Assembly (NCBI RefSeq): GCF_013385985.1
Contig: NZ_JACAOY010000010.1
Span: 62,001-126,000 of the forward strand
DNA length: 64,000 bases
Reading direction: 5' to 3'
Source of the DNA: Pseudomonas sp. B6002
GTDB taxonomy: Bacteria; Pseudomonadota; Gammaproteobacteria; Pseudomonadales; Pseudomonadaceae
The notes below the pieces were generated by a model. That model searched no databases. It had not been told where the DNA came from and saw only the letters and a list, made by a program, of their open reading frames with translations. Shown piece by piece: positions 1-64,000 of the stretch. A program made the position numbers and the translations under genes. Every line of letters begins with the position of its first letter. Position 1 is the first letter of the stretch.

Positions 1-81
1 CAACTGAACGAGGCCACAGGCGGCTGGCGCTGTGTCGCCAACGGCCCGCGACCTGCAGAGACTTGGCAGGTAGCAGACTGA
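1..81 (+). CDS. pqqF: C-terminal end of probable PqqF peptidase (partial)
   Basis: An open frame runs in from the left edge and stops with TGA at 79-81, giving 26 residues that end in WQVAD. Only this tail is visible, so no domain can be checked. The assignment rests on position: in Pseudomonas the M16-family metallopeptidase gene pqqF commonly lies directly upstream of pqqA, and the frame ends 158 bases before pqqA on the same strand. PqqF takes part in processing the PqqA peptide during PQQ formation. It could be another protein; the sequence alone does not decide this. Confidence 0.5.
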   Translation, partial: QLNEATGGWRCVANGPRPAETWQVAD

Positions 82-239
82 TCATTGCCGTCTCTGCAAC
101 AGGCTTTTTCCGCCGAGACAGCGCTAACTCAGCAAGAATTGGGTAACATTCCTACGCAATATCTGAACATCTCCGACTGGAGGTGGACTATATGTATTAC
201 TTAGTAGTGAACGTCCCATCCCTTGGTAGGAGTATGAAT

Positions 240-314
240 ATGACCTGGTCCAAACCTGCTTACACTGATCTGCGCATCGGTTTCGAAGTCACCATGTACT
301 TCGCCAGCCGTTAA
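240..314 (+). CDS. pqqA: PqqA, precursor peptide of pyrroloquinoline quinone
   Basis: This 24-residue peptide is the ribosomal precursor of the redox cofactor PQQ. The conserved Glu16 and Tyr20 are both present in the segment FEVTMY; in this family the radical SAM enzyme PqqE cross-links these two side chains to start cofactor formation. The AGGAG at 228-232 is 7 bases from the ATG at 240. Another in-frame ATG at 234 is only 1 base from it, so 240 is the better start. The gene is followed at once by a hairpin terminator, so pqqA is probably transcribed in excess over pqqB-E, as expected for a consumed peptide substrate. Confidence 0.96.
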
Positions 315-330
315 TCCGCTGGGTAATACA

Positions 331-360
331 ACGCCTCGGTTCGCCCGGGGCGTTTTTGTT
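331..360 (+). terminator. Hairpin terminator/attenuator between pqqA and pqqB
   Basis: The sequence forms a stem of CGCC-CGG against CCG-GGCG, each side with one unpaired base, closed by a TTCG loop and followed by TTTTTGTTTT. This is a typical intrinsic terminator. It lies 16 bases after the pqqA stop and 25 bases before pqqB on the same strand, so partial readthrough would set the ratio of pqqA to pqqB-E transcript. Confidence 0.85.
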
Positions 361-385
361 TTGAGCTTTGCTTGATGGAGTTGCC

Positions 386-1297
386 ATGTTTGTCCAGATT
401 CTAGGTTCCGCCGCCGGCGGTGGTTTCCCGCAGTGGAACTGCAACTGCGCCAACTGCGCGGGTTTTCGCGACGGCAGCCTGCGGGCCCAGGCACGCACGC
501 AGTCGTCCATCGCGATCTCCGACGACGGCGTGAACTGGGTCCTGTGCAACGCCTCACCGGATATCCGCGCGCAACTCCAGGGTTTTGCCCCGATGCAACC
601 CGGCCGCGCCCTGCGTGACACCGGCATCAGTGCGATCATCCTGATGGACAGCCAGATCGACCACACCACCGGCCTGCTCAGCCTGCGCGAAGGCTGCCCG
701 CACCAAGTGTGGTGTACCGACATGGTCCATGAAGACCTCAGCACCGGCTTTCCGCTGTTCACCATGCTCACCCACTGGAACGGCGGCCTGGCCTGGAACC
801 GCATCGAGCTGGACACGAGCTTCACCGTTCCGGCCTGCCCCAACCTGCGCTTTACCCCGTTACCGCTGCGCAGCGCCGCGCCGCCCTATTCGCCGCACCG
901 CTTCGACCCTCACCCAGGGGACAACATCGGCCTGATCGTCGAAGACCTGCGCACCGGCGGCAAACTGTTCTACGCCCCGGGCCTGGGCAAGGTCGACGCC
1001 CCGTTGCTGGAGATCATGGCCGCCAGCGATTGCCTGCTGGTGGACGGCACGATGTGGGACGACGATGAAATGCAGCGCCGTGGTGTCGGCACCCGCACCG
1101 GCCGCGAGATGGGCCACCTCGCCCAGAACGGCCCTGGCGGCATGCTGGAAGTGCTGGAGCAATTGCCCGAGCAGCGCAAAGTGCTTATCCACATCAACAA
1201 CACCAACCCGATCCTCGACGAAGATTCCCCCGAGCGCGCGGAGCTGGTGCGGCGCAATGTCGAAGTGGCTTACGACGGCATGAGCATTGAATTGTAG
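386..1297 (+). CDS. pqqB: PqqB, PQQ biosynthesis metallo-beta-lactamase-fold protein
   Basis: PqqB (303 residues) is a metallo-beta-lactamase-fold, non-haem-iron type hydroxylase proposed to act on the Glu-Tyr derived intermediate of PQQ. The N-terminus carries the family's metal-binding cysteine cluster CNCANC (Cys19, Cys21, Cys24) right after a Gly-rich strand. The frame is open upstream to a TTG at 368, but GGAG at 377-380 is 5 bases before the ATG at 386, and the family starts with [13 protein letters not shown]. The gene follows the pqqA terminator and is 11 bases from pqqC, so it heads the pqqBCDE transcript. Confidence 0.96.
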
Positions 1298-1308
1298 GAG
1301 CGACCGAA

Positions 1309-2061
1309 ATGACTGACACGCCGTTGACCACCACTGAATTCGAAGCCGCCCTGCGCGCCAAGGGCGCCTTCTACCATATCCATCACCCCTACCATGTGGC
1401 GATGTACGAAGGCCGCGCCACCCGTGAGCAGATCCAGGGCTGGGTCGCCAATCGCTTCTACTACCAGGTGAACATCCCGCTGAAAGACGCCGCGATCCTG
1501 GCCAATTGCCCGGACCGTGAGATCCGTCGCGAGTGGATCCAGCGCCTGCTCGACCACGACGGCGCGCCAGGTGAAGACGGCGGCATCGAAGCCTGGCTGC
1601 GCCTGGGCCAGGCCGTGGGTCTCGACCCGGATCAATTGCGCTCCCAGGAGCTGGTATTGCCCGGCGTGCGGTTTGCGGTGGATGCCTATGTCAACTTCGC
1701 CCGACGCGCCAGTTGGCAGGAAGCGGCCAGCAGCTCGCTGACCGAGCTGTTTGCGCCGCAGATCCACCAGTCGCGCCTCGACAGCTGGCCGCAGCATTAC
1801 CCGTGGATCGACCCGGCTGGCTACGAGTACTTCCGCACTCGCCTGGGCCAGGCCCGTCGCGATGTTGAGCACGGCCTGGCAATCACGCTGCAGCACTACA
1901 CCACCCGTGAAGGCCAGGAGCGCATGCTGGAAATCCTGCAGTTCAAACTGGACATTTTGTGGAGCATGCTCGATGCCATGAGCATGGCCTATGAACTCAA
2001 GCGCCCGCCGTATCACAGCGTGACCGACGCGCGGGTGTGGCATAAAGGGATCACTCTATGA
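1309..2061 (+). CDS. pqqC: PqqC, PQQ synthase
   Basis: PqqC (250 residues) catalyses the last step of PQQ formation, a cofactor-free ring closure and eight-electron oxidation of AHQQ. It belongs to the haem-oxygenase-like TenA/THI-4 superfamily. The sequence is full length and keeps the conserved His/Tyr-rich active-site stretches (HIHHPYH near residue 23 and [10 protein letters not shown] near residue 48). The start ATG lies 11 bases after pqqB. The stop overlaps the start of pqqD (ATGA), so the two are translationally coupled. Confidence 0.97.
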
Positions 2062-2333
2062 GCTTTGATCGCAGCAAGACACCCGCGTGGCGCCCTGGCT
2101 ATCGCTTCCAGTACGAACCGGCGCAAAAAGGCCATGTGCTGCTCTACCCCGAGGGCATGATCAAGCTCAACGACAGTGCCGCATTGATCGGTGGCTTGAT
2201 CGATGGCGAGCGCGATGTGGCCGCAATTATCGCCGAGCTGGATCAGCAGTTCCCCAGCGTGCCTGAACTCGGTGAAGACATCGAGCAATTCATGGAGGTC
2301 GCCCGTGCTGAGCACTGGATCACCCTTGCCTGA
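2058..2333 (+). CDS. pqqD: PqqD, PqqA peptide chaperone
   Basis: PqqD (91 residues) is a RiPP-recognition-element protein that binds the PqqA peptide and presents it to PqqE. The length and the pattern typical of the family are present: an N-terminal [11 protein letters not shown] segment, then [17 protein letters not shown] and a helical C-terminus. The start overlaps the pqqC stop (ATGA at 2058-2061). The end overlaps pqqE by 29 bases, consistent with the tight PqqD-PqqE pairing seen in other species, where the two may even be fused. Confidence 0.96.
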
Positions 2334-3456
2334 AAAACCGGCCATCGGCCTACCGCTGTGGTTGCTCGCCGAGCTGACCTACCGCTGTCCGTTGCAGTGC
2401 CCGTATTGCTCCAACCCGCTGGATTTTGCCGAGCAGGGCAAGGAGCTCAGCACCGAACAGTGGATCAAGGTGTTTCGTGAGGCGCGGGAAATGGGCGCGG
2501 CGCAGCTGGGGTTCTCTGGCGGCGAACCGCTGGTGCGCCAGGACCTTGCCGAGTTGATCGGCGAGGCGCGCAAACTGGGGTTCTACACCAACCTGATCAC
2601 CTCCGGCATCGGCCTGACCGAACAGAAGATCAGCGACTTCAAGAAAGCCGGCCTGGACCATATCCAGATCAGCTTCCAGGCCAGCGACGAACAGGTAAAC
2701 AACCTGCTGGCCGGCTCTAAAAAAGCCTTCGCACAGAAGCTGGAAATGGCCCGCGCAGTGAAAGCCCACGGCTACCCGATGGTGCTGAACTTCGTGACCC
2801 ACCGGCACAACATCGACAAGATCGACCGCATCATCGAGCTGTGCATCGCCCTGGAGGCGGACTTTGTCGAGCTCGCCACCTGCCAGTTCTATGGCTGGGC
2901 CCAGCTCAATCGAGTGGGGCTGTTGCCGACCCAGGAACAGTTGGTGCGCGCCGAACGCATCACCAACGAATACCGGGCCAAGCTGGAAGCCGAAGGCCAC
3001 CCGTGCAAGCTGATTTTCGTGACGCCGGACTACTACGAAGAGCGCCCGAAAGCCTGCATGAATGGCTGGGGTAGCATCTTTCTGACAGTCACACCGGATG
3101 GCACTGCCTTGCCGTGCCATGGTGCCCGACAGATGCCGGTGCAATTTCCCAATGTGCGCGACCACAGCATGCAGCACATCTGGTACGACTCGTTCGGTTT
3201 CAACCGCTTTCGCGGCTATGACTGGATGCCCGAGCCATGCCGCTCATGCGATGAAAAGGAAAAGGACTTCGGCGGCTGCCGTTGCCAGGCGTTCATGCTC
3301 ACGGGGGACGCAAGCAATGCTGACCCGGTGTGCAGCAAGTCCGATCAGCACGGCATCATCCTTCAAGCGCGAGAAGACGCCGAGCACGCCACCCAGACCA
3401 TCGAGCAACTGGCCTTTCGCAATGAACGCAACTCCCGGCTCATCGCAAAAGGCTGA
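2305..3456 (+). CDS. pqqE: PqqE, radical SAM enzyme for PqqA cross-linking
   Basis: PqqE (383 residues) uses S-adenosylmethionine and Fe-S clusters to form the carbon-carbon bond between Glu and Tyr of PqqA. The radical SAM motif CxxxCxxC is Cys28, Cys32, Cys35, followed by the GGE-type motif SGGEPL. The C-terminal SPASM region carries further cysteines (CMNGWG, PCHG, PCRSCDE, GGCRCQ) for auxiliary clusters. I place the start at the GTG at 2305: GGAGG at 2294-2298 is 6 bases upstream, and the family N-terminus fits. The frame is open further upstream, but that part is the pqqD coding region read in another frame. The gene ends 5 bases before the convergent Pmp3 gene. Confidence 0.95.
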
Positions 3457-3461
3457 CGGCC

Positions 3462-3620
3462 TCAGCGTTTGGCGATGATGTACACCGCGTGCACGATGCC
3501 CGGGATGTAGCCGCACAGGGTCAGCAGGATGTTCAGCCAGAACGCGCCGGCGAAGCCCACTTGCAGGAACACACCCAGTGGCGGCAACAGAATGGCGATG
3601 ATGATTCGAATGAAATCCAT
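3462..3620 (-). CDS. Pmp3/YqaE family small membrane protein
   Basis: This 52-residue protein has two hydrophobic segments (about residues 3-22 and 27-49), with the family pattern LLPPLGVFLQVG and LTLCGYIPGIVHAVYII. Pmp3/YqaE proteins sit in the cytoplasmic membrane and have been linked to membrane potential and stress tolerance; no enzymatic role is known. The frame continues upstream to 3713, but the start at 3620 has GGAG about 8 bases ahead and gives the family's usual size. It converges on pqqE with 5 bases between stops. A hairpin with a T-run lies immediately before its ribosome site. Confidence 0.93.
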   Translation of the reverse strand: MDFIRIIIAILLPPLGVFLQVGFAGAFWLNILLTLCGYIPGIVHAVYIIAKR

Positions 3621-3630
3621 CGGGTCAGCT

Positions 3631-3655
3631 CCAAAAAATCGGCTCGTGTGAGCCG
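3631..3655 (-). promoter_or_regulatory. Hairpin plus T-run in the leader of the Pmp3 gene
   Basis: On the minus strand, CGGCTC-(4 nt)-GAGCCG forms a perfect 6-bp stem followed by ATTTTTT and then directly the GGAG ribosome site and start codon of the Pmp3 gene. It looks like an intrinsic terminator or attenuator placed within the leader. It could also simply end transcription arriving from further upstream on the minus strand, insulating the small gene. Confidence 0.5.
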
Positions 3656-3728
3656 TTAAGCTAATCGACCTTGGCGGTGTGTGAGGGTTCAGTGAAATCT
3701 GGCGTTGGGCCATCTATGTCCGCCCAGA

Positions 3729-3768
3729 CAAAAAAACGCCCCCAGCCAAAAGAATCAGGCCGGAGGCG
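3729..3768 (-). terminator. Terminator of the class-III aminotransferase gene
   Basis: Read on the minus strand, a GC-rich imperfect hairpin (CGCCTCCGGCC against GGCTGGGGGCG, loop of about 10) is followed by seven T residues. It starts about 35 bases after the stop of the aminotransferase at 3804-5066. Confidence 0.75.
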
Positions 3769-3803
3769 CCGCGTATACCGCGAGACGGTTCAGGAAATCA
3801 GGT

Positions 3804-5066
3804 TTAAACAGCAATACCCTTGCGGCATTGCAGTTGTGCGGTGCGCACGCGGGAGAAGGCGCGGGCAAGGCGCAGGAGCATTTCGTCGATGTTGCTTTTG
3901 CTCACCGTCAGCGCCGGGGTGAAACGCAGGCAGTTGGGTTGCGAGGCATTGAGGATCAGGCCTTCATGCAGTGCGGCTTTTACCACTGCATCCGCAGAAT
4001 CATCCGATAAGGTCAGGCCCCACATCAGGCCATGACCGCGCAATTGGCCGTGGTCATAGCGATAGGCCAGGCGGGCCAGCCCTTCGCCCAAGTGAAGGCC
4101 GGACTCGCGCACGTGTTCAAGAAAGCCGTGTTCCAACACGGCATCAAGTACCGCCACACCCGCCGAGGCCATCAGTGCATTGCCATGATGGGTGCCTTCC
4201 AATTCGCCCACCTCGAAACAGCAGGCTTTGCCACGTGCCAGCAGGGCTGCCAGTGGAACGCCGCCGCCCAAGCCTTTGCCGAGCGTGACAATGTCGGCAC
4301 GCACACCGTACTGCTGCTCGGCGAGCAGCGTGCCGCAGCGCCCAATGCCAGTTTGCACTTCGTCGAGGATCAGCAGGATCCCCAGTTCCCGGCACAGTCG
4401 CTCAACGCCCTTGAGGTAGTGTTCGGTCGCGGGAATCACGCCGGCTTCACCCTGGATAGGTTCAAGCAGGATGGCAACGGTATGCGCATCAACGGCTGCA
4501 TGCAGGGCCGGCAAGTCATTGAAGGGCACGTGGCTGAACCCCGGCAACTGCGGCTCAAAGCGGTTGTGCGGGCCGCCCGCCGACGCTGACAGCGCCGCAA
4601 AGCTGCGCCCATGGTTGCCGGCACTGGCGCTGATGATTCGGTAGGCGCCGTTGCGATGCAACTGGCCCCACTTGCGCGCCAGTTTGATCGCGGCTTCAAC
4701 GGCCTCGGAGCCACTGTTAAGCAGGCAGGCCTGGTCGCTGCCCGTGCGGTGGCAGAGGCGTTCAGTGAGGTTGAGTTGGGCGCGATTGTGCAGGCCGTTG
4801 CCCGGATTGATCAGTGACTGAGTCTGATCCGCCAGGGCCTTGATCAAGGATTGCGGGCTGTGGCCGAGGCTATTGGCGCCGTTGCCCTGGCTGAAATCCA
4901 GGTAGGCACGCTCGTCACTGTCCCACAGCCACGAGCCCTGGCCGCGTACGAAGATTTGAGGTGGGCGTGCCACGGTGGGCATCAGAGATTCACTGGATGG
5001 ATTTTTGCTGGAGGCCTCCAGAACCAAATCGTCCAGGCTCGGCGTGGAACGACGGAACAGATTCAT
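3804..5066 (-). CDS. Class-III PLP aminotransferase, acetylornithine-aminotransferase-like
   Basis: The protein (420 residues) belongs to the class-III aminotransferase family that includes ArgD/AstC, GabT and ornithine aminotransferases. The PLP lysine is Lys264 in TLGKGLGGG, the ring-contacting Asp235 lies in LDEVQTG, and the phosphate-binding stretch NSGSEAVEA is at about 117-125. An N-terminal extension of about 25 residues precedes the usual fold. The substrate is not evident; an omega-amino group donor is likely from family knowledge. It is divergent from a LysR regulator, which probably controls it. It should not be called BioA, since its motifs are closer to ArgD. It ends in a clear terminator. 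Confidence 0.85.
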   Translation of the reverse strand: MNLFRRSTPSLDDLVLEASSKNPSSESLMPTVARPPQIFVRGQGSWLWDSDERAYLDFSQGNGANSLGHSPQSLIKALADQTQSLINPGNGLHNRAQLNLTERLCHRTGSDQACLLNSGSEAVEAAIKLARKWGQLHRNGAYRIISASAGNHGRSFAALSASAGGPHNRFEPQLPGFSHVPFNDLPALHAAVDAHTVAILLEPIQGEAGVIPATEHYLKGVERLCRELGILLILDEVQTGIGRCGTLLAEQQYGVRADIVTLGKGLGGGVPLAALLARGKACCFEVGELEGTHHGNALMASAGVAVLDAVLEHGFLEHVRESGLHLGEGLARLAYRYDHGQLRGHGLMWGLTLSDDSADAVVKAALHEGLILNASQPNCLRFTPALTVSKSNIDEMLLRLARAFSRVRTAQLQCRKGIAV

Positions 5067-5140
5067 AGCTCACCTGTAATAGCAACGGGACCTTGGTCGA
5101 TGCGCCCCACTACTGCGGCCTTGAGGTTTATTGCCTTGCC

Positions 5141-5161
5141 TATGTAAACATCATCAACATA
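5141..5161. promoter_or_regulatory. Candidate LysR-type binding site (T-N11-A)
   Basis: TATGT-(11 nt)-ACATA is a perfect inverted repeat that fits the LysR-family T-N11-A pattern. It lies in the 209-base gap between the divergent aminotransferase (start 5066) and LysR gene (start 5276), where an autoregulatory site is expected. No footprint is implied. Confidence 0.5.
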
Positions 5162-5275
5162 AACGCTGTTCATTGCCCGATCCGGCCCTGTAAGCCCTGC
5201 GAATAGGCGCTAGACTAGGCGCCCAAGGGGCCGTCGGCCATTTCGATTTTCCAGCTTTTTCGATAAGTAAGTCTT

Positions 5276-6175
5276 ATGGATTTCAAGCAACTGCGTTATT
5301 TCGTCGCGGTGTATGAAGAAGGCCACGTGGGCCGCGCTGCCGAGCGCCTTTCCATCTCGCAGCCAGCCCTGTCGCAACAGATTCGCCAGTTGGAACAGAA
5401 CCTCGATGTGAGCCTGTTCGAGCGCAGCAGCAAACGGCTGTTGCCCACCCTCGCCGCACATACCTTGTATAACCATGCCCTGCCGCTGATCGACGGCATG
5501 CAACAAGCCGTCGAAGCCCTGCGCAACTTCAAGGGCCAGGCGATGCGCACATTGGCCATCGGCGTGCTGCAAACCGTGCACACCAGCCTGGTGCCGCAAA
5601 TGCTGGAACGCGTGCGCAAGGCCCAGCCGCATCTGGTCGTACAGATCTATGAATTGACGGGGCTGGAGATTGAACGGCGTTTGCTCAACGGCTCGCTGGA
5701 TATCGGCATCAGCTATTTGCCGCCGCGCCAGCCAGGGCTGCATGGCGTGCTGCTGTACGAGGATGAGTTGAAGGTGGTCATCCCAGAAGACCATCCCCTG
5801 CGGGAATTCAAGAAGGTCTCGTTGAAACAGGCGGCCGAATTGCCGATGTTGTTGCTGGGGGAAGAGTTTCAGGTTCGGCAGATCTGGCAAGGCCAACTGT
5901 CCAACCTCGGGCGACGCCCGCAAGTGCAGGCAGAACTCAACACCATGGTGGGGATTCTCGACAGCCTGCCCCATACCCAGCTTGCCACGGTGTTGCCGGG
6001 GCGTTCACAGGATGAGCACAACAGCCAGTTGCTGCTGTGGAAGCCGTTGAGTGAACCGAGGGTGCCACTGAAAGTGGGCTTGGTGTGCCGCGACGTGCAG
6101 CGCCAGCAAGCGACGGTGGCGTTGTTGCGCACCTTGCTGGAAGACGTGATGAATGCCCCGCAGGCGCCTGCCTGA
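5276..6175 (+). CDS. LysR-family transcriptional regulator
   Basis: The protein is 299 residues long. It has the N-terminal winged helix-turn-helix (residues 1-60: MDFKQLRYFVAVYEEGHVGRAAERL-type start and SQPALSQQIRQLE recognition helix) and the LysR substrate-binding domain (about 88-290). It is similar to CynR/CatR-type members by general layout, but the effector is unknown. It is divergent from the class-III aminotransferase, with a T-N11-A palindrome in the shared 209-base intergenic region. The simplest reading is that it controls that gene and itself. Confidence 0.88.
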   Translation: MDFKQLRYFVAVYEEGHVGRAAERLSISQPALSQQIRQLEQNLDVSLFERSSKRLLPTLAAHTLYNHALPLIDGMQQAVEALRNFKGQAMRTLAIGVLQTVHTSLVPQMLERVRKAQPHLVVQIYELTGLEIERRLLNGSLDIGISYLPPRQPGLHGVLLYEDELKVVIPEDHPLREFKKVSLKQAAELPMLLLGEEFQVRQIWQGQLSNLGRRPQVQAELNTMVGILDSLPHTQLATVLPGRSQDEHNSQLLLWKPLSEPRVPLKVGLVCRDVQRQQATVALLRTLLEDVMNAPQAPA

Positions 6176-6195
6176 ACTTTTTCGCGGGCAAAAGA

Positions 6196-6218
6196 AAACC
6201 CCGCCGAAGCGGGGCTTT
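6196..6218 (+). terminator. Probable terminator downstream of the LysR gene
   Basis: The sequence contains CCCCGC-CGAA-GCGGGG, a perfect 6-bp stem with a tetraloop, 23 bases after the LysR stop. It is flanked by an A-rich run on the left and only a short CTTT on the right, so termination on the plus strand may be partial. The structure could also act on the minus strand. Confidence 0.55.
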
Positions 6219-6402
6219 GCAGACTGTTTCCCTGACATCCATTTCACTCCGCCGTCCTGGCAGAATCCTACGTGTCCGTGTTGTTGCTTTGCGCTTCCTG
6301 CGCGACGTCCATGTGAAGTAGATTATCGATGGATCCAATTTGGCGATAGAGGACGAATAGCAGCACGTCATGTAAGAGAATGCTTACACGCCCTCCCAAC
6401 CC

Positions 6403-8181
6403 TTAGAACAATGCTTCATCCAGCAAGAACAGTGATTCACTGCCAGCTTTTACCGACGCACTCAGCGAGTGAATCCGCGGCAGCAGGCGCGCAAAGTAGA
6501 ACCGCGCAGTGCCCAGCTTGCTGGCGTAGAAGTCTTCCTCAGCCTGTTTGCCCCACGCGGCCTTGGCCATGCGCGCCCACATGTAGGCGTACGCCATGTA
6601 GCCAAAGGCGTGCAGGTATTCCACCGAAGCCGCCCCGATTTCATTCGGGTTGGTCTTGGCGCGATCCAGCACCCACGCGGTCAACTCATCGAGGTTATCC
6701 ACCGCCGCGCTGAGCGGACGGGTGAACTCACCCAGCTCCGCCCCTGCGGTAGCGATGAACTGGCGAATCTCGTCAGCGAACAACGCATAGAACGCCCCGC
6801 CGCTGCCGACGATCTTGCGCCCCATCAAGTCCAGCGCCTGAATGCCGTTGGTGCCTTCGTAGATCTGGGTGATACGCACATCACGCACCAGCTGCTCCTG
6901 GCCCCATTCGCGAATGTAACCGTGGCCACCGAATACCTGCTGGCCCATCACGGTGGTTTCCAGGCCAAGGTCGCTGAGGAACGCCTTGGCAACCGGCGTC
7001 AGCAACGCCACCAGATTGTCAGCTCGCTCGCGGGCGGCGGCATCGTCACTGAACTTGGCGATATCCAGCTGCGTCGCCACGTAGGTCGAGAACGCACGAC
7101 CGCCTTCGTTCGCCGCTTTCATGGTCAGCAGCATGCGACGCACGTCGGGGTGCACGATGATCGGGTCGGCAACCTTGTCTTTGGCCTGGGCGCCCAGCGG
7201 GGAGCGGCTCTGCAGACGGTCACGCGCGTACTCGATGGCGTTCTGGTACGAACGCTCACCGGACGCCAGGCCCTGGATACCCACGCCCAGACGCTCGTAG
7301 TTCATCATGGTGAACATCGCCGCCAAGCCACGGTTAGGCTCGCCCACCAGGTAACCCACGGCGCCGTCGAAGTTCATCACGCAAGTGGCGGACGCCTGGA
7401 TACCCATCTTGTGTTCAATGGAGCCACAGCTCACCAGGTTGCGCGCGCCCAGGCTGCCGTCGGCATTGACCATGAACTTCGGCACCAGGAACAACGAAAT
7501 GCCCTTGGGCCCAGCCGGTGCGTCCGGCAGCTTGGCCAGCACCAGGTGGATGATGTTTTCGGTGAGGTCGTGCTCGCCACCGGTGATAAAGATCTTGGTG
7601 CCGCTGATGGTGTAGGAGCCGTCCGCCTGAGGCTCAGCCTTGGTGCGGATAATCCCCAGGTCGGTACCGGCATGGGCTTCGGTCAAGCACATGGAACCGG
7701 CCCACTCGCCGGAGTACATCTTCGGCAGGTACGTGGCCTTAAGCTCTTCACTGGCGTGGGTGTTGATCGATACGCAGGCGCCGGACGTCAGCATCGGGTA
7801 CAGCCCGAATGCCAGGCTCGACGAGTTGATCATCTCTTCAACCTGGGCCGACACCGCCTTGGGCATGCCCATGCCGCCGAACACAGGGTCACCGCCGACA
7901 CCGACCCAACCGCCTTCGGCGTAGGTTTTATAGGCCTGTGGATAACCCTCCGGAGTGAAGACCGCCGTGTCTTCCCAACGGCAGCCTTGTTCATCGCCAG
8001 CGCGGCTGATGGGGGCGATGGATTTGGCCGTGACCTTGCCGGCTTCTTCGAGGATGGCTTCAACCGTTTCGGCGTCGACGGTGTCTGCCAATGCCGGCAA
8101 TTGGGCCCAAGTCTTGGCGACCTCAAAGACTTCGTTGAGGACGAAGCGCATATCACGCAGCGGCGCTTTGTAATCAGCCAT
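6403..8181 (-). CDS. Acyl-CoA dehydrogenase, long FadE/DmdC-type (paralog 1)
   Basis: This FAD enzyme (592 residues) carries out the first oxidation of beta-oxidation, acyl-CoA to trans-2-enoyl-CoA. It has the N-terminal extension starting [13 protein letters not shown], the acyl-CoA dehydrogenase N, middle and C domains, and an extra C-terminal domain as in DmdC. Visible motifs include CLTEAHAGTDLG and IYEGTNGIQALD; the Glu of YEGTN is the usual catalytic base. The frame continues upstream to 8268, but the ATG at 8181 begins the conserved N-terminus. It is one of three paralogs in this window. The equivalents at PA0506-PA0508 in P. aeruginosa are, as I recall, FadE1/FadE2-type enzymes with different chain-length preference. 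Confidence 0.92.
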   Translation of the reverse strand: MADYKAPLRDMRFVLNEVFEVAKTWAQLPALADTVDAETVEAILEEAGKVTAKSIAPISRAGDEQGCRWEDTAVFTPEGYPQAYKTYAEGGWVGVGGDPVFGGMGMPKAVSAQVEEMINSSSLAFGLYPMLTSGACVSINTHASEELKATYLPKMYSGEWAGSMCLTEAHAGTDLGIIRTKAEPQADGSYTISGTKIFITGGEHDLTENIIHLVLAKLPDAPAGPKGISLFLVPKFMVNADGSLGARNLVSCGSIEHKMGIQASATCVMNFDGAVGYLVGEPNRGLAAMFTMMNYERLGVGIQGLASGERSYQNAIEYARDRLQSRSPLGAQAKDKVADPIIVHPDVRRMLLTMKAANEGGRAFSTYVATQLDIAKFSDDAAARERADNLVALLTPVAKAFLSDLGLETTVMGQQVFGGHGYIREWGQEQLVRDVRITQIYEGTNGIQALDLMGRKIVGSGGAFYALFADEIRQFIATAGAELGEFTRPLSAAVDNLDELTAWVLDRAKTNPNEIGAASVEYLHAFGYMAYAYMWARMAKAAWGKQAEEDFYASKLGTARFYFARLLPRIHSLSASVKAGSESLFLLDEALF

Positions 8182-8345
8182 GGCAAACCTCGTGAGAACG
8201 TGAAAAGTAATTCGGTAAGAGTCGGTTTTACAGGGTCTGAGTGTACCCGAACAACTTTTCAGACACATAGGGTCCCTTTGTGACCATTGAGTATTTCAAA
8301 GTCACGCACCCTATAAATTTGAACATTTTCATCAACTGACACCCC

Positions 8346-8421
8346 GCTATCGCCGGCAAGCCGGCTCCAACGGGGCGCGTGAGGCCCACGATTCTGTAGG
8401 AGCCGGCTTGCCGGCGATAGC
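8346..8421. repeat. REPIN (inverted pair of REP elements)
   Basis: Two inverted copies of the core TATCGCCGGCAAGCCGGCTCC lie at 8346-8369 and 8395-8421, separated by about 25 bases, between the first and second fadE paralogs. These non-coding elements are typical of fluorescens-group Pseudomonas. Confidence 0.9.
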
Positions 8422-8429
8422 GTCAGTAG

Positions 8430-10202
8430 CTACAGCGAGAATGCCGCCGCAGGCAGACTCATCAAGCACTCACTCCCCGCCTCTACCGCAGCACGATGCG
8501 TGGCGGTGCGCGGCAGCAGCCGTTTGAAGTAGAAATCACAGGTGGCCAGCTTGGCCTTGGCAAAGTCGCCAGCATCGGCCTGCGCCTGGGCGGCAATCGC
8601 CATGCGCAACCACAGGTAGGCCAGGATGATGTAACCGCTGTACATCAAGTAATCCACCGCCGCTGCGCCCACTTCATCGGGGCTCTTCATGGCGGCCATG
8701 CCGACTTGGGTGGTCAGTTCGCCCCATTCCCCGTTCAACTGATTGAGCTGCGCCACATACCCCTTGAGCAGCGGATGCTCGGTATTCGCCAAGCAGAACT
8801 TATGCACAATCTTGGTAAACCCGCGCAGCAACTTGCCCTGGCTACCCAGCACCTTGCGCCCCAGCAGGTCGAGGGCCTGGATGCCGTTGGTGCCCTCATA
8901 GATGGGTGCGATACGCGCATCGCGTGCCAACTGCTCCATGCCCCATTCGCGGATGTAACCGTGGCCGCCGAAGATCTGCATGCCGTGGTTGGTCACTTCC
9001 AGGCCGGTATCCGTCATAAAGGCCTTGCAGATCGGCGTGAGAAACGCCAGCAAGTCCTCGGCCTCCTGACGCTGGCCGGCGTCAGGGCTCAGATGCGCGG
9101 TGTCGAGCAACTGCGCGGTGAAATAGGTCAGCGCCCGGTTGCCTTCGTTGAAGGCCTTCATGGTCAGCAACATGCGGCGCACGTCGGGGTGCACGATGAT
9201 CGGGTCAGCCGCTTTATCGGGGGCCTTGGCGCCGGTCAGCGAGCGCATTTGCAGGCGGTCGTTGGCGTACTGGATGGCGCCCTGGAAACTCGCCTCACCG
9301 TTGCACAGCCCCTGCATGCCGGTACCCAGGCGGGCGTGGTTCATCATGGTGAACATGCAGTTGAGGCCCTTGTTCGGCTCGCCGATCAAAAAGCCCTTGG
9401 CCCCGTCGAAATTCAGCACACAGGTGGCCGAGCCCTTGATACCCATCTTGTGCTCGATGGAGCCGCAGTGCACCGCATTGCGCTCACCGGAATCGGCATG
9501 GAACTTGGGCACGATAAACAGCGAGATGCCCTTGGTACCCGCCGGCGCATCCGGCAGCTTGGCCAGCACCAGGTGGATGATGTTGGCACTCATGTCGTGC
9601 TCGCCGGCCGAGATGAAAATCTTGCTGCCGGTGACCGCATAACTGCCGTCCGCCTGGGGCACGGCGCGGGTCTTGATCAGGCCCAGGTCGGTGCCGCAAT
9701 GGGCTTCGGTGAGGCACATGGTGCCGGTCCACTCCCCGGCAGTCAGTTTGGTCAAGAAGGTGTCTTTTTGCTCGGCCGTGCCATGGGCATGAATCGCCGA
9801 CATCGCGCCGTGGGTCAGCCCCGGGTACATGCCCCAGGAGGTGTTGCTGGAGCCGATCATCTCGCTCAGTACCAAACCCAGCGATTGCGGCAAGCCTTGG
9901 CCACCATAGGCCGGGTCGGCCGCCACGCCATGCCAGCCGCCTTCCACGTAATGGGCGAAGGCTTCCTTGAACCCCTTGGGCGTGGTGACCACGCCATTGT
10001 CGAAATGGCAGCCCTCTTCATCACCGCTGCGGTTGAGCGGTGCGAGGACGTTCTCACAGAATTTCGCGCCTTCTTCGAGGATCGCGCTGACCATGTCCGG
10101 GCTGGCGTCGATGGCGCCCAGGGCCGCGTAGTGGCCGTGGAAATCAAACACGTGGTCGATCAGAAAGCGCATGTCGCGCAGGGGAGCTTTGTACTCAGGC
10201 AT
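8430..10202 (-). CDS. Acyl-CoA dehydrogenase, long FadE/DmdC-type (paralog 2)
   Basis: The protein (590 residues) has the same architecture as its neighbours: N-terminal MPEYKAPLRDMRF, acyl-CoA dehydrogenase N/M/C domains and the extra DmdC-type C-terminal domain. The motifs CLTEAHCGTDLG and [15 protein letters not shown] are intact, including the catalytic Glu. The upstream frame is open to 10292, but the conserved N-terminus begins at the ATG at 10202. Together with the genes at 6403 and 14317 it makes a set that probably covers different acyl-chain lengths. It ends 8 bases after a REPIN, so it has no separate terminator that I can see. Confidence 0.92.
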   Translation of the reverse strand: MPEYKAPLRDMRFLIDHVFDFHGHYAALGAIDASPDMVSAILEEGAKFCENVLAPLNRSGDEEGCHFDNGVVTTPKGFKEAFAHYVEGGWHGVAADPAYGGQGLPQSLGLVLSEMIGSSNTSWGMYPGLTHGAMSAIHAHGTAEQKDTFLTKLTAGEWTGTMCLTEAHCGTDLGLIKTRAVPQADGSYAVTGSKIFISAGEHDMSANIIHLVLAKLPDAPAGTKGISLFIVPKFHADSGERNAVHCGSIEHKMGIKGSATCVLNFDGAKGFLIGEPNKGLNCMFTMMNHARLGTGMQGLCNGEASFQGAIQYANDRLQMRSLTGAKAPDKAADPIIVHPDVRRMLLTMKAFNEGNRALTYFTAQLLDTAHLSPDAGQRQEAEDLLAFLTPICKAFMTDTGLEVTNHGMQIFGGHGYIREWGMEQLARDARIAPIYEGTNGIQALDLLGRKVLGSQGKLLRGFTKIVHKFCLANTEHPLLKGYVAQLNQLNGEWGELTTQVGMAAMKSPDEVGAAAVDYLMYSGYIILAYLWLRMAIAAQAQADAGDFAKAKLATCDFYFKRLLPRTATHRAAVEAGSECLMSLPAAAFSL

Positions 10203-10292
10203 GGCAATGTCTCCGGCAGCAGATGGTTTCAACCTACTGCCGGCCATCGCCCCAAACAATGACTGTAGCGCTGCTGAATACAGCGCCATCAC

Positions 10293-11582
10293 TCAACCGG
10301 CAGCACCTTCCGTGCGCACCGCGCCGCGCCGGGTTTGCCCAGAGGCGACCACGCAGTTACGCCCGGCGCCCTTGGCCGCGTACAGCGCCTGGTCGGCGGA
10401 TTTGAGCACTTCTTCAGGGGTGCGCTGCTCGGCCTGGCGTTCGGCCACACCGATGCTGATGGTCACCGAGACACTCGATGCGCCGCTGCCTGCACGGCGC
10501 TGCCGGCCCTGGTGATCGTCCTGCGGGCGGTCCGAGTTGCGCAGCTTGATGTCGTAGTCGGCGATGATCTCGCGGATTTCCTCCAGATGCGGCATGCACT
10601 CATCCAGGGTCTTGCCGGCAAACACCACGGCAAACTCTTCCCCGCCATACCGGTACGCGCGCCCGCCGCCGTTGACCTTGGACAGCTTGCTGGCCACCAG
10701 GCGCAGCACCTGGTCGCCCACGTCGTGGCCATGGGTGTCGTTGAAGCGCTTGAAGTGGTCGACGTCGCTCATCGCCAGCACATAGTTGCGCCCCAGGCGT
10801 TGCATGCGCTCGTTGAGTGCACGACGCCCCGGCAGGCCGGTCAGCTCGTCGCGGAAGGCCATTTGGTAGGCCTCGTGGGCCACGCCGGCTGCAATCATCA
10901 GCATCACCTGGCTGCACATGATGTTCAGGGTGAACGGCAGGATGAAGGTTTGCGGCAACATCCAGAACATCCCCAGCAACCCGACCATTTGCGCCGCGTG
11001 CAACGGGCGTGGCTGGTACCAGTACTGCGCCGCCAGGGTCAGGAAGCCGATCAGGAACATCGGGTACGACAGCTGGATCAGGCTCATCCAACTCCCATGC
11101 AGCGCCGGCCAGCGGATCTCCGCCAACCAGGCCAGCAGCGCCTGTGGGTAACTTTGCTCCAGCGCCAACGCCACGCTGCCGACGGCAAACAGCACCGCAC
11201 AGCGAGCGACAAAGTCGCGGAACAGGTGGGTCTTCTCTTGCCACAGCGCGTAGATGCTGAACAACAGCGGCAACAGCAGGCAACACAGGTGGAACACCAC
11301 CGCTGCGTCTTCGCGCACGCGGCCGTTGTCGCGGTAGAAGTCGGTCTGGGTGTCGAGCAGGAAGTAGGCGATGTACACCGTGATCATCAGGAACAGTTCA
11401 CGCTGGCGCCGATACACCGCGCAGTACGAACCGCCGAGCAACAGCACCAGGGTCGGCAGCACGTTGAACAGCGAGGTGAAGAAGACGTTGAGGTCCTTGA
11501 CGTACGCAGCCGAGAGCCCGGCCAGCAACAGCAGTAACGAAGGTAGGAAATGACTGAAACGTACAGCGGACACGCGTGACAA
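10293..11582 (-). CDS. Membrane-anchored diguanylate cyclase (GGDEF)
   Basis: The protein (about 429 residues) makes the second messenger cyclic di-GMP. The first two thirds hold about seven to eight hydrophobic membrane segments and no recognisable ligand domain. The GGDEF domain follows in the C-terminal part, with the active motif RYGGEEF. The usual RxxD inhibitory site upstream of that motif is not present, so product feedback may be weak. I chose the TTG at 11582 because GGAG stands 8 bases before it; an in-frame ATG at 11657 lacks a ribosome site. It lies 90 bases upstream-side of the second fadE gene, with no obvious functional link. Confidence 0.85.
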   Translation of the reverse strand: MSRVSAVRFSHFLPSLLLLLAGLSAAYVKDLNVFFTSLFNVLPTLVLLLGGSYCAVYRRQRELFLMITVYIAYFLLDTQTDFYRDNGRVREDAAVVFHLCCLLLPLLFSIYALWQEKTHLFRDFVARCAVLFAVGSVALALEQSYPQALLAWLAEIRWPALHGSWMSLIQLSYPMFLIGFLTLAAQYWYQPRPLHAAQMVGLLGMFWMLPQTFILPFTLNIMCSQVMLMIAAGVAHEAYQMAFRDELTGLPGRRALNERMQRLGRNYVLAMSDVDHFKRFNDTHGHDVGDQVLRLVASKLSKVNGGGRAYRYGGEEFAVVFAGKTLDECMPHLEEIREIIADYDIKLRNSDRPQDDHQGRQRRAGSGASSVSVTISIGVAERQAEQRTPEEVLKSADQALYAAKGAGRNCVVASGQTRRGAVRTEGAAG

Positions 11583-11746
11583 GGGTAAAACTCCGACCCG
11601 CAAAAAATGATGGCACTGTGCCTTTATGCCGACAGTTAAGCACAACCTGGCACGCATGTATCACATTGCCATCACTGTAACGGCAGCCGGAGGCAATCCC
11701 TGAGCGCTGTACTGTGGTTTTTTTAATGACTCATACAAGTGCGATC

Positions 11747-12496
11747 TCAAGAACGGGCGCCATACACCTTGGTAACAGCCTCGATGTCTTTTTCACTGAG
11801 CAGACCTTTGTTGTTCCACTCCTTATTGCAGTAATTCATGATCGATTCAGGATCGAACTTTGTGATGCTCAGGTCTGGAAAATCGCCACTGTGCTTTGCC
11901 TTGCACCAGGCAGGAGCATCTTTGCGATTCTGCTCATGTGCAAATGCCAGCGCGTGTCCGAACTCGTGGACGGCGGTGGCACGTACACAGAATTCGTTCT
12001 GATCCTTGCAATAGGGCCACGCAGAAAAGTCCATTTGCAATCGCATACCCTTGGGCACGCCATCGAGATGCTGCCCCAACGACACGGTACTCGACTCAGA
12101 GGCATCAACTTCAATGCGGATGCCTCGGGCGTTCTTTTCGCAAGCCCCCCAACCTACAAATGAGACCATGCCATACTGCGCCCAGGTCTTGGCCACGGAA
12201 TCACGAACCGCCTGACGCATCACAGGATCCGAATCGGCCAGGTTCTCCCAGCACACCTCGATCGGTTTGTCGCCACTTGGCGTCCAGCCGGGCCTGTGCC
12301 AGACGCCGGATGACAACACCGCACCAAACGGATAGACAGAAAAAGTCTGCTGGCCCGAAGTGACACTCGACAGGGGCGTCCCCACACCCTTTAGCCCATA
12401 CGTTTCCCCGCCGAAAGAAAGTGGAATCCCGCCTAGAAAGACCATCAGGCACGCGGCGACCGCGCATTGCATGAACGTGCCGCACGCCCTATTCAT
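11747..12496 (-). CDS. Secreted astacin-like zinc metalloprotease
   Basis: The protein (249 residues) has a signal-peptide-like hydrophobic start (about residues 9-28). It carries a metzincin zinc site, HEFGHALAFAHE at 177-188 (His177, His181, His187, catalytic Glu178), and a Met-turn SIMNY with Met220. The HExxHxxxFxHEQxR pattern is that of astacins (M12A), with Ala where Gly is usual. Several cysteines (81, 119, 163, 170, 198, 223) suggest disulphides outside the cytoplasm. The gene overlaps the upstream lipoprotein gene by ATGA, so the two are made together. The substrate is unknown. By eye, the pair is more AT-rich than the flanking fadE genes, which suggests acquisition. Confidence 0.8.
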   Translation of the reverse strand: MNRACGTFMQCAVAACLMVFLGGIPLSFGGETYGLKGVGTPLSSVTSGQQTFSVYPFGAVLSSGVWHRPGWTPSGDKPIEVCWENLADSDPVMRQAVRDSVAKTWAQYGMVSFVGWGACEKNARGIRIEVDASESSTVSLGQHLDGVPKGMRLQMDFSAWPYCKDQNEFCVRATAVHEFGHALAFAHEQNRKDAPAWCKAKHSGDFPDLSITKFDPESIMNYCNKEWNNKGLLSEKDIEAVTKVYGARS

Positions 12497-14088
12497 GGCG
12501 AAACCGGCTCAGAAAGAACAGCTTGTGCATCACGCACCTTGCGTTGCGCCTCCAACAACGCAAGTTGGGCATTCAGACGCGCGGTTTCGGTTTCCATATC
12601 GGCGGTCGAAGCTGTCTGGCTGGTTTGCGCATTCAAGGCGTTAATCTTCTTGACCTTCTCCAGACGAGAGATCTCCGTATCCAGTTCATCAAGGACGGCC
12701 TTTTTTCTGGACTCATCTTCAGCTTTCGCGTCGGCGGCTTGCTTATCACGATAGGCCTGCCTTGCATCACGGTAAGAGGTCACTTCCCCGAGGCCCGAGG
12801 AAACAGTTTCACTCAACGCAAGGCCACGCGCGGCCTTCTCGTCATAATTGAGCATTGCGATGCTACCGTTCTCACGAAAGGCAACCTTGAGGACGTTGTT
12901 CTGGAAGGCCCCGTTGCGGTAGGGCAATACTCGCAAAGCGCCCAACTGCGGAACGGCCACAGGAGCACTGACAATGACACCCGATGCCCCAGTAATATTG
13001 CCAGTGGATGCTATAAGGTCACATTCCTCGTCGGCCGCCGTCTCACAGATCAGCATTCTTCCGGCAACGGGGCTGCGGTAGATCACCCCTTGCGCATCAG
13101 CGGCTTTCACCTTACGCCGAGTACATTCCTTATCCGTATCAGCATCGCAAGTGGCGGGAACCGCCTGTGCAACGACAGGAACCAGTCGGCCACGCAGGCT
13201 TAGCGTCGCCTCCCACTTGTTGTTTGTATAACCGCCCGGCAACTGCTCGAAAAGCTTCGCAAGCTTTGCCTTGTTCACTGCATTCGGTGACGCGTTCAGT
13301 ACTCGTTCCACGGATGTTTGAGGCCAGACCACACGCTCACTGACTGACACCCGAGCAACCAGCGCGTCAGACTCCTTGGCGAGGTTCGCGACTGTTTGCG
13401 CCTGCGCCTCCACCGCCTTCTGGTTTTTCTCCAATGAGTTCTTCATCTTTTTGGTCAGCGCTCCCATACCTGCGGCGCGCTCCAGTCGACTGACCTCATC
13501 ATTCAGGCCAACCAACTTCGATGTTTCCAAACTCAGGGCTTTGGTGGTCTTGGTAATAAGCGCCAGTAACGCGACGGTTGCGGCAGAACATGCGGTCCCG
13601 ATGGGCTTACCACCTGGAGGAGCCTGGGAAAGGTTAGTACCGAGCGGAACACCGTTCACAAGGCTCAACAGGCTAATACCGCTTTTCACCACGTTGCCTG
13701 CAATGCCCTTCGTCTGATCCACGGTTTCTGCGTTGATACTCTTGATGACGCCACTGTCGTAAGTTTGGATTTCGAAAGCCGAGGTCTTGCTCCATCCAGA
13801 CATGGCCTCGTAGTCCAGAGCGAACTTTTCTCCAGTCACATACGTAGGCTGCAGCTCTACCTTAGTCAGAAAGCGGATCAGCGGCTCTGCGCGATCGTCC
13901 CGACACTGCACGAGCGTACGACTGACCTGCATATCGAACTGCAACATGGGCAGGCCATAATCCGCACCGACTTCAAGTCCCGAGGCCGGAACGTAACGCC
14001 CAGTGCGCTCTTGAAGCGTCTGAAGATGAGTGGTGCAACCCACCAGTGCAAGCGCGGTTGCCAGGGCGACAATCTTCCTGAAAGGCAT
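12493..14088 (-). CDS. Predicted outer lipoprotein of unknown function, with coiled coils
   Basis: The protein (531 residues) starts with a lipoprotein signal ending in the lipobox LVGC (Cys18), so it is probably lipid-anchored and exported. A middle stretch (about 180-260) and the C-terminal 80 residues are rich in Ala, Glu, Lys and Gln and look like coiled coils. I do not recognise the family. The start at 14088 is preferred: GAGGA is 7 bases upstream, while the ATG at 14094 is only 1 base from it. It is the first gene of a two-gene unit with the astacin-like protease, overlapping by ATGA. It may anchor, chaperone or inhibit the protease, but that is only inference. Confidence 0.72.
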   Translation of the reverse strand: MPFRKIVALATALALVGCTTHLQTLQERTGRYVPASGLEVGADYGLPMLQFDMQVSRTLVQCRDDRAEPLIRFLTKVELQPTYVTGEKFALDYEAMSGWSKTSAFEIQTYDSGVIKSINAETVDQTKGIAGNVVKSGISLLSLVNGVPLGTNLSQAPPGGKPIGTACSAATVALLALITKTTKALSLETSKLVGLNDEVSRLERAAGMGALTKKMKNSLEKNQKAVEAQAQTVANLAKESDALVARVSVSERVVWPQTSVERVLNASPNAVNKAKLAKLFEQLPGGYTNNKWEATLSLRGRLVPVVAQAVPATCDADTDKECTRRKVKAADAQGVIYRSPVAGRMLICETAADEECDLIASTGNITGASGVIVSAPVAVPQLGALRVLPYRNGAFQNNVLKVAFRENGSIAMLNYDEKAARGLALSETVSSGLGEVTSYRDARQAYRDKQAADAKAEDESRKKAVLDELDTEISRLEKVKKINALNAQTSQTASTADMETETARLNAQLALLEAQRKVRDAQAVLSEPVSP

Positions 14089-14256
14089 CGGCATGTCCTC
14101 GATTGTGCAAGCGCCGATCTACCTCAACGCACTAGGCGCAAAGATGGCCACCCGCTAAGGGTAGTGATAACTATGGATAGAGCTTTCATCACTGTAGCCA
14201 ATGGATTCAATAATGCAGCCTCGCTGAATACTTTTTTCACTGTGTTTGGTAATCCA

Positions 14257-14295
14257 ATAAAAAAGCCGCCACTCCCATATAAGGAGCGGCGGCTC
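14257..14295 (-). terminator. Terminator of the third fadE paralog
   Basis: On the minus strand, GCCGCCGCTCC-(7 nt)-GGAGTGGCGGC forms a near-perfect 11-bp hairpin with one mismatch, followed by TTTTTTATT. It begins about 20 bases after the stop at 14317. Confidence 0.88.
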
Positions 14296-14316
14296 TTGAA
14301 GTAAAACGGGTAAGGC

Positions 14317-16122
14317 TTAGTAAGCCAGGCCGAAGTCTTCTTCTTTCATGTCCATCAGGTTGTTGGCGCCCGACAGCATGGTGGCCACGTGGGTACGGGT
14401 ACGTGGCAGGATGCGCTGGAAGTAGAAGCGCGCGGTCTGCAGCTTGGCGGTGTAGAACGCTTCTTCGGTGGTGCCGGCAGCCAGTTTCTCGGCCGCCAGG
14501 CGCGCCATGTCGGCCCAGAAGTACGCCAGGCACGCGTAGCCGGAGTACATCAGGTAGTCCACCGAGGCAGCACCCACTTCTTCACGGTCTTTCATCGCGG
14601 CCATGCCGACCTTCATGGTCAACTCGCCCCACTCTTTGTTCAGAGCCGCCAGCGGTGCAACGAACTCTTTGACGGCTTCGTTGCCTTCGTTGGCCTGGCA
14701 GAACTTGTGCACGATCTTGGTGAAGCCCTTGAGCGCTTCGCCTTGGGTCATCAGCACTTTACGGCCCAGCAGGTCGAGAGCCTGGATGCCGGTGGTGCCT
14801 TCGTACAGCATGGAAATGCGGCTGTCGCGAACGTTCTGCTCCATGCCCCACTCGGCGATGAAGCCGTGGCCACCGTAGATCTGCACGCCGTGGTTGGCCG
14901 ACTCGAAGCCGACTTCGGTCATGAACGCCTTAGCGATCGGGGTCATGAAGGCCAGCAGGCCGTCGGCCTGTTTCTTGGCTTCGTCGTCAGTGCCGTATTT
15001 GACGATGTCCACTTGCTTGGCGGTGAAGTACACCATCGCACGGTTGCCTTCGGCGAAGGCTTTCATGGTCAGCAGCATGCGGCGCACGTCAGGGTGCACG
15101 ATGATTGGGTCAGCGGCTTTATCCGGCGCTTTCGGGCCCGTCAGGGAGCGCATTTGCAGGCGATCGCGCGCATATTTCAGGCCGCCCTGGAAGCCGATTT
15201 CGGCGTGGGACAGGCCTTGCAGCGCGGTGCCCAGGCGAGCGGTGTTCATAAAGGTGAACATGCAGTTCAGGCCTTTGTTCGCCGGGCCGATCAGGAAACC
15301 GGTGGCCGCGTCGAAGTTCATCACACAGGTGGCGTTGCCGTGGATGCCCATCTTGTGTTCCAGCGAGCCACAGCTCACGGCGTTGCGCGCGCCAATCGAA
15401 CCGTCGGCGTTCGGCAGGAACTTCGGCACGATGAACAGCGAGATGCCTTTGGTGCCAGCCGGTGCGTCCGGCAGGCGGGCCAGCACGATGTGGACGATGT
15501 TGTCGGCCATGTCGTGTTCACCGGCCGAGATGAAGATCTTGGTACCGGAGACTTTGTAGGAACCGTCGGCCTGAGGCTCGGCCTTGGTGCGCAGCATGCC
15601 CAGGTCGGTGCCGCAGTGTGGCTCGGTCAGGCACATGGTGCCGGTCCATTCACCCGACACCAGTTTGGTCAGGTAAGCCTCTTGCTGCTCAGGGGTACCG
15701 TGCTCGGAGATGGTGTTCATCGCACCGTGGGACAGGCCCGGGTACATGCCCCACGACCAGTTGGCGGCGCCCACCATTTCGCTCACGGCCAGGCCCAGGG
15801 ATTCCGGCAGGCCTTGGCCGCCGTGCTCCACGTCGTGGGCCAGGCTTGGCCAGCCACCTTCGACGAATTGTTTGTAGGCTTCTTTGAAACCAGTAGGGGT
15901 CTTAACGCCTGACTCACTCCAGGTGCACCCTTCGATGTCACCCACGCGGTTCAACGGGGCCAGCACTTGCTCACAAAACTTGGCGCCTTCTTCAAGGATG
16001 GCGTCAACCATGTCCGGGGTAGCGTCCTGGCAAGCCGGCAGGCTCTGATAGTGCGCTTCATAGCCAAGCAGTTCGTCACGAACGAAGCGAATATCACGCA
16101 AGGGGGCCTTGTAGTCAGGCAT
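14317..16122 (-). CDS. Acyl-CoA dehydrogenase, long FadE/DmdC-type (paralog 3)
   Basis: The protein (601 residues) is the third enzyme of this family in the window, with N-terminus [13 protein letters not shown], motif [12 protein letters not shown], and catalytic Glu in [12 protein letters not shown]. Thr replaces the Asn found in the two paralogs, one sign of functional divergence. The upstream frame is open to 16185, but the ATG at 16122 starts the conserved N-terminus. A pair of PsrA-like palindromes lies 60-85 bases upstream, so this copy is the one most likely induced by long-chain fatty acids. It has its own strong terminator and is separated from the other two by the diguanylate cyclase and the protease pair. 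Confidence 0.92.
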
Positions 16123-16182
16123 AGCGATAAACCTCTGCTGATGAATCTGGAATGAACAACCGCGTGGATTTGTTATGGCGGT

Positions 16183-16209
16183 CAAACAGGTGTTTGAAAC
16201 ATACGTTTA
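16183..16209. promoter_or_regulatory. Tandem PsrA-like operators upstream of fadE
   Basis: CAAAC-AGGT-GTTTG at 16183-16196 matches the Pseudomonas PsrA consensus G/CAAAC-N(2-4)-GTTTG/C exactly. An overlapping second copy, GAAAC-ATAC-GTTTA, follows at 16196-16209 with one mismatch. PsrA is a TetR-type repressor released by long-chain fatty acids that controls beta-oxidation genes. No such site was seen before the other two fadE paralogs. Confidence 0.7.
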
Positions 16210-16325
16210 CGACCTGGGGATGTCAAGCGTCGTCCGGGCGCCGTTTGTCATGACATGAATCAAACGCGCACACGTCGACGTCTGCGACGAGTTGCCACAG
16301 TAAGATTAGGAGAAATAAAGAATCA

Positions 16326-16414
16326 TGTAGGAGCCGGCTTGCCGGCGATGCAGACGCTGCGCAGTATCAGGAAAACCAAGTAGAAGCTATCGCAGGCAAG
16401 CCAGCTCCCACAGG
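16326..16414. repeat. REPIN, mixed pair
   Basis: The left arm has the GGAGCCGGCTTGCCGGCGAT type core and the right arm the GCTATCGCAGGCAAGCCAGC type, so two slightly different REP variants are paired in opposite orientation. Confidence 0.85.
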
Positions 16415-16441
16415 AGAGCCGGCATGTCTGAAGAGAGGGGA

Positions 16442-16723
16442 TTAAGCGTAGGTATCGATCAAGGTGCCGAGCATTTCATCCGAAGCTTTGGCGACTTTGG
16501 CGCCCAGCTCCACTTGAAACTTGCCCTGGGCCAGTTCGACCATGTTGCTCGCCGAGTTGGTAGGCTGGGCACGATCGTTGGCTTGCAGACGGTCACTTTG
16601 CGCATCCGAGGGCTGGGTCGTCGCGGCGCTGGCAATTTTGCCGGCGGCTTGGTCGACACGGTTCTGCCCGGTCTGAATGCTGCTCAGGCCCGAATAAAAC
16701 GCGCTGCTTCCAGAGATTTCCAT
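16442..16723 (-). CDS. Small protein resembling the ends of flagellar rod/hook proteins
   Basis: The protein is 93 residues long. The N-terminus (about residues 8-35, FYSGLSSIQTGQNRVDQAAGKIA) looks like the first helix of flagellar rod or hook proteins. The C-terminus (about 58-93, SNMVELAQGKFQVELGAKVAK then DEMLGTLIDTY) resembles the C-terminal helix of FlgC/FlgE-type proteins. A Gln/Asp/Asn-rich linker replaces the central domain. A gene of this kind occupies the matching place next to bioD in P. aeruginosa (PA0505, hypothetical). No flagellar genes are nearby, and the function is unknown. Confidence 0.72.
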   Translation of the reverse strand: MEISGSSAFYSGLSSIQTGQNRVDQAAGKIASAATTQPSDAQSDRLQANDRAQPTNSASNMVELAQGKFQVELGAKVAKASDEMLGTLIDTYA

Positions 16724-16829
16724 GGCGTAAGCCTGCCTTTAGAGAATCGTGAACCTGAATTGAAGCAGAGATCCCGGCAAAACGCCCGTCAAAAACACTA
16801 ATGGCATAATGCCTTCGCGATAGCCAAAA

Positions 16830-17510
16830 TCAGTCAAGCAGGTCCAGTTCCAGGTATTCGGCCACCGCTTCAGCCCCGGCGTGCTTGAGTTTCGGCACAC
16901 GGCCCAGGCAGGGTGCCGGCAACCTTTCGGCGAGGGTGGCGAGGTTTTCTTCCAGACGAGAGGTCTTGGGGTCGATGATATTCGCCACCCATCCGGCCAG
17001 CGGCAAACCGTCCCGCGCAATGGCCTCGGCCGTGAGCAACGCATGGCTGATGCAGCCCAGGCGCACGCCCACCACCAGGATGACGGGCAGTTTGAGCGCC
17101 ATGGCCAGGTCCGACAGGTTGCTCTGGTCGGCCAACGGCACGCGCCAGCCGCCCGCGCCTTCGATCAAGGTGAAGTCCGCGTGTTTGGCGAGGATGTGCT
17201 GCATGGGCTTGAGTAGCGATTGCACCGTGAGCGCCACGCCTGCTTCACGCGCCGCCAGGTGTGGCGCGATGGCCGGTTCGAACGCCACCGGGTTGACCTC
17301 GGCATAACTCAACGGCAACGAACACTCGGCCAGCAACGCCAGGGCATCGGCGTTGCGCAAACCTTTAGGCGTAACCTGGCAACCCGAGGCGACCGGCTTG
17401 CCGGCGGCAGTGCTTTTTCCCGCCAACCGCGCGGCGTGCAGCAGGCCTGCGGCGACCGTGGTCTTGCCGACATCGGTGTCGGTGCCGGTGATGAAATAAG
17501 CGGCGCTCAT
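16830..17510 (-). CDS. bioD: Dethiobiotin synthetase BioD
   Basis: BioD (226 residues) closes the ureido ring of dethiobiotin from DAPA, CO2 and ATP. The N-terminal P-loop [10 protein letters not shown] is at residues 9-18, and the family motifs KPVASGC and [10 protein letters not shown] are present. The start overlaps the bioC stop by four bases (ATGA at 17507-17510), so it is the last gene of the bioF-H-C-D unit. It acts in the cytoplasm before BioB. Confidence 0.96.
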
Positions 17511-18319
17511 AGAGGTTTCTCCAGTACGGCGTACACCACCTGATAAGTGGCTGGCAGGCCCTGGGCCTGGCGGAACTGCTCGTAAGCGTTGACCAGTGCA
17601 ACAATCCGAGCGCGGCCCGTCAACCCTCCCGGGCGGCCCGGGTTGAGGTTATGGGCGCCCAGCGCTTTCAATTCATGGGTCAGGCTGCGCACGTCCGGGT
17701 AATGCAGGACGTGGGGCTGGCGCTCCAGGCTGGCCACCCGCAGGCCGCTGGCCGCGCACAGCTGTTGATACGCCTCGAAGGTACGGAAACGGTTGACGTG
17801 AACCAGGCCATCCACCGCACGCCAGCTGTCACGCAGCTCGCCCAGGGTGCCCACGCACAGGCTCGCAAAAGCCAGTACGCCACCCGGCCGCAGCACGCGA
17901 TAGGCCTCGCTGAGCACCGCGTCAAAGTTTGCGCACCACTGCACAGCCAGGCTGGAGAAGATCAGCCCGCAGCTTTCATCCTGCAGCGGCAAACGTTCGG
18001 CGTCACCGGCGATGAAATGTTCAGCACCGCCCAAAGGCCTGGCGTGGTTGAGCATGCCCTCGGCGATATCCAGCGCAACGCCCTGGCTGGCCGGCAGCCG
18101 TTCATTCAGCACACGGCTGAAATACCCCGTGCCACAGCCCATATCCAGCCAGCGTTGCGGCGCGATATCAGCCGGCAAACGCGCCAGCAATTCACCGCCC
18201 ACCGCCCGCTGCAACTCGGCCACACTGTCGTAGCTGGCGGCCGCACGGGAGAACGACGCGGCGACCTGACGCTTGTCGGGCAAGGCGCCGGGCAATGAAG
18301 GGTGGGATAGATCAGTCAT
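17507..18319 (-). CDS. bioC: Malonyl-ACP O-methyltransferase BioC
   Basis: BioC (270 residues) methylates malonyl-ACP to let the fatty acid machinery build the pimeloyl chain of biotin. It has a class I SAM methyltransferase fold: [13 protein letters not shown] motif I near residue 60, with the N-terminal [22 protein letters not shown] typical of BioC. The start is uncertain between 18331 and 18319; neither has a good ribosome site. I chose 18319, which sits in the overlap with the bioH stop and begins MTDLSHP as in relatives. Both flanking genes overlap it. Confidence 0.92.
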
Positions 18320-19043
18320 CGACGCACTCATGCAAAAAAGCCTGGATGGCCCCCGCTACACCGTGAGGGTCTTCCAGAAGAAAAGCGTGGCCGGCCTGTT
18401 CAATCAGGCCGATTTCGACATCAGGCAGCAGGGCCAGCAGGTCGCTGGCCGCTTCGGCCGGCACCAACCCGTCCAAGCCCGCAAACAGATGCATCTGCGG
18501 GCCACGGTAGGCAAGTAGCGCTTCACGGGTATCCAGTTGCGCCAGCAATTCAAGGCCCGGCATCAGCACACTGGAAGGCGAATTCGGCGCGCCGCTGACC
18601 AGCAAGCGCGACAGCCCACGCGGGTCCTCTGCGCCCTTGGCACACAACAGGCCGAAACGTTTGAGGGTGACTTGGGAATCGGCATGGCATCCGGCCAGAA
18701 ACGCATCGAACGTTTCGGCGGGCATCGCGTTCGGCCAGCCTTCATGGGCGACAAAACACGGGTTGCTGGCCAGAGTCAGCAGGCCGCAGCAGCGCTCGCC
18801 GCGCCGTGCGGCCAGCTCGGAGGCGAGCATGCCACCCAGGGACCAGCCGCCCAGCCAGGCGTTGTCGGGCAGCGTGGCGTCAAGCTCGTCGAGCCATTCA
18901 TCGAGGTCGCTGGTATCCAGCGCCGGCAGCGGCTCGATCTGCACCCGCAGGTGTTCGTCCAGGCCCTGCAAGGCGGCGGCCAGAGGCTCCAGCGGCGACA
19001 CACCGAGGCCCCAGCCGGGCAGCAATATCAGTCGATCACGCAT
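18312..19043 (-). CDS. bioH: Pimeloyl-ACP methyl ester carboxylesterase BioH
   Basis: BioH (243 residues) removes the methyl group added by BioC once the pimeloyl chain is complete. It is an alpha/beta hydrolase with nucleophile Ser68 in GGWSLGG, a candidate acid Asp in AGLDGLVP and His in [12 protein letters not shown]. The oxyanion-region motif LLPGWGLG is at the N-terminus. The gene overlaps bioF by 8 bases and bioC by 8 bases. Confidence 0.93.
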
Positions 19044-20217
19044 GGTCGGGCTCCGTGGCGCCTAACAAGCGGAAACACTCTTCCAATGCGCTTAACAATA
19101 GCTGCACCTGCGCCTCGGTGTGAGCCGCCGTCAACGTCACGCGCAAACGGGCGCTGCCAGCGGGCACGGTCGGTGGGCGGATGGCGGTCACCATCAAGCC
19201 ACGCTCACGCAACATCTGCGACAGACGCACGGCCTTGGCACTGTCGCCGATCAGGATCGGCTGGATCGGCGTGAAGCTGTCCATCAAGTCCAGGCCAAGC
19301 TGTTCGCCCCCCTGGCGGAACTGGCGAATCAAACCATTGAGGTGCTCGCGCCGCCAGTGTTCGGTACGCAGCAGCTCAAGGCTTTTCAAGGTGGCGCAGG
19401 CCAGCGCCGGTGGCTGGCTGGTGGTGTAGATATACGGCCGGGCGAACTGGATGAGGCTTTCGATCAGCTCTTCACTGCCCGCCACAAACGCGCCTGCCGT
19501 ACCGAATGCCTTGCCCAGGGTGCCAACCAATACCGGCACGTCTTCCTGGCTCAAGCCGAAGTGCTCGACGATCCCGCCGCCGGTGGCCCCCAGGGGGCCA
19601 AAACCGTGGGCGTCATCCACCATCAACCAGGCCCCTTTTGCGCGCGTTTCGCGGGCCAGCGCGGGCAAGTCGGCCAGGTCCCCGTCCATGCTGAACACGC
19701 CATCGGTGACCACCAGCGTATTGCCGGTGGCCTTCTCCAGGCGCTTGGCCAGGCTGCCGGCATCGTTGTGCAGGTAACGATTGAAACGCGCCCCGGAGAG
19801 CAAGCCGGCATCCAGCAAGGAGGCGTGGTTGAGGCGGTCTTCGAGCACGGTATCGCCCTGCCCTACCAACGCCGTGACTGCGCCGAGGTTGGCCATGTAG
19901 CCGGTGGTAAACAGCAAGGCGCGCGGGCGACCGGTAAGGTCAGCCAAGGCTTCTTCCAGTTCGTGGTGCGGCGTGGCGTGCCCGACCACCAGGTGCGAAG
20001 CACCACCGCCCACACCCCAGCGGGACGCACCGGCACGCCAGGCTTCGATCACGTGCGGGTGATTGGCCAGGCCTAGGTAGTCGTTGTTGCAGAACGCCAG
20101 CAGCGACTGGCCGTCCACCACCACTTCCGGGCCTTGGGGGCTGTCGAGCAGCGGGCGTTGACGATAAAGGTGTTCGGCACGGCGGGCAGCGAGGCGCGCG
20201 GCGAGATCAAAAGACAT
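19036..20217 (-). CDS. bioF: 8-amino-7-oxononanoate synthase BioF
   Basis: BioF (393 residues) condenses pimeloyl-ACP with alanine using PLP. The PLP lysine is Lys236 in VGTLGKAFG; other motifs are [10 protein letters not shown] and [10 protein letters not shown] (residues 201-210). The length is normal for the family. It is separated from bioB by a 156-base gap holding a REPIN, so bioF-H-C-D may be read through from the bioB promoter or have its own promoter. Confidence 0.96.
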
Positions 20218-20254
20218 GCTGGCCTCGGATATATCTGAATGAAAACAGTCTCAA

Positions 20255-20344
20255 TGTGGGAGCTGGCTTGCCTGCGATGACGGTGGCACATTCAGCATCA
20301 ATGTGTCTGAAAGACCTCTATCGCAGGCAAGCCAGCTCCCACAC
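20255..20344. repeat. REPIN between bioF and bioB
   Basis: Inverted copies of TGTGGGAGCTGGCTTGCCTG (from 20255) and its complement (to 20344) flank about 40 bases. The element lies inside the bio gene series and could form a hairpin in the bioB-bioF transcript. Confidence 0.9.
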
Positions 20345-20373
20345 TGGATTGCATTCCAATGGAGAGATAAGCG

Positions 20374-21429
20374 TCAAACCACCGCGTTGTAGAACTGCTC
20401 GCTGCTCTTCTGCTCCACCAGCGCCTGCTCAATCGCAGCCTGGTGCACTTCGTCAGCGTGCTCTTCACGCGCCTCCGGCAAGATCCCCAGGCGCGAGAAC
20501 AGTTGCATGTCCTTGTCAGCCTGCGGGTTGGCGGTGGTCAGCAGTTTGTCGCCGTAGAAGATCGAGTTGGCGCCAGCAAAGAATGCCAGGGCCTGCATCT
20601 GCTCGTTCATCGCCTCGCGCCCCGCCGACAGGCGCACGTGGGACTGCGGCATCAGGATGCGCGCCACGGCCAGCATGCGGATGAAGTCGAACGGGTCGAT
20701 GTCTTCGGCGTTTTCCAGCGGGGTACCGGCGACTTTCACCAGCATGTTGATCGGCACCGACTCCGGGTGCTCCGGCAAGTTGGCCAGCTGGATCAGCAGG
20801 TTGGCGCGGTCATCGAGGGACTCACCCATGCCGAGGATGCCGCCCGAGCAGATCTTCATCCCCGAATCACGCACGTAGGCCAGGGTTTGCAGGCGCTCGC
20901 TGTAGGTGCGAGTGGTGATGATGCTGCCGTAGAACTCCGGCGAGGTGTCCAGGTTGTGGTTGTAGTAGTCGAGGCCAGCCTGGGCCAGGGCTTCGGTCTG
21001 GTCCTGGTCGAGGCGGCCGAGGGTCATGCAGGTTTCCAGGCCCATCGCCTTCACGCCTTTGACCATCTGCAGCACGTAGGGCATGTCTTTGGCCGACGGG
21101 TGTTTCCACGCGGCGCCCATGCAGAAGCGGGTCGAACCGATGGCCTTGGCGCGGGCGGCCTCTTCGAGGACCTTCTGCACTTCCATCAGTTTTTCTTTTT
21201 CCAGGCCAGTGTTGTAGTGGCCCGACTGCGGACAATATTTGCAATCTTCCGGGCAGGCGCCCGTTTTGATCGACAACAGGGTCGACACCTGTACACGGTT
21301 GGCGTCGAAATGCGCGCGGTGCACGGTCTGCGCCTGGAACAACAGGTCGTTGAACGGCTGCACGAACAACGCTTTGACTTCGGCGAGGGACCAATCGTGA
21401 CGCAGGGTGGCAGAGGTGCTGGCGCTCAT
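20374..21429 (-). CDS. bioB: Biotin synthase BioB
   Basis: BioB (351 residues) is the radical SAM enzyme that inserts sulfur into dethiobiotin. The CxxxCxxC motif is Cys59, Cys63, Cys66 in [14 protein letters not shown]. The rest of the barrel and a normal C-terminus are present. It is the first gene of the minus-strand bio series (bioB, then bioF-H-C-D). Upstream lie a good promoter and a BirA-type operator, so biotin supply should repress it. Confidence 0.97.
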
Positions 21430-21504
21430 GGGCGATTCCTTGATTATGCTTTGGCAAGCGCTGTGGGAAGGGCAATACCCACAGGCACGACACGGATGCT
21501 CGGC

Positions 21505-21533
21505 ATATTTAAGGAAGATTCATGCACTGTCAA
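21505..21533 (-). promoter_or_regulatory. Predicted bioB promoter (-35 and -10)
   Basis: On the minus strand, a perfect -35 TTGACA (21533-21528) is followed after 17 bases by the -10-like AAATAT (21510-21505), about 75 bases before the bioB start. The -35 lies inside the left half of the BirA-like operator, so bound repressor would block RNA polymerase. Confidence 0.65.
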
Positions 21534-22259
21534 CCAGACTGCAAACACCAGGTTTACATCTGGTCAATAAACAACCAAACCTGTTTAATCTGCGATGAAA
21601 GCACGGAATCCGCCGATCCTGTATGCAACGTCTGCGAAACGGAGCTGCCCTGGCTGATAGAGCAGTGCAGCGTGTGCGCCCTGCCGCTGCCAATGGATGG
21701 CCTGATCTGCGGCCAATGCCAGAAAAACCCACCGGCCTTTAAACAGGTGATCGCGCCCTGGACCTACAGTTTCCCGATCGACACCTTGATCAGCCGCTTC
21801 AAGCACCAGGCACGCTGGCCACTCGGGCACCTGTTGGGGCATTTGCTGGGGCGACATCTGCAACACCGCCTCGACAATGGCGAACTAACGCGCCCCGATT
21901 GCCTGCTGCCCGTGCCCATGGCGAACAAGCGCCTGCGTGAACGCGGCTTCAACCAGGCATTGATGCTGGCACGCTGGCTCAGCAGCGACCTGAATATCCC
22001 CCACGATGAACACCTGTTGTTACGCCCCCATGAAACCGTCGCGCAACAAGCCCTTAACGCCAGGACCCGCAAGCGCAACCTGCTCGGCGCCTTTGCCCTG
22101 GCGCCTGATGCGCAAGTACAGGGCCGTCACTTTGCACTGGTGGACGACGTGCTCACCACCGGCGCCACTGCCCACAGCCTGGCCCGGTTGCTGATGAACG
22201 CGGGAGCCCGTGCAGTCGATGTCTATTGCCTGGCCCGCACGCCAAAACCAGGCCCCTGA
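21522..22259 (+). CDS. ComF family protein (phosphoribosyltransferase-like)
   Basis: The protein (245 residues) has four CxxC pairs at its N-terminus (CLICDE, CNVCE, CSVC, CGQC), probably binding zinc, and a C-terminal phosphoribosyltransferase fold with the PRPP-loop motif VDDVLTTGAT. ComF homologs are linked to DNA uptake in naturally competent bacteria; in Pseudomonas the role is not established. The ATG at 21522 has AGGA about 7 bases upstream, and no other start precedes the zinc finger. The BirA operator lies within its first codons, so bioB repression may also affect comF. Confidence 0.88.
   Translation: MHCQPDCKHQVYIWSINNQTCLICDESTESADPVCNVCETELPWLIEQCSVCALPLPMDGLICGQCQKNPPAFKQVIAPWTYSFPIDTLISRFKHQARWPLGHLLGHLLGRHLQHRLDNGELTRPDCLLPVPMANKRLRERGFNQALMLARWLSSDLNIPHDEHLLLRPHETVAQQALNARTRKRNLLGAFALAPDAQVQGRHFALVDDVLTTGATAHSLARLLMNAGARAVDVYCLARTPKPGP
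21527..21559. promoter_or_regulatory. BirA-type biotin operator
   Basis: TGTCAACC-(15 nt)-GGTTTACA matches the proteobacterial BirA operator pattern TTGTAAACC-N14/15-GGTTTACAA with few mismatches. It covers the -35 of bioB and codons 3-12 of the divergent comF gene. BirA bound to biotinyl-AMP would be expected here. Confidence 0.78.
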
Positions 22260-22316
22260 CTTGACTCCACCGCCCGGCGCCTGCAACGTCCGCTCATCTC
22301 ACCACAGCGTATCCCC

Positions 22317-23081
22317 ATGTCTTTGCCCACTTCCCTCAGCCAACACATCATTCGTCGCCCCCAGCGTATCGCCCTGCTGGCGCACATCGCCGAACAAGGC
22401 TCGATCACCCGCGCCGCCAAAAGCGCCGGCTTGAGCTACAAGGCCGCGTGGGACGCCATCGACGAGCTGAACAATCTGGCGCAAAAGCCATTGGTCGAAC
22501 GCAGCGTCGGTGGCAAAGGCGGGGGTGGCGCCAGGTTGACGGTCGAAGGTGAGCGCGTGTTGCGCCTCTACCAACGCCTGCAAGTGTTGCAGGCCGAAAT
22601 ACTGGGCTCAGATGAAGATGCCAGCGACTTCAACCTGCTGGGCCGCTTGATGCTGCGCACCAGTGCGCGCAACCAGTTGCATGGCCAGGTGATCGCCATC
22701 GACAGCCATGGCCGCAATGACCTGATCCGCCTGCAATTGGCGGGCGACCTGAGCCTGGATGCCCAGATCACCCATGACAGCACGCACCGGCTGGAACTGG
22801 AGCCGGGTGTGGAAGTGGTCGCGTTGATCAAGGCCGGCTGGCTGGAACTGCTCGCCCCGGGGCAGCCTGCAACACCTGGACACAATTGCATGAGCGGCAT
22901 TATCGAGACGATTCTCGACGCCGATGACGGCCCCAGCGAGGTCCGCATCACCCTGCCCAACGGCCAGGTTTTATGCGCCCTGGCGCAGCCTGCCGCGCTC
23001 ACGGCACTCGGTGCGGCAGAAGGCCAGCCGATTCAGGTGCAATTCGCCCCCAGTCACGTGTTGCTCGGTACGCCGGTGTAG
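22317..23081 (+). CDS. modE: ModE-type molybdate-responsive regulator
   Basis: The protein (254 residues) has an N-terminal winged helix-turn-helix (about residues 15-75, RIALLAHIAEQGSITRAAKSAGLSY in two halves) like ModE, and two TOBE/Mop domains (about 120-185 and 190-252) that bind molybdate. ModE normally represses the molybdate ABC transporter. No modABC genes are in this window, so the regulator acts at a distance or the transporter lies elsewhere. It follows comF by 57 bases on the same strand. Assignment is by domain layout. Confidence 0.85.
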   Translation: MSLPTSLSQHIIRRPQRIALLAHIAEQGSITRAAKSAGLSYKAAWDAIDELNNLAQKPLVERSVGGKGGGGARLTVEGERVLRLYQRLQVLQAEILGSDEDASDFNLLGRLMLRTSARNQLHGQVIAIDSHGRNDLIRLQLAGDLSLDAQITHDSTHRLELEPGVEVVALIKAGWLELLAPGQPATPGHNCMSGIIETILDADDGPSEVRITLPNGQVLCALAQPAALTALGAAEGQPIQVQFAPSHVLLGTPV

Positions 23082-23161
23082 CCGGCCGGCCGACTTCAAA
23101 ACGCAACAATTTCGTCACAAGCGCTCCTTAAGGTGTCTGCAAAAACCGCAGGGAGCCTGAA

Positions 23162-25060
23162 ATGAGCCTATTAGAAGAAAACCAAGCCACCGACCTGGAA
23201 CAGATGGTCGGCCTCACCCGCCGCCGCTTTATCGGCGCCGGCGCCCTGTGCGGGGCCGCGATGTTCCTGGGGGGCAACCTGCTGACCCGCAGCGCCATGG
23301 CCGTGAACGCAGCCACCGCCAGCCCGCTGCTGGGCTTCACCAGCATCGGCGCCGCCACCAGCGACGCCATCACCTTGCCGCCCGGCTACAGCGCCTCGGT
23401 GCTGATCAGTTGGGGCCAGCCATTGAGCAAGGGCGCCCCGGCCTTCGACCCGTCCGGCAACGGCACGGCAGCGGCCCAGGAGCAGCAATTCGGCGACAAC
23501 AACGACGGCATGAGCCTGTTCGCCTTCCCGGGCGACGACAACCGCGCGCTCATGGCCATCAACAATGAATACACCAACTACCGCTACCTCTATGCCCACG
23601 GCGGCGCGCCGCAGTCGGCCGAAGACGTGCGCAAGGCCCTGGCCAGCGAAGGCGTGTCGGTGATCGAAGTACGCCGCAAGGGCGACACCTGGCAGTTCGT
23701 CCAGGACTCGCGCTACAACCGCCGCATTCACGGCAACTCGCCGATCCGCCTCAGCGGCCCGGCCGCCGGCCACGACTGGCTCAAGACCGGCGCCGACAAA
23801 TCCGGCAAGAAAGCCCTGGGCACTTTCCAGAACTGCGCCAACGGCAAGACCCCGTGGGGCACTTACCTGACGTGCGAAGAGAACTTCACCGACTGCTTTG
23901 GCAGCAGCAACCCACAACAGGCGTTCGATGCCGGGCAAAAACGCTACGGCGTGGTCGCCGCCAGCAAAGACATCAACTGGCACCCACACGACCCGCGTTT
24001 TGACCTGGCCAAGAACCCCAACGAACTGAACCGCCATGGCTGGGTCGTGGAAATCGACCCGTTCGACCCCAAGTCCACACCGGTCAAACGCACCGCCCTG
24101 GGCCGCTTCAAACATGAAAACGCCGCGCTGGCCGAAACCCGCGACGGTCGCGCTGTGGTGTACATGGGCGACGATGAACGCGGCGAGTTCATCTACAAGT
24201 TCATCAGCCGCGACAAGATCAACCACAAGAACCCCAAGGCCAACAAAGACCTGCTCGACCACGGCACCTTGTACGTGGCGATCTTCGATGCCGGCGACGG
24301 CAACGCCGACCACCCCAAGGGCAAGGGCCAATGGGTGGAGCTGACCCACGGCAAAAATGGCATTGATGCCAGCAGCGGTTTTGCCAGCCAGGCCGAGGTG
24401 TTGATCCACGCACGCCTGGCCGCCAGCGTGGTGAAAGCCACACGCATGGACCGCCCGGAATGGATCGTGGTGAGCCCCAAGGACGGCCAGGTTTATTGCA
24501 CCCTGACCAACAACGCCAAGCGCGGCGAAGAAGGCCAGCCGGTAGGCGGCCCCAACCCACGGGAGAAAAACGTTTACGGCCAGATCCTGCGCTGGAAGGC
24601 TGATGCCGATAACCACGGCGCCACAGCATTCACCTGGGATCTGTTTGTGGTGGCCGGCAACCCGGGCGTGCATGCCGGCACGCCGAAGGGCGGCTCGTCC
24701 AACATCAACCCGCAGAACATGTTCAACAGCCCCGATGGCCTGGGTTTCGACAAAGCCGGCCGCCTGTGGATCCTAACGGATGGCGACTACAGCAACGCCG
24801 GCGACTTCGCCGGCATGGGCAACAACCAGATGCTGTGTGCCGACCCGAGCACTGGGGAAATCCGCCGCTTCATGGTAGGGCCGGTGGCCTGTGAGGTGAC
24901 GGGCATCAGCTTCTCGCCGGATCAGAAGACGTTGTTTGTGGGGATCCAGCACCCGGGCGAAACCGGTGGCTCAACCTGGCCGGAGCATTTGCCGAATGGC
25001 AAGCCGCGCTCGTCGGTGATAGCGATTCGACGGGATGACGGCGGGATCGTCGGCGCCTGA
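23162..25060 (+). CDS. PhoX-family alkaline phosphatase, Tat-exported
   Basis: The protein (632 residues) belongs to the PhoX/DUF839 family of periplasmic phosphatases that use iron and calcium. It has a twin-arginine signal TRRRFIGAG at residues 19-27 and a hydrophobic stretch to about 47, so it is exported folded by Tat. Motifs conserved in PhoX such as NNEYTNYRYLY, GKTPWGTYLTCEEN and DDERGEFIYKF are present. GGGAG is just ahead of the ATG. No convincing Pho box was found in the short upstream gap. The substrate is inferred from the family. Confidence 0.88.
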   Translation: MSLLEENQATDLEQMVGLTRRRFIGAGALCGAAMFLGGNLLTRSAMAVNAATASPLLGFTSIGAATSDAITLPPGYSASVLISWGQPLSKGAPAFDPSGNGTAAAQEQQFGDNNDGMSLFAFPGDDNRALMAINNEYTNYRYLYAHGGAPQSAEDVRKALASEGVSVIEVRRKGDTWQFVQDSRYNRRIHGNSPIRLSGPAAGHDWLKTGADKSGKKALGTFQNCANGKTPWGTYLTCEENFTDCFGSSNPQQAFDAGQKRYGVVAASKDINWHPHDPRFDLAKNPNELNRHGWVVEIDPFDPKSTPVKRTALGRFKHENAALAETRDGRAVVYMGDDERGEFIYKFISRDKINHKNPKANKDLLDHGTLYVAIFDAGDGNADHPKGKGQWVELTHGKNGIDASSGFASQAEVLIHARLAASVVKATRMDRPEWIVVSPKDGQVYCTLTNNAKRGEEGQPVGGPNPREKNVYGQILRWKADADNHGATAFTWDLFVVAGNPGVHAGTPKGGSSNINPQNMFNSPDGLGFDKAGRLWILTDGDYSNAGDFAGMGNNQMLCADPSTGEIRRFMVGPVACEVTGISFSPDQKTLFVGIQHPGETGGSTWPEHLPNGKPRSSVIAIRRDDGGIVGA

Positions 25061-25066
25061 TAGGGC

Positions 25067-25150
25067 CTCATCGCAGGCAAGCCAGCTCCCACAGTGGACC
25101 GCGCTCTCATGTTGGAACTCGGTCGAATGTAGGAGCTGGCTTGCCTGCGA
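25067..25150. repeat. REPIN after phoX
   Basis: Inverted REP cores (TCATCGCAGGCAAGCCAGCT and GGAGCTGGCTTGCCTGCGA) lie between phoX and srkA with a spacer of about 35 bases. Confidence 0.9.
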
Positions 25151-25231
25151 AGGCGTCCGCACAACCACCACCTATCGATGCTGTTACCATACCCGGCCGG
25201 ACGCGGCGCCCTGCTGCGCGCAGGAGTTCGC

Positions 25232-26206
25232 ATGGCCCACCCGTTTGAAACACTCACCCCCGACCTGGTGCTCGATGCTGTCGAAAGCATCGGCTTTCTC
25301 AGCGACGCCCGCGTTCTGGCGCTCAACAGCTACGAAAACCGCGTCTACCAGGTGGGCATCGAAGATTCCGAACCGCTGATCGCCAAGTTCTACCGGCCCC
25401 AGCGCTGGACCAACGAGGCGATCCTGGAAGAACACCGTTTCACCTTCGAACTGGCCGAATGCGAAGTGCCAGTGGTCGCGCCGCTGATCCACAACGGTGA
25501 AAGCCTGTTCGAACACGCGGGTTTCCGCTTCACCCTGTTCCCCCGCCGTGGCGGCCGTGCGCCGGAGCCGGGCAATCTCGACCAGCTGTATCGTCTTGGG
25601 CAATTGCTCGGGCGCCTGCATGCGGTGGGCTCCACCCGTCCGTTTGAACACCGCGAAGCCCTGGGTGTGAAGAACTTCGGCCAGGACTCCCTGACCACCC
25701 TGCTGGAAGGCAACTTCATTCCCAAGAGCCTGCTGCCGGCCTACGAGTCCGTGGCCCGCGACCTGCTCAAGCGTGTGGAAGAGATGTACAAGGCCACGCC
25801 GCACAAGAACATCCGCATGCACGGCGATTGCCACCCCGGCAACATGATGTGCCGTGACGAGATGTTCCACATCGTCGACCTCGACGACTGCCGCATGGGC
25901 CCGGCGGTGCAGGACCTGTGGATGATGCTCGCCGGCGACCGTCAGGAATGCCTGGGGCAGTTGTCGGAATTGATGGACGGTTACCAGGAATTTCACGATT
26001 TCGACCCGCGTGAGCTGGCCCTGATCGAGCCCCTGCGCGCCCTGCGTCTGATGCACTACAGCGCGTGGCTGGCGCGGCGCTGGGACGACCCGGCGTTCCC
26101 CCACAGCTTCCCGTGGTTTGGCAGCGAACGCTATTGGGGCGACCAAGTGCTGGCCCTGCGCGAACAACTGTCGGCCCTCAACGAAGAGCCCCTGAAACTC
26201 TTCTGA
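25232..26206 (+). CDS. srkA: Stress response kinase A (SrkA/YihE)
   Basis: SrkA (324 residues) is a Ser/Thr protein kinase of the APH/choline-kinase fold that in E. coli protects against death triggered by envelope or oxidative stress. The Brenner-type catalytic loop HGDCHPGNMM and the metal-binding HIVDLDDCRMGP are both visible near residues 200-222. AGGAG is 5 bases before the ATG at 25232, so I chose it over the upstream in-frame start at 25178. It stands alone between two REPINs. Confidence 0.92.
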   Translation: MAHPFETLTPDLVLDAVESIGFLSDARVLALNSYENRVYQVGIEDSEPLIAKFYRPQRWTNEAILEEHRFTFELAECEVPVVAPLIHNGESLFEHAGFRFTLFPRRGGRAPEPGNLDQLYRLGQLLGRLHAVGSTRPFEHREALGVKNFGQDSLTTLLEGNFIPKSLLPAYESVARDLLKRVEEMYKATPHKNIRMHGDCHPGNMMCRDEMFHIVDLDDCRMGPAVQDLWMMLAGDRQECLGQLSELMDGYQEFHDFDPRELALIEPLRALRLMHYSAWLARRWDDPAFPHSFPWFGSERYWGDQVLALREQLSALNEEPLKLF

Positions 26207-26219
26207 TCGCACATTCCCC

Positions 26220-26306
26220 TGTAGGAGCCGGCTTGCCGGCGATAGCATCACCACGGTCCGGCAGACAAACCGAGGCGCCTGCATCTCAGGCGAGCCAGCT
26301 CCCACA
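26220..26306. repeat. REPIN between srkA and rarD
   Basis: The left arm GTAGGAGCCGGCTTGCCGGC and the right arm ending CAGGCGAGCCAGCTCCCACA are inverted; the right arm is more diverged. Confidence 0.8.
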
Positions 26307-26380
26307 GAAAAGCGGGTCCCACTGGCAGACAAATATCCTTACAATCGCGCTTTGTTAGCTGCCTAAGCAAGGATTCTGCA

Positions 26381-27265
26381 ATGCAACCCGCCAACCCCCG
26401 CAAGGGGTACATCCTGGGCCTGAGCGCCTATGTCATCTGGGGTCTGTTCCCGATCTACTTCAAAGCCATCGCCAGCGTGCCCGCCGCCGAAATCATCGTG
26501 CACCGGGTGCTGTGGTCGGCGTTGTTCGGTGGTTTGTTGCTGCTGGTGTGGAAACACCCGGGTTGGTTGCGCGAACTGCTCGACAACCCCAAGCGCTTAG
26601 CCATCCTGGCACTCAGTGGGTCATTGATTGCGGGCAACTGGCTGACGTATGTGTGGTCGGTGAACAGCGGGCGCATGCTGGAAGCAAGCTTGGGTTACTA
26701 CATCAACCCATTGGTGAATGTACTGCTCGGTATGCTGCTGCTCGGTGAACGCCTGCGCCGCCTGCAATGGGTTGCTGTCGGCCTGGCGGCGGTGGGCGTG
26801 GCGCAACAGGTGTGGCAGGTGGGCAGCCTGCCCTGGGTGTCGCTGGTGCTGGCGCTGACGTTCGGGTTCTACGGGCTGATCCGCAAACAGGCACCGGTCA
26901 AGGCGCTGCCGGGGCTGGTGGTGGAAACCTGGATGCTGGTGCCGATCGCCGTGGCCTGGCTGCTGTTCAACCCGACCGCTCACAGCGCACAACTGGCGTT
27001 CTGGAGCACCTCCGAAGCCTGGTGGCTGGTGGCCGCAGGCCCGGTGACGCTGATCCCGCTGGTGTGTTTCAACGCCGCCGCACGGCATTTGCCCTACACC
27101 GCCCTGGGCTTTTTGCAGTACGTCGCACCGACGTTGGTGCTGCTGGAAGCCGTGCTGCTGTTTGGCGAACACCTGGCGTCGAGCACGTTGATTGCCTTCG
27201 CCTTTATCTGGGCCGGCCTGGTGGTGTACAGCCTGGACGCCTGGCTGACCGTGCGCAAACGCTGA
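26381..27265 (+). CDS. rarD: EamA-family transporter RarD
   Basis: The protein (294 residues) has ten predicted membrane helices in two EamA repeats, with N-terminal GYILGLSAYVIWGLFPIYFK characteristic of RarD. Members are drug/metabolite superfamily permeases in the inner membrane; RarD was named for chloramphenicol sensitivity, but its physiological substrate is not known. A perfect 10-bp hairpin follows the stop by 20 bases. Confidence 0.9.
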   Translation: MQPANPRKGYILGLSAYVIWGLFPIYFKAIASVPAAEIIVHRVLWSALFGGLLLLVWKHPGWLRELLDNPKRLAILALSGSLIAGNWLTYVWSVNSGRMLEASLGYYINPLVNVLLGMLLLGERLRRLQWVAVGLAAVGVAQQVWQVGSLPWVSLVLALTFGFYGLIRKQAPVKALPGLVVETWMLVPIAVAWLLFNPTAHSAQLAFWSTSEAWWLVAAGPVTLIPLVCFNAAARHLPYTALGFLQYVAPTLVLLEAVLLFGEHLASSTLIAFAFIWAGLVVYSLDAWLTVRKR

Positions 27266-27285
27266 TCAAATAACGTACAAAACTC

Positions 27286-27312
27286 TGCAAGCCACAGCGG
27301 GCGTGGCTTGCA
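27286..27312. terminator. Strong hairpin downstream of rarD
   Basis: TGCAAGCCAC-(7 nt)-GTGGCTTGCA is a perfect 10-bp stem starting 21 bases after the rarD stop. No T-run follows, so it may stabilise the transcript end or aid termination rather than be a classic intrinsic terminator. Confidence 0.55.
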
Positions 27313-27328
27313 GGCATCCACCCCAAGG

Positions 27329-27487
27329 TTATCCACAACCTGATCCCCGCCATTTGTGCACAAGCCTTTGAAACTGCTCGTTTTTTGCTCAACGGGCAAA
27401 GAAGCCCGGCCGGCGTGGCCTGGCGTCGGGTCTCTACAGGTTATCCACAGGCCCATGCAAGATTTCCATGCATAACCTTGTGGATGG
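27329..27487. other. Intergenic cluster of DnaA-box sequences
   Basis: Two perfect DnaA boxes TTATCCACA lie at 27329-27337 and 27441-27449, and a partial one, TGTGGATGG, at 27479-27487 on the other strand, next to the gcvR-like stop. A perfect 10-bp palindrome TTGTGCACAA is at 27354-27363. All are in the 223-base gap between rarD and the gcvR-like gene. DnaA binding is plausible but unproven. Confidence 0.45.
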
Positions 27488-27488
27488 A

Positions 27489-28001
27489 TTATTCCTCGTG
27501 GTGCAGTTCAACCATCAAATCATCGGCCAGGGTTTCAAGGGACAACTGCAAGGTGTCCAGGGATAACGCGGCCGGTACCTGCAAGACGGCCTCGGCGGTA
27601 AACAATGGATCGCCGCTCATGGGCGCCGGGCGCACATCGGTGCTCAGGCTTTCCAGGTTTACGCCCTGCTTGCTCAGCAGCGCGGTGATCTCACGCACGA
27701 TGCCCGAACGGTCATTGCCCACCAGCGTCATCATGATCGACTTGGACGCCGACGCCTGGCCGCTGCTGCCCTCGCCCACCAGCACACGAATGCCGTGGGT
27801 GGATAAGTCTTCCAGCGCGCCCACCAAGGCTTGACGGTTTTCTGCGGGAACGCTAACCCGCAGGATCCCGGCAAACTGCCCCGCCATATGCGCCATGCGG
27901 CTTTCCAGCCAGTTGCCACCGTGGGCGGCGATGTTCTGCGCGACGCGCTCGACCAGGCCGGGTTTGTCGGCGGCAATAATTGTGAGTACAAGATGGTCCA
28001 T
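27489..28001 (-). CDS. GcvR-like protein with two ACT domains
   Basis: The protein (170 residues) consists of two ACT domains (about 4-80 and 88-165), with no DNA-binding region. This is the layout of GcvR, which in E. coli binds glycine and antagonises GcvA at the glycine cleavage operon. The segment MDHLVLTIIAADKPGLVERVA is a typical ACT start. No gcv genes are in this window, so its target is uncertain; the call is by family. An initiation site at 28001 is followed upstream by a lone REP element. Confidence 0.82.
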   Translation of the reverse strand: MDHLVLTIIAADKPGLVERVAQNIAAHGGNWLESRMAHMAGQFAGILRVSVPAENRQALVGALEDLSTHGIRVLVGEGSSGQASASKSIMMTLVGNDRSGIVREITALLSKQGVNLESLSTDVRPAPMSGDPLFTAEAVLQVPAALSLDTLQLSLETLADDLMVELHHEE

Positions 28002-28030
28002 GGCGAAAATCCTCAGAGGCTTTGTTGTTC

Positions 28031-28057
28031 TGCAGGAGCCGGCTTGCCGGCGATAGC
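28031..28057. repeat. Single REP element
   Basis: One copy of the GGAGCCGGCTTGCCGGCGAT core lies upstream of the gcvR-like gene. The expected inverted partner is absent or too diverged, so this is a REP singlet or a decayed REPIN. Confidence 0.8.
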
Positions 28058-28194
28058 GGCCTGATCATCGCCGCAAGGCCCGAGGGCCTCATCCCTACAA
28101 AGTGGACGCACAGGTCCATGAAAACAAATCGTGTACCATTTTTATATTTATCTGGAACAATCCAGTAGTTTTTTGAGAACATCCCGTTCCCCAC

Positions 28195-28211
28195 TGTGAC
28201 CGAATGTCACA
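28195..28211. promoter_or_regulatory. TGTGAC palindrome upstream of glcB
   Basis: TGTGAC-CGAAT-GTCACA is a perfect inverted repeat with a 5-base centre, extended by CCAC/GGTGG arms. It resembles a CRP/Vfr half-site pair (TGTGA...TCACA), but the spacer is 7 rather than 6. It may bind another regulator. Confidence 0.35.
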
Positions 28212-28263
28212 GGTGGGTCGCTAAACGACGTATTTGGTCTGATTTTCACAACCGCAAGTCATC

Positions 28264-28291
28264 ATGTAGTATGCCCAATCGCGCACTACAT
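28264..28291. promoter_or_regulatory. RccR-like operator upstream of glcB
   Basis: ATGTAGT-(14 nt)-ACTACAT is a perfect inverted repeat about 170 bases before the glcB start. It fits, from memory, the TGTAGT-N(about 15)-ACTACA pattern of RccR, the RpiR-family regulator that controls glyoxylate-shunt and gluconeogenic genes in P. fluorescens. The spacer length should be checked. Confidence 0.65.
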
Positions 28292-28460
28292 AACGTTAGG
28301 TCGATGTCTGCCAAGGCACCAACGCACCGCGATAACCCGCCAGCCCAGCCGCCTGAACGGCATGTACTGGGGGATCGGGTTCGTGGTTTAAATGGCCAGA
28401 GGCTTCATTGGTAAATTGAAAAGCTGAAAAGCGCATAAGCTCCGAAGAGTGAGGCAAGAG

Positions 28461-30638
28461 ATGACTGAACACGTTCAAGTCGGTGGCCTGCAGGTCGCCA
28501 AAGTCCTGTTCGACTTCGTGAACAACGAAGCCATTCCCGGTACCGGCATCACTGCCGAGCAGTTCTGGGCCGGCGCCGACAAGGTCATCCACGACCTGGC
28601 ACCGAAGAACAAAGCCCTACTCGCCAAACGCGACGATTTCCAGGCGCGGATCGATACCTGGCACCAGACCCACGCCGGCCAGGCCCACGATCCGGTGGCC
28701 TACAAAGCCTTCCTGCAAGACATCGGATACCTGCTGCCAGAAGCCGCAGACTTCCAGGCCACGACCCAAAACGTCGATGACGAAATCGCCCGTATGGCCG
28801 GCCCACAGCTGGTCGTACCGGTGATGAATGCACGTTTCGCCCTCAACGCCTCCAATGCGCGCTGGGGCTCGCTGTATGACGCGCTGTATGGCACCGACGC
28901 CATCAGCGAAGCCAATGGTGCCGAAAAGGGCCAGGGCTACAACAAAGTGCGTGGGGACAAGGTCATCGCCTTCGCCCGCGCCTTCCTCGACGAAGCCGCA
29001 CCGCTCACTGCCGGCAGCCACGTCGACTCCACTGGCTACAAGATCGTTGATGGCAAGCTGGTTGTCAGCCTCAAGGGCGGCAGCAACAGCGGCCTGCGTG
29101 ACGACGCGCAACTGATTGGCTACCACGGCGACACCGCCCAGCCGACCGCCATCCTGCTCAAGCACAACGGCCTGCACTTCGAAATCCAGATCGACGCCAG
29201 CACCCCGGTCGGCCAGACCGACGCCGCCGGCGTCAAAGACGTGCTGATGGAAGCCGCGCTGACCACCATCATGGACTGCGAAGACTCCGTGGCCGCCGTC
29301 GATGCCGACGACAAAGTGGTGATCTACCGCAACTGGCTCGGCCTGATGAAAGGCGACCTGGCCGAAGAAGTGGCCAAGGGCGGCAAGACCTTCACCCGCA
29401 CCATGAACCCTGACCGCGTCTACAACGGCGTGAACGGCCAGGACGTGACCTTGCACGGCCGTTCGCTGTTGTTCGTGCGCAACGTTGGCCACTTGATGAC
29501 CATCGACGCGATCCTCGACAAAGACGGCAACGAAGTGCCAGAAGGCATTCTTGACGGCCTGGTCACCAGCCTGGCGGCGATTCACAGCCTCAATGGCACC
29601 AGCAGCCGCAAGAACAGCCGCACCGGTTCGGTGTACATCGTGAAGCCGAAGATGCATGGCCCGGAAGAAGCTGCGTTCACCAACGAGCTGTTCGGCCGCA
29701 TCGAAGACGTGCTGAACCTGCCGCGCAATACGCTGAAAGTCGGGATCATGGACGAGGAACGCCGCACCACGGTCAACCTCAAGGCCTGCATCAAGGCGGC
29801 CAGCGAGCGCGTGGTGTTCATCAACACCGGCTTCCTCGACCGCACCGGCGACGAAATCCACACCTCCATGGAAGCCGGCGCGATGGTGCGCAAGGCAGCG
29901 ATGAAGGCCGAGAAATGGATCGGTGCCTACGAAAACTGGAACGTCGATATCGGCCTGAGCACCGGCCTGCAAGGTCGCGCCCAGATCGGTAAAGGCATGT
30001 GGGCCATGCCCGACCTGATGGCATCGATGCTCGAACAGAAAATCGCCCACCCATTGGCCGGCGCCAACACCGCTTGGGTACCGTCGCCTACCGCGGCTGC
30101 ACTGCACGCGTTGCACTACCACAAGGTCGATGTGTTCGCCCGCCAGGCCGAACTGGCCAAACGCGAGCGTGCGTCGGTGGACGATATCCTGACCATTCCT
30201 CTGGCCAGCAACACCGATTGGTCCGACGAAGAAATCCGCAACGAGCTGGACAACAACGCCCAGGGCATCCTGGGTTATGTGGTCCGTTGGATCGACCAGG
30301 GTGTCGGTTGCTCGAAAGTGCCGGACATCAACGATGTGGGCCTGATGGAAGACCGCGCCACCCTGCGCATCTCCAGCCAGCACATCGCCAACTGGCTGCG
30401 CCACGGCATCGTCAACGAAGCCCAAGTCATGGAAAGCCTCAAGCGCATGGCGCCGGTGGTGGACCGTCAGAATGCCGGGGACGCGTTGTATCGCCCGCTG
30501 GCGCCGGACTTCGACAGCAACATCGCGTTCCAGGCAGCGGTGGAGCTAGTGATTGAAGGCACCAAGCAGCCAAACGGGTATACCGAGCCGGTGTTGCACC
30601 GTCGGCGCCGGGAGTTCAAGGCTAAAAACGGCCTGTAA
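28461..30638 (+). CDS. glcB: Malate synthase G
   Basis: GlcB (725 residues) condenses glyoxylate with acetyl-CoA to malate in the glyoxylate shunt. The length is that of the G isoform, and family motifs such as [35 protein letters not shown] and [12 protein letters not shown] are present. GAGG is 6 bases before the ATG at 28461; the upstream start at 28449 lacks this. A strong terminator follows. A probable RccR operator upstream links it to carbon-source control. Confidence 0.96.
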
Positions 30639-30641
30639 ATG

Positions 30642-30675
30642 AAAAAGCCCCGATCGAAAGATCGGGGCTTTTTTT
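30642..30675 (+). terminator. Intrinsic terminator of glcB
   Basis: GCCCCGATC-GAAA-GATCGGGGC is a 9-bp perfect stem with a GAAA-type loop, preceded by AAAAA and followed by TTTTTTT. It would also work in the reverse direction. Confidence 0.95.
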
Positions 30676-30700
30676 GAGTGTTGTGGTGACTGTGGCGGCC

Positions 30701-30785
30701 TCATCGCAGGCAAGCCAGCTCCCACAGGTGATCGCGTATGTCTGTAGGTACTCGGTCAAATGTGGGAGCTGGCTTGCCTGCGATA
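30701..30785. repeat. REPIN after glcB
   Basis: Inverted cores TCATCGCAGGCAAGCCAGCT (30701-30726) and TGTGGGAGCTGGCTTGCCTG (30761-30785) flank about 35 bases. Confidence 0.92.
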
Positions 30786-30808
30786 GGACCCGCCCAGTCA
30801 CCACAAAT

Positions 30809-31276
30809 TCAGGAAGCCATCCCCAGTTCCCGCTTCACCATCTTCGCCAACTTCACGCTATCGATCGGCTTGAGCAAAAAGTCCACCACGCTCAAATGCA
30901 TCGCATCGATCACATCCGGCGCTTCGGCGTCCCCCGACATGATGATGATCGGCAACGCCGCCCGCGTGGATTCACGTACCTGCCGAATCAATTCCAGGCC
31001 ATTGCTGGGTGCCATGCGCAGGTCGGTGATGAGCAAACCGATGGAGCTGCTCGACTTCAGCAAGTCCCACGCCGCCTCGCCGCTGTCGGCGGTCATGCAG
31101 CGAATGCCGTCCAGCCCAAGGATTTCCGCCAGCAGTTCACGTGCGTCCTTGTCGTCGTCGACAATCAACACCCGTTGCGGCGGTAAATCAGGCTCCAGCA
31201 TCACGGCGCTCAGCGCCTCGCGCTCGGCATCACTCAAAATATCGTGGTCGGACATACGGTTCTCAGCAGTTCTCAT
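30809..31276 (-). CDS. Orphan response regulator, receiver domain only
   Basis: The protein (155 residues) has a receiver domain from about residue 34 to the end: acidic pocket DDD (40-42), phospho-acceptor Asp85 in LLITDLRM, and conserved Lys136 in LLKPID. About 30 residues precede it. No output domain and no kinase gene are adjacent, so it must pass its signal by protein contact. I chose the ATG at 31276, with GGGAG 4 bases upstream; 31255 is also possible. The 187-base divergent gap leads to the cNMP/CBS gene, a possible partner. Confidence 0.85.
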   Translation of the reverse strand: MRTAENRMSDHDILSDAEREALSAVMLEPDLPPQRVLIVDDDKDARELLAEILGLDGIRCMTADSGEAAWDLLKSSSSIGLLITDLRMAPSNGLELIRQVRESTRAALPIIIMSGDAEAPDVIDAMHLSVVDFLLKPIDSVKLAKMVKRELGMAS

Positions 31277-31463
31277 CAATCTCCCAGCACACTCGTCAGA
31301 CATCTGCGGAAGGGCGATCAATGTGCACTTCGTCGGAAAGTTTGCCTAGTGGGCGTTCTACGGGTTTTGGACGATAGTCATGTAAGGTTTTTCCCTAGTC
31401 GTGAGTGGTTTTACCAGTACCTAGACTTACGTCCAATGGGCACCCGCTGCGCAGGAGTCGACC

Positions 31464-33425
31464 ATGCCTGACGATAACGACAAAAAAACTGCGGTCACTG
31501 TTATGAGTAAAGCTGATGCTTTCACGCAGGCGGGGAAAACCGCCGTGTTGCAGAACATCCACGGCACCCTGCAATTCCTGCAACGTTTCCCACCGTTCAA
31601 CCAGATGGAACACGCGCACCTGGCGTTCCTGGTGGAACAGTGCCAATTACGCTTCTACGGCCCCGGCGATAGCATCCTCAAGCCCTCGGGTGGCCCTGTG
31701 GAACACTTCTATATCGTCAAGCAGGGCCGAGTCGTCGGCGAGCGGCCGGACTCCACCGAAACCACCTTTGAAATCACCACCGGCGAGTGCTTCCCGCTGG
31801 CCGCCTTGCTGGGTGAGCGGGCGACCCGCACCGAGCACAAGGCCGCCGAAGACACCTTCTGCCTGCAACTGAACAAGCCCGCGTTCATCAAGCTGTTCGC
31901 GCTTTCCAGCCCGTTTCGTGACTTTGCCCTGCGCGGCGTCAGCAGCCTGCTCGACCAGGTCAACCAGCAGGTCCAGCAAAAAGCCGTGGAAACCCTCGGC
32001 ACCCAATACTCGCTGAACACGCGCCTGGGCGAATTGGCCATGCGTCATCCGGTCACCTGCAGCCCGAATACACCGCTGCGCGAGGCGGTGACGCTGATGC
32101 ATGAGCAGCAAGTGGGCAGCATCGTGATCGTCGATGAGCACAAGGCCCCCCTCGGCATCTTTACCCTGCGCGACCTACGCCAGGTGGTGGCCGATGGCAC
32201 CAGTGATTTCAATCAGGTCATTGAAGGTCATATGACCCAGGCGCCGTTCTTCTTGACGCCGGACCACAGCGCGTTCGACGCGGCGATCGCCATGACCGAG
32301 CGGCATATCGCCCACGTGTGCCTGGTCAAGGACCAGCGCTTGTGCGGCGTGGTGTCCGAGCGCGACCTGTTTTCCCTGCAACGCGTCGACCTGGTGCACC
32401 TGGCCCGCACCATCCGCAATGCGCCCCGGGTGGAGCACCTGGTGGCGATTCGCGGTGAAATCGGCCAATTGGTCGAACGCATGCTGGCCCACGGCGCGTC
32501 GTCCACCCAGATCACCCACATCATTACGCTGCTCAACGATCACACGGTGTGCCGGGTGATCGAGCTGACCCTCGCCGAAAAAGGCGACCCCGGCGTGCCG
32601 TTCAGTTGGTTGTGTTTCGGCAGCGAAGGCCGTCGCGAACAGACGCTGTTCACCGACCAGGACAACGGCATTCTGTTCGACGCCAAGGACGCGGCCGAAG
32701 CGGCGGCGATCCGTGGGCGACTGTTGCCGCTGGCCCAGCAGATCAACCAGAGCCTGGCGCTGTGCGGGTTCAGTCTGTGCAAGGGCAATATCATGGCCGG
32801 CAACCCCGAGCTTTGCCTGTCGCGGGCAGAATGGGCGCGGCGTTTTGCGGCTTTTATACGTGAGGCGACACCGGAGAACCTGTTGGGCTCGAGTATCTAT
32901 TTCGACCTGCGAGTGGTGTGGGGCGATGAGCGCGGCTGCGAGCAACTGCGCAAAGGCATTCTTGATCAGGTGGCGGATAACCGCTTGTTCCAGCGCATGC
33001 TGGCCGAAAACGCCCTGCGCCATCGCCCGCCCGTGGGGCGTTTCCGTGAGTTTGTGCTGACGCGCAAAGGCGGTGAGAAAGCCACCCTGGACCTCAAGGT
33101 CCAAGGCCTCACGCCCTTTGTCGACGGTGCACGCCTGCTGGCCCTGGCCAATGGCATCCACGCCAATAACACGCTGGAACGCCTGCGCCAACTGGTAGCC
33201 AGGGAAGTGATCGAGCCCCTGGATGGCGCCGCCTATGAAGAGGCGTATCACTTCATCCAGCAGACCCGCATGCAACAGCATCAGTTGCAGACCCGCGAGA
33301 ACCAGCCGTACTCCAACCGCGTCGACCCCGACAGCCTCAACCACCTGGACCGGCGCATCCTGCGTGAATCCCTGCGCCAGGCCCAACGCCTGCAAACCAG
33401 CCTGACCTTGCGGTATCAGCTGTGA
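31464..33425 (+). CDS. cNMP-binding/CBS/DUF294 nucleotidyltransferase-like signalling protein
   Basis: The protein (653 residues) has, in order, a cyclic-nucleotide-binding domain (about 35-160), two CBS domains (about 205-325), a DUF294 nucleotidyltransferase-like domain with GSEGRREQTLFTDQDNG (about 387-403) and a DUF294 C-terminal domain. The GS and DxD motifs suggest nucleotidyl transfer, as in GlnD-like proteins; the target protein is not known. AGGAG is 6 bases before the ATG. The stop overlaps the exonuclease gene (GTGA), so the two are coupled. A similar pair sits near acetate-uptake genes in P. aeruginosa. Confidence 0.88.
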   Translation: MPDDNDKKTAVTVMSKADAFTQAGKTAVLQNIHGTLQFLQRFPPFNQMEHAHLAFLVEQCQLRFYGPGDSILKPSGGPVEHFYIVKQGRVVGERPDSTETTFEITTGECFPLAALLGERATRTEHKAAEDTFCLQLNKPAFIKLFALSSPFRDFALRGVSSLLDQVNQQVQQKAVETLGTQYSLNTRLGELAMRHPVTCSPNTPLREAVTLMHEQQVGSIVIVDEHKAPLGIFTLRDLRQVVADGTSDFNQVIEGHMTQAPFFLTPDHSAFDAAIAMTERHIAHVCLVKDQRLCGVVSERDLFSLQRVDLVHLARTIRNAPRVEHLVAIRGEIGQLVERMLAHGASSTQITHIITLLNDHTVCRVIELTLAEKGDPGVPFSWLCFGSEGRREQTLFTDQDNGILFDAKDAAEAAAIRGRLLPLAQQINQSLALCGFSLCKGNIMAGNPELCLSRAEWARRFAAFIREATPENLLGSSIYFDLRVVWGDERGCEQLRKGILDQVADNRLFQRMLAENALRHRPPVGRFREFVLTRKGGEKATLDLKVQGLTPFVDGARLLALANGIHANNTLERLRQLVAREVIEPLDGAAYEEAYHFIQQTRMQQHQLQTRENQPYSNRVDPDSLNHLDRRILRESLRQAQRLQTSLTLRYQL

Positions 33426-34129
33426 GGCTGTTCGACTGGTTGCGCCCGAAAAAGCCAGGGCTTGATGCAACGCAACAACTGCGTGTGGCCCAACTGCCTC
33501 CGGCTGGCGCATTAGGTGACGGCGCACTACACAGCCAGCGCTGGGTCGTGGTGGACCTGGAAACCAGCGGGCTGAACCTCAACCGAGACCAGGTGCTGTC
33601 CATCGGCGCGGTGGTGATCGAGGACGGCGCCGTGGACTTCTCGCAGATGTTCGAACGCACCCTGCAACGGGCCGAGACCAAACTCAGCCCCAGCGTGCTG
33701 ATCCATGGCCTGGGCCCCAGCGCCATCGCCGCCGGCAGCGACCCGGTGGAGGCGCTGCTGGATTTCATGGAGTTTGTGGGTGACAGCCCGTTGCTGGCGT
33801 TTCATGCGCCATTCGATCAACACATGCTCTGCCGGGCACTCAAGGACAGCCTGGGTTACCGCCTGACGCACCCGTTTCTCGACGTGGCCGACCTCGCCCC
33901 GCTGCTGTGCCCTGACGCGAATATCCGTGAAGCCGGGCTCGATGATTGGACCCGGCACTTCAAGCTGCACGTGGGCGAACGCCATCACGCCAGTGCCGAT
34001 GCCTTGGCCACGGCCGAGCTGATGCTCATCCTGTTTAGCCGCGCGCGCCAACAACACATCGACACACCGCAGGCCTTGCAAGAGCGTTTGAGTCAATGGA
34101 AACGGCGCAAGCAAGCGCCATCGTTTTAA
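33422..34129 (+). CDS. DnaQ-like 3'-5' exonuclease
   Basis: The protein (235 residues) has a DEDDh exonuclease fold: Asp45 and Glu47 in VVDLETSG, a second Asp in AFHAPFDQHM, and the C-terminal HHASADALATAEL with the His and Asp. It starts with GTG overlapping the stop of the cNMP/CBS gene. Similar proteins act on RNA or DNA 3' ends; which substrate is used here is unknown. The coupling suggests that the two proteins work in one pathway. Confidence 0.9.
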   Translation: MRLFDWLRPKKPGLDATQQLRVAQLPPAGALGDGALHSQRWVVVDLETSGLNLNRDQVLSIGAVVIEDGAVDFSQMFERTLQRAETKLSPSVLIHGLGPSAIAAGSDPVEALLDFMEFVGDSPLLAFHAPFDQHMLCRALKDSLGYRLTHPFLDVADLAPLLCPDANIREAGLDDWTRHFKLHVGERHHASADALATAELMLILFSRARQQHIDTPQALQERLSQWKRRKQAPSF

Positions 34130-34183
34130 TAGCATTGCCCGACAGACGCCAATTGCGCACGTCCGACGCCTCTGACACAATCG

Positions 34184-34202
34184 CGAATAATTCTCGTTAG
34201 TT
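34184..34202. promoter_or_regulatory. Fur box upstream of the FecI-type sigma gene
   Basis: The GCGAATAATTCTCGTTAG region matches the typical Pseudomonas Fur box pattern AATAATTCTCATT with one change. It lies about 30 bases before the sigma gene, so iron sufficiency should repress the whole fecI-fecR unit. Confidence 0.72.
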
Positions 34203-34229
34203 TAAACCTCTTGTTTATTCGGTGATGCC

Positions 34230-34748
34230 TTGTCGTCGGTCCAGAACCCACACAGTGAGCTTGTTGGCGCGTTGTATCGCGACCATCGTGGCTGGCTGTT
34301 GGCCTGGCTGCGACGCAACGTGGCTTGCCCGAGCCGCGCCGAAGACCTGAGCCAGGACACCTTCATGCGCCTGCTGGGCCGTGACGAATTGCGCGAACCC
34401 CGCGAGCCACGCGCCTTTTTGGTAGCCATCGCCAAAGGGCTGCTGTTCGACTACTTCCGTCGCGCGGCCCTGGAACAGGCCTACCTCACCGAATTGATGC
34501 TGATCCCTGAAAGCGAACACCCTTCGCCCGAAGAGCAGCAACTGATCCTCGAAGACCTCAAGGCCATCGACCGCCTGCTCGGCAAGCTGTCGAGCAAGGC
34601 TCGCGCCGCGTTCCTCTATAACCGCCTCGACGGCCTGGGCCATGCAGAAATCGCCCAGCGCCTCGGCGTGTCCGTCCCTCGCGTGCGCCAGTACCTGGCC
34701 CAGGGCATTCGCCAGTGCTACATCGCGCTGTATGGCGAGCCGCTGTGA
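34230..34748 (+). CDS. FecI-type ECF sigma factor (iron uptake)
   Basis: The sigma factor (172 residues) has region 2 (about 15-80, with RAEDLSQDTFMRLLG) and region 4 (about 115-165, GLGHAEIAQRLGVSVPRVRQYLAQ). It is the FecI type by length and by being followed by FecR and a TonB receptor. It would direct transcription of the receptor gene at 35915. The start is TTG at 34230 because no ATG or GTG is available in frame nearby; its ribosome site is weak. A Fur box lies just upstream. The stop overlaps fecR (GTGA). Confidence 0.9.
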   Translation: MSSVQNPHSELVGALYRDHRGWLLAWLRRNVACPSRAEDLSQDTFMRLLGRDELREPREPRAFLVAIAKGLLFDYFRRAALEQAYLTELMLIPESEHPSPEEQQLILEDLKAIDRLLGKLSSKARAAFLYNRLDGLGHAEIAQRLGVSVPRVRQYLAQGIRQCYIALYGEPL

Positions 34749-35707
34749 CAAGCTCCCGGCCGGTCTCGGCCCGTGTGCTGGACGCCGCGATTGCCTGGCA
34801 ACTGTCCCTCGACTCGGGGGACGGCAGTGCGGTGGAGCGTGAAGAATTCGCCAAATGGCTGGCCAGCGATGAAGAACACGCCCGTGCCTGGCGCCAACTG
34901 GGCATGCTCGACCAACGTTTCAGCATAGCTTCGGGCCCGGCACGGGCGGCGTTGCTGCAATCGCGTGAAGGCATTCGCCAGCGGGTGCGCAAGCTGGGCA
35001 GCGGCCTGGCGAGCATTGCACTGGTGATAGGCCTGGCGTTGTTTGCCGGTGAGCGCTACGTGCCAATCCACTATTGGATGGCTGATCAACGCACTGCGAC
35101 AGGCGAGCAACGCACGCTGAAACTGGCGGACGGTACGCTGATCAACCTCAACACCCACAGCGCCATCGACGTGCGTTTTGATGAAAAGCGCCGTCTGATC
35201 GTGCTGCAAGAAGGCGAGATTCTGGTTGAGACCGGCCACAACGACGCCCGCCCTTTCTATGTGCAAACCCGCGACGGCAACCTGCGCGCCCTGGGCACGC
35301 GGTTTATCGTCAAGCGCGAAGACGACGCCACGCGCCTGAGCGTGCTGCAATCGGCCGTGGCCGCACAGCCCGAGGCGTTGCACCAGGAACAGATCTTCAA
35401 GGAAGGCCAGCAAGTGTTGATGCGCAGCGATGGCCTGGGCCCTGCGCTGGCCGTCACCCCCGCCACCGACGCCTGGACCCGCGGCATGCTGGTGGTGGAC
35501 AACGCGCGCCTGGGCGATGTGGTTGGCGAGCTGAGCCGCTACCGCACCGGTTACCTGGGTGTGGATAAGAGCGTGGCAGATCTGCGGATTACCGGCAGCT
35601 TCCCGCTGCATGACACCACCCTGGCGTTGAATGCGCTGCTGCCCACCCTGCCGGTGCAGATCGAGCAGCACACACCGTGGTGGGTGACGGTCAGAGCCAA
35701 GCCTTAG
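34745..35707 (+). CDS. FecR-family anti-sigma regulator
   Basis: The protein (320 residues) has an N-terminal DUF4880/anti-sigma domain (about 8-55), one membrane segment (about 84-104, SGLASIALVIGLALFAG) and a periplasmic FecR domain (about 115-210). It passes the receptor signal to the sigma factor. The GTG at 34745 overlaps the fecI stop; the frame is open upstream but lies in fecI. It stands between the sigma and receptor genes, the usual order. Confidence 0.92.
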   Translation: MTSSRPVSARVLDAAIAWQLSLDSGDGSAVEREEFAKWLASDEEHARAWRQLGMLDQRFSIASGPARAALLQSREGIRQRVRKLGSGLASIALVIGLALFAGERYVPIHYWMADQRTATGEQRTLKLADGTLINLNTHSAIDVRFDEKRRLIVLQEGEILVETGHNDARPFYVQTRDGNLRALGTRFIVKREDDATRLSVLQSAVAAQPEALHQEQIFKEGQQVLMRSDGLGPALAVTPATDAWTRGMLVVDNARLGDVVGELSRYRTGYLGVDKSVADLRITGSFPLHDTTLALNALLPTLPVQIEQHTPWWVTVRAKP

Positions 35708-35730
35708 GTTCTGCGGTGCCTGGGCTATTG

Positions 35731-35804
35731 CTATCGCAGGCAAGCCAGCTCCCACATTTTGACCGTGTGAACCCAATCAAATGTGGGAGCTGGCTTGCCT
35801 GCGA
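35731..35804. repeat. REPIN between fecR and the receptor gene
   Basis: Inverted copies CTATCGCAGGCAAGCCAGCT and TGTGGGAGCTGGCTTGCCTG lie in the gap before the TonB receptor, separating the regulator pair from its target gene. Confidence 0.92.
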
Positions 35805-35914
35805 AGAGGCCCTCAAGGCCAACCGAAAAAAATATTTTCACCCTGCCCTATCACTTTTCAATTCTCGTTCGGCACCTAGGCAATTGAGAAATATTTCCAT
35901 TCAGGAGCCGCCCT

Positions 35915-38347
35915 ATGTCCCGCACGCTAGACACCTTGTTGCGCCCCAGCCTGTTAGCCGTGGCCATTGCCTTAAGCACCCCGCTGGCCAGCACTGCGCT
36001 GATGGCAGCCGAACAAGCCTCGAGCGTGCGCGCCTACAACCTGCCAGCGGCGCCGCTGGCCACCACGTTGAACCAGATCGCCAGCCAGGCCGGCCTGGCG
36101 TTGACCCTCAACCCGGCGCTGGCGTCGGGCAAGACCTCGGCACCGGTCAAAGGCCAGTTCGACCCACAGGGCGCGCTGCGTGAAGCTTTGCGTGGTACCG
36201 GTTTGCAATTGGAGCAAAGCAGTGCCGGCACCTTCACCCTGGTCGCGATCCCCGACGGTGTGGTGGCCCTGCCGGAAACCAACATCACCGGGCAAGACGC
36301 CAACTACGAAAGCGCCTGGGGCCCGGCGCAAGGCTACCTGGCGACACGTACCGCCGCTGGCACCAAGACCGACACCGCGCTGGTCGAAGCACCACGTTCG
36401 ATCTCCGTCGCCACTCGCCAGCAAATGCAGGACCGCAACGTCCAGAACCTGGATGACGCAGTCAAATACATGCCCGGCATCGTGTCCGCCAGCTACGGCA
36501 GCGACACCCGTTACGACTGGATGCGCGTGCGTGGCTTCGAACCCACCCAATTCCTCGACGGCCTGCCGCTGCCACGCGGTGTGTACGCCAACCCGAAAGC
36601 CGAGACCTGGAACCTCGACCGCCTCGCCCTGCTGCGTGGCCCGGCTTCATCGATCTACGGCCAGACCCCACCCGGTGGCCTGCTGGACATGGTCAGCCGC
36701 CGTCCCAGCGCCGAATCGAGCAATGCCATCCAGGTGCAGTACGGCAGCGACAACTACCGCCAGATCAACTTCGCCAGCACCGGCAAGATCGACGATGAAG
36801 GCCAGTTCCTTTATGGCCTCAGCGGCGTGGTACGGGATGCCGGTACTCAGGTCGATCACATCGACAACAAGCGCTACAACATCGCGCCGAGCCTGACCTG
36901 GAACATCGACCCGGATACCAAGCTGACCTTCTTGTCGCAGTTCACTCGTGACGATACCGGCACCACCAGCCAGTTCATGCCGATCCAGGGCACCAAGATC
37001 CACTCGCCCTTGGGCGAAGTCTCGCACCACAAGAACCTGGGCGACCCGGACTACGAGTTCTACGACCGTACCTACTACGCACTGGGTTATGCGTTCGAAC
37101 ATCGTTTCAACGACACCTGGCAGTTCAAGCAGAACCTGCGCTACACCAAGTCGGAGCTGTCGTTCCAGCAACTGACCGTGGGCTCTTATGCCTTCTCGCC
37201 GGCCGATGCCGCAGGCAATATCAGCCGTTCAACCACCAACGTTGACGAGAACATCGGCCAGTTGGCGCTGGACAACAACTTCCAGGCCGACTTCGCGACC
37301 GGCGATATCAACCACACCCTGTTGCTCGGCCTGGATCACCAGCGCACCGATACGTCCTATCGGGCGATTTACGGCACTGCGTCGGGTATCAACATTTTCA
37401 ACCCGATCAACACCCAGCCAACGCTGCGTCCAACCGGCGTGCGGCCGTTTTACGATTACAACCAGAAAACCGTACAAACCGGTCTCTACGTCCAGGACCA
37501 GATGGCCCTCGACAAATGGCGCCTGACCTTGGGCGGGCGTGAAGACTGGGTGCATCAGGGCACCACCTACTTCAACGACAACAACTCGACCAACACCGAT
37601 CGCATCAAGCATTTCAGTGGCAACGCCGCGCTGAGTTATGTGTTCGACTCGGGCTTCGTACCGTACTTGTCCTACGCCGAATCCTTCCAACCGGCGAGCA
37701 ACGCCGACACCAATGCCCTCACGACGTTTAAGCCGACCGAAGGCAAGCAATGGGAAATGGGCGTGAAGTACCAGCCGCCCGGCTCTAATACGTTGCTGAG
37801 CGCGGCGGTCTACGACCTGACCCAGAAGAACGTGCAGGTGACCACCCTCGGCGCGGGCGGCGAGCAGATCAACAGCCAGACCGGCGAAGTGAAGGTCAAG
37901 GGCCTGGAGCTGGAAGCCGTGTCTGACGTGACCGAGAACCTCAAGGTGATTGCGGCCTACACCCTGGCCAAATCCGAAGTGCAAAAAGGCATCTACAAGG
38001 GCAACCGCCTGACCTTGATGCCGAACCAGCAGGCTTCGCTGTGGACTGACTACACTTGGCACACAGGCCTTCTCGACGGCTTCGGTATCGGCTTCGGCGC
38101 CCGTTACACCGGCAACACCTATGGCGACCAGGCCAACACCTGGCTGGGCAAGGCAGATGCCTACACCGTGTTCGACGGCGCGGTGCATTACGACCTGGGC
38201 CGCCTGGACAACAGCCTCAAGGGCGCCTCGGTGAAGCTCAACGCCACCAACCTGTTCAACAAGGACTATCTGTCCACCTGTGATGGCAACTACTGCTACT
38301 TCGGCGACCAACGCAGCGTCGTCGCCAGCGCCACCTACCAGTGGTAA
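35915..38347 (+). CDS. TonB-dependent siderophore receptor with signalling domain
   Basis: The receptor (810 residues) has a signal peptide (about 1-32), an STN/secretin-type signalling domain (about 55-115) that would contact FecR, a plug domain (about 155-265) and a beta-barrel ending in the aromatic residue Trp. It resembles ferrichrome-type hydroxamate receptors (FhuA/FiuA/FoxA clade) by the segments MRVRGFEPTQFLDGLPLPRG and the barrel repeats; the ligand is not certain. It follows fecI-fecR. The AT-rich leader has stretches like TTCTCGTT that may be Fur- or sigma-dependent promoter parts. Confidence 0.9.
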   Translation: MSRTLDTLLRPSLLAVAIALSTPLASTALMAAEQASSVRAYNLPAAPLATTLNQIASQAGLALTLNPALASGKTSAPVKGQFDPQGALREALRGTGLQLEQSSAGTFTLVAIPDGVVALPETNITGQDANYESAWGPAQGYLATRTAAGTKTDTALVEAPRSISVATRQQMQDRNVQNLDDAVKYMPGIVSASYGSDTRYDWMRVRGFEPTQFLDGLPLPRGVYANPKAETWNLDRLALLRGPASSIYGQTPPGGLLDMVSRRPSAESSNAIQVQYGSDNYRQINFASTGKIDDEGQFLYGLSGVVRDAGTQVDHIDNKRYNIAPSLTWNIDPDTKLTFLSQFTRDDTGTTSQFMPIQGTKIHSPLGEVSHHKNLGDPDYEFYDRTYYALGYAFEHRFNDTWQFKQNLRYTKSELSFQQLTVGSYAFSPADAAGNISRSTTNVDENIGQLALDNNFQADFATGDINHTLLLGLDHQRTDTSYRAIYGTASGINIFNPINTQPTLRPTGVRPFYDYNQKTVQTGLYVQDQMALDKWRLTLGGREDWVHQGTTYFNDNNSTNTDRIKHFSGNAALSYVFDSGFVPYLSYAESFQPASNADTNALTTFKPTEGKQWEMGVKYQPPGSNTLLSAAVYDLTQKNVQVTTLGAGGEQINSQTGEVKVKGLELEAVSDVTENLKVIAAYTLAKSEVQKGIYKGNRLTLMPNQQASLWTDYTWHTGLLDGFGIGFGARYTGNTYGDQANTWLGKADAYTVFDGAVHYDLGRLDNSLKGASVKLNATNLFNKDYLSTCDGNYCYFGDQRSVVASATYQW

Positions 38348-38410
38348 TCGGCTGAGTTCATCACCAGGCCGCCCCCATGGGCGGCTTTGGTGTGTCTGAA
38401 GGTTGAAAAA

Positions 38411-39514
38411 ATGAAAAGCAAAACCATCCGCCGCTGGTCCTTCATCCACACCTGGACCAGCCTGATCTGCACGGTGTTCCTGTTGCTGCTCGCCCTTACC
38501 GGCTTGCCGCTGGTGTTTCACCACGAGATCGACCACCTGCTGGGCAACGAGCCGGAACTGGCGCAGATGCCTGCCGATACGCCGCAGCTCAACCTGGAAC
38601 AACTGGTGGCCAAGGCCCAGGCCCATCGCCCCGGCGAAGCCATGCAGTACCTGGCCTGGGACGAAGACGACAAGAACGGCGTGATCGCGATCATGGCCGC
38701 CACAGCCGGCACCGAACCCAATTCGTCGCACACCTTCATGCTCGATGCGCGCACCGGCGAAGCCGTGGAAACGCCGGCGGCCAACGGCGGGCTGACGCTG
38801 TTCCTGCTGCGCTTGCATGTGGACATGTTCGCCGGCCTGCCAGGCAAGTTGCTGCTGGCATTCATGGGCATCCTGTTTGTGGTGGCGATTGTCTCGGGCA
38901 CGGTGTTGTACCTGCCGTTCATGCGCCGCTTGAAGTTCGCCACCGTGCGCCAGGACAAGTCCACCCGCCTGCGCTGGCTCGACCTGCATAACCTGATCGG
39001 CGTGGTCACCCTGACCTGGGCGCTGGTGGTGGGCGTGACCGGCGTGATCAGCGCCTGTGCCGACCTGATCATCGCTGCCTGGCGCCAGGACAGCCTCAGC
39101 GCGATGATCGAGCCGTACAAGAACGCCCCGCCGCTGACCCAGCGTGCACCGGCCACCGAGCTGCTGGCCATCGCCGCCAAGGCTGCGCCCGGCATGGAGC
39201 CGGACTTCATCGCCTTCCCCGGCACGCGCTTTTCCAGCGAGCACCATTACGCGGTGTTCATGAAAGGCAGCACCCACCTCACCTCGCACTTGCTCACGCC
39301 GGTGCTGATCGACGCCAGCACCCTGGCCGTCACCGCCATCGCCGAACGGCCGTGGTACATGGACGCCATGGGCATGTCCCAGCCGCTGCACTTTGGCGAC
39401 TATGGCGGTATGCCGATGAAGATTCTGTGGGCGGTGCTGGATGTGCTGACCATCATCGTGCTGGGCAGCGGGGTCTACCTGTGGATTGTGCGGCGCAAGG
39501 CGGCCAAGCCATGA
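38411..39514 (+). CDS. PepSY-associated membrane protein (iron-regulated)
   Basis: The protein (367 residues) has an N-terminal membrane helix (about 12-35), a PepSY-like periplasmic region, and further helices near 150-175, 195-220 and 335-362. PepSY_TM proteins beside siderophore receptors are thought to act as inner-membrane ferric-siderophore reductases, which fits here, but no reductase site is obvious. I chose the ATG at 38411 with AAGG about 8 bases upstream; an in-frame start at 38387 has no ribosome site. The stop overlaps the next small gene (ATGA). Confidence 0.85.
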   Translation: MKSKTIRRWSFIHTWTSLICTVFLLLLALTGLPLVFHHEIDHLLGNEPELAQMPADTPQLNLEQLVAKAQAHRPGEAMQYLAWDEDDKNGVIAIMAATAGTEPNSSHTFMLDARTGEAVETPAANGGLTLFLLRLHVDMFAGLPGKLLLAFMGILFVVAIVSGTVLYLPFMRRLKFATVRQDKSTRLRWLDLHNLIGVVTLTWALVVGVTGVISACADLIIAAWRQDSLSAMIEPYKNAPPLTQRAPATELLAIAAKAAPGMEPDFIAFPGTRFSSEHHYAVFMKGSTHLTSHLLTPVLIDASTLAVTAIAERPWYMDAMGMSQPLHFGDYGGMPMKILWAVLDVLTIIVLGSGVYLWIVRRKAAKP

Positions 39515-39693
39515 AGCCGCGGCAGTCGAGTTTCTGGAAGGTGTTTGGCATTCCCCTGGGGATTGGCGTGCTCAGTGCGGCGGGGCTGTTTGCGGCGTTG
39601 CTGGGGGATGGGCTGTGGGATTCGCTCAGTTGGGTGGGGTTGGGGATTCCTGCCGGCATTGGTGTATGGGGTTTGTTTAAGCGGCGCGGTTGA
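39511..39693 (+). CDS. Small membrane protein in the siderophore operon
   Basis: This 60-residue protein has two hydrophobic segments (about 8-30 and 38-54) and a basic C-terminus (FKRRG). The start overlaps the PepSY stop by ATGA, so it is translated with it. No known family was recognised. Position suggests a partner of the PepSY protein in iron-siderophore handling. It was chosen over longer frames because of the coupling. Confidence 0.7.
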   Translation: MKPRQSSFWKVFGIPLGIGVLSAAGLFAALLGDGLWDSLSWVGLGIPAGIGVWGLFKRRG

Positions 39694-39698
39694 GGCCG

Positions 39699-39765
39699 TC
39701 ATCGCAGGCAAGCCAGCTCCCACCTTGGAATGCATTACCCTGTGGGAGCTGGCTTGCCTGCGATG
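39699..39765. repeat. REPIN after the siderophore operon
   Basis: Inverted cores ATCGCAGGCAAGCCAGCTCC and TGTGGGAGCTGGCTTGCCTG flank about 20 bases and follow the small membrane protein gene by 6 bases. Confidence 0.92.
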
Positions 39766-39827
39766 AGGCCTTCAAAAACACCCTCAATGCCTCTAGGCTA
39801 GCCGCAGCCCATTCTTGAGGTGTACCC

Positions 39828-40457
39828 ATGTCCGCTCCCAGCATGACCTTGTTCCACAACCCCGCTTCACCCTTTGTCCGCAAAGTGCGCGTGCTGTTGA
39901 TCGAAACCGGCCAGCAGGACCGCGTGGCCCTGCATGCGTGCATGCCAACACCGGTCGCCCCGGACGCCCAGGTGGTGCAAGGCAACCCCGTGGGCAAGAT
40001 CCCGGCCCTGCGTCTGGCCGACGGGTCGGCACTGCACGACAGCCGGGTGATCCTCGACTACCTGGACCACCAGCACGTCGGCAACCCGCTGATCCCCCGC
40101 GACGGCTCCGCGCGCTGGCGCCGCCTGACCCTGGCGTCGATGGCCGACGGCATCATGGATGCGGCCGTGCTGGTGCGTTACGAGACCGCCATGCGCCCTG
40201 CAGAAAAACACTGGGACCAGTGGCTCGACGAGCAGCGCAACAAGATCCGCCGCACCCTCGCCGAGCTGGAACAGGACGCGATTGCCGAGCTGAGCAGCCA
40301 TTTCGACATCGCGGCGATCAGCGTGGCATGCGCCTTGGGTTATCTCGATTTTCGTCATCCTGACCTGCAATGGCGTGATGCTAATCCCGAGCTTGCAGCC
40401 TGGTACGCCGAGGTCAGCCAGCGCCCTTCGATGCTTGAGACTCAGCCCCCGGTTTGA
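39828..40457 (+). CDS. Glutathione S-transferase
   Basis: The protein (209 residues) has the thioredoxin-like N-terminal domain (about 5-80) with SPFVRKVRV near the active site, the cis-Pro segment GKIPALRLADG and the ESRV-like DSRVILDYLD binding the glutathione gamma-glutamyl end, then an all-helical C-terminal domain. It could take part in detoxification; its substrate is unknown. It is flanked by REP elements on both sides and appears to be a single-gene unit. Confidence 0.88.
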   Translation: MSAPSMTLFHNPASPFVRKVRVLLIETGQQDRVALHACMPTPVAPDAQVVQGNPVGKIPALRLADGSALHDSRVILDYLDHQHVGNPLIPRDGSARWRRLTLASMADGIMDAAVLVRYETAMRPAEKHWDQWLDEQRNKIRRTLAELEQDAIAELSSHFDIAAISVACALGYLDFRHPDLQWRDANPELAAWYAEVSQRPSMLETQPPV

Positions 40458-40470
40458 AAACCACCGCAGT

Positions 40471-40582
40471 CCCCTGTAGGAGCTGCGGTGCGACGATTCG
40501 ACTTGCCAGCGATAGCGGAGTGTCAGCTTGCGACTCGTTGACTGGACCACCGCGATCGCTGGCAAGCCAGCTCCTACAGGGG
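40471..40582. repeat. Diverged REP pair / long inverted repeat
   Basis: CCCCTGTAGGAGCTG at the left and CAGCTCCTACAGGGGG at the right form a perfect long inverted repeat of about 15 bases, with imperfect inner arms GACTTGCCAGCGAT and ATCGCTGGCAAGC. The spacer is about 60 bases. It is a different REP subtype from the others. Confidence 0.8.
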
Positions 40583-40646
40583 GCAGTGGCGTGGTTGAGA
40601 AATGCGATAATCCGCGCCTTCATCTGCTGATCTTCACGCAACCCGA

Positions 40647-42020
40647 TCATTGCACCGCCTCCAGGTCAAACTGCAGCGGCTCGACCGCCTTGCGCTTGCC
40701 CACGCCATACCAATCGAGCTTGCGCGTCAGCACCATCACCGTGCCCAGCAGGCCGAACAGCAACAGCGAACCCATCAGCAGCGCGTAATCCTCAGCACTC
40801 AGCAACCCGTACAACAAGCCATACAACGCCGCCAACCCCGCCGAAAAGCCCAGCCCGTGGCTGACGCTGCGCAGCACGTGGCACACGTAGAAACCGATCA
40901 ACAACACACAGGCGCTGGCCGAGATGAGGTAAGCCATGGCGAACCCGATGTGCTCGGACAACGACAACAACAGCAAGTAGAAAAACGCCAGCGCAAACCC
41001 CACCAACGCGTACTGCACCGGGTGCACGGCCAGGTTCTTGAGCACTTCGAACAGGAAGAAGCCAGCGAAGGTCAGGGCGATGAACAGCAGCGCATATTTG
41101 ATCGCACGGTCGCTCTTGAGGTACTGGTCCACCGGGTCAATGAAGTTGACGCCAAAGCCACGGTTGCTGAAGTCCTTGCAGCCCTGCCCGTCGAGACAGC
41201 TTTGCAGCGCTTGTTCAAGGTTGGTGGAGAAGAATGAGGTTTGCCAGGTCGCGGTAAAGCCTGTGTCGCTGACCTCACGCTGGGCGGGCAGGAAGTTGCC
41301 GATAAAGCTGGGGTGCGGCCAGTTGGACGCCAGGGTCACCTGGCTGGTCTTGCCTACCGGCACCACTTGCAGTTGTTCGGTGCCTTGCAGGCGCAGGTCG
41401 AAGGCGAACTCCACGACATAGGGCTTCTTGCTGTCTTGCTGCGGCAGCGCCACGTGCACGCCTTCACCCAACCAATCGACTTGGGAACCCGGTTCAAATT
41501 CCAGGCGCTGGTTGCCCAGTTCCAGCTTCAGCGCGTTTTCGATGCCGCGAATATCGCTGATGCCCACCGCCAGAAACGCCGGCTCAAAGCGGTAATCGGC
41601 AAAGTCTTCCGTGATGCCCATTTGCGCAGGCACTTCAAACCGCCCGCCGATGCGGGTGTCGGCATGGAACAGCCGCGCCTGGTAGATGCCCCGTGCGCGC
41701 AGTTCGGTCTGCACTTTGCCGTCGAGTTCAAATCGATCCGGCAGGAAATACAGACGACCGCGCTCTTCACGCGTGACTTCGTAGCGTTTGTTGAGCTTTT
41801 CATTGAGTTTCCACTCGCGCACGGTCTTGCGATAAGGCACCACCATCACCGGGCCGGTGAGGCGCTGGCTGTAGCTGGAGCTGCGGGCGATGTCCATCAA
41901 TACACCGTCACGCAGCTGCTGGCGGTCGCTGATGATGCCGTTGATCATCAGCAACGGAATCAGCAACAGCAGGATCAGCAGCGCAATGGCGCCAAGTTTG
42001 AAAAGCAGACTGCGGTTCAT
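40647..42020 (-). CDS. creD: CreD inner membrane protein
   Basis: CreD (457 residues) is an inner-membrane protein under CreBC control, linked to envelope integrity and beta-lactam response. It has one N-terminal membrane helix (about 8-28), a large periplasmic region (about 30-300) and about five helices at the C-terminus. The frame is open upstream to 42122, but the ATG at 42020 has the hydrophobic N-terminus and follows GGGAGAGACCC. In P. aeruginosa creD follows creC directly; here 5.9 kb separate them. Confidence 0.92.
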   Translation of the reverse strand: MNRSLLFKLGAIALLILLLLIPLLMINGIISDRQQLRDGVLMDIARSSSYSQRLTGPVMVVPYRKTVREWKLNEKLNKRYEVTREERGRLYFLPDRFELDGKVQTELRARGIYQARLFHADTRIGGRFEVPAQMGITEDFADYRFEPAFLAVGISDIRGIENALKLELGNQRLEFEPGSQVDWLGEGVHVALPQQDSKKPYVVEFAFDLRLQGTEQLQVVPVGKTSQVTLASNWPHPSFIGNFLPAQREVSDTGFTATWQTSFFSTNLEQALQSCLDGQGCKDFSNRGFGVNFIDPVDQYLKSDRAIKYALLFIALTFAGFFLFEVLKNLAVHPVQYALVGFALAFFYLLLLSLSEHIGFAMAYLISASACVLLIGFYVCHVLRSVSHGLGFSAGLAALYGLLYGLLSAEDYALLMGSLLLFGLLGTVMVLTRKLDWYGVGKRKAVEPLQFDLEAVQ

Positions 42021-42087
42021 GGGTCTCTCCCTGTTTTGATGGGGGGAGAGTGTGTGAGGGCTGCGTAGCGGTTTTATGGAGGCTGTG

Positions 42088-42111
42088 TGGAGAGTCTGTG
42101 GAGACTCTCCA
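42088..42111. terminator. Perfect hairpin at the end of the inserted operon
   Basis: TGGAGAGTCT-GTGG-AGACTCTCCA is a perfect 10-bp stem with a 4-base loop, 7 bases past the stop of the hydroxyacid dehydrogenase on the minus strand. No T-run follows. It may mark the end of the operon transcript before creD. Confidence 0.55.
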
Positions 42112-42118
42112 GCGTGGG

Positions 42119-43078
42119 TCAATTGACCACGTTACGGTGGCTGCCCTGTTCAAGAATGCTCAACAGTACCTGTGCTGCCTTGGCCCGCAACTCCGGCAAC
42201 GCCGCGTCGGAATAGAACGCGACATGCGGTGACAGCAACACATCATCACGGCCCAGGAATTGTTCGGGGATCGCTTGACGCTCGTCTTCGTAGACATCGA
42301 GCCCAAGCCCGGCCAACAGGCCGTCGGCCACGGCATCACGCAACGCCTGTGAGTCGATAATCGGACCACGTGCGGTGTTGATCAGGTACTTGCCATTGAG
42401 CATCGCCAGTTCCCGTGCGCCGATCAGGTGATGGGTCTGTTCATTCAGCGGCGTGTGAATGCTCACCAAGTCGGCCTTGTGCAGTAACTGCTCCAGCGTT
42501 TCGCAACGCTGCAGCCCCAAGGATTTTTCCACCCCGCTGCAGACAAGGGGGTCGTAAAAGCTGACCTGACAACCAAACGCCTTGAAGCGCAGCGCCGCCG
42601 CCATGCCGATCCGCCCACACCCAATAATGCCCACGTGCAGTTGGCTCATGCGCGGCAACGCGCCGACTTCACGCCAATCCCAACTGCCTCGCGACACCAC
42701 CTCATGGCCGCGGGGCAAGCGGCGTAGCAACGACAGGGCCATGGACAATGCGTGATCAGCCACCTCTTCAGTCCCGTAGTCGGGCACGTTGGCCACTTCG
42801 ATATGGCGCTGACGGGCTGCCACCAAGTCGATATTGTCAAACCCCACGGCCGCACGAACGATGCCCCGGCACCGTTCAAGGCGGTTGATGAACGCGGCTT
42901 GGAGCGGTACCAGGTGCCAACTGATCAGCCCGTCGCATTGCATCGCAGCCTGCGGCAGTTGGTCCGCATTGGAGACCTGGAACAGCGAGACGCTGGCCCG
43001 CCCACCGAATACATCCTGCTCAATGTCAGCCTTGCTCACGTAGCTGTTGTGAAGCGAGTCTATGATTCCGATTTTCAT
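42119..43078 (-). CDS. D-2-hydroxyacid dehydrogenase (CtBP-like)
   Basis: The protein (319 residues) is an NAD(P)-dependent enzyme interconverting 2-keto and D-2-hydroxy acids. The Rossmann motif GIIGCGRIG is at about 149-157; the catalytic Arg is in NTARGPIID, the Glu in DVYEDE and the His in LSPHVAFYS. It is the last gene of the minus-strand operon with azlD, azlC, the aminotransferase and the KamA-like gene, 9 bases after azlD. In this setting it may reduce the keto acid made by the aminotransferase. The substrate is unknown. Confidence 0.88.
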   Translation of the reverse strand: MKIGIIDSLHNSYVSKADIEQDVFGGRASVSLFQVSNADQLPQAAMQCDGLISWHLVPLQAAFINRLERCRGIVRAAVGFDNIDLVAARQRHIEVANVPDYGTEEVADHALSMALSLLRRLPRGHEVVSRGSWDWREVGALPRMSQLHVGIIGCGRIGMAAALRFKAFGCQVSFYDPLVCSGVEKSLGLQRCETLEQLLHKADLVSIHTPLNEQTHHLIGARELAMLNGKYLINTARGPIIDSQALRDAVADGLLAGLGLDVYEDERQAIPEQFLGRDDVLLSPHVAFYSDAALPELRAKAAQVLLSILEQGSHRNVVN

Positions 43079-43087
43079 GGTTTTTCC

Positions 43088-43387
43088 TTAAATGAGCCAA
43101 CGGATCGCCGCGCAGCTAAAGGTGCCTGCGGCGACGCCGAGCAAGGTGTTCTTGAACTTCCAGACCACCGCCACGGTGATCAGCGCCGCCAGCCAGATCG
43201 ACACATCGCCGGTGGCGAGTTTCGGACTGATCAGCGCGGCCAGCAGCGCCGCCGGCAGGTTTTTCAGAAAGCGTTCTGTGAAGCCGTTAAGGCTGGTGCG
43301 CTCGGCCGTCACCAGCAACCCGCCGATGCGGGTGAGGTAGGTGACCAAAGCCATGCCGATGATTGCCGCCAGTTCCAACTCACTCAT
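43088..43387 (-). CDS. AzlD-family amino-acid export subunit
   Basis: The protein (99 residues) has about three to four membrane helices and the AzlD layout (ELELAAIIGMALVTYLTRIGG start). AzlD pairs with AzlC to export branched-chain amino acids in Bacillus. I chose the ATG at 43387, which overlaps the end of azlC by 8 bases; the frame is open upstream but lies in azlC. It is located in an operon with amino-acid-modifying enzymes, suggesting export of the product. Confidence 0.87.
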   Translation of the reverse strand: MSELELAAIIGMALVTYLTRIGGLLVTAERTSLNGFTERFLKNLPAALLAALISPKLATGDVSIWLAALITVAVVWKFKNTLLGVAAGTFSCAAIRWLI

Positions 43388-44090
43388 GGTCGATTCCCAG
43401 TTGTCCGGCCTGGGGCAACGCGGCCACCAACGCACTGGCGATAATCGCCGCAATCACCACCGACGCCTGGCCAATACCCGGCAACTGCGCCGCGTAGAAG
43501 GCGATGACCCCGGACAGCAGCCACGTGAAGAAATCCAGCGAGCGCTGCCACAGCAACACCATCAACGACAGGAACATCGCCACAAAGGTGAAATCCAGGC
43601 CGAAGTCCGCTGGCCGTGGAATATGGCTGCCCAATTGGGTCCCCAGCAGCGTGCCGCCAACCCAGCCGAAATAGATCAGCAGGCCGGCCTGCACGAAATA
43701 ACGCAGGGACGGCGCCGACTTCTTGAAGCGGTGCTCGGCCAGTGCCCAGGTTTCATCGATCAGCAACAAGGAAAACGCGGGAATCAGCTTGCGCTTGGGT
43801 TCCTTGCGAAACGCTGGGCGCAGCGACAGACTCATCAACAAGTGCCGTAGATTGACCAACAGCGTCGTCAGCACGATGGCCACCAACGACAACTGCCCAG
43901 AGTGCCATTGCTCCACCGCCACAAATTGCGAAGCTCCCGCGAAGACCATCAGGCTCATGAGTGTGGCGGCGAGGGGCGACAGCCCGGCCTTGCTGGCCAA
44001 TACGCCAAACACCAGGCCGAAGACAAAGCCGCTGATGACAATGGGCAAGGCGTCTTGAAAGGCGTCACGAAACTGCAGTTGAGGTTTCAT
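43380..44090 (-). CDS. AzlC-family amino-acid exporter
   Basis: The protein (236 residues) is an AzlC permease with about five to six membrane helices; the family segment VFGVLASKAGLSPLAATLMS and the FAGASQFVAV motif are visible. With AzlD it exports amino acids or analogs. The start overlaps the aminotransferase stop (ATGA). Its placement between a transaminase and a hydroxyacid dehydrogenase is unlike the usual azlCD context beside an Lrp regulator. Confidence 0.9.
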   Translation of the reverse strand: MKPQLQFRDAFQDALPIVISGFVFGLVFGVLASKAGLSPLAATLMSLMVFAGASQFVAVEQWHSGQLSLVAIVLTTLLVNLRHLLMSLSLRPAFRKEPKRKLIPAFSLLLIDETWALAEHRFKKSAPSLRYFVQAGLLIYFGWVGGTLLGTQLGSHIPRPADFGLDFTFVAMFLSLMVLLWQRSLDFFTWLLSGVIAFYAAQLPGIGQASVVIAAIIASALVAALPQAGQLGIDHE

Positions 44091-45196
44091 TCAATGGCCC
44101 TCTCGAACAGTTCCAGCACGCGCTCCTCCAGGGCGGCTTCACAGACGGTGACCCGGATCAGGTTGGCAAACGCTGGATGCAGTGGCCGGTGCACGGCAAT
44201 CCGGTGATCCAGCAGATGCTCCTGCAAGTGGTGAGCCGCCGCCGCAGTCGGCAACAACAGGCTGATGAAGTTGGTACCAGACGGCAGCACCCGGTAGCCC
44301 ATCCCCCGCAACCGCTGGCTGAAGGCATCGCGCAGCAGGGCGTTGTTTTCCTGGATGGCTTCGGCGTGGTGCCGATCGTCCAGCGCCACGCGCGCGGCGT
44401 GCTGCACCAGGCCACCGACGGCGTAGTGAATGCGCACCTTGTCGAGCATGGCGATGGTCGCAGGATCGGCCAGCGCATACCCCAGGCGCAAACCGGCAAG
44501 GGCGTAGGCCTTGGACAGAGAACGCACCCGGATGCAGCCCTCAAGCACCCGCTCACTGTTCATCTGCAAGTCAGGGCAAAAGTCCAGGTAGGCTTCGTCC
44601 AGCAGTAAGGTGCAATCATCGGGCAAGGAAGACGCCAACTCCTGAACCGCTTCAAACGACCACCAACTGCCCGTCGGATTATCCGGGTTAGCCAGGTAGA
44701 CCACCTTGGCGCCGCAACGCACGGCTTCAAGCAACAACCCAGGAATGTTCACTGCCAGGCTGGTGTCCGTGCGGTGATACGGGGTTTCGACCACCTCACA
44801 CCCCGCCGCTTTGGCGAAATACGCAAAGGTTGGATAGGTGCCAGCACTGCATATCACCCGGTCCCCCGGCGCGCACAAGGCTCGAATGCACAACGCCAGG
44901 ACCGCATCGGCGCCGCTGTCCAGGCACAGATGCGCCGGGTTGAAACCGTGAGCCGCCGCCAGTGCCTGGCGTAGGGCAAAGGCTTGCGGATCGCCATACA
45001 GCCGTGCGTGTTCGCAAAAGTCATTGCCGTAGCGCTCGCGCAACGCGGTGAGTGGCGCGTCGAGGCATTCATTGCCGCCCAGGCGCAAGTCGACCTGCCT
45101 GCCCGTGCGCTGTTCAAAGGCGACCATGCCAGGAAACGGGTTGGGGTTGTCCAGGCCCGTCAGATGGCTGGCAAAACGATTGACCATAAGGTTCAT
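44087..45196 (-). CDS. HisC-like class I/II PLP aminotransferase
   Basis: The protein (369 residues) is a class I/II aminotransferase close to histidinol-phosphate aminotransferase. The PLP lysine is Lys229 in RSLSKAYALAGLRLGYAL; Asp200 and Tyr203 in LLLDEAYLDF, and NPDNPTGS (170-177) are conserved. It lies between the KamA-like gene (ATGA overlap at 45193-45196) and azlC (ATGA overlap), so all three are coupled. It is not part of a his operon here. The substrate could be the product of the KamA-like enzyme or its precursor. Confidence 0.88.
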   Translation of the reverse strand: MNLMVNRFASHLTGLDNPNPFPGMVAFEQRTGRQVDLRLGGNECLDAPLTALRERYGNDFCEHARLYGDPQAFALRQALAAAHGFNPAHLCLDSGADAVLALCIRALCAPGDRVICSAGTYPTFAYFAKAAGCEVVETPYHRTDTSLAVNIPGLLLEAVRCGAKVVYLANPDNPTGSWWSFEAVQELASSLPDDCTLLLDEAYLDFCPDLQMNSERVLEGCIRVRSLSKAYALAGLRLGYALADPATIAMLDKVRIHYAVGGLVQHAARVALDDRHHAEAIQENNALLRDAFSQRLRGMGYRVLPSGTNFISLLLPTAAAAHHLQEHLLDHRIAVHRPLHPAFANLIRVTVCEAALEERVLELFERAIE

Positions 45197-46383
45197 TCCG
45201 GAAAAGTGCAGGGCTGGCCTTGCCAGTTGGTGTACTGCAGGTATTCACCGTCGCTGCGTCGCTGCAGGGTCGGCAGACCGTTCAGCAGATCCAGGGGCAC
45301 GGTGTATTTGCCGGTTTTGTGAGGCAGTACGTATTCAGGCACGGCGATATTCGACAGCCTGCGCTTCATGCGGCTGACCAAGGCCACGGCGTCGCTGATG
45401 TCGGTACGGAAGGCCTGGGAACCGGGTGAGAACGGCATGAAGTGATACAAGTAGTGCGGCTGGATGCCGTGCCGGTAGAGGGTCAGGCACAACTCGGCCA
45501 TCGTGTCGTAGTCGTCGTTGATGCCACTGAGCAATGGGATGTTGGCGAACAGGATCGGGCACACGCTGCGCAGGCGCTTGGCTGCTTGCAGGAAGTCTTC
45601 CGTGACTTCCCGGGGGTGGACGATATGCAAGCCTATGGCAGTGACGTCGTGCCGCCCGAGGACCTCCACGAGTTGATCAGTAATACGGTAGGGGTTGAAG
45701 GTCAGCGCACGGGTGTGCAGGCGGATGATCAGGTTGGGGCGAATCGCTCGCAGGTCGCCAAGGTAGCCATCCAGGTGTTTGTCGGAATGCATCAACGGCT
45801 CGCCGCCACTGAGGATCACTTCATCGAGCTGCGGGTTCTGACGGATGTAGTCGAGCGTATCGAGCCAGTCCTGCTTGCGCATTGAGCTTTTAACGGTCTG
45901 TTTTTCCAGGGTGCGCAAGGCTTCGTAACAGAACTGGCAATACGCGTGGCAGACGTTGGCCAGGCGCAGGATGACCCGATTGTCGTATTTGTGCTGACAG
46001 ATCGGCGTCACCATTTCGTCGGGCAATTCCCAGTTTTCCGACTCGCCGTCGTAGCCCAGGGCCTCGGCGGCAGGGGTGCTGTTCCAATCGGGAATCAATT
46101 GACGCCAAAAGGGGTCATCTGTCAGGGGGCGCCGATGCTGATCAACCTTGATCAGGCCCAGGGTGTAAGGAGTTACCGTAAGTTTGCGGTCTTCCAGGTG
46201 CTGGCCAATGCGCTGCAGCCAACCATCCTGTGCCAACCCCGGAAAGTAGCCCAGCAGCTCATCAAGCTTGGTCACTGCATTGCGCTGTTGCCATTTCCAG
46301 TCGCTCCAGTTGTCGAGGTCGGTCACGGCCAAGGGCTGACTGTTGCGGGGTGCCAATACCGACGGTGACAAAACGTGCGTCAT
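45193..46383 (-). CDS. KamA-family radical SAM/PLP aminomutase-like enzyme
   Basis: The protein (396 residues) aligns with lysine 2,3-aminomutase: Cys145, Cys149, Cys152 form CHAYCQFC, the SGGEPL motif is at 192-197, and Lys359 in LPHKTGKYTV is the PLP lysine. The residues that hold lysine in the Clostridium enzyme (Arg134, Asp293, Asp330 from memory) align with Glu154, the YHFMPF segment (about 313-318) and Val352, so lysine is unlikely to be the substrate. The C-terminal zinc-binding cysteines are absent. AGGAGG is 7 bases before the ATG at 46383. This is the first gene of the operon, divergent from the MocR regulator. Confidence 0.85.
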   Translation of the reverse strand: MTHVLSPSVLAPRNSQPLAVTDLDNWSDWKWQQRNAVTKLDELLGYFPGLAQDGWLQRIGQHLEDRKLTVTPYTLGLIKVDQHRRPLTDDPFWRQLIPDWNSTPAAEALGYDGESENWELPDEMVTPICQHKYDNRVILRLANVCHAYCQFCYEALRTLEKQTVKSSMRKQDWLDTLDYIRQNPQLDEVILSGGEPLMHSDKHLDGYLGDLRAIRPNLIIRLHTRALTFNPYRITDQLVEVLGRHDVTAIGLHIVHPREVTEDFLQAAKRLRSVCPILFANIPLLSGINDDYDTMAELCLTLYRHGIQPHYLYHFMPFSPGSQAFRTDISDAVALVSRMKRRLSNIAVPEYVLPHKTGKYTVPLDLLNGLPTLQRRSDGEYLQYTNWQGQPCTFPE

Positions 46384-46474
46384 CACTATTCCTCCTGAAT
46401 TAAGCTGACAGTCCGTCAGGCTTACTCCAGAAATCCCGGCAACCCAAAAACAGTGCTGGTCCTGCTGTGATAAC

Positions 46475-46496
46475 TGTTAGAAGATTTGCCCTAACA
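46475..46496. promoter_or_regulatory. Candidate MocR operator
   Basis: TGTTAG-(10 nt)-CTAACA is a perfect inverted repeat in the 135-base gap between the divergent KamA-like and MocR genes. A second loose pair, ACAGT...ACTGT, overlaps it. This is the natural place for a MocR-type autoregulatory site. Confidence 0.45.
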
Positions 46497-46518
46497 CTTC
46501 ATGGTCAGGGTCACAGGG

Positions 46519-47922
46519 ATGGAACTCATACTAGACCGCTCACCAAAGACTGCCGTCATCGAACAGCTGGTGAGTGCCATCAAGGAGGCTATCGGGCGTG
46601 GCGAGATCAAGCCCGGGCAGCGTTTGCCGTCCATTCGCGAGCTCAGCGCCAGGCACGACCTGAGCTTCCATACCGTCGTCAGCGCTTACGAGCGCCTGGA
46701 AATCAATGGGTGGATCAGCGCCAGCCAAGGCCGTGGTTTTTTCGTCGAGGCCCAGGCGAGCAAACCACCGGCGCCTGCCCAGATGGCGCCCCTGGAAGCC
46801 ATTGACCGAGGAAACTTGAACGCCTTCTGGCGGATCTTCCATGGCGATGCCTACAGCATGAAACTGGGCTGCGGCTGGCTGCCGCCGGCTTGGCGCGACA
46901 CCCAGGCCCTGGCGAGGATCATCCGCCGTACGGCCAACTTCGCCCACAGCTCGCTGATCGAATACGGCGATCCACTCGGTCATTTGCCGCTGCGCCAGAA
47001 CCTTGCCCAACACCTGCACAACAGGCTGGCCTTAACGGTCAACCCCGATCAGGTGCTGACCACCCTCGGCGCCACCCAGGCGCTGGACCTGGTGATTCGC
47101 AAACTTATCGAGCCCGGCGATTGCGTACTGGTGGACGACCCCTGCAACAGTAACCTGGTGCAACTGCTGGCCCTGCGCGGTGCCACGGTGGTCGGCGTCG
47201 CGCGGCTGCCTGACGGCCCGGATATCGAAGCACTGGAAAAAACCCTGGCCAGCCGAACCGTAAAAGCCTTCTTCATCAACTCGCAATTTCACAACCCCAC
47301 CGGCTCATCGTTGAGCCCGCACAGGGCTTTCCAGATTTTACAGCTGGCTTATCAGTACGATCTGCTGCTGGTGGAAGATGACGTTTACGGCGACCTGACC
47401 GGCGAACACGGCACGCGGCTGGCGACCCTCGACGGCTTGCGCAAAGTGATCTACATCAGCAGCTTTTCCAAGACACTCTCGGCCAGCCTAAGGGTGGGCT
47501 ATTTGGTGGCACCGCCCCACCTGATTGCAGCGTTGGCCGACTTGAAACTGCTGACCAGCGTCGCCGTGCCGAGCTTCTGCGAGCGTTTTCTCAGCACGAT
47601 CCTGTCGGACGGTATTTACGAACGGCACTTGAACCTGGTTCAACGCAAATTGCAGACCCACCAGGCGATCGCTCAAGCGAGTTTCCAACGCTGGGGCTGG
47701 GAGATCTTCCACCTGCCCGATGGCGGGTTGTTTCTCTGGATACGCCACCCCGAACTGACTCAAACCGATGACTTCCTTGAACGCGCCTACAAGCAGGGCA
47801 TCCTGCTGGCGCCCGGCCAGTTGTTCGACGCCAATGGTCTCAAGAGCCCCTGGTTGCGCATCAACGTCGCACACCTGGACCCGGCCAAAGCCCAGCGGCT
47901 GTTCCAGAAGCCTTTCGGTTGA
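46519..47922 (+). CDS. MocR-type regulator (GntR helix-turn-helix fused to aminotransferase)
   Basis: The protein (467 residues) has a GntR winged helix-turn-helix (about 10-76, with PGQRLPSIRELSARHDLS) and a class I aminotransferase-like domain with PLP lysine Lys318 in SFSKTLSAS and NPTG at 259-262. MocR proteins use PLP-bound amino compounds as effectors and often control neighbouring genes. I prefer the ATG at 46519, with AGGG 8 bases upstream, over 46501. It is divergent from the KamA-like operon and is the probable local regulator. It converges with creC. Confidence 0.92.
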   Translation: MELILDRSPKTAVIEQLVSAIKEAIGRGEIKPGQRLPSIRELSARHDLSFHTVVSAYERLEINGWISASQGRGFFVEAQASKPPAPAQMAPLEAIDRGNLNAFWRIFHGDAYSMKLGCGWLPPAWRDTQALARIIRRTANFAHSSLIEYGDPLGHLPLRQNLAQHLHNRLALTVNPDQVLTTLGATQALDLVIRKLIEPGDCVLVDDPCNSNLVQLLALRGATVVGVARLPDGPDIEALEKTLASRTVKAFFINSQFHNPTGSSLSPHRAFQILQLAYQYDLLLVEDDVYGDLTGEHGTRLATLDGLRKVIYISSFSKTLSASLRVGYLVAPPHLIAALADLKLLTSVAVPSFCERFLSTILSDGIYERHLNLVQRKLQTHQAIAQASFQRWGWEIFHLPDGGLFLWIRHPELTQTDDFLERAYKQGILLAPGQLFDANGLKSPWLRINVAHLDPAKAQRLFQKPFG

Positions 47923-47939
47923 GTCATGCAGGCCTCTGC

Positions 47940-49367
47940 TCAGTCGACGTCGGGCAGCCACAGCACCACAAGCACGCCGCCGGCAACGTTGCCGATCTGT
48001 AGCCCGCCGTTATGCAACTGCATCACTTCTTGCACGAAGTTCAATCCCAGCCCGGTGCTCTTGCGCCCGCTCACAGGCCGTGGCAACGAGTAAAAACGCT
48101 CGCTCAAGCGCGGTAGGGCATAGTCGGGAATCGGCTCAGCCTGGTTGAACAGGCTCACCTCAATCTTGTTATCCCGGCGCTGCGCCGAGAAGCGCAGCGT
48201 GCCGCCAGGGGGCGTGAAATCCAGCGCATTTTCCAGCAGGTTGCCGAGGGCCTGTTGCAGCAGAAAGGGCTCGCCAAACAGCTGCACATCCGCGGCGATC
48301 CCTTGCTCCACGTGCAAGTCGAAGCGCTGGATACGCGCACATTGAGCGTTGAGTACGTTGTCCACCATGGTTGCCAGCGGCACCGCCACTTGCTCTTCCA
48401 GGCCTTGGCGCTGCTCGACCTGCGCCAGGTTCAGCAGGCGCTCGATCAACTGCTGCAGGCGCGCACTTTCGCTGTCGATATTGCCGACAAAACGCTGCTG
48501 CTGCTCGCGGCTCATATCGCCCTGCAACAGCTCCGCCGCGCCACGAATCGCCGCCAGCGGGCTTTTCAGTTCGTGGGTCAGGGTGTGCACGTAATGTTCG
48601 ACGTAGGCCTTGCCCTCCAGCTGCGTGCGCATGTGCTCCACGGCCGTGGACAGCTGCTTCAACTCGCCGCCCCGGTAGTGAGGCAACTCAGCGCGCCGGC
48701 CTTCGCTGACAGCCTCTGCGTACGCCGTGAGCCGGCGCAGGGCCACGCTCAGCCACCATGACAGCAACGCACCGAGCAACAGACCGAGAATCACCAACCC
48801 GGCGCCGTACCACAGCAGGCGGCGTTCGGTACGGTCCACATAAGGCTGCAATGAACTGTTGGGCTTGGCCACGGTGACCACGCCGATGATCTGGCCGTTG
48901 TCACGGATCGGCGCGCCCACGTGCATCACCGACGACGCCGGGTCGTCCAGTTCGCTGCGGGTGGAACGGGCGCCGTACTCGCCGCGCAGAGTCAGGTACA
49001 CGTCGTTCCACTTGGAGTAGTCCTGGCCCACCGCCTCGCCCGTGGAATCGAGCAACACCGTGCCTTTTGCGTCGGTGACGTAGATACGGTGATTAACCTG
49101 GTTTTTCGGCAGGCCCCAGATTGTCGCGCCCGGCTGGCGGTTGCCGTAGGCCTTGAGCAGTTCGGGCCAGTGGCTTTGGCCGAGGGTGCCGTTTTTTACG
49201 TCATCGCGCAGGATCTCGGCCAGCAGGTTGGCGGTGTCCACCAGGGTTTCTTCGGTGGACTGGCGCACGCCCGGGCGGATTTCCTTCATCACCGTGCTGA
49301 GCACAAAGTAGCCGGTGAGACCGATAAACAGCGCGTACACCAGGAAGATCCGCAGCCCCAGGCGCAT
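47940..49367 (-). CDS. creC: Sensor histidine kinase CreC
   Basis: CreC (475 residues) is a membrane histidine kinase: an N-terminal helix (about 7-27), a periplasmic sensing domain (about 30-185), a second helix (about 187-208), a HAMP region, a dimerisation segment with phospho-acceptor His in TLTHELKSPLA, and an ATPase domain with NLLENALDF and STGLGLNFV. It pairs with CreB. The gene overlaps the creB stop by one base (TGATG). The inserted operon lies between it and creD. Confidence 0.95.
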   Translation of the reverse strand: MRLGLRIFLVYALFIGLTGYFVLSTVMKEIRPGVRQSTEETLVDTANLLAEILRDDVKNGTLGQSHWPELLKAYGNRQPGATIWGLPKNQVNHRIYVTDAKGTVLLDSTGEAVGQDYSKWNDVYLTLRGEYGARSTRSELDDPASSVMHVGAPIRDNGQIIGVVTVAKPNSSLQPYVDRTERRLLWYGAGLVILGLLLGALLSWWLSVALRRLTAYAEAVSEGRRAELPHYRGGELKQLSTAVEHMRTQLEGKAYVEHYVHTLTHELKSPLAAIRGAAELLQGDMSREQQQRFVGNIDSESARLQQLIERLLNLAQVEQRQGLEEQVAVPLATMVDNVLNAQCARIQRFDLHVEQGIAADVQLFGEPFLLQQALGNLLENALDFTPPGGTLRFSAQRRDNKIEVSLFNQAEPIPDYALPRLSERFYSLPRPVSGRKSTGLGLNFVQEVMQLHNGGLQIGNVAGGVLVVLWLPDVD

Positions 49368-50035
49368 CAGCTATTGCTCGGGCTGTAGCTGTAACCGAGG
49401 CCGCGGTGGGTCTGGATCGGCTCGGCATCGGCGGCCACGATCCGCAGTTTGCTGCGCAGGCTTTTGATATGGCTGTCGATATTGCGCTCATAGCCGGCAT
49501 CCGCCGCCACGCCCACCGCATCCAGCAACTGCTCGCGGCTGAACACCCGCTCGGGTTGCTCCAGCAGGCTTTGCAGCAGGCGGAACTCATGGCGTGTGAG
49601 GCCCAGCGGCTGGCCGCGATAAGCGATCTGCATGCGATCCAGATCAACCTGGAACACCGTGGGCGCAGTGCCCGGGCCGATGCGCTTGAGGATCGCCCTG
49701 ACCCGCGCCGTCACCTCCCGAGGGCTGAACGGCTTGACCACATAATCGTCGGCGCCGATCTCCAGCCCCACCACGCGGTCGATCTCGCCATCCCGCGCAC
49801 TGAGGAACATCACCGGCACTTCACTGAAACGGCGCAGTTGCTTGCAGGTTTCAAACCCCGTGATGTCGGGCAGGCCGATGTCGAGGATGACCAAATCGGC
49901 CGGTGTCTGACGCTGATGGGCCAGCGCTTCCTGGCCGAGGCTCAGCCAGGTGGTGGTGAAGCCCTCGCCTTGCAGGGCAAAAATCAGCGTGTCGGCGATG
50001 GCCGCTTCGTCTTCGACAATCAGGATATGCGGCAT
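49367..50035 (-). CDS. creB: Response regulator CreB
   Basis: CreB (222 residues) is an OmpR-family regulator with a receiver domain (acidic residues EDE at 8-10, phospho-acceptor Asp52 in LDIGLPD, Lys in VVKPFS) and a winged-helix DNA-binding domain (about 125-220). It activates creD and the cre regulon on CreC signalling and, in Pseudomonas, affects beta-lactam response. It lies 9 bases after the zinc-protease-like gene on the minus strand, so the two may be one transcript. Confidence 0.95.
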   Translation of the reverse strand: MPHILIVEDEAAIADTLIFALQGEGFTTTWLSLGQEALAHQRQTPADLVILDIGLPDITGFETCKQLRRFSEVPVMFLSARDGEIDRVVGLEIGADDYVVKPFSPREVTARVRAILKRIGPGTAPTVFQVDLDRMQIAYRGQPLGLTRHEFRLLQSLLEQPERVFSREQLLDAVGVAADAGYERNIDSHIKSLRSKLRIVAADAEPIQTHRGLGYSYSPSNS

Positions 50036-50044
50036 GGTGGTCCG

Positions 50045-50545
50045 TCAGCAGTCCGGTTTGTCAGCAGTGTAACGACGGGCCGGGTTTACCGCTGCACCGA
50101 ATTCACGCAGGGCCTTGGCGCCGATCAGCAGCGGGTAGTTGAAACTGCTGCGGTCGGTGAGGTTGACCTCGACAGTGCGCTTGACGTTGCCCAGGCACAT
50201 TTCCAGGTCGATCACCGGGCGCTTGGCCACGGTGGCTTCGTCCTTGTCGTCGTCTTCATCGGCGCGGCTCTTGATCTTGCTGATGCGCGACACCTTGTGT
50301 TCGTAGACTTTGTCACTCGCGTCCTTGCCGCCGAGGCGGAAACGCACCCAGTCGTCACCGTCACGCTGGAAGGTTTCGATGTTGCGGGCCGACAGCGAGG
50401 CGGTCAGCGCGCCGGTGTCCATCTTGGCCTTGAAGGTTTGGCCGATCTCCGGCAGTTGGATGTATTCATAGCGACCGTAGAGGGTCGGTTCGGCGGCCAT
50501 GACGGGCAAGGCAACCAGGGCAAAGGCGGCAAGGAGCAGTTTCAC
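50045..50545 (-). CDS. Retropepsin-like aspartic protease / 'ATP-dependent zinc protease' family
   Basis: The protein (166 residues) has an N-terminal signal peptide (about 1-17) and the retropepsin-like motif MDTGALTASLS at about 42-52; the family is also annotated RimK/LigA-linked zinc protease (DUF785/Asp_protease_2-like). Asp in DTGA would be catalytic if it dimerises. A gene of this type sits next to creB in P. aeruginosa. Substrate and activity are unknown. Confidence 0.8.
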   Translation of the reverse strand: MKLLLAAFALVALPVMAAEPTLYGRYEYIQLPEIGQTFKAKMDTGALTASLSARNIETFQRDGDDWVRFRLGGKDASDKVYEHKVSRISKIKSRADEDDDKDEATVAKRPVIDLEMCLGNVKRTVEVNLTDRSSFNYPLLIGAKALREFGAAVNPARRYTADKPDC

Positions 50546-50719
50546 GAAGTGATTTCCTCGGAAAGAAGTAGGCGGATTCTAGACCGCAAAAGCGCCGGTT
50601 AGTTAGCTCGCTTGCAGCATACCCGGTACATTGTGAAACATTCGCCGGGCGATTTGCGATTTGGCCTCTAGACTCACCTCTCTTATGATGGCCCGCCCAC
50701 CGGACACCAAGAGTTGCTT

Positions 50720-51607
50720 ATGCGCCGCCTGCTCACCGGCTGTTTCGTCACACTGCTGCTATTGCTCAACACCCTGGTCCTCTTCGGCCCGTTGATGGTG
50801 TTTGCCCTGCTCAAGCTGATCGCCCCCGGCCGCTTGCGCGACTACATGTCCTGGGCGGTGATGTGGATCGCCGAGACCTGGGCCGAGATCGACAAGCTGA
50901 TCTTCTCGCTGTGCATCCCGACCCAATGGGACATTCGCGGCGGCGATGACCTGCGCGGTGACACCTCCTACCTGGTGATCAGCAACCACCAATCCTGGGT
51001 GGACATCCCGGCACTGATCCAGACCCTCAACCGCCGCACGCCTTTCTTCAAATTCTTCCTGAAAAAAGAGCTGATCTGGGTGCCTTTCCTGGGCCTGGCG
51101 TGGTGGGCGCTGGACTACCCCTTCATGAAGCGCTACACCAAGGCCTTCCTGGCCAAGCACCCGGAACTGGCCGGGCAGGATCTGAAAATCACTAAAGAAG
51201 CCTGCGAGCTGTTCAAGCGCCAGCCGGTGACAGTGGTCAATTACCTGGAAGGCACGCGGTTCAGCGAAGCCAAGCGCAAACAGCAGGAGTCACCCTTTGC
51301 CCGGTTGCTCAAGCCCAAGGCGGGCGGCGTGGCGTTTGTACTGGCGGCGATGGGCGAACAGCTGGACGCGATCCTCGACGTCACCGTGGTGTATCCACAG
51401 GAGAAGATCCCGGGTTTCTGGGACTTGATCAGCGGCGCCGTGCCGAAGGTGATCATCGATATCCGCACCCGTGAGCTGGACCCGGCGTTGTGGCAGGGGG
51501 ATTACGAGAATGATCCGGCATTTCGCCAGACTGTCCAGAACTGGGTGAACCAGCTCTGGATGGAGAAGGACGCGCGCATCGAACAGCTGCGCGCGACAGG
51601 ACGTTAA
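50720..51607 (+). CDS. Acyltransferase (1-acylglycerol-3-phosphate type, YihG-like)
   Basis: The protein (295 residues) has a hydrophobic N-terminus (about 10-35), the HxxxxD catalytic motif in NHQSWVD near residue 90 and the acceptor-binding EGTR in NYLEGTRFS, both hallmarks of PlsC-type acyltransferases. YihG-type members acylate lysophospholipids in the inner membrane. I chose the ATG at 50720 with AAGAG 6 bases upstream over the TTG at 50714. Its stop codon overlaps that of the convergent DUF2780 gene within a TTAA. Confidence 0.9.
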   Translation: MRRLLTGCFVTLLLLLNTLVLFGPLMVFALLKLIAPGRLRDYMSWAVMWIAETWAEIDKLIFSLCIPTQWDIRGGDDLRGDTSYLVISNHQSWVDIPALIQTLNRRTPFFKFFLKKELIWVPFLGLAWWALDYPFMKRYTKAFLAKHPELAGQDLKITKEACELFKRQPVTVVNYLEGTRFSEAKRKQQESPFARLLKPKAGGVAFVLAAMGEQLDAILDVTVVYPQEKIPGFWDLISGAVPKVIIDIRTRELDPALWQGDYENDPAFRQTVQNWVNQLWMEKDARIEQLRATGR

Positions 51608-52173
51608 CCGCCAGTACCCCACGCCTGGGCCAGTTTGCCCAAGACCGAACTGCTGGCACCCTGGCCGCCCAGGTATTGCAGGATCACCGGCGCAAACTGG
51701 CCGATCATCCCACTGTCCATGCCCAGCGCGCTGAACGCGGTGTTCAGGTCGCTGGTGTTCTTCACGTTACCCAGCAGGCCATCGAGGCCGCTGGTCTTGC
51801 TGCCGCCACTCTGGCCGAGCATCCCGCTCAAGGCGCCGAGGCTGCCCAGGGAGTTGCTCCCCGAGAGTTGATCCAGGCCCGGTACGCTTTTGCCCAGTTG
51901 CGAGTAGTCGGTGCTGCTCAGCTGGTTCTTGGCCAGGCCCAGCATGGCGCCGGTGCCGCCCACGGCTTGTTCCGGGGTGACGTTCAATTGCGAGGTCAGG
52001 GCGCTCAGCAGGCCGGCGGTCTGGGAGCTGGGCGCTGCTGCCGCCGCCTTGTTGTTGCCCTGGGCGCCGGAGACGGCATTGGCCACGTCACCGAGGCTGA
52101 AACCTGCGGCAAACACCGGGCCAGCGGCCACACTCAGCAGGCAGGACAGGGCAAAACCGCGTGAAATCTTCAT
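51604..52173 (-). CDS. DUF2780 exported protein
   Basis: The protein (189 residues) has a signal peptide (about 1-24, ending AFA), then a low-complexity linker rich in Ala, Gly and Ser and the DUF2780 domain (about 55-185). The function of DUF2780 is unknown. GAGG is 8 bases before the ATG at 52173. It converges with the acyltransferase and shares the TTAA at the stop. Confidence 0.87.
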   Translation of the reverse strand: MKISRGFALSCLLSVAAGPVFAAGFSLGDVANAVSGAQGNNKAAAAAPSSQTAGLLSALTSQLNVTPEQAVGGTGAMLGLAKNQLSSTDYSQLGKSVPGLDQLSGSNSLGSLGALSGMLGQSGGSKTSGLDGLLGNVKNTSDLNTAFSALGMDSGMIGQFAPVILQYLGGQGASSSVLGKLAQAWGTGG

Positions 52174-52325
52174 CAAGACAACCTCTGAAAGTAGGAGCTA
52201 AAAAGCAGGCGTTTGACTGACAGTCCCAAAGGAATGTTCCCACCTCAAGATTAGTTCAGAAAAAGCTGCATCCGGATTACGTGCTCGCGCGTATAACAGG
52301 CATGCACCGCCCGGAGTCGGATGGA

Positions 52326-52952
52326 ATGAATGCAAGAGCTGAACTACCCTCTGCCTACCGTGCGCAGTCCCGTCGCTCTCGTTCGAGTGCTTGGAGAAGC
52401 CCTATTTCCATCAACGATGCTGATCCGCTGCGGCCCTTGCTGGCCCAATGCGCCCTGGGCAACCGCCAGGCGTTCGAAACCCTTTACCGCAGTGTCTCAC
52501 CGCGCCTGCACGGTGTGGCCTTCCGTTTCATGGGCCGCTCGGACCTGGCCGACGAAGTGCTGCAAGAGGCCTTCGTGCGCATCTGGTACAACGCCTCGCG
52601 CTACGAGGCGCACCTGGCGGCACCGATGACCTGGATGGTCAACATCACCCGCAACCTGGCCATCGACCAACTGCGCAAACGCCGCGAGCAACCGCTGGCA
52701 GACGGCCAACAAGACGCGATGCTCGACGACAGCCCCAGCGCCCACGAACAGCTCGACAGCGAGCGTGACGCCCGCGCCCTCAACCGCTGCCTCGACACCC
52801 TGGACGGCATGCAACGCCAGTCCATCACCGTGGCTTATTTCCAGGGCCTGTCGTGCTCGGAACTGGCCGAACACCTGGCCGCGCCCCTGGGCTCGGTCAA
52901 ATCCTGGATTCGTCGCGGCATGGAGCGCCTGCGCAGGTGCCTTGAATCATGA
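52326..52952 (+). CDS. ECF sigma factor (SigK/RpoE-like)
   Basis: The sigma factor (208 residues) has region 2 (about 38-105, with RSDLADEVLQEAFVRIW) and region 4 (about 145-205, GLSCSELAEHLAAPLGSVKSWIRRG). It is followed by its anti-sigma gene with an ATGA overlap. The start is uncertain; the ATG at 52326 with GGAG about 9 bases upstream is preferred over 52281 and 52302. The stress it answers is unknown; such pairs often sense oxidative or envelope damage. Confidence 0.88.
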   Translation: MNARAELPSAYRAQSRRSRSSAWRSPISINDADPLRPLLAQCALGNRQAFETLYRSVSPRLHGVAFRFMGRSDLADEVLQEAFVRIWYNASRYEAHLAAPMTWMVNITRNLAIDQLRKRREQPLADGQQDAMLDDSPSAHEQLDSERDARALNRCLDTLDGMQRQSITVAYFQGLSCSELAEHLAAPLGSVKSWIRRGMERLRRCLES

Positions 52953-53626
52953 ACTACCAAACCACCGCCCTGCGCCGCGCCCTCGCCGCCGACTACGCCA
53001 TCGGCTTGATGCCGGCCACCGCGCGCCGACGTTTTGATGCCCTGTTGCTCGACGATGCCGCGCTGCGGGTCGAACTCGGCCACTGGCAGGACGCCCTCGC
53101 CAGCCTGACCGGCGCGCTGCCCGAACGGCCGGTGCCGGAACATGTGTGGGAGGGCATCAAGGCGCGCATCGAACCGCAGGTGCTGCATATGCCGGCGAAG
53201 AAACCGTTCTGGATGAGTTTCCGCGTGCTGGCTGCCGCCTGCGCCGTGGTAGTGGCGCTGTTGGTGGGCGTGCTGTACCAGCGCGATATCGGCCCCGAGT
53301 ACAGCGCCACACTGGCCAGCGCCAACCAGCAACCGGCGCTGCAGATCCAGGCGTTTGGCGATCATTTGCAAGTGGAGGCGCTGTCACTGGCCGCCGTGGA
53401 ACCGACGCGCGCCTTGGAACTGTGGGCTATCCCGGCTGGCGGTAAGCCGGTGTCCCTGGGCCTGGTGCCTGTTGCCGGCAAAGGTCGAATTCAGTTGAGC
53501 AAGGAGCAGCAGGCATTGCTCACCGCCCCGCTAACCCTCGCCGTCAGCCTGGAACCACAGGGCGGCTCGCCCACTGGGCAACCCACCGGCCCCGTGCTGT
53601 ATCAGGGCCAATTGGCATCAATTTAA
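52949..53626 (+). CDS. Anti-sigma factor (RskA-like)
   Basis: The protein (225 residues) has an N-terminal cytoplasmic part (about 1-75) that binds the sigma factor, one membrane helix (about 89-109) and a periplasmic RskA-like domain (about 115-225). This is a membrane-bound anti-sigma factor that is presumably cleaved on signal. It overlaps the sigma gene by ATGA, so the two are made in balanced amounts. Confidence 0.88.
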   Translation: MNYQTTALRRALAADYAIGLMPATARRRFDALLLDDAALRVELGHWQDALASLTGALPERPVPEHVWEGIKARIEPQVLHMPAKKPFWMSFRVLAAACAVVVALLVGVLYQRDIGPEYSATLASANQQPALQIQAFGDHLQVEALSLAAVEPTRALELWAIPAGGKPVSLGLVPVAGKGRIQLSKEQQALLTAPLTLAVSLEPQGGSPTGQPTGPVLYQGQLASI

Positions 53627-53642
53627 GCCGAGCCAAAACACC

Positions 53643-53732
53643 ATGGGAGGGGGCTTGCCCCCGATAGCGGTGTTTCAGCCAACAAATAAGCGACTGACAC
53701 TACGCCATCGGGGACAAGCCCCCTCCCACATT
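53643..53732. repeat. REP pair of another subtype
   Basis: The cores TGGGAGGGGGCTTGCCCCCG and GGGGACAAGCCCCCTCCCA are inverted around about 50 bases. The core differs from the other REPINs in the window (GGGGCTTGCCCC type). Confidence 0.88.
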
Positions 53733-53754
53733 TGGATTTACGCGTGTTTGAGAT

Positions 53755-54954
53755 TTACGCCGCGCTGAACAGCTTGTGCGGATCGATCACAAACTTCTTC
53801 GGCACACCCGCATCGAACTCGCCATAACCACGCGGCGCGTCATCCAGGCTGATCACCTGCACACCGACGATTTCGGCAATGTTGATTCGGTCCCACATGA
53901 TCGCCTGCATCAACTGGCGGTTGTACTTCATCACCGGGGTCTGGCCGGTGTGGAAGCTGTGGGATTTAGCCCAGCCCAGGCCAAAGCGAATGCTCAGGCT
54001 ACCCATCTTCGCGGCGGCATCCACAGCACCCGGGTCTTCGGTCACGTACAGGCCGGGGATACCGATCTTGCCTGCCACACGCACCACGCCCATCAGCGAG
54101 TTAAGCACAGTGGCAGGAGCCTCCGCCTTCACGCCTTCGTGACCATGACCACGAGCTTCGAAGCCTACGGCGTCGACCGCGCAATCCACTTCCGGCTCGC
54201 CCAGTAGTGCGGCGATCTGTTCGTGCAGCGGAGTGTCCTTGGACAGGTCGGCAATTTCAAAACCCTGGGCCTTGGCGTGGGCAAGGCGCACCGGGTTGAC
54301 GTCACCGATGATCACCACCGCCGCACCCAGCAGGCGGGCAGAAGCGGCTGCGGCCAGGCCAACCGGGCCGGCACCGGCGATGTAGACGGTGCTGCCCGGG
54401 CCAACGCCGGCCGTCACAGCGCCGTGGTAGCCGGTCGGCAGAATATCGGAGAGGCAGGTCAGGTCGCGGATTTTCTCCATGGCCTTGTCGCGGTCCGGCA
54501 GTTTGAGCAGGTTGAAGTCAGCGTACGGCACCAGCACGTACTCGGCTTGGCCACCGGTCCAGTCGCCCATGTCGACATAGCCGTAGGCGCCACCGGCACG
54601 GGCCGGGTTGACGGTCAGGCACACGCCGGTGTGTTGTTCCTTGCAGGAGCGGCAACGGCCGCAGGCCACGTTGAACGGCACGGACACCAGGTCGCCGATT
54701 TTCAGGTTCTCGACGTCGCTGCCCTTCTCGATCACTTCGCCGGTGATCTCGTGACCGAGCACCAGGCCGGTCTGGGCGGTGGTACGGCCGCGGACCATGT
54801 GTTGGTCGGAGCCGCAGATGTTGGTGGAGACCACGCGCAGGATGACGCCGTGCTCAATCTTCCTGCCACGGGGGTCCTGCATTTTGGGATAGTCGATTTT
54901 CTGTACTTCGACCTTGCCGTTGCCGAGATACACGACACCACGATTACCAGACAT
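53755..54954 (-). CDS. fdhA: Glutathione-independent formaldehyde dehydrogenase FdhA
   Basis: FdhA (399 residues) oxidises formaldehyde to formate with NAD, and belongs to the medium-chain zinc dehydrogenases. Cys47 in NICGSDQH and His68 are catalytic zinc ligands; Cys98, Cys101, Cys104 and Cys112 bind the structural zinc. The nucleotide-binding motif GAGPVGLAAA is at about 194-203. It matches the P. putida enzyme in layout. Here it detoxifies the formaldehyde released by sarcosine oxidation. It lies at the end of the sox-gly cluster, separated from purU by a REPIN. Confidence 0.95.
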   Translation of the reverse strand: MSGNRGVVYLGNGKVEVQKIDYPKMQDPRGRKIEHGVILRVVSTNICGSDQHMVRGRTTAQTGLVLGHEITGEVIEKGSDVENLKIGDLVSVPFNVACGRCRSCKEQHTGVCLTVNPARAGGAYGYVDMGDWTGGQAEYVLVPYADFNLLKLPDRDKAMEKIRDLTCLSDILPTGYHGAVTAGVGPGSTVYIAGAGPVGLAAAASARLLGAAVVIIGDVNPVRLAHAKAQGFEIADLSKDTPLHEQIAALLGEPEVDCAVDAVGFEARGHGHEGVKAEAPATVLNSLMGVVRVAGKIGIPGLYVTEDPGAVDAAAKMGSLSIRFGLGWAKSHSFHTGQTPVMKYNRQLMQAIMWDRINIAEIVGVQVISLDDAPRGYGEFDAGVPKKFVIDPHKLFSAA

Positions 54955-55056
54955 GCTTTCACCTCGCTGTTGTTTTTATGGAACCACGTTGCCCAGGCAG
55001 GCAGCGCGTTTAAGTGCTCGGGTACAGATGCTGTTTCTTGTGTTGTTTATTAGGGC

Positions 55057-55137
55057 CTCATCGCAGGCAAGCCAGCTCCCACATTTGATCGGGTTCACAC
55101 GGTCAAAAATGTGGGAGCGGGCTTGCCCGCGATAGCG
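55057..55137. repeat. REPIN between purU and fdhA
   Basis: The left arm TCATCGCAGGCAAGCCAGCT and the right arm GTGGGAGCGGGCTTGCCCGC are inverted; the right one is a GCGGGC variant. It ends 3 bases before the purU stop. Confidence 0.9.
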
Positions 55138-55139
55138 AT

Positions 55140-55997
55140 CTAAAGAACGACCGTGCGATTGGCGTTCAAGAACACCCGCCGCTCAATGTGATACCCCACC
55201 GCCCGGGCCAACGTCAGCCCTTCGATATCGCGCCCCTTGGCAATCAAGTCCTCGGGGTAGTGGCTGTGGTCCACCACCTCCACGCCCTGGGCAATAATCG
55301 GGCCCTCATCCAGGTCGTTGTTGATGTAATGCGCCGTGGCGCCCACCAGCTTCACACCCTTGTTGTACGCCTGGTGATACGGCTTCGCGCCTTTGAACCC
55401 CGGCAGCAACGAGTGGTGAATATTGATGGCCTTGCCATCGAGCTTGCGGCACAGCTCCGGCGACAGCACTTGCATGTAGCGCGCAAGGATCACCAGCTCG
55501 GCGCCGGTGTCTTCCACCACTTGCCACACCTGACGCTCCTGGGACGGTTTGTCGTTGGGGTCGAGGGGGAAATGGTAGTAGGGAATCTGGTGCCAGTCGG
55601 CCAACGGCTTCAAATCGGGGTGGTTGGACACCACCGCGACCACGTCCATCGACAGTTGGCCGATGCGTTGGCGGTACAGCAGGTCGTTCAGGCAGTGATC
55701 GGCCTTGGAGACCATGATCACCACTTTTGGCCGGTAGTTCGGCGCCGTCAGTTCGAAGATCATGCCGAAGGCTTCACCGCGCGTGGCCAGGCCATCGCGG
55801 AAAGCCTGCTCGTCAAACCCGTCGGGCTGGCGGAATTCCACACGAATGAAGAACCGACCCGAAAGGCGATCATCGAACGAATGGTGCTCGGTGACGTAGC
55901 AGCCCTGCTCGAACAGGTAGCGGGTGACCGCATCCACCGTGCCGAGCACGCTGGGGCAGTCGGCGGTCAAAATCCATGTGTCGGGTGCGCGGCTCAT
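55140..55997 (-). CDS. purU: Formyltetrahydrofolate deformylase PurU
   Basis: PurU (285 residues) hydrolyses 10-formyl-THF to formate and THF. It has an N-terminal ACT domain (about 5-80) and the formyltransferase-type catalytic domain (about 90-283), with His in NIHHSLLPGFKGA and Asp in NNDLDEGPII. GAGGAG is 9 bases before the ATG at 55997; the upstream in-frame start at 56033 is less likely. It sits between soxG and fdhA, consistent with balancing folate-bound one-carbon units from sarcosine. Confidence 0.94.
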   Translation of the reverse strand: MSRAPDTWILTADCPSVLGTVDAVTRYLFEQGCYVTEHHSFDDRLSGRFFIRVEFRQPDGFDEQAFRDGLATRGEAFGMIFELTAPNYRPKVVIMVSKADHCLNDLLYRQRIGQLSMDVVAVVSNHPDLKPLADWHQIPYYHFPLDPNDKPSQERQVWQVVEDTGAELVILARYMQVLSPELCRKLDGKAINIHHSLLPGFKGAKPYHQAYNKGVKLVGATAHYINNDLDEGPIIAQGVEVVDHSHYPEDLIAKGRDIEGLTLARAVGYHIERRVFLNANRTVVL

Positions 55998-56036
55998 TGC
56001 AAAACACTCCTCAACCATCTGCATGCAACGCAACCT

Positions 56037-56102
56037 TGTAGGAGCCGGCTTGCCGGCGATGGCGTTCTCAAGACCGCTATCGCCGGCAAGCCAGCTCCCA
56101 CA
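56037..56102. repeat. REPIN between soxG and purU
   Basis: Inverted GTAGGAGCCGGCTTGCCGGC and GCCGGCAAGCCAGCTCCCAC cores flank a short spacer. Confidence 0.9.
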
Positions 56103-56121
56103 ATGTCAGCGTTGCGTCATA

Positions 56122-56754
56122 TCAGGCTTCTACGCTCAGGCCGAACTCGGCCGACGCATCCTGCAGCCACAACCACCAGTAGTCCGAGAAGCTGCGACGG
56201 ATCAGCAGTTCCCACGTGTCTTCGGCCGTGTGGCGGATCACCAGTTGCGACTTGGCGAACACCGTGCCCACCGCCTTGCCCACCGGGAAGTTGTTGGGGT
56301 GCACGTCGTAGCTGGTGGACTTCATCAGCACATCGCGTACGTTCGGGCCGCGCAGTTCTAGGATCTGCTGGCCGCCGCTGACGTTGACGACCTGGATATG
56401 CAAATCACCCAGGGCGGCACGCAGGTTTTGCTCGGCGGCAAATTCTTCCCCACTTGGCACGACCAGTAGCCACTCATCCGGGCCGAGCCATTGCAGGCTG
56501 GTTTCACCCTTGACGATGACTTGCAGGGCGCCGGGCAATTCGATGCCCAGGGCCTTGTGTACGCCGGCCGCGAAGGCGGCGTCATGGCCGTCGCCACGAA
56601 TCGTCAGGTGGCCCAAAAGTTTCTTTTCACGCACGGTCACGCCGGCGTTCTTGCGGCCCTTGCCGACCAGGCTGGCGAGGTCGGCATGGTGCAGCGACGA
56701 CTCGGCCTTGGCACCGGAAGTGGGGCGTTGTTGGTAAACATTGGCTGCTGTCAT
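56122..56754 (-). CDS. soxG: Sarcosine oxidase gamma subunit SoxG
   Basis: SoxG (210 residues) is the gamma subunit of heterotetrameric sarcosine oxidase and has a GCV_T-like fold, with the tail segment FSDYWWLWLQDA. It is needed for complex assembly rather than for flavin binding. It is separated from soxA by a REPIN gap of 124 bases, so it may be expressed partly apart from soxA. Confidence 0.93.
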   Translation of the reverse strand: MTAANVYQQRPTSGAKAESSLHHADLASLVGKGRKNAGVTVREKKLLGHLTIRGDGHDAAFAAGVHKALGIELPGALQVIVKGETSLQWLGPDEWLLVVPSGEEFAAEQNLRAALGDLHIQVVNVSGGQQILELRGPNVRDVLMKSTSYDVHPNNFPVGKAVGTVFAKSQLVIRHTAEDTWELLIRRSFSDYWWLWLQDASAEFGLSVEA

Positions 56755-56793
56755 GGAGCACCTGTTCTGAATGCTGTGCTGTCTGTTCGGGCC

Positions 56794-56863
56794 TCATCGC
56801 GGGCAAGCCCGGCTCCCACAGGGGAATGCATTCCAAATGTGGGAGCTGGCTTGCCTGCGATGC
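56794..56863. repeat. REPIN between soxA and soxG
   Basis: The left arm TCATCGCGGGCAAGCCCGGC and the right arm TGTGGGAGCTGGCTTGCCTG are inverted around a spacer of about 17 bases; the two arms are of different variants. Confidence 0.9.
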
Positions 56864-56878
56864 AGGCGACTCGGTCTG

Positions 56879-59800
56879 TCAGATGTTCTGGCGATCGCCT
56901 TTCGGGTCGAAGAACACCGAGGAAACAATCTCCGCCTCGATCACGCTGCCATCCGCTTGCGGTGAGAACACCCGCTCGCCCATGCGCTTCAAGCCGCCCT
57001 TCACCACCGCCATCGCGAACGAATAGCCGAGGGAGTTATGGGCATAGCTTGAGGTGACGTGGCCGACCATCTTCATCGGGATCGTCTGCTTCGGATCGAA
57101 CACCAGCTGGGCGCCTTCCGGCAGCCACACTTTTGGATCGACCGGCTTCAAGCCCACCAGTTGCTTGCGCTCTTCGCGCACGCAGTCTTCACGGTTCATG
57201 CCGCGCCAGCCGATCCACGAGAACGGCTTGGTACGGCCGACGCACCAGCCCATGTTCAGGTCGTCCGGGGTCATCGAGCCGTCGGTGTCCTGGCCGACGA
57301 TGATGAAGCCCTTCTCGGCCCGCAGTACGTGCATGGTTTCGGTGCCGTACGGGGTCAGGTTGTATTTCTTGCCTGCCTCGACGATTTTTTCCAGCACGCC
57401 CATGGCGTAGTCGGCCTGCACGTTGACTTCGTACGACAGCTCACCGGTAAACGAGATCCGGAACACGCGCGCCGGTACGCCGCCGACCAGACCTTCCTTC
57501 CAGGTCATGAACGGGAAGCCGTCCTTGTCCAGGTCGATGTCGGTCACTTCGCTCAACAGCTTGCGGCTGTTGGGCCCGGACAGGGTCATGGTCGCCCAGT
57601 GGTCGGTGACCGAGGTGAAGTACACCTTCAGGTCTGGCCATTCGGTCTGCTGGTAGATTTCCAGCCACTGCAACACGCGAGCCGCGCCGCCGGTGGTAGT
57701 GGTCATCAGGAAGTGGTTGTCGGCGATGCAAGCGGTCACGCCGTCATCGAAGACCATGCCGTCTTCCTTGCACATCAGGCCGTAGCGCGCCTTGCCCACG
57801 TCGAGCTTGGTCCAGGCGTTGGAGTAGATGCGGTTGAGGAACTCACGCGCATCCGGGCCCTGGATGTCGATCTTGCCGAGGGTGGACGCATCCAGCAGGC
57901 CGACGCTGTCGCGCACGGCCAGGCATTCGCGTTTCACCGCAGCGTGCAGGTCTTCACCGTTGCGCGGGAAATACCAAGGGCGTTTCCACTGGCCAACGTC
58001 TTCAAACTCGGCGCCGTTCTTCACGTGCCAGGCTTGCAGCGCGGTGTAGCGCACTGGCTCGAAGATGTGCCCACAGTGACGGCCCGCGACCGCACCGAAA
58101 GTCACCGGCGTGTAGTTCGGCCGGAACATGGTGGTGCCCATCTGCGGGATAGTCACGTTCAGCGAACGGGCGGCAATGGCCAGGCCGTTGACGTTGCCCA
58201 GCTTGCCCTGGTCGGTGCCGAAGCCCAGCGCGGTGTAGCGTTTGACGTGCTCGACCGACTCGAAACCTTCGCGGGTCGCCAGTTCGATGGCGGCGGCGGT
58301 CACGTCGTTTTGCAGGTCGACAAATTGCTTCGGCGCCCGTGCAGTCGGTTTGTCATGCGGTACCTGGTAGACAGCCAGTGTCGGCTCTTCCAAGCGGCTC
58401 AAAGCTTTTGGCAGAGTGCCTTCCACTGGTGCAAACCCGGCTTCGCTGGCCGCGCGCACGCCACCTTCAAAGCCGTCCGCCAGGGAATCACCGAGGCCGT
58501 AGACGCCGTTGATGCCCCCCACGCACACGCGTTTCTGCGGGGCTTCGCCCGGTACGAAACCGAGGATGTCTTCACGCCAGGTCGGCTTGCCACCCAGGTG
58601 CGAAGCCAAGTGAACCACCGGGCTGTAACCGCCGGAGCTGGCGACCAGGTCGCACTCCAGCCACTCGCCAGGGCTGGTGACTTTGTGGGCTTTCACATCA
58701 ATCGCGGCCACGCGGGCAGCGGTGACGTGTTTGCTGCCACGGGCCTCGATCACGGCGCTGCCGGTGAGGATACGAATGCCTTTGGCACGCGCCTCTTCCA
58801 CCAAGGCGCCGCGTGGGTTGTGGCGCACATCGGCCACCGCCACCACTTGCAGGCCCGCGTCGAGCCAGTCCAGCGCAACACGGTAGGCATGGTCGTTGTT
58901 GGTCGACAACACCAGCTTCTTGCCCGGTGCCACGCCGTAGCGGCGCACGTAGGTCGAAACGGCACCGGCCAGCATGTTGCCCGGCACGTCGTTGTTGCCG
59001 TACACCAGCGGACGCTCGCACGCGCCGGTGGCCAGCACCACACGCTTGGCGCGTACACGGTGAATACGCTGGCGCACCACACCAATCGGCGCACGGTCAC
59101 CGAGGTGATCGGTGAGGCGTTCGTGAATGGTCAGGAAGTTATGGTCGTGGTAGCCGTTGACGGTGGCGCGAGGCAGCAGCACCACGTCCGGCAGGGCTTT
59201 CAATTCAGCAATGACGCTGGCGACCCATTCGGCGGCCGGCTTGCCGTCGAGGCTTTCGCGGGAATCGAGCAACGAGCCGCCGAACTCTTCCTGCTCATCG
59301 GCGAGGATCACACGGGCACCGCTGCGCGCCGCTGCCAGTGCAGCAGCCAGGCCTGCAGGGCCTGCGCCGACGACCAGCACGTCGCAGTGACGGTTCATGT
59401 TGTCGTAGGTGTCCGGATCGTTCTCGGTCGGCGAACGGCCAAGGCCAGCTGCCTTGCGGATGTACTTCTCGTACGTCATCCAGAACGATTGCGGGTACAT
59501 GAAGGTTTTGTAGTAGAAACCCGGCGGCATCAGCTTGCCGCCGACCTTGCCGAGAATGCCCATCACGTCATTGTTGACGTTCGGCCAGCCGTTGGTGCTG
59601 GTCGCGACCAAACCTTGGTACAGCGCCTGTTGCGTGGCGCGCACGTTAGGGATCTGGGTGGCTTCGGTGGCGCCGATCTGCAGCACCGCGTTCGGCTCTT
59701 CGGCGCCGGCCGCAAAGATGCCGCGAGGGCGCGAGTACTTGAAGCTGCGGCCGATGATGTCGACGCCATTGGCCAGCAGGGCTGCGGCCAGGGTGTCGCC

Positions 59801-59896
59801 TTCAAAGCCTTTGTAGGTCTGGCCGTTGAAGCTGAAGGTCAGGACTTTATTACGGTCGATCCGGCCACCGTTGGACAGGCGATTGGTCTGGCTCAT
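56879..59896 (-). CDS. soxA: Sarcosine oxidase alpha subunit SoxA
   Basis: SoxA (1005 residues) is the large subunit. An N-terminal ferredoxin-like segment (about 15-105) precedes a nucleotide-binding domain with VVGAGPAGLAAALAAARSG (about 175-193), and the C-terminal third (about 610-1000) is a GCV_T-type folate-binding domain. It receives the one-carbon unit as methylene-THF. The start overlaps the soxD stop by ATGA. The full length is normal for the family. Confidence 0.96.
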   Translation of the reverse strand: MSQTNRLSNGGRIDRNKVLTFSFNGQTYKGFEGDTLAAALLANGVDIIGRSFKYSRPRGIFAAGAEEPNAVLQIGATEATQIPNVRATQQALYQGLVATSTNGWPNVNNDVMGILGKVGGKLMPPGFYYKTFMYPQSFWMTYEKYIRKAAGLGRSPTENDPDTYDNMNRHCDVLVVGAGPAGLAAALAAARSGARVILADEQEEFGGSLLDSRESLDGKPAAEWVASVIAELKALPDVVLLPRATVNGYHDHNFLTIHERLTDHLGDRAPIGVVRQRIHRVRAKRVVLATGACERPLVYGNNDVPGNMLAGAVSTYVRRYGVAPGKKLVLSTNNDHAYRVALDWLDAGLQVVAVADVRHNPRGALVEEARAKGIRILTGSAVIEARGSKHVTAARVAAIDVKAHKVTSPGEWLECDLVASSGGYSPVVHLASHLGGKPTWREDILGFVPGEAPQKRVCVGGINGVYGLGDSLADGFEGGVRAASEAGFAPVEGTLPKALSRLEEPTLAVYQVPHDKPTARAPKQFVDLQNDVTAAAIELATREGFESVEHVKRYTALGFGTDQGKLGNVNGLAIAARSLNVTIPQMGTTMFRPNYTPVTFGAVAGRHCGHIFEPVRYTALQAWHVKNGAEFEDVGQWKRPWYFPRNGEDLHAAVKRECLAVRDSVGLLDASTLGKIDIQGPDAREFLNRIYSNAWTKLDVGKARYGLMCKEDGMVFDDGVTACIADNHFLMTTTTGGAARVLQWLEIYQQTEWPDLKVYFTSVTDHWATMTLSGPNSRKLLSEVTDIDLDKDGFPFMTWKEGLVGGVPARVFRISFTGELSYEVNVQADYAMGVLEKIVEAGKKYNLTPYGTETMHVLRAEKGFIIVGQDTDGSMTPDDLNMGWCVGRTKPFSWIGWRGMNREDCVREERKQLVGLKPVDPKVWLPEGAQLVFDPKQTIPMKMVGHVTSSYAHNSLGYSFAMAVVKGGLKRMGERVFSPQADGSVIEAEIVSSVFFDPKGDRQNI

Positions 59897-60195
59897 ACCT
59901 TCTCTCCAGAGGCCTTGGCGGTGAATTGTGGCTTCTCACCGATCTTGTAGGTTTCAAGAATTTCGTAGGTCAGGGTGTCACGCGTGGCGTTGAAGTACTG
60001 GCGGCAACCGGCAGCGTGAATCCACAGCTCGTGGTGCAGGCCACGGGGGTTATCGCGAAAGAACATGTAGTCGCCCCACTCTTCATCGGTGCAGGCATTC
60101 GGGTCCAGCGGGCGCGGGATGTGCGCTTGGCCGGAGGCGTGGAATTCCTCTTCGGAGCGCAGTTCGCCACAGTGAGGACAGAAGATATGCAACAT
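59893..60195 (-). CDS. soxD: Sarcosine oxidase delta subunit SoxD
   Basis: SoxD (100 residues) is a small zinc-binding subunit. Its N-terminus has the CPHCGE zinc motif, and a Cys in AAGCRQYF is the likely further ligand. It sits between soxB (15 bases away) and soxA (ATGA overlap), the usual B-D-A-G order. Confidence 0.95.
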   Translation of the reverse strand: MLHIFCPHCGELRSEEEFHASGQAHIPRPLDPNACTDEEWGDYMFFRDNPRGLHHELWIHAAGCRQYFNATRDTLTYEILETYKIGEKPQFTAKASGEKV

Positions 60196-60210
60196 AGGGA
60201 ATTTCTCCTG

Positions 60211-61461
60211 TTAGTGGGCGACGGCCGCAGCGCCGTGTTCGTCGATCAACGCACCGTTGTGGAAACGGTCGATGGAGAAAGGTGCCGCCAACGGGTGCAT
60301 CTCACCCTTGGCCAGGCTGGCGGCAAACACGTTGCCTGAGCCTGGGGTGGCCTTGAAGCCACCAGTACCCCAACCGCAGTTGAAGAACATGTTCGGTACC
60401 GGGGTCTTGGAGATGATCGGGCACGCATCCGGCGTGGTGTCGACGATGCCGCCCCACTGACGGTTCATGCGCACGCGCGACAGCACCGGGAACATCTCGA
60501 CGATGGCCTGGATGGTGTGTTCGATCACCGGGTACGAGCCACGCTGGCCGTAGCCGTTGTAGCCGTCGATACCGGCGCCGATCACCAGGTCGCCCTTGTC
60601 GGATTGGCTGATGTAACCGTGTACGGCGTTGGACATGATCACGCTGTCGATAATCGGCTTGATCGGCTCCGACACCAACGCTTGCAGCGGGTGGGACTCA
60701 ATCGGCAGGCGGAAGCCCGCGAGCGAGGCCATGTGCCCAGAGTTACCGGCGGTGACCACACCGACGCGCTTGGCGCCGATAAAGCCCTTGTTGGTTTCCA
60801 CGCCGATGCACACGCCGTTTTCCTTGCGGAAACCGATCACTTCGGTCTGCTGGATCAGGTCCACGCCCAGTGCGTCAGCCGCACGGGCAAAGCCCCAGGC
60901 CACGGCATCGTGACGGGCCACGCCGCCACGACGTTGCACGGTGGCGCCCAGCACGGGGTAGCGGGTGCTCTTGGAGCAGTCGAGGTACGGGATCTCGTCG
61001 GCCACTTGCTTGGCATTGAGCAGTTCGCCGTCCACGCCGTTGAGGCGGTTGGCACTCACGCGGCGCTCGGAATCACGGATGTCTTGCAGGGTGTGGCACA
61101 GGTTGTACACACCACGCTGGGAGAACATCACGTTGTAGTTCAGGTCCTGGGACAGGCCTTCCCACAGTTTCATCGCGTGTTCGTACAGGTGCGCCGACTC
61201 GTCCCACAGGTAGTTGGAACGCACGATGGTGGTGTTGCGCGCGGTGTTACCGCCGCCCAGCCAGCCTTTCTCGACCACGGCCACGTTGGTGATGCCGTGC
61301 TCTTTAGCCAGGTAATAGGCGGTCGCCAGACCATGCCCGCCGCCGCCGACGATGACCACGTCGTAGACCTTCTTGGGGGTCGGCGTGCGCCACATCTTCT
61401 GCCAGTTTTCGTGGTGGCTGAGTGAGTGCTTGAAGAGGCCGAAGCCCGAGTAGCGTTGCAT
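60211..61461 (-). CDS. soxB: Sarcosine oxidase beta subunit SoxB
   Basis: SoxB (416 residues) is the FAD/FMN subunit that oxidises sarcosine to glycine. The FAD motif [22 protein letters not shown] near residues 34-55 follows an N-terminus [14 protein letters not shown] chose the ATG at 61461, with GGAG 8 bases upstream; the ATG at 61467 is only 2 bases from it, and the frame is open further upstream but unrelated. It is the first sox gene after glyA, with 22 bases between. Confidence 0.96.
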
Positions 61462-61483
61462 AGTCATTACTCCAAAACCGCGC

Positions 61484-62737
<1,254 letters not shown>

Positions 62738-62825
62738 CGCGTCTCTCCCAGCCTTTCGTATTGTTGAGGCCCTCGCAGGGCCCTTTGATGCGATGGTAGG
62801 GCTGGTGCAGACAGGTCAAATGCCT

Positions 62826-62848
62826 ACGCACGCCACGCAAAGGTGCGT
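62826..62848. promoter_or_regulatory. Inverted repeat upstream of glyA
   Basis: ACGCAC-(11 nt)-GTGCGT is a perfect 6-bp inverted repeat in the glyA leader region. In P. aeruginosa this operon is activated by the AraC-type regulators GbdR and SouR; whether this is their site I cannot say. Confidence 0.35.
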
Positions 62849-62911
62849 TTACGACATTCATTGAGCGGCGCAGAACAAATGTGAGAATGGGCCTGTATGG
62901 GCGCTGGCTTT

Positions 62912-62999
62912 TGTGGGAGCTGGCTTGCCTGCGATGGCATCACCACCGTTTAGCTGAGAGACCGAGGTGTCTGCATCGCAGGCAAGCCAGCTCCCACAC
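62912..62999. repeat. REPIN between glyA and traX
   Basis: Inverted TGTGGGAGCTGGCTTGCCTG and CAGGCAAGCCAGCTCCCACA flank about 40 bases, in the gap upstream of glyA. Confidence 0.92.
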
Positions 63000-63018
63000 A
63001 AGCCCGCCCCACAGGGGG

Positions 63019-63747
63019 TTAGGCGATGATCTGGCGGACGAGTAACAGCAGCAGGAAATGCAGGGGATAGAGGACATAAGCCCAACGCCGCATGGCCGGT
63101 GGCGAGACGTTTTTGGCACGTCGCAACAGAAACAGACCAGCCAATGGCGCAATCAGACATGCCGCCAACCCCATCAATGCGACCGGCGTGCCGCTCTCGA
63201 GCAAAATCTGCCATTGATTGGCGGCCACGCAAACCACCCCCGGCAGCAGGTTGAAATACCAGGCACGACGAAACACCAACAGCATCGCCAACGGCAACAA
63301 CACACCGAAAAAACCGAACATCAACTGCGCGGAAAACACAGCGGCAATCATGACGGCAATCAGCGCCAATCCTCGATCAAAAAGCGTCTTCTGCTGCCAT
63401 CCTCGGGCAACCAGCAGGCCCAGCGCCAAGGTCGGCAATACGTTCAACGTATCGGCATCGTCGATAAACAGGCGGTATGGCACTTCACTGATCGCGCTGA
63501 ACAGCAACAGCCACCCCAGGTAGCGCCATTGACCGGTCACGGGTGCATTTCGTGCGCGGTGCAGATTCGCTGCAATCGCCAGGCAAAACCACGGAAACGC
63601 CAGGCGCCCCGGCACGTACAGGCCATCCAGGCTCAAGCCGACATACCGCAGGTGGTCCAGCACCATGCACAGCAGGGCCAGCCACTTGAGCAAATCCAAA
63701 GCGCCATCACGGACGCGTCCGACAGGAATCGTTTCAGTACCGTGCAT
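63019..63747 (-). CDS. TraX-family membrane protein
   Basis: The protein (242 residues) has about eight membrane helices and the TraX-family start GALDLLKWLALLCMVLDHLRY. TraX acetylates F-pilin on the F plasmid; chromosomal TraX proteins in Pseudomonas have no established role. I prefer the ATG at 63747 with GGGGA 3 bases ahead; the ATG at 63768 is also possible. No conjugation genes are near, so pilin acetylation here is unlikely. It is divergent from the threonine aldolase gene. Confidence 0.82.
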   Translation of the reverse strand: MHGTETIPVGRVRDGALDLLKWLALLCMVLDHLRYVGLSLDGLYVPGRLAFPWFCLAIAANLHRARNAPVTGQWRYLGWLLLFSAISEVPYRLFIDDADTLNVLPTLALGLLVARGWQQKTLFDRGLALIAVMIAAVFSAQLMFGFFGVLLPLAMLLVFRRAWYFNLLPGVVCVAANQWQILLESGTPVALMGLAACLIAPLAGLFLLRRAKNVSPPAMRRWAYVLYPLHFLLLLLVRQIIA

Positions 63748-63837
63748 AATTCCCCAGTTACTTTGCATTTACAGAGCGTGCGCACCCGCGACAATCTTGG
63801 TTACAGTGCGCACCAACATCGACCACAGGAATGGGCC

Positions 63838-64000
63838 ATGACCGACAAGAGCCAACAATTTGCCAGCGACAACTATTCCGGCATCTGCCCGGAAGCCTGG
63901 GCCGCCATGGAACAAGCCAACCAGGGCCATCAGCGTGCCTATGGCGACGATGAATGGACCCACCGCGCCGCCGACGGTTTCCGCAACCTGTTTGAAACCG
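63838..64000 (+). CDS. Threonine aldolase, N-terminal part
   Basis: The reading frame begins MTDKSQQFASDNYSGICPEA and stays open to the right edge (54 residues). This N-terminus fits low-specificity L-threonine aldolase (LtaE/LtaA), a PLP enzyme that splits threonine into glycine and acetaldehyde. In P. aeruginosa a threonine aldolase gene lies in this position beside glyA1. AGGA is about 7 bases before the ATG. The catalytic lysine is outside the window, so the call rests on the N-terminus and context. Confidence 0.8.
   Translation, partial: MTDKSQQFASDNYSGICPEAWAAMEQANQGHQRAYGDDEWTHRAADGFRNLFET

Follow-up and report, generated by a model that had tools for sequence, protein, structure and literature searches.

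A candidate cassette for making and exporting an unusual amino acid between creC and creD of Pseudomonas sp. B6002

Lysine 2,3-aminomutase (LAM, AblA/KamA) binds the carboxylate of its substrate through R134 and the side-chain amine of lysine through D293 and D330. EpmB, responsible for beta-lysylation of EF-P, belongs to the same KamA superfamily as the enzyme described here. A related gene set, pboF-pboG-pboH-pboI, is part of the Pbo cluster, an NRPS/PKS island of P. syringae pv. phaseolicola (PMC8473136, available text). In Bacillus subtilis, AzlB controls the amino acid exporter AzlCD (PMC11005379), the MocR regulons with headings of their own in PMC5320631 relate to PLP metabolism or to the use of ectoine, GABA and taurine, and the CTBP subfamily of dehydrogenases occurs in animals only, 4-methylthio-2-oxobutyrate being the best substrate of CtBP1 (PMC6303947), in each case as far as the available text of the paper goes.

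The window analysed here, a 64,000-nt stretch of contig NZ_JACAOY010000010.1, carries six open reading frames between creC and creD, where the first-pass annotation had placed an inserted amino acid pathway (ORF list and letters), and Pfam and NCBIfam profiles assigned all six genes to the families proposed for them. On the minus strand, the KamA/aminotransferase and aminotransferase/AzlC pairs overlap by 4 nt each and AzlC/AzlD by 23 nt, while a 9-nt gap, also as annotated, precedes the dehydrogenase gene. The features are as follows:

40647..42029, minus strand, creD, flank outside the cassette (NF008712, 577.8 bits, cut-off 275)
42105..47960, no strand, stretch missing from the creC-creD junction of the empty relatives L046, L047, L049 and L050 (blastn)
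42119..43078, minus strand, D-2-hydroxyacid dehydrogenase (PF02826 and PF00389)
43088..43402, minus strand, AzlD, small subunit of the amino acid exporter family (PF05437, E 2e-19)
43380..44090, minus strand, AzlC, large subunit of the amino acid exporter family (PF03591, E 7e-42)
44087..45196, minus strand, HisC-like fold-type I aminotransferase (PF00155, E 9e-47)
45193..46386, minus strand, KamA-like radical SAM enzyme, PLP-lysine position K360, separate clade (CHAYCQFCYEALRTL)
46449..46454, minus strand, extra half-site ACTGTT (alignment of intergenic regions)
46475..46496, no strand, palindromic candidate operator TGTTAG-N10-CTAACA between the KamA and MocR genes (pattern search and conservation)
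46519..47922, plus strand, MocR-type regulator (PF00392, GntR, and PF00155, aminotransferase domain)
47940..49367, minus strand, creC, flank (NF008312, 670.4 bits, cut-off 356)
49367..50035, minus strand, creB, flank (NF008296, 346.2 bits, cut-off 273)

Aligning the four empty junctions to the window with blastn gives an unshared stretch of 5.9 kb, with breaks in the alignment at 42105 and 47960. For the KamA-like protein, a start at the ATG at 46383 looks likelier than one at the GTG at 46386.

We lean, with no great confidence, towards a rare self-contained cassette for the synthesis and export of an unusual amino acid. The sequence itself shows the gene set, the linkage of its enzymes across 22 loci, a predicted fold like that of LAM with changes at substrate-binding positions, the conserved operator and the accessory distribution; the order and direction of the steps, the beta-amino acid product, export by AzlCD, the MocR effector and any antimetabolite role are inferred. 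The dehydrogenase and aminotransferase would interconvert a D-2-hydroxy acid, a 2-oxo acid and an alpha-amino acid whose side chain would bear no positive charge; the KamA-clade enzyme would use LAM-like radical chemistry to shift the amino group from the alpha carbon to the beta carbon, giving a beta-amino acid, which AzlCD would export; and MocR would sense an amino acid via its PLP-type domain and control the operon from a single private operator. Because an alpha-to-beta shift empties the alpha carbon, the dehydrogenase would act before the KamA-like enzyme, or else the steps would follow a different order; the three enzymes alone define no unique route. A route from serine through isoserine to diaminopropionate was rejected by reasoning, since a 2,3-amino shift keeps the hydroxyl on the beta carbon.

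The aminotransferase, with its lysine in the motif SLSKAYALAG (226), scores below the cut-offs of both NF006014 (PRK08153; 259.5 bits, cut-off 510) and HisC TIGR01141 (203.4 bits, cut-off 276.55). The best solved (PDB) match of the dehydrogenase is CtBP1 (E 7e-52), and its motifs TARG (235), DVYED (261) and SPHVAF (283) contain an Arg, a Glu and a His that we take to be the usual catalytic residues. Its best similarity to CtBP and these motifs mark it as a CtBP-like D-2-hydroxyacid dehydrogenase and, since the CTBP subfamily is restricted to animals, we do not file it as CTBP. The CtBP-like character, combined with the preference of CtBP1 (PMC6303947, available text), hints at a methionine-type substrate, as do MetK and an MtnA-MtnB fusion near actinomycete KamA copies; this is a lead only, the dehydrogenase match being distant and MtnA-MtnB lying near in just two of eight cases.

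AzlC and AzlD form an overlapping adjacent pair and score 143.6 and 70 against Pfam gathering scores of 32.1 and 23.7, with AzlC below the cut-off of its equivalog TIGR00346 (102.7 bits, cut-off 332.35). Both Pfam families and the adjacency of the genes are common to B. subtilis AzlCD, but control there is by AzlB (PMC11005379, available text), whereas the window pair is part of an operon of enzyme genes next to one for a MocR regulator. The regulator has the GntR and aminotransferase domains of a MocR protein and a lysine in SSFSKTLSAS (314); its start codon region is kept in seven of eight rows of the aligned AzlCD-type intergenic regions. The same frame is also open from an ATG at 46501. 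The pattern TGTTAG-N10-CTAACA matched once in the window and never in 100 shuffles; it is exact in 11 of 13 MocR-bearing loci and occurs at one place per genome in all four carriers searched. In the aligned AzlCD-type intergenic regions, the TGTT of the half-site is invariant (8/8) and the full ACTGTT is present in 6/8. A promoter scan found no sigma-70-type site in the region, a point against the proposed cassette. An inverted-repeat operator with an extra box is also a property of the MocR regulons in the available text of PMC5320631, the main text of which does not contain the words 'aminomutase', 'azl' or 'kamA'. The cassette does look like the regulated unit it was said to be, having a conserved and apparently private candidate operator, which would make it simple to switch and test.

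MocR, aminotransferase and dehydrogenase also fit catabolism. In a catabolic or detoxification unit, which we regard as unlikely, MocR would sense an external unusual (perhaps beta-) amino acid, KamA would work in the direction of the alpha-amino acid, which the aminotransferase and dehydrogenase would convert to the 2-oxo and then the D-2-hydroxy acid, and AzlCD would serve as a relief valve. An aminotransferase followed by a 2-hydroxyacid dehydrogenase is a usual order in amino acid breakdown. Ectoine, GABA and taurine utilization among the MocR regulon headings in the available text of PMC5320631 also speak for such a unit. However, the block has no importer or further catabolic gene, the operator has no second genomic site, and exporters, ATP-grasp proteins and oxygenases are found in related clusters, all of which argues against breakdown.

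The predicted fold of the KamA-like protein is that of LAM (PDB 2a5h) across 326 residues. The cysteines of its CxxxCxxC motif (C146, C150, C153) and the PLP lysine (K360) are invariant in 18/18 aligned rows, and LAM R116 and the three cysteines are retained in all 29 clade rows. At the places of LAM R134, D293, D330 and Q258, in contrast, all 29 rows have E, P, P and N, so that the acidic residues binding the side chain are replaced, and the gene neighbours differ as well; EpmB controls keep R134, D293 and Q258 (5/5), and the window protein lies on the opposite side of the tree from them. The loop behind the FeS motif is two residues longer in the clade and carries an invariant Arg, R158, which could stand in for the carboxylate contact of LAM R134 (model pLDDT <50 at 144-157). 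The protein is homologous to the KamA family but scores below its curated cut-off (TIGR00238; 175.8 bits, cut-off 199.2), as it does for lysine 2,3-aminomutase (TIGR03820; 190 bits, cut-off 525.4), EpmB (TIGR03821; 160.3 bits, cut-off 369.3), glutamate 2,3-aminomutase (TIGR04368; 181.9 bits, cut-off 650) and arginine 2,3-aminomutase (TIGR04468; 171.9 bits, cut-off 600). Six of seven EpmB control fragments scored 412-490 on TIGR03821, and the shorter seventh (L007) 350.6. We therefore reject the four known aminomutase identities (LAM, EpmB, glutamate and arginine) on profile cut-offs, and those of LAM and EpmB also on active-site positions; judged from its sequence, the protein is a separate branch of the radical SAM/PLP family with changed substrate-binding positions. 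The four replacements, so unlike the EpmB controls, and the longer loop with R158 would suit an enzyme that is no aminomutase and applies the same radical/PLP chemistry to a different reaction (elimination, cleavage or rearrangement), with a product other than a beta-amino acid; we find this quite unlikely, given the conserved R116, cysteines and PLP-lysine position and the predicted LAM fold. A role in ordinary solute or primary metabolism, for instance with beta-glutamate, which serves as a compatible solute, is brought to mind by named KamA relatives such as the lysine, glutamate and arginine 2,3-aminomutases, but is made highly improbable by the low glutamate 2,3-aminomutase score and by a patchy presence in 7/399 Pseudomonas genomes.

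KamA, dehydrogenase and aminotransferase occur together in all 22 loci of the window's subclade. In the sister subclade, whose KamA proteins share 48-52% identity with that of the window and show the same replacements, none of 15 loci has a dehydrogenase or an aminotransferase (tblastn, 1e-5); the KamA reaction would thus be independent of them. AzlC/AzlD also adjoin KamA in one sister locus (L103), and AzlCD-bearing loci are not monophyletic in the KamA tree, L028 grouping with ATP-grasp/MFS loci. A methyltransferase gene adjoins five of nine AzlCD-type loci; a search run without a positive control genome gave no match for it in the B6002 genome, so that the window copy might lack a step, and we do not treat it as an essential part. 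The claim that the gene set is new stood in part: the open-access literature yielded no description of it, but the related pboF-pboI set is in print (PMC8473136, available text). Sister-subclade loci resemble the Pbo set in order and families (KamA, L-amino acid ligase, 2OG oxygenase of the isoleucine-hydroxylase-like type, MFS), a match of gene order and family names in the available text and not of the PSPPH_4554 protein itself. The block is without these partner genes and is not of this type; Pbo-type loci have ligase and oxygenase in place of its dehydrogenase and aminotransferase, and the window MocR used as a probe found no MocR in them. Tentatively, and with some doubt, the clade may represent an unrecognised radical SAM/PLP aminomutase subclass acting on amino acids that lack a basic side chain, and may be the core of a family of accessory clusters for antimetabolites. 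AzlCD would pump out a free amino acid here, ATP-grasp ligases would give peptide-linked forms in other Pseudomonas, and the Streptomyces form would come with a divergent MetK of its own, which might be a protected target; the KamA-dehydrogenase-aminotransferase trio would underlie most of these clusters. If the preferred reading is right, it would point to an aminomutase clade with altered substrate-binding positions that ranges from Pseudomonas to Streptomyces, the three-enzyme core could be used for mining new amino acid natural products, and the pboF-type link would offer a possible route to the product of the Pbo cluster.

The block is accessory, not core. creD was sought in 58 genomes, including that of B6002; 33 had a match and 30 loci were retrieved. 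creC ends less than 200 nt from the creD match in 21 of the 30, in keeping with the adjacency that the first-pass annotation had taken as normal from P. aeruginosa; 0.7-1.2 kb of other DNA separates the two genes in three loci, the retrieved stretch lacks creC in four, and the block lies between them in two, B6002 and G030. In G328 (L098), a third carrier revealed by the genus scan, the block also lies between creC and creD. The Pseudomonas-wide patchiness does not fit an ancient core block, and the four close relatives have empty junctions by blastn. A class-wide scan matched the B6002 genome only (1/369), and a plasmid search returned 35 records, every one below 60% identity; among the 15 plasmid matches listed, the single one above 33% was on a Burkholderia replicon of 3.2 Mb that carries a PboFGHI-like set. 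Junctions, tRNA genes and composition gave no sign of transfer by a mobile element: the block directly abuts creC and creD and its G+C (0.57-0.62 in 1-kb windows), similar to that of the flanking DNA, gives no foreign mark; no tRNA gene was found in the window. Past position 1000 of creC, identity to the nearest relative, L046, is 73-83% (full 100-nt steps) against 84-97% earlier, which weakly suggests import of the block by recombination. Identity between L046 and L047 is likewise lower past this position (80-89%), and the altered CreC end is common to the four close empty relatives, so that this group may equally well have lost the block.

The creC-creD interval of the window holds five co-directional minus-strand genes, for a KamA-like enzyme, a HisC-like aminotransferase, AzlC, AzlD and a D-2-hydroxyacid dehydrogenase, and one divergent plus-strand gene, for a MocR regulator. 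Pfam and NCBIfam upheld the gene identities proposed for this block in the first-pass annotation, and the overlaps were measured as 4 nt (KamA/aminotransferase), 4 nt (aminotransferase/AzlC) and 23 nt (AzlC/AzlD), with a 9-nt gap between AzlD and the dehydrogenase. None of the block's enzymes reached the NCBIfam cut-offs of the families scored, so the names indicate fold and chemistry but not substrate.

A creD search of 58 genomes, B6002 included, gave 33 matches, of which 30 loci were fetched. The end of creC lies at most 200 nt from the creD match in 21 of these, and the block occupies the junction in two (B6002 and the genome G030); in four, no creC was found inside the stretch fetched. 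The remaining three (L058, L065 and L068) have other sequence, 0.7-1.2 kb long, between the two genes, and because of this the junction may be a repeated acceptor of cargo. The block is likewise found at creC/creD in a further genome, G328. The closest relative by CreD, G017 (95%), has an empty junction, and G030 (88%) carries the block; the stretch missing from empty junctions corresponds to window positions 42105-47960. Close relatives without the block exist, and it is accessory rather than core. An altered CreC end is common to four close empty relatives and is missing from the window and from L024, a locus of the KamA subclade described below, which could reflect either loss of the block there or its import here. 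In these relatives (L046, L047, L049 and L050) CreC ends LHLHTVST.., extending into the spacer ahead of creD; CreC of deeper relatives mostly has a shorter end, ..LP or similar.

Of 399 Pseudomonas genomes scanned with a KamA profile built from 18 proteins, 23 gave a match with an E-value no higher than 1e-60. Seven are of the dehydrogenase/aminotransferase type, three at creC/creD and four elsewhere; the other 16 score weaker and are of the PboF type. In a class-wide scan (369 genomes) B6002 was the sole match. A pattern-seeded scan of one genome per species (84,980 species), which detects close relatives only, returned 21 loci, 20 of them within the subclade, from Pseudomonas, Stutzerimonas, Burkholderia latens, Competibacteraceae, another gammaproteobacterium, seven Streptomyces and one actinomycete MAG. 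After removal of second copies from the same genomes, the subclade set comprised 22 loci (the window, L024-L043 and L098). KamA, dehydrogenase and aminotransferase occur together in all 22, and their pairwise distances are concordant among all three (Mantel r 0.925-0.964); neither dehydrogenase nor aminotransferase was found in the 15 sister-subclade loci, read for about 7 kb on each side. The neighbours vary: AzlCD is present in 9/22, an enzyme of haem-oxygenase fold, closest in the PDB to HrmI, with MetK in 8/22, and a protein of about 409 residues with an MFS transporter in 5/22. In a KamA tree of 36 rows with long outgroup branches, the clade separates from the EF-P beta-lysylation enzyme EpmB and lysine 2,3-aminomutase (LAM) with support of 100/99; the actinomycete (100/100) and Pbo (98/98) groups are recovered, the 22-row dehydrogenase/aminotransferase group is supported at just 91/85, and the AzlCD loci do not form a single group.

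In LAM, D293 and D330 bind the side-chain amine of the lysine substrate and R134 binds its carboxylate. We aligned 29 clade rows with LAM (2a5h) and five EpmB controls; a distant relative, L003, which has K where LAM has R134, was excluded from the counts. R116 and the three cysteines are retained in all 29 clade rows, and R134 is replaced by E, D293 by P, D330 by P and Q258 by N, again in 29/29 (LAM positions). The EpmB controls retain R134, D293 and Q258 (5/5), with D330 replaced by E in four. A clade loop is two residues longer and carries an invariant Arg, R158 in the window protein, which might stand in for R134; the KamA model is unreliable in this region (pLDDT <50 at 144-157). Judged from the alignment, the lysine side-chain end of the active site is altered, whereas the carboxylate end may be either changed or compensated by R158.

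The favoured reading is that the block serves the synthesis and export of an unusual amino acid, probably of the beta type. The dehydrogenase and aminotransferase would supply an alpha-amino acid, KamA would move its amino group and AzlCD would export the product; AzlCD is read as a pump because of work in B. subtilis (PMC11005379). A KamA-clade reaction other than an amino shift, and a cassette running in the opposite, catabolic direction, are less likely alternatives. As to the novelty claimed at first pass, no description of the six-gene set, or of the KamA clade as such, was found in the open-access main texts searched; the kinds of parts and of chemistry are already known. What is new is the gene combination, the altered active site and a trio common to more than one phylum.

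The motif TGTTAG followed 9-11 nt further by CTAACA occurs once in the 64-kb window (46475-46496) and in 0/100 shuffles, and a longer form with three mismatches permitted found no additional place there. An additional half-site (46449-46454) reads TGTT in 8/8 aligned AzlCD-type regions; MocR operators commonly combine inverted and direct boxes (PMC5320631). The exact palindrome is present in 11 of 13 MocR-bearing loci, L026 having a shorter and L029 only a degenerate form; MocR is absent from the contig of L028. All four carrier genomes searched (G000, G030, G328 and G792) have the palindrome at a single site and block-free G017 has none, which suggests a regulon confined to this locus.

The about-409-residue protein lies downstream of the aminotransferase in L029-L033. 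Three of four members tried had no Pfam match and the fourth a sub-threshold ATP-grasp match; similarity to the PboG-type ligase profile is weak (hhalign probability 39%, E 3e-4). With a predicted model (mean pLDDT 72.8), Foldseek placed biotin carboxylases best; two dipeptide ligases, RizA and BacD, ranked 20th and 21st. The model points to a divergent ATP-grasp-fold family, with putative ligase activity. The subclade loci with MetK are:

L034-L037, L039-L041, L043: KamA-dehydrogenase-aminotransferase clusters with haem-oxygenase-fold enzyme and MetK; seven Streptomyces and an actinomycete MAG

The one actinomycete MetK tested scores above the NCBI MetK cut-off (401.7 vs 309.4). With the L041 protein as reference throughout, identity between the cluster MetK and the other MetK copies is 46-47% in two Streptomyces genomes; such divergence would be in keeping with a MetK that is a resistant target or handles a special substrate. 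Subsets of these clusters add alanine racemase, glutamate-cysteine-ligase-like or VioD-like genes, and an MtnA-MtnB fusion lies close to two.

In all 15 fully read PboF-type Pseudomonas loci, KamA is followed by a ligase, a 2OG oxygenase and an MFS transporter; the short locus of a sixteenth genome (L087, G227) shows the ligase and the oxygenase start. In gene order and family names, these loci match pboFGHI (PMC8473136). That paper reports a toxin-negative phenotype for polar mutants in the pboA operon and identifies no Pbo product. In the PboF-type locus L103 (3804-14947), AzlC, AzlD and a serine hydrolase sit between KamA and an NRPS gene, a second link of AzlCD with the KamA group. A PboFGHI-like four-gene set that has no entry in the gene table is also found in Burkholderia cenocepacia (L131, 7001-11464; NZ_CP091013.1), on a 3.2-Mb replicon.
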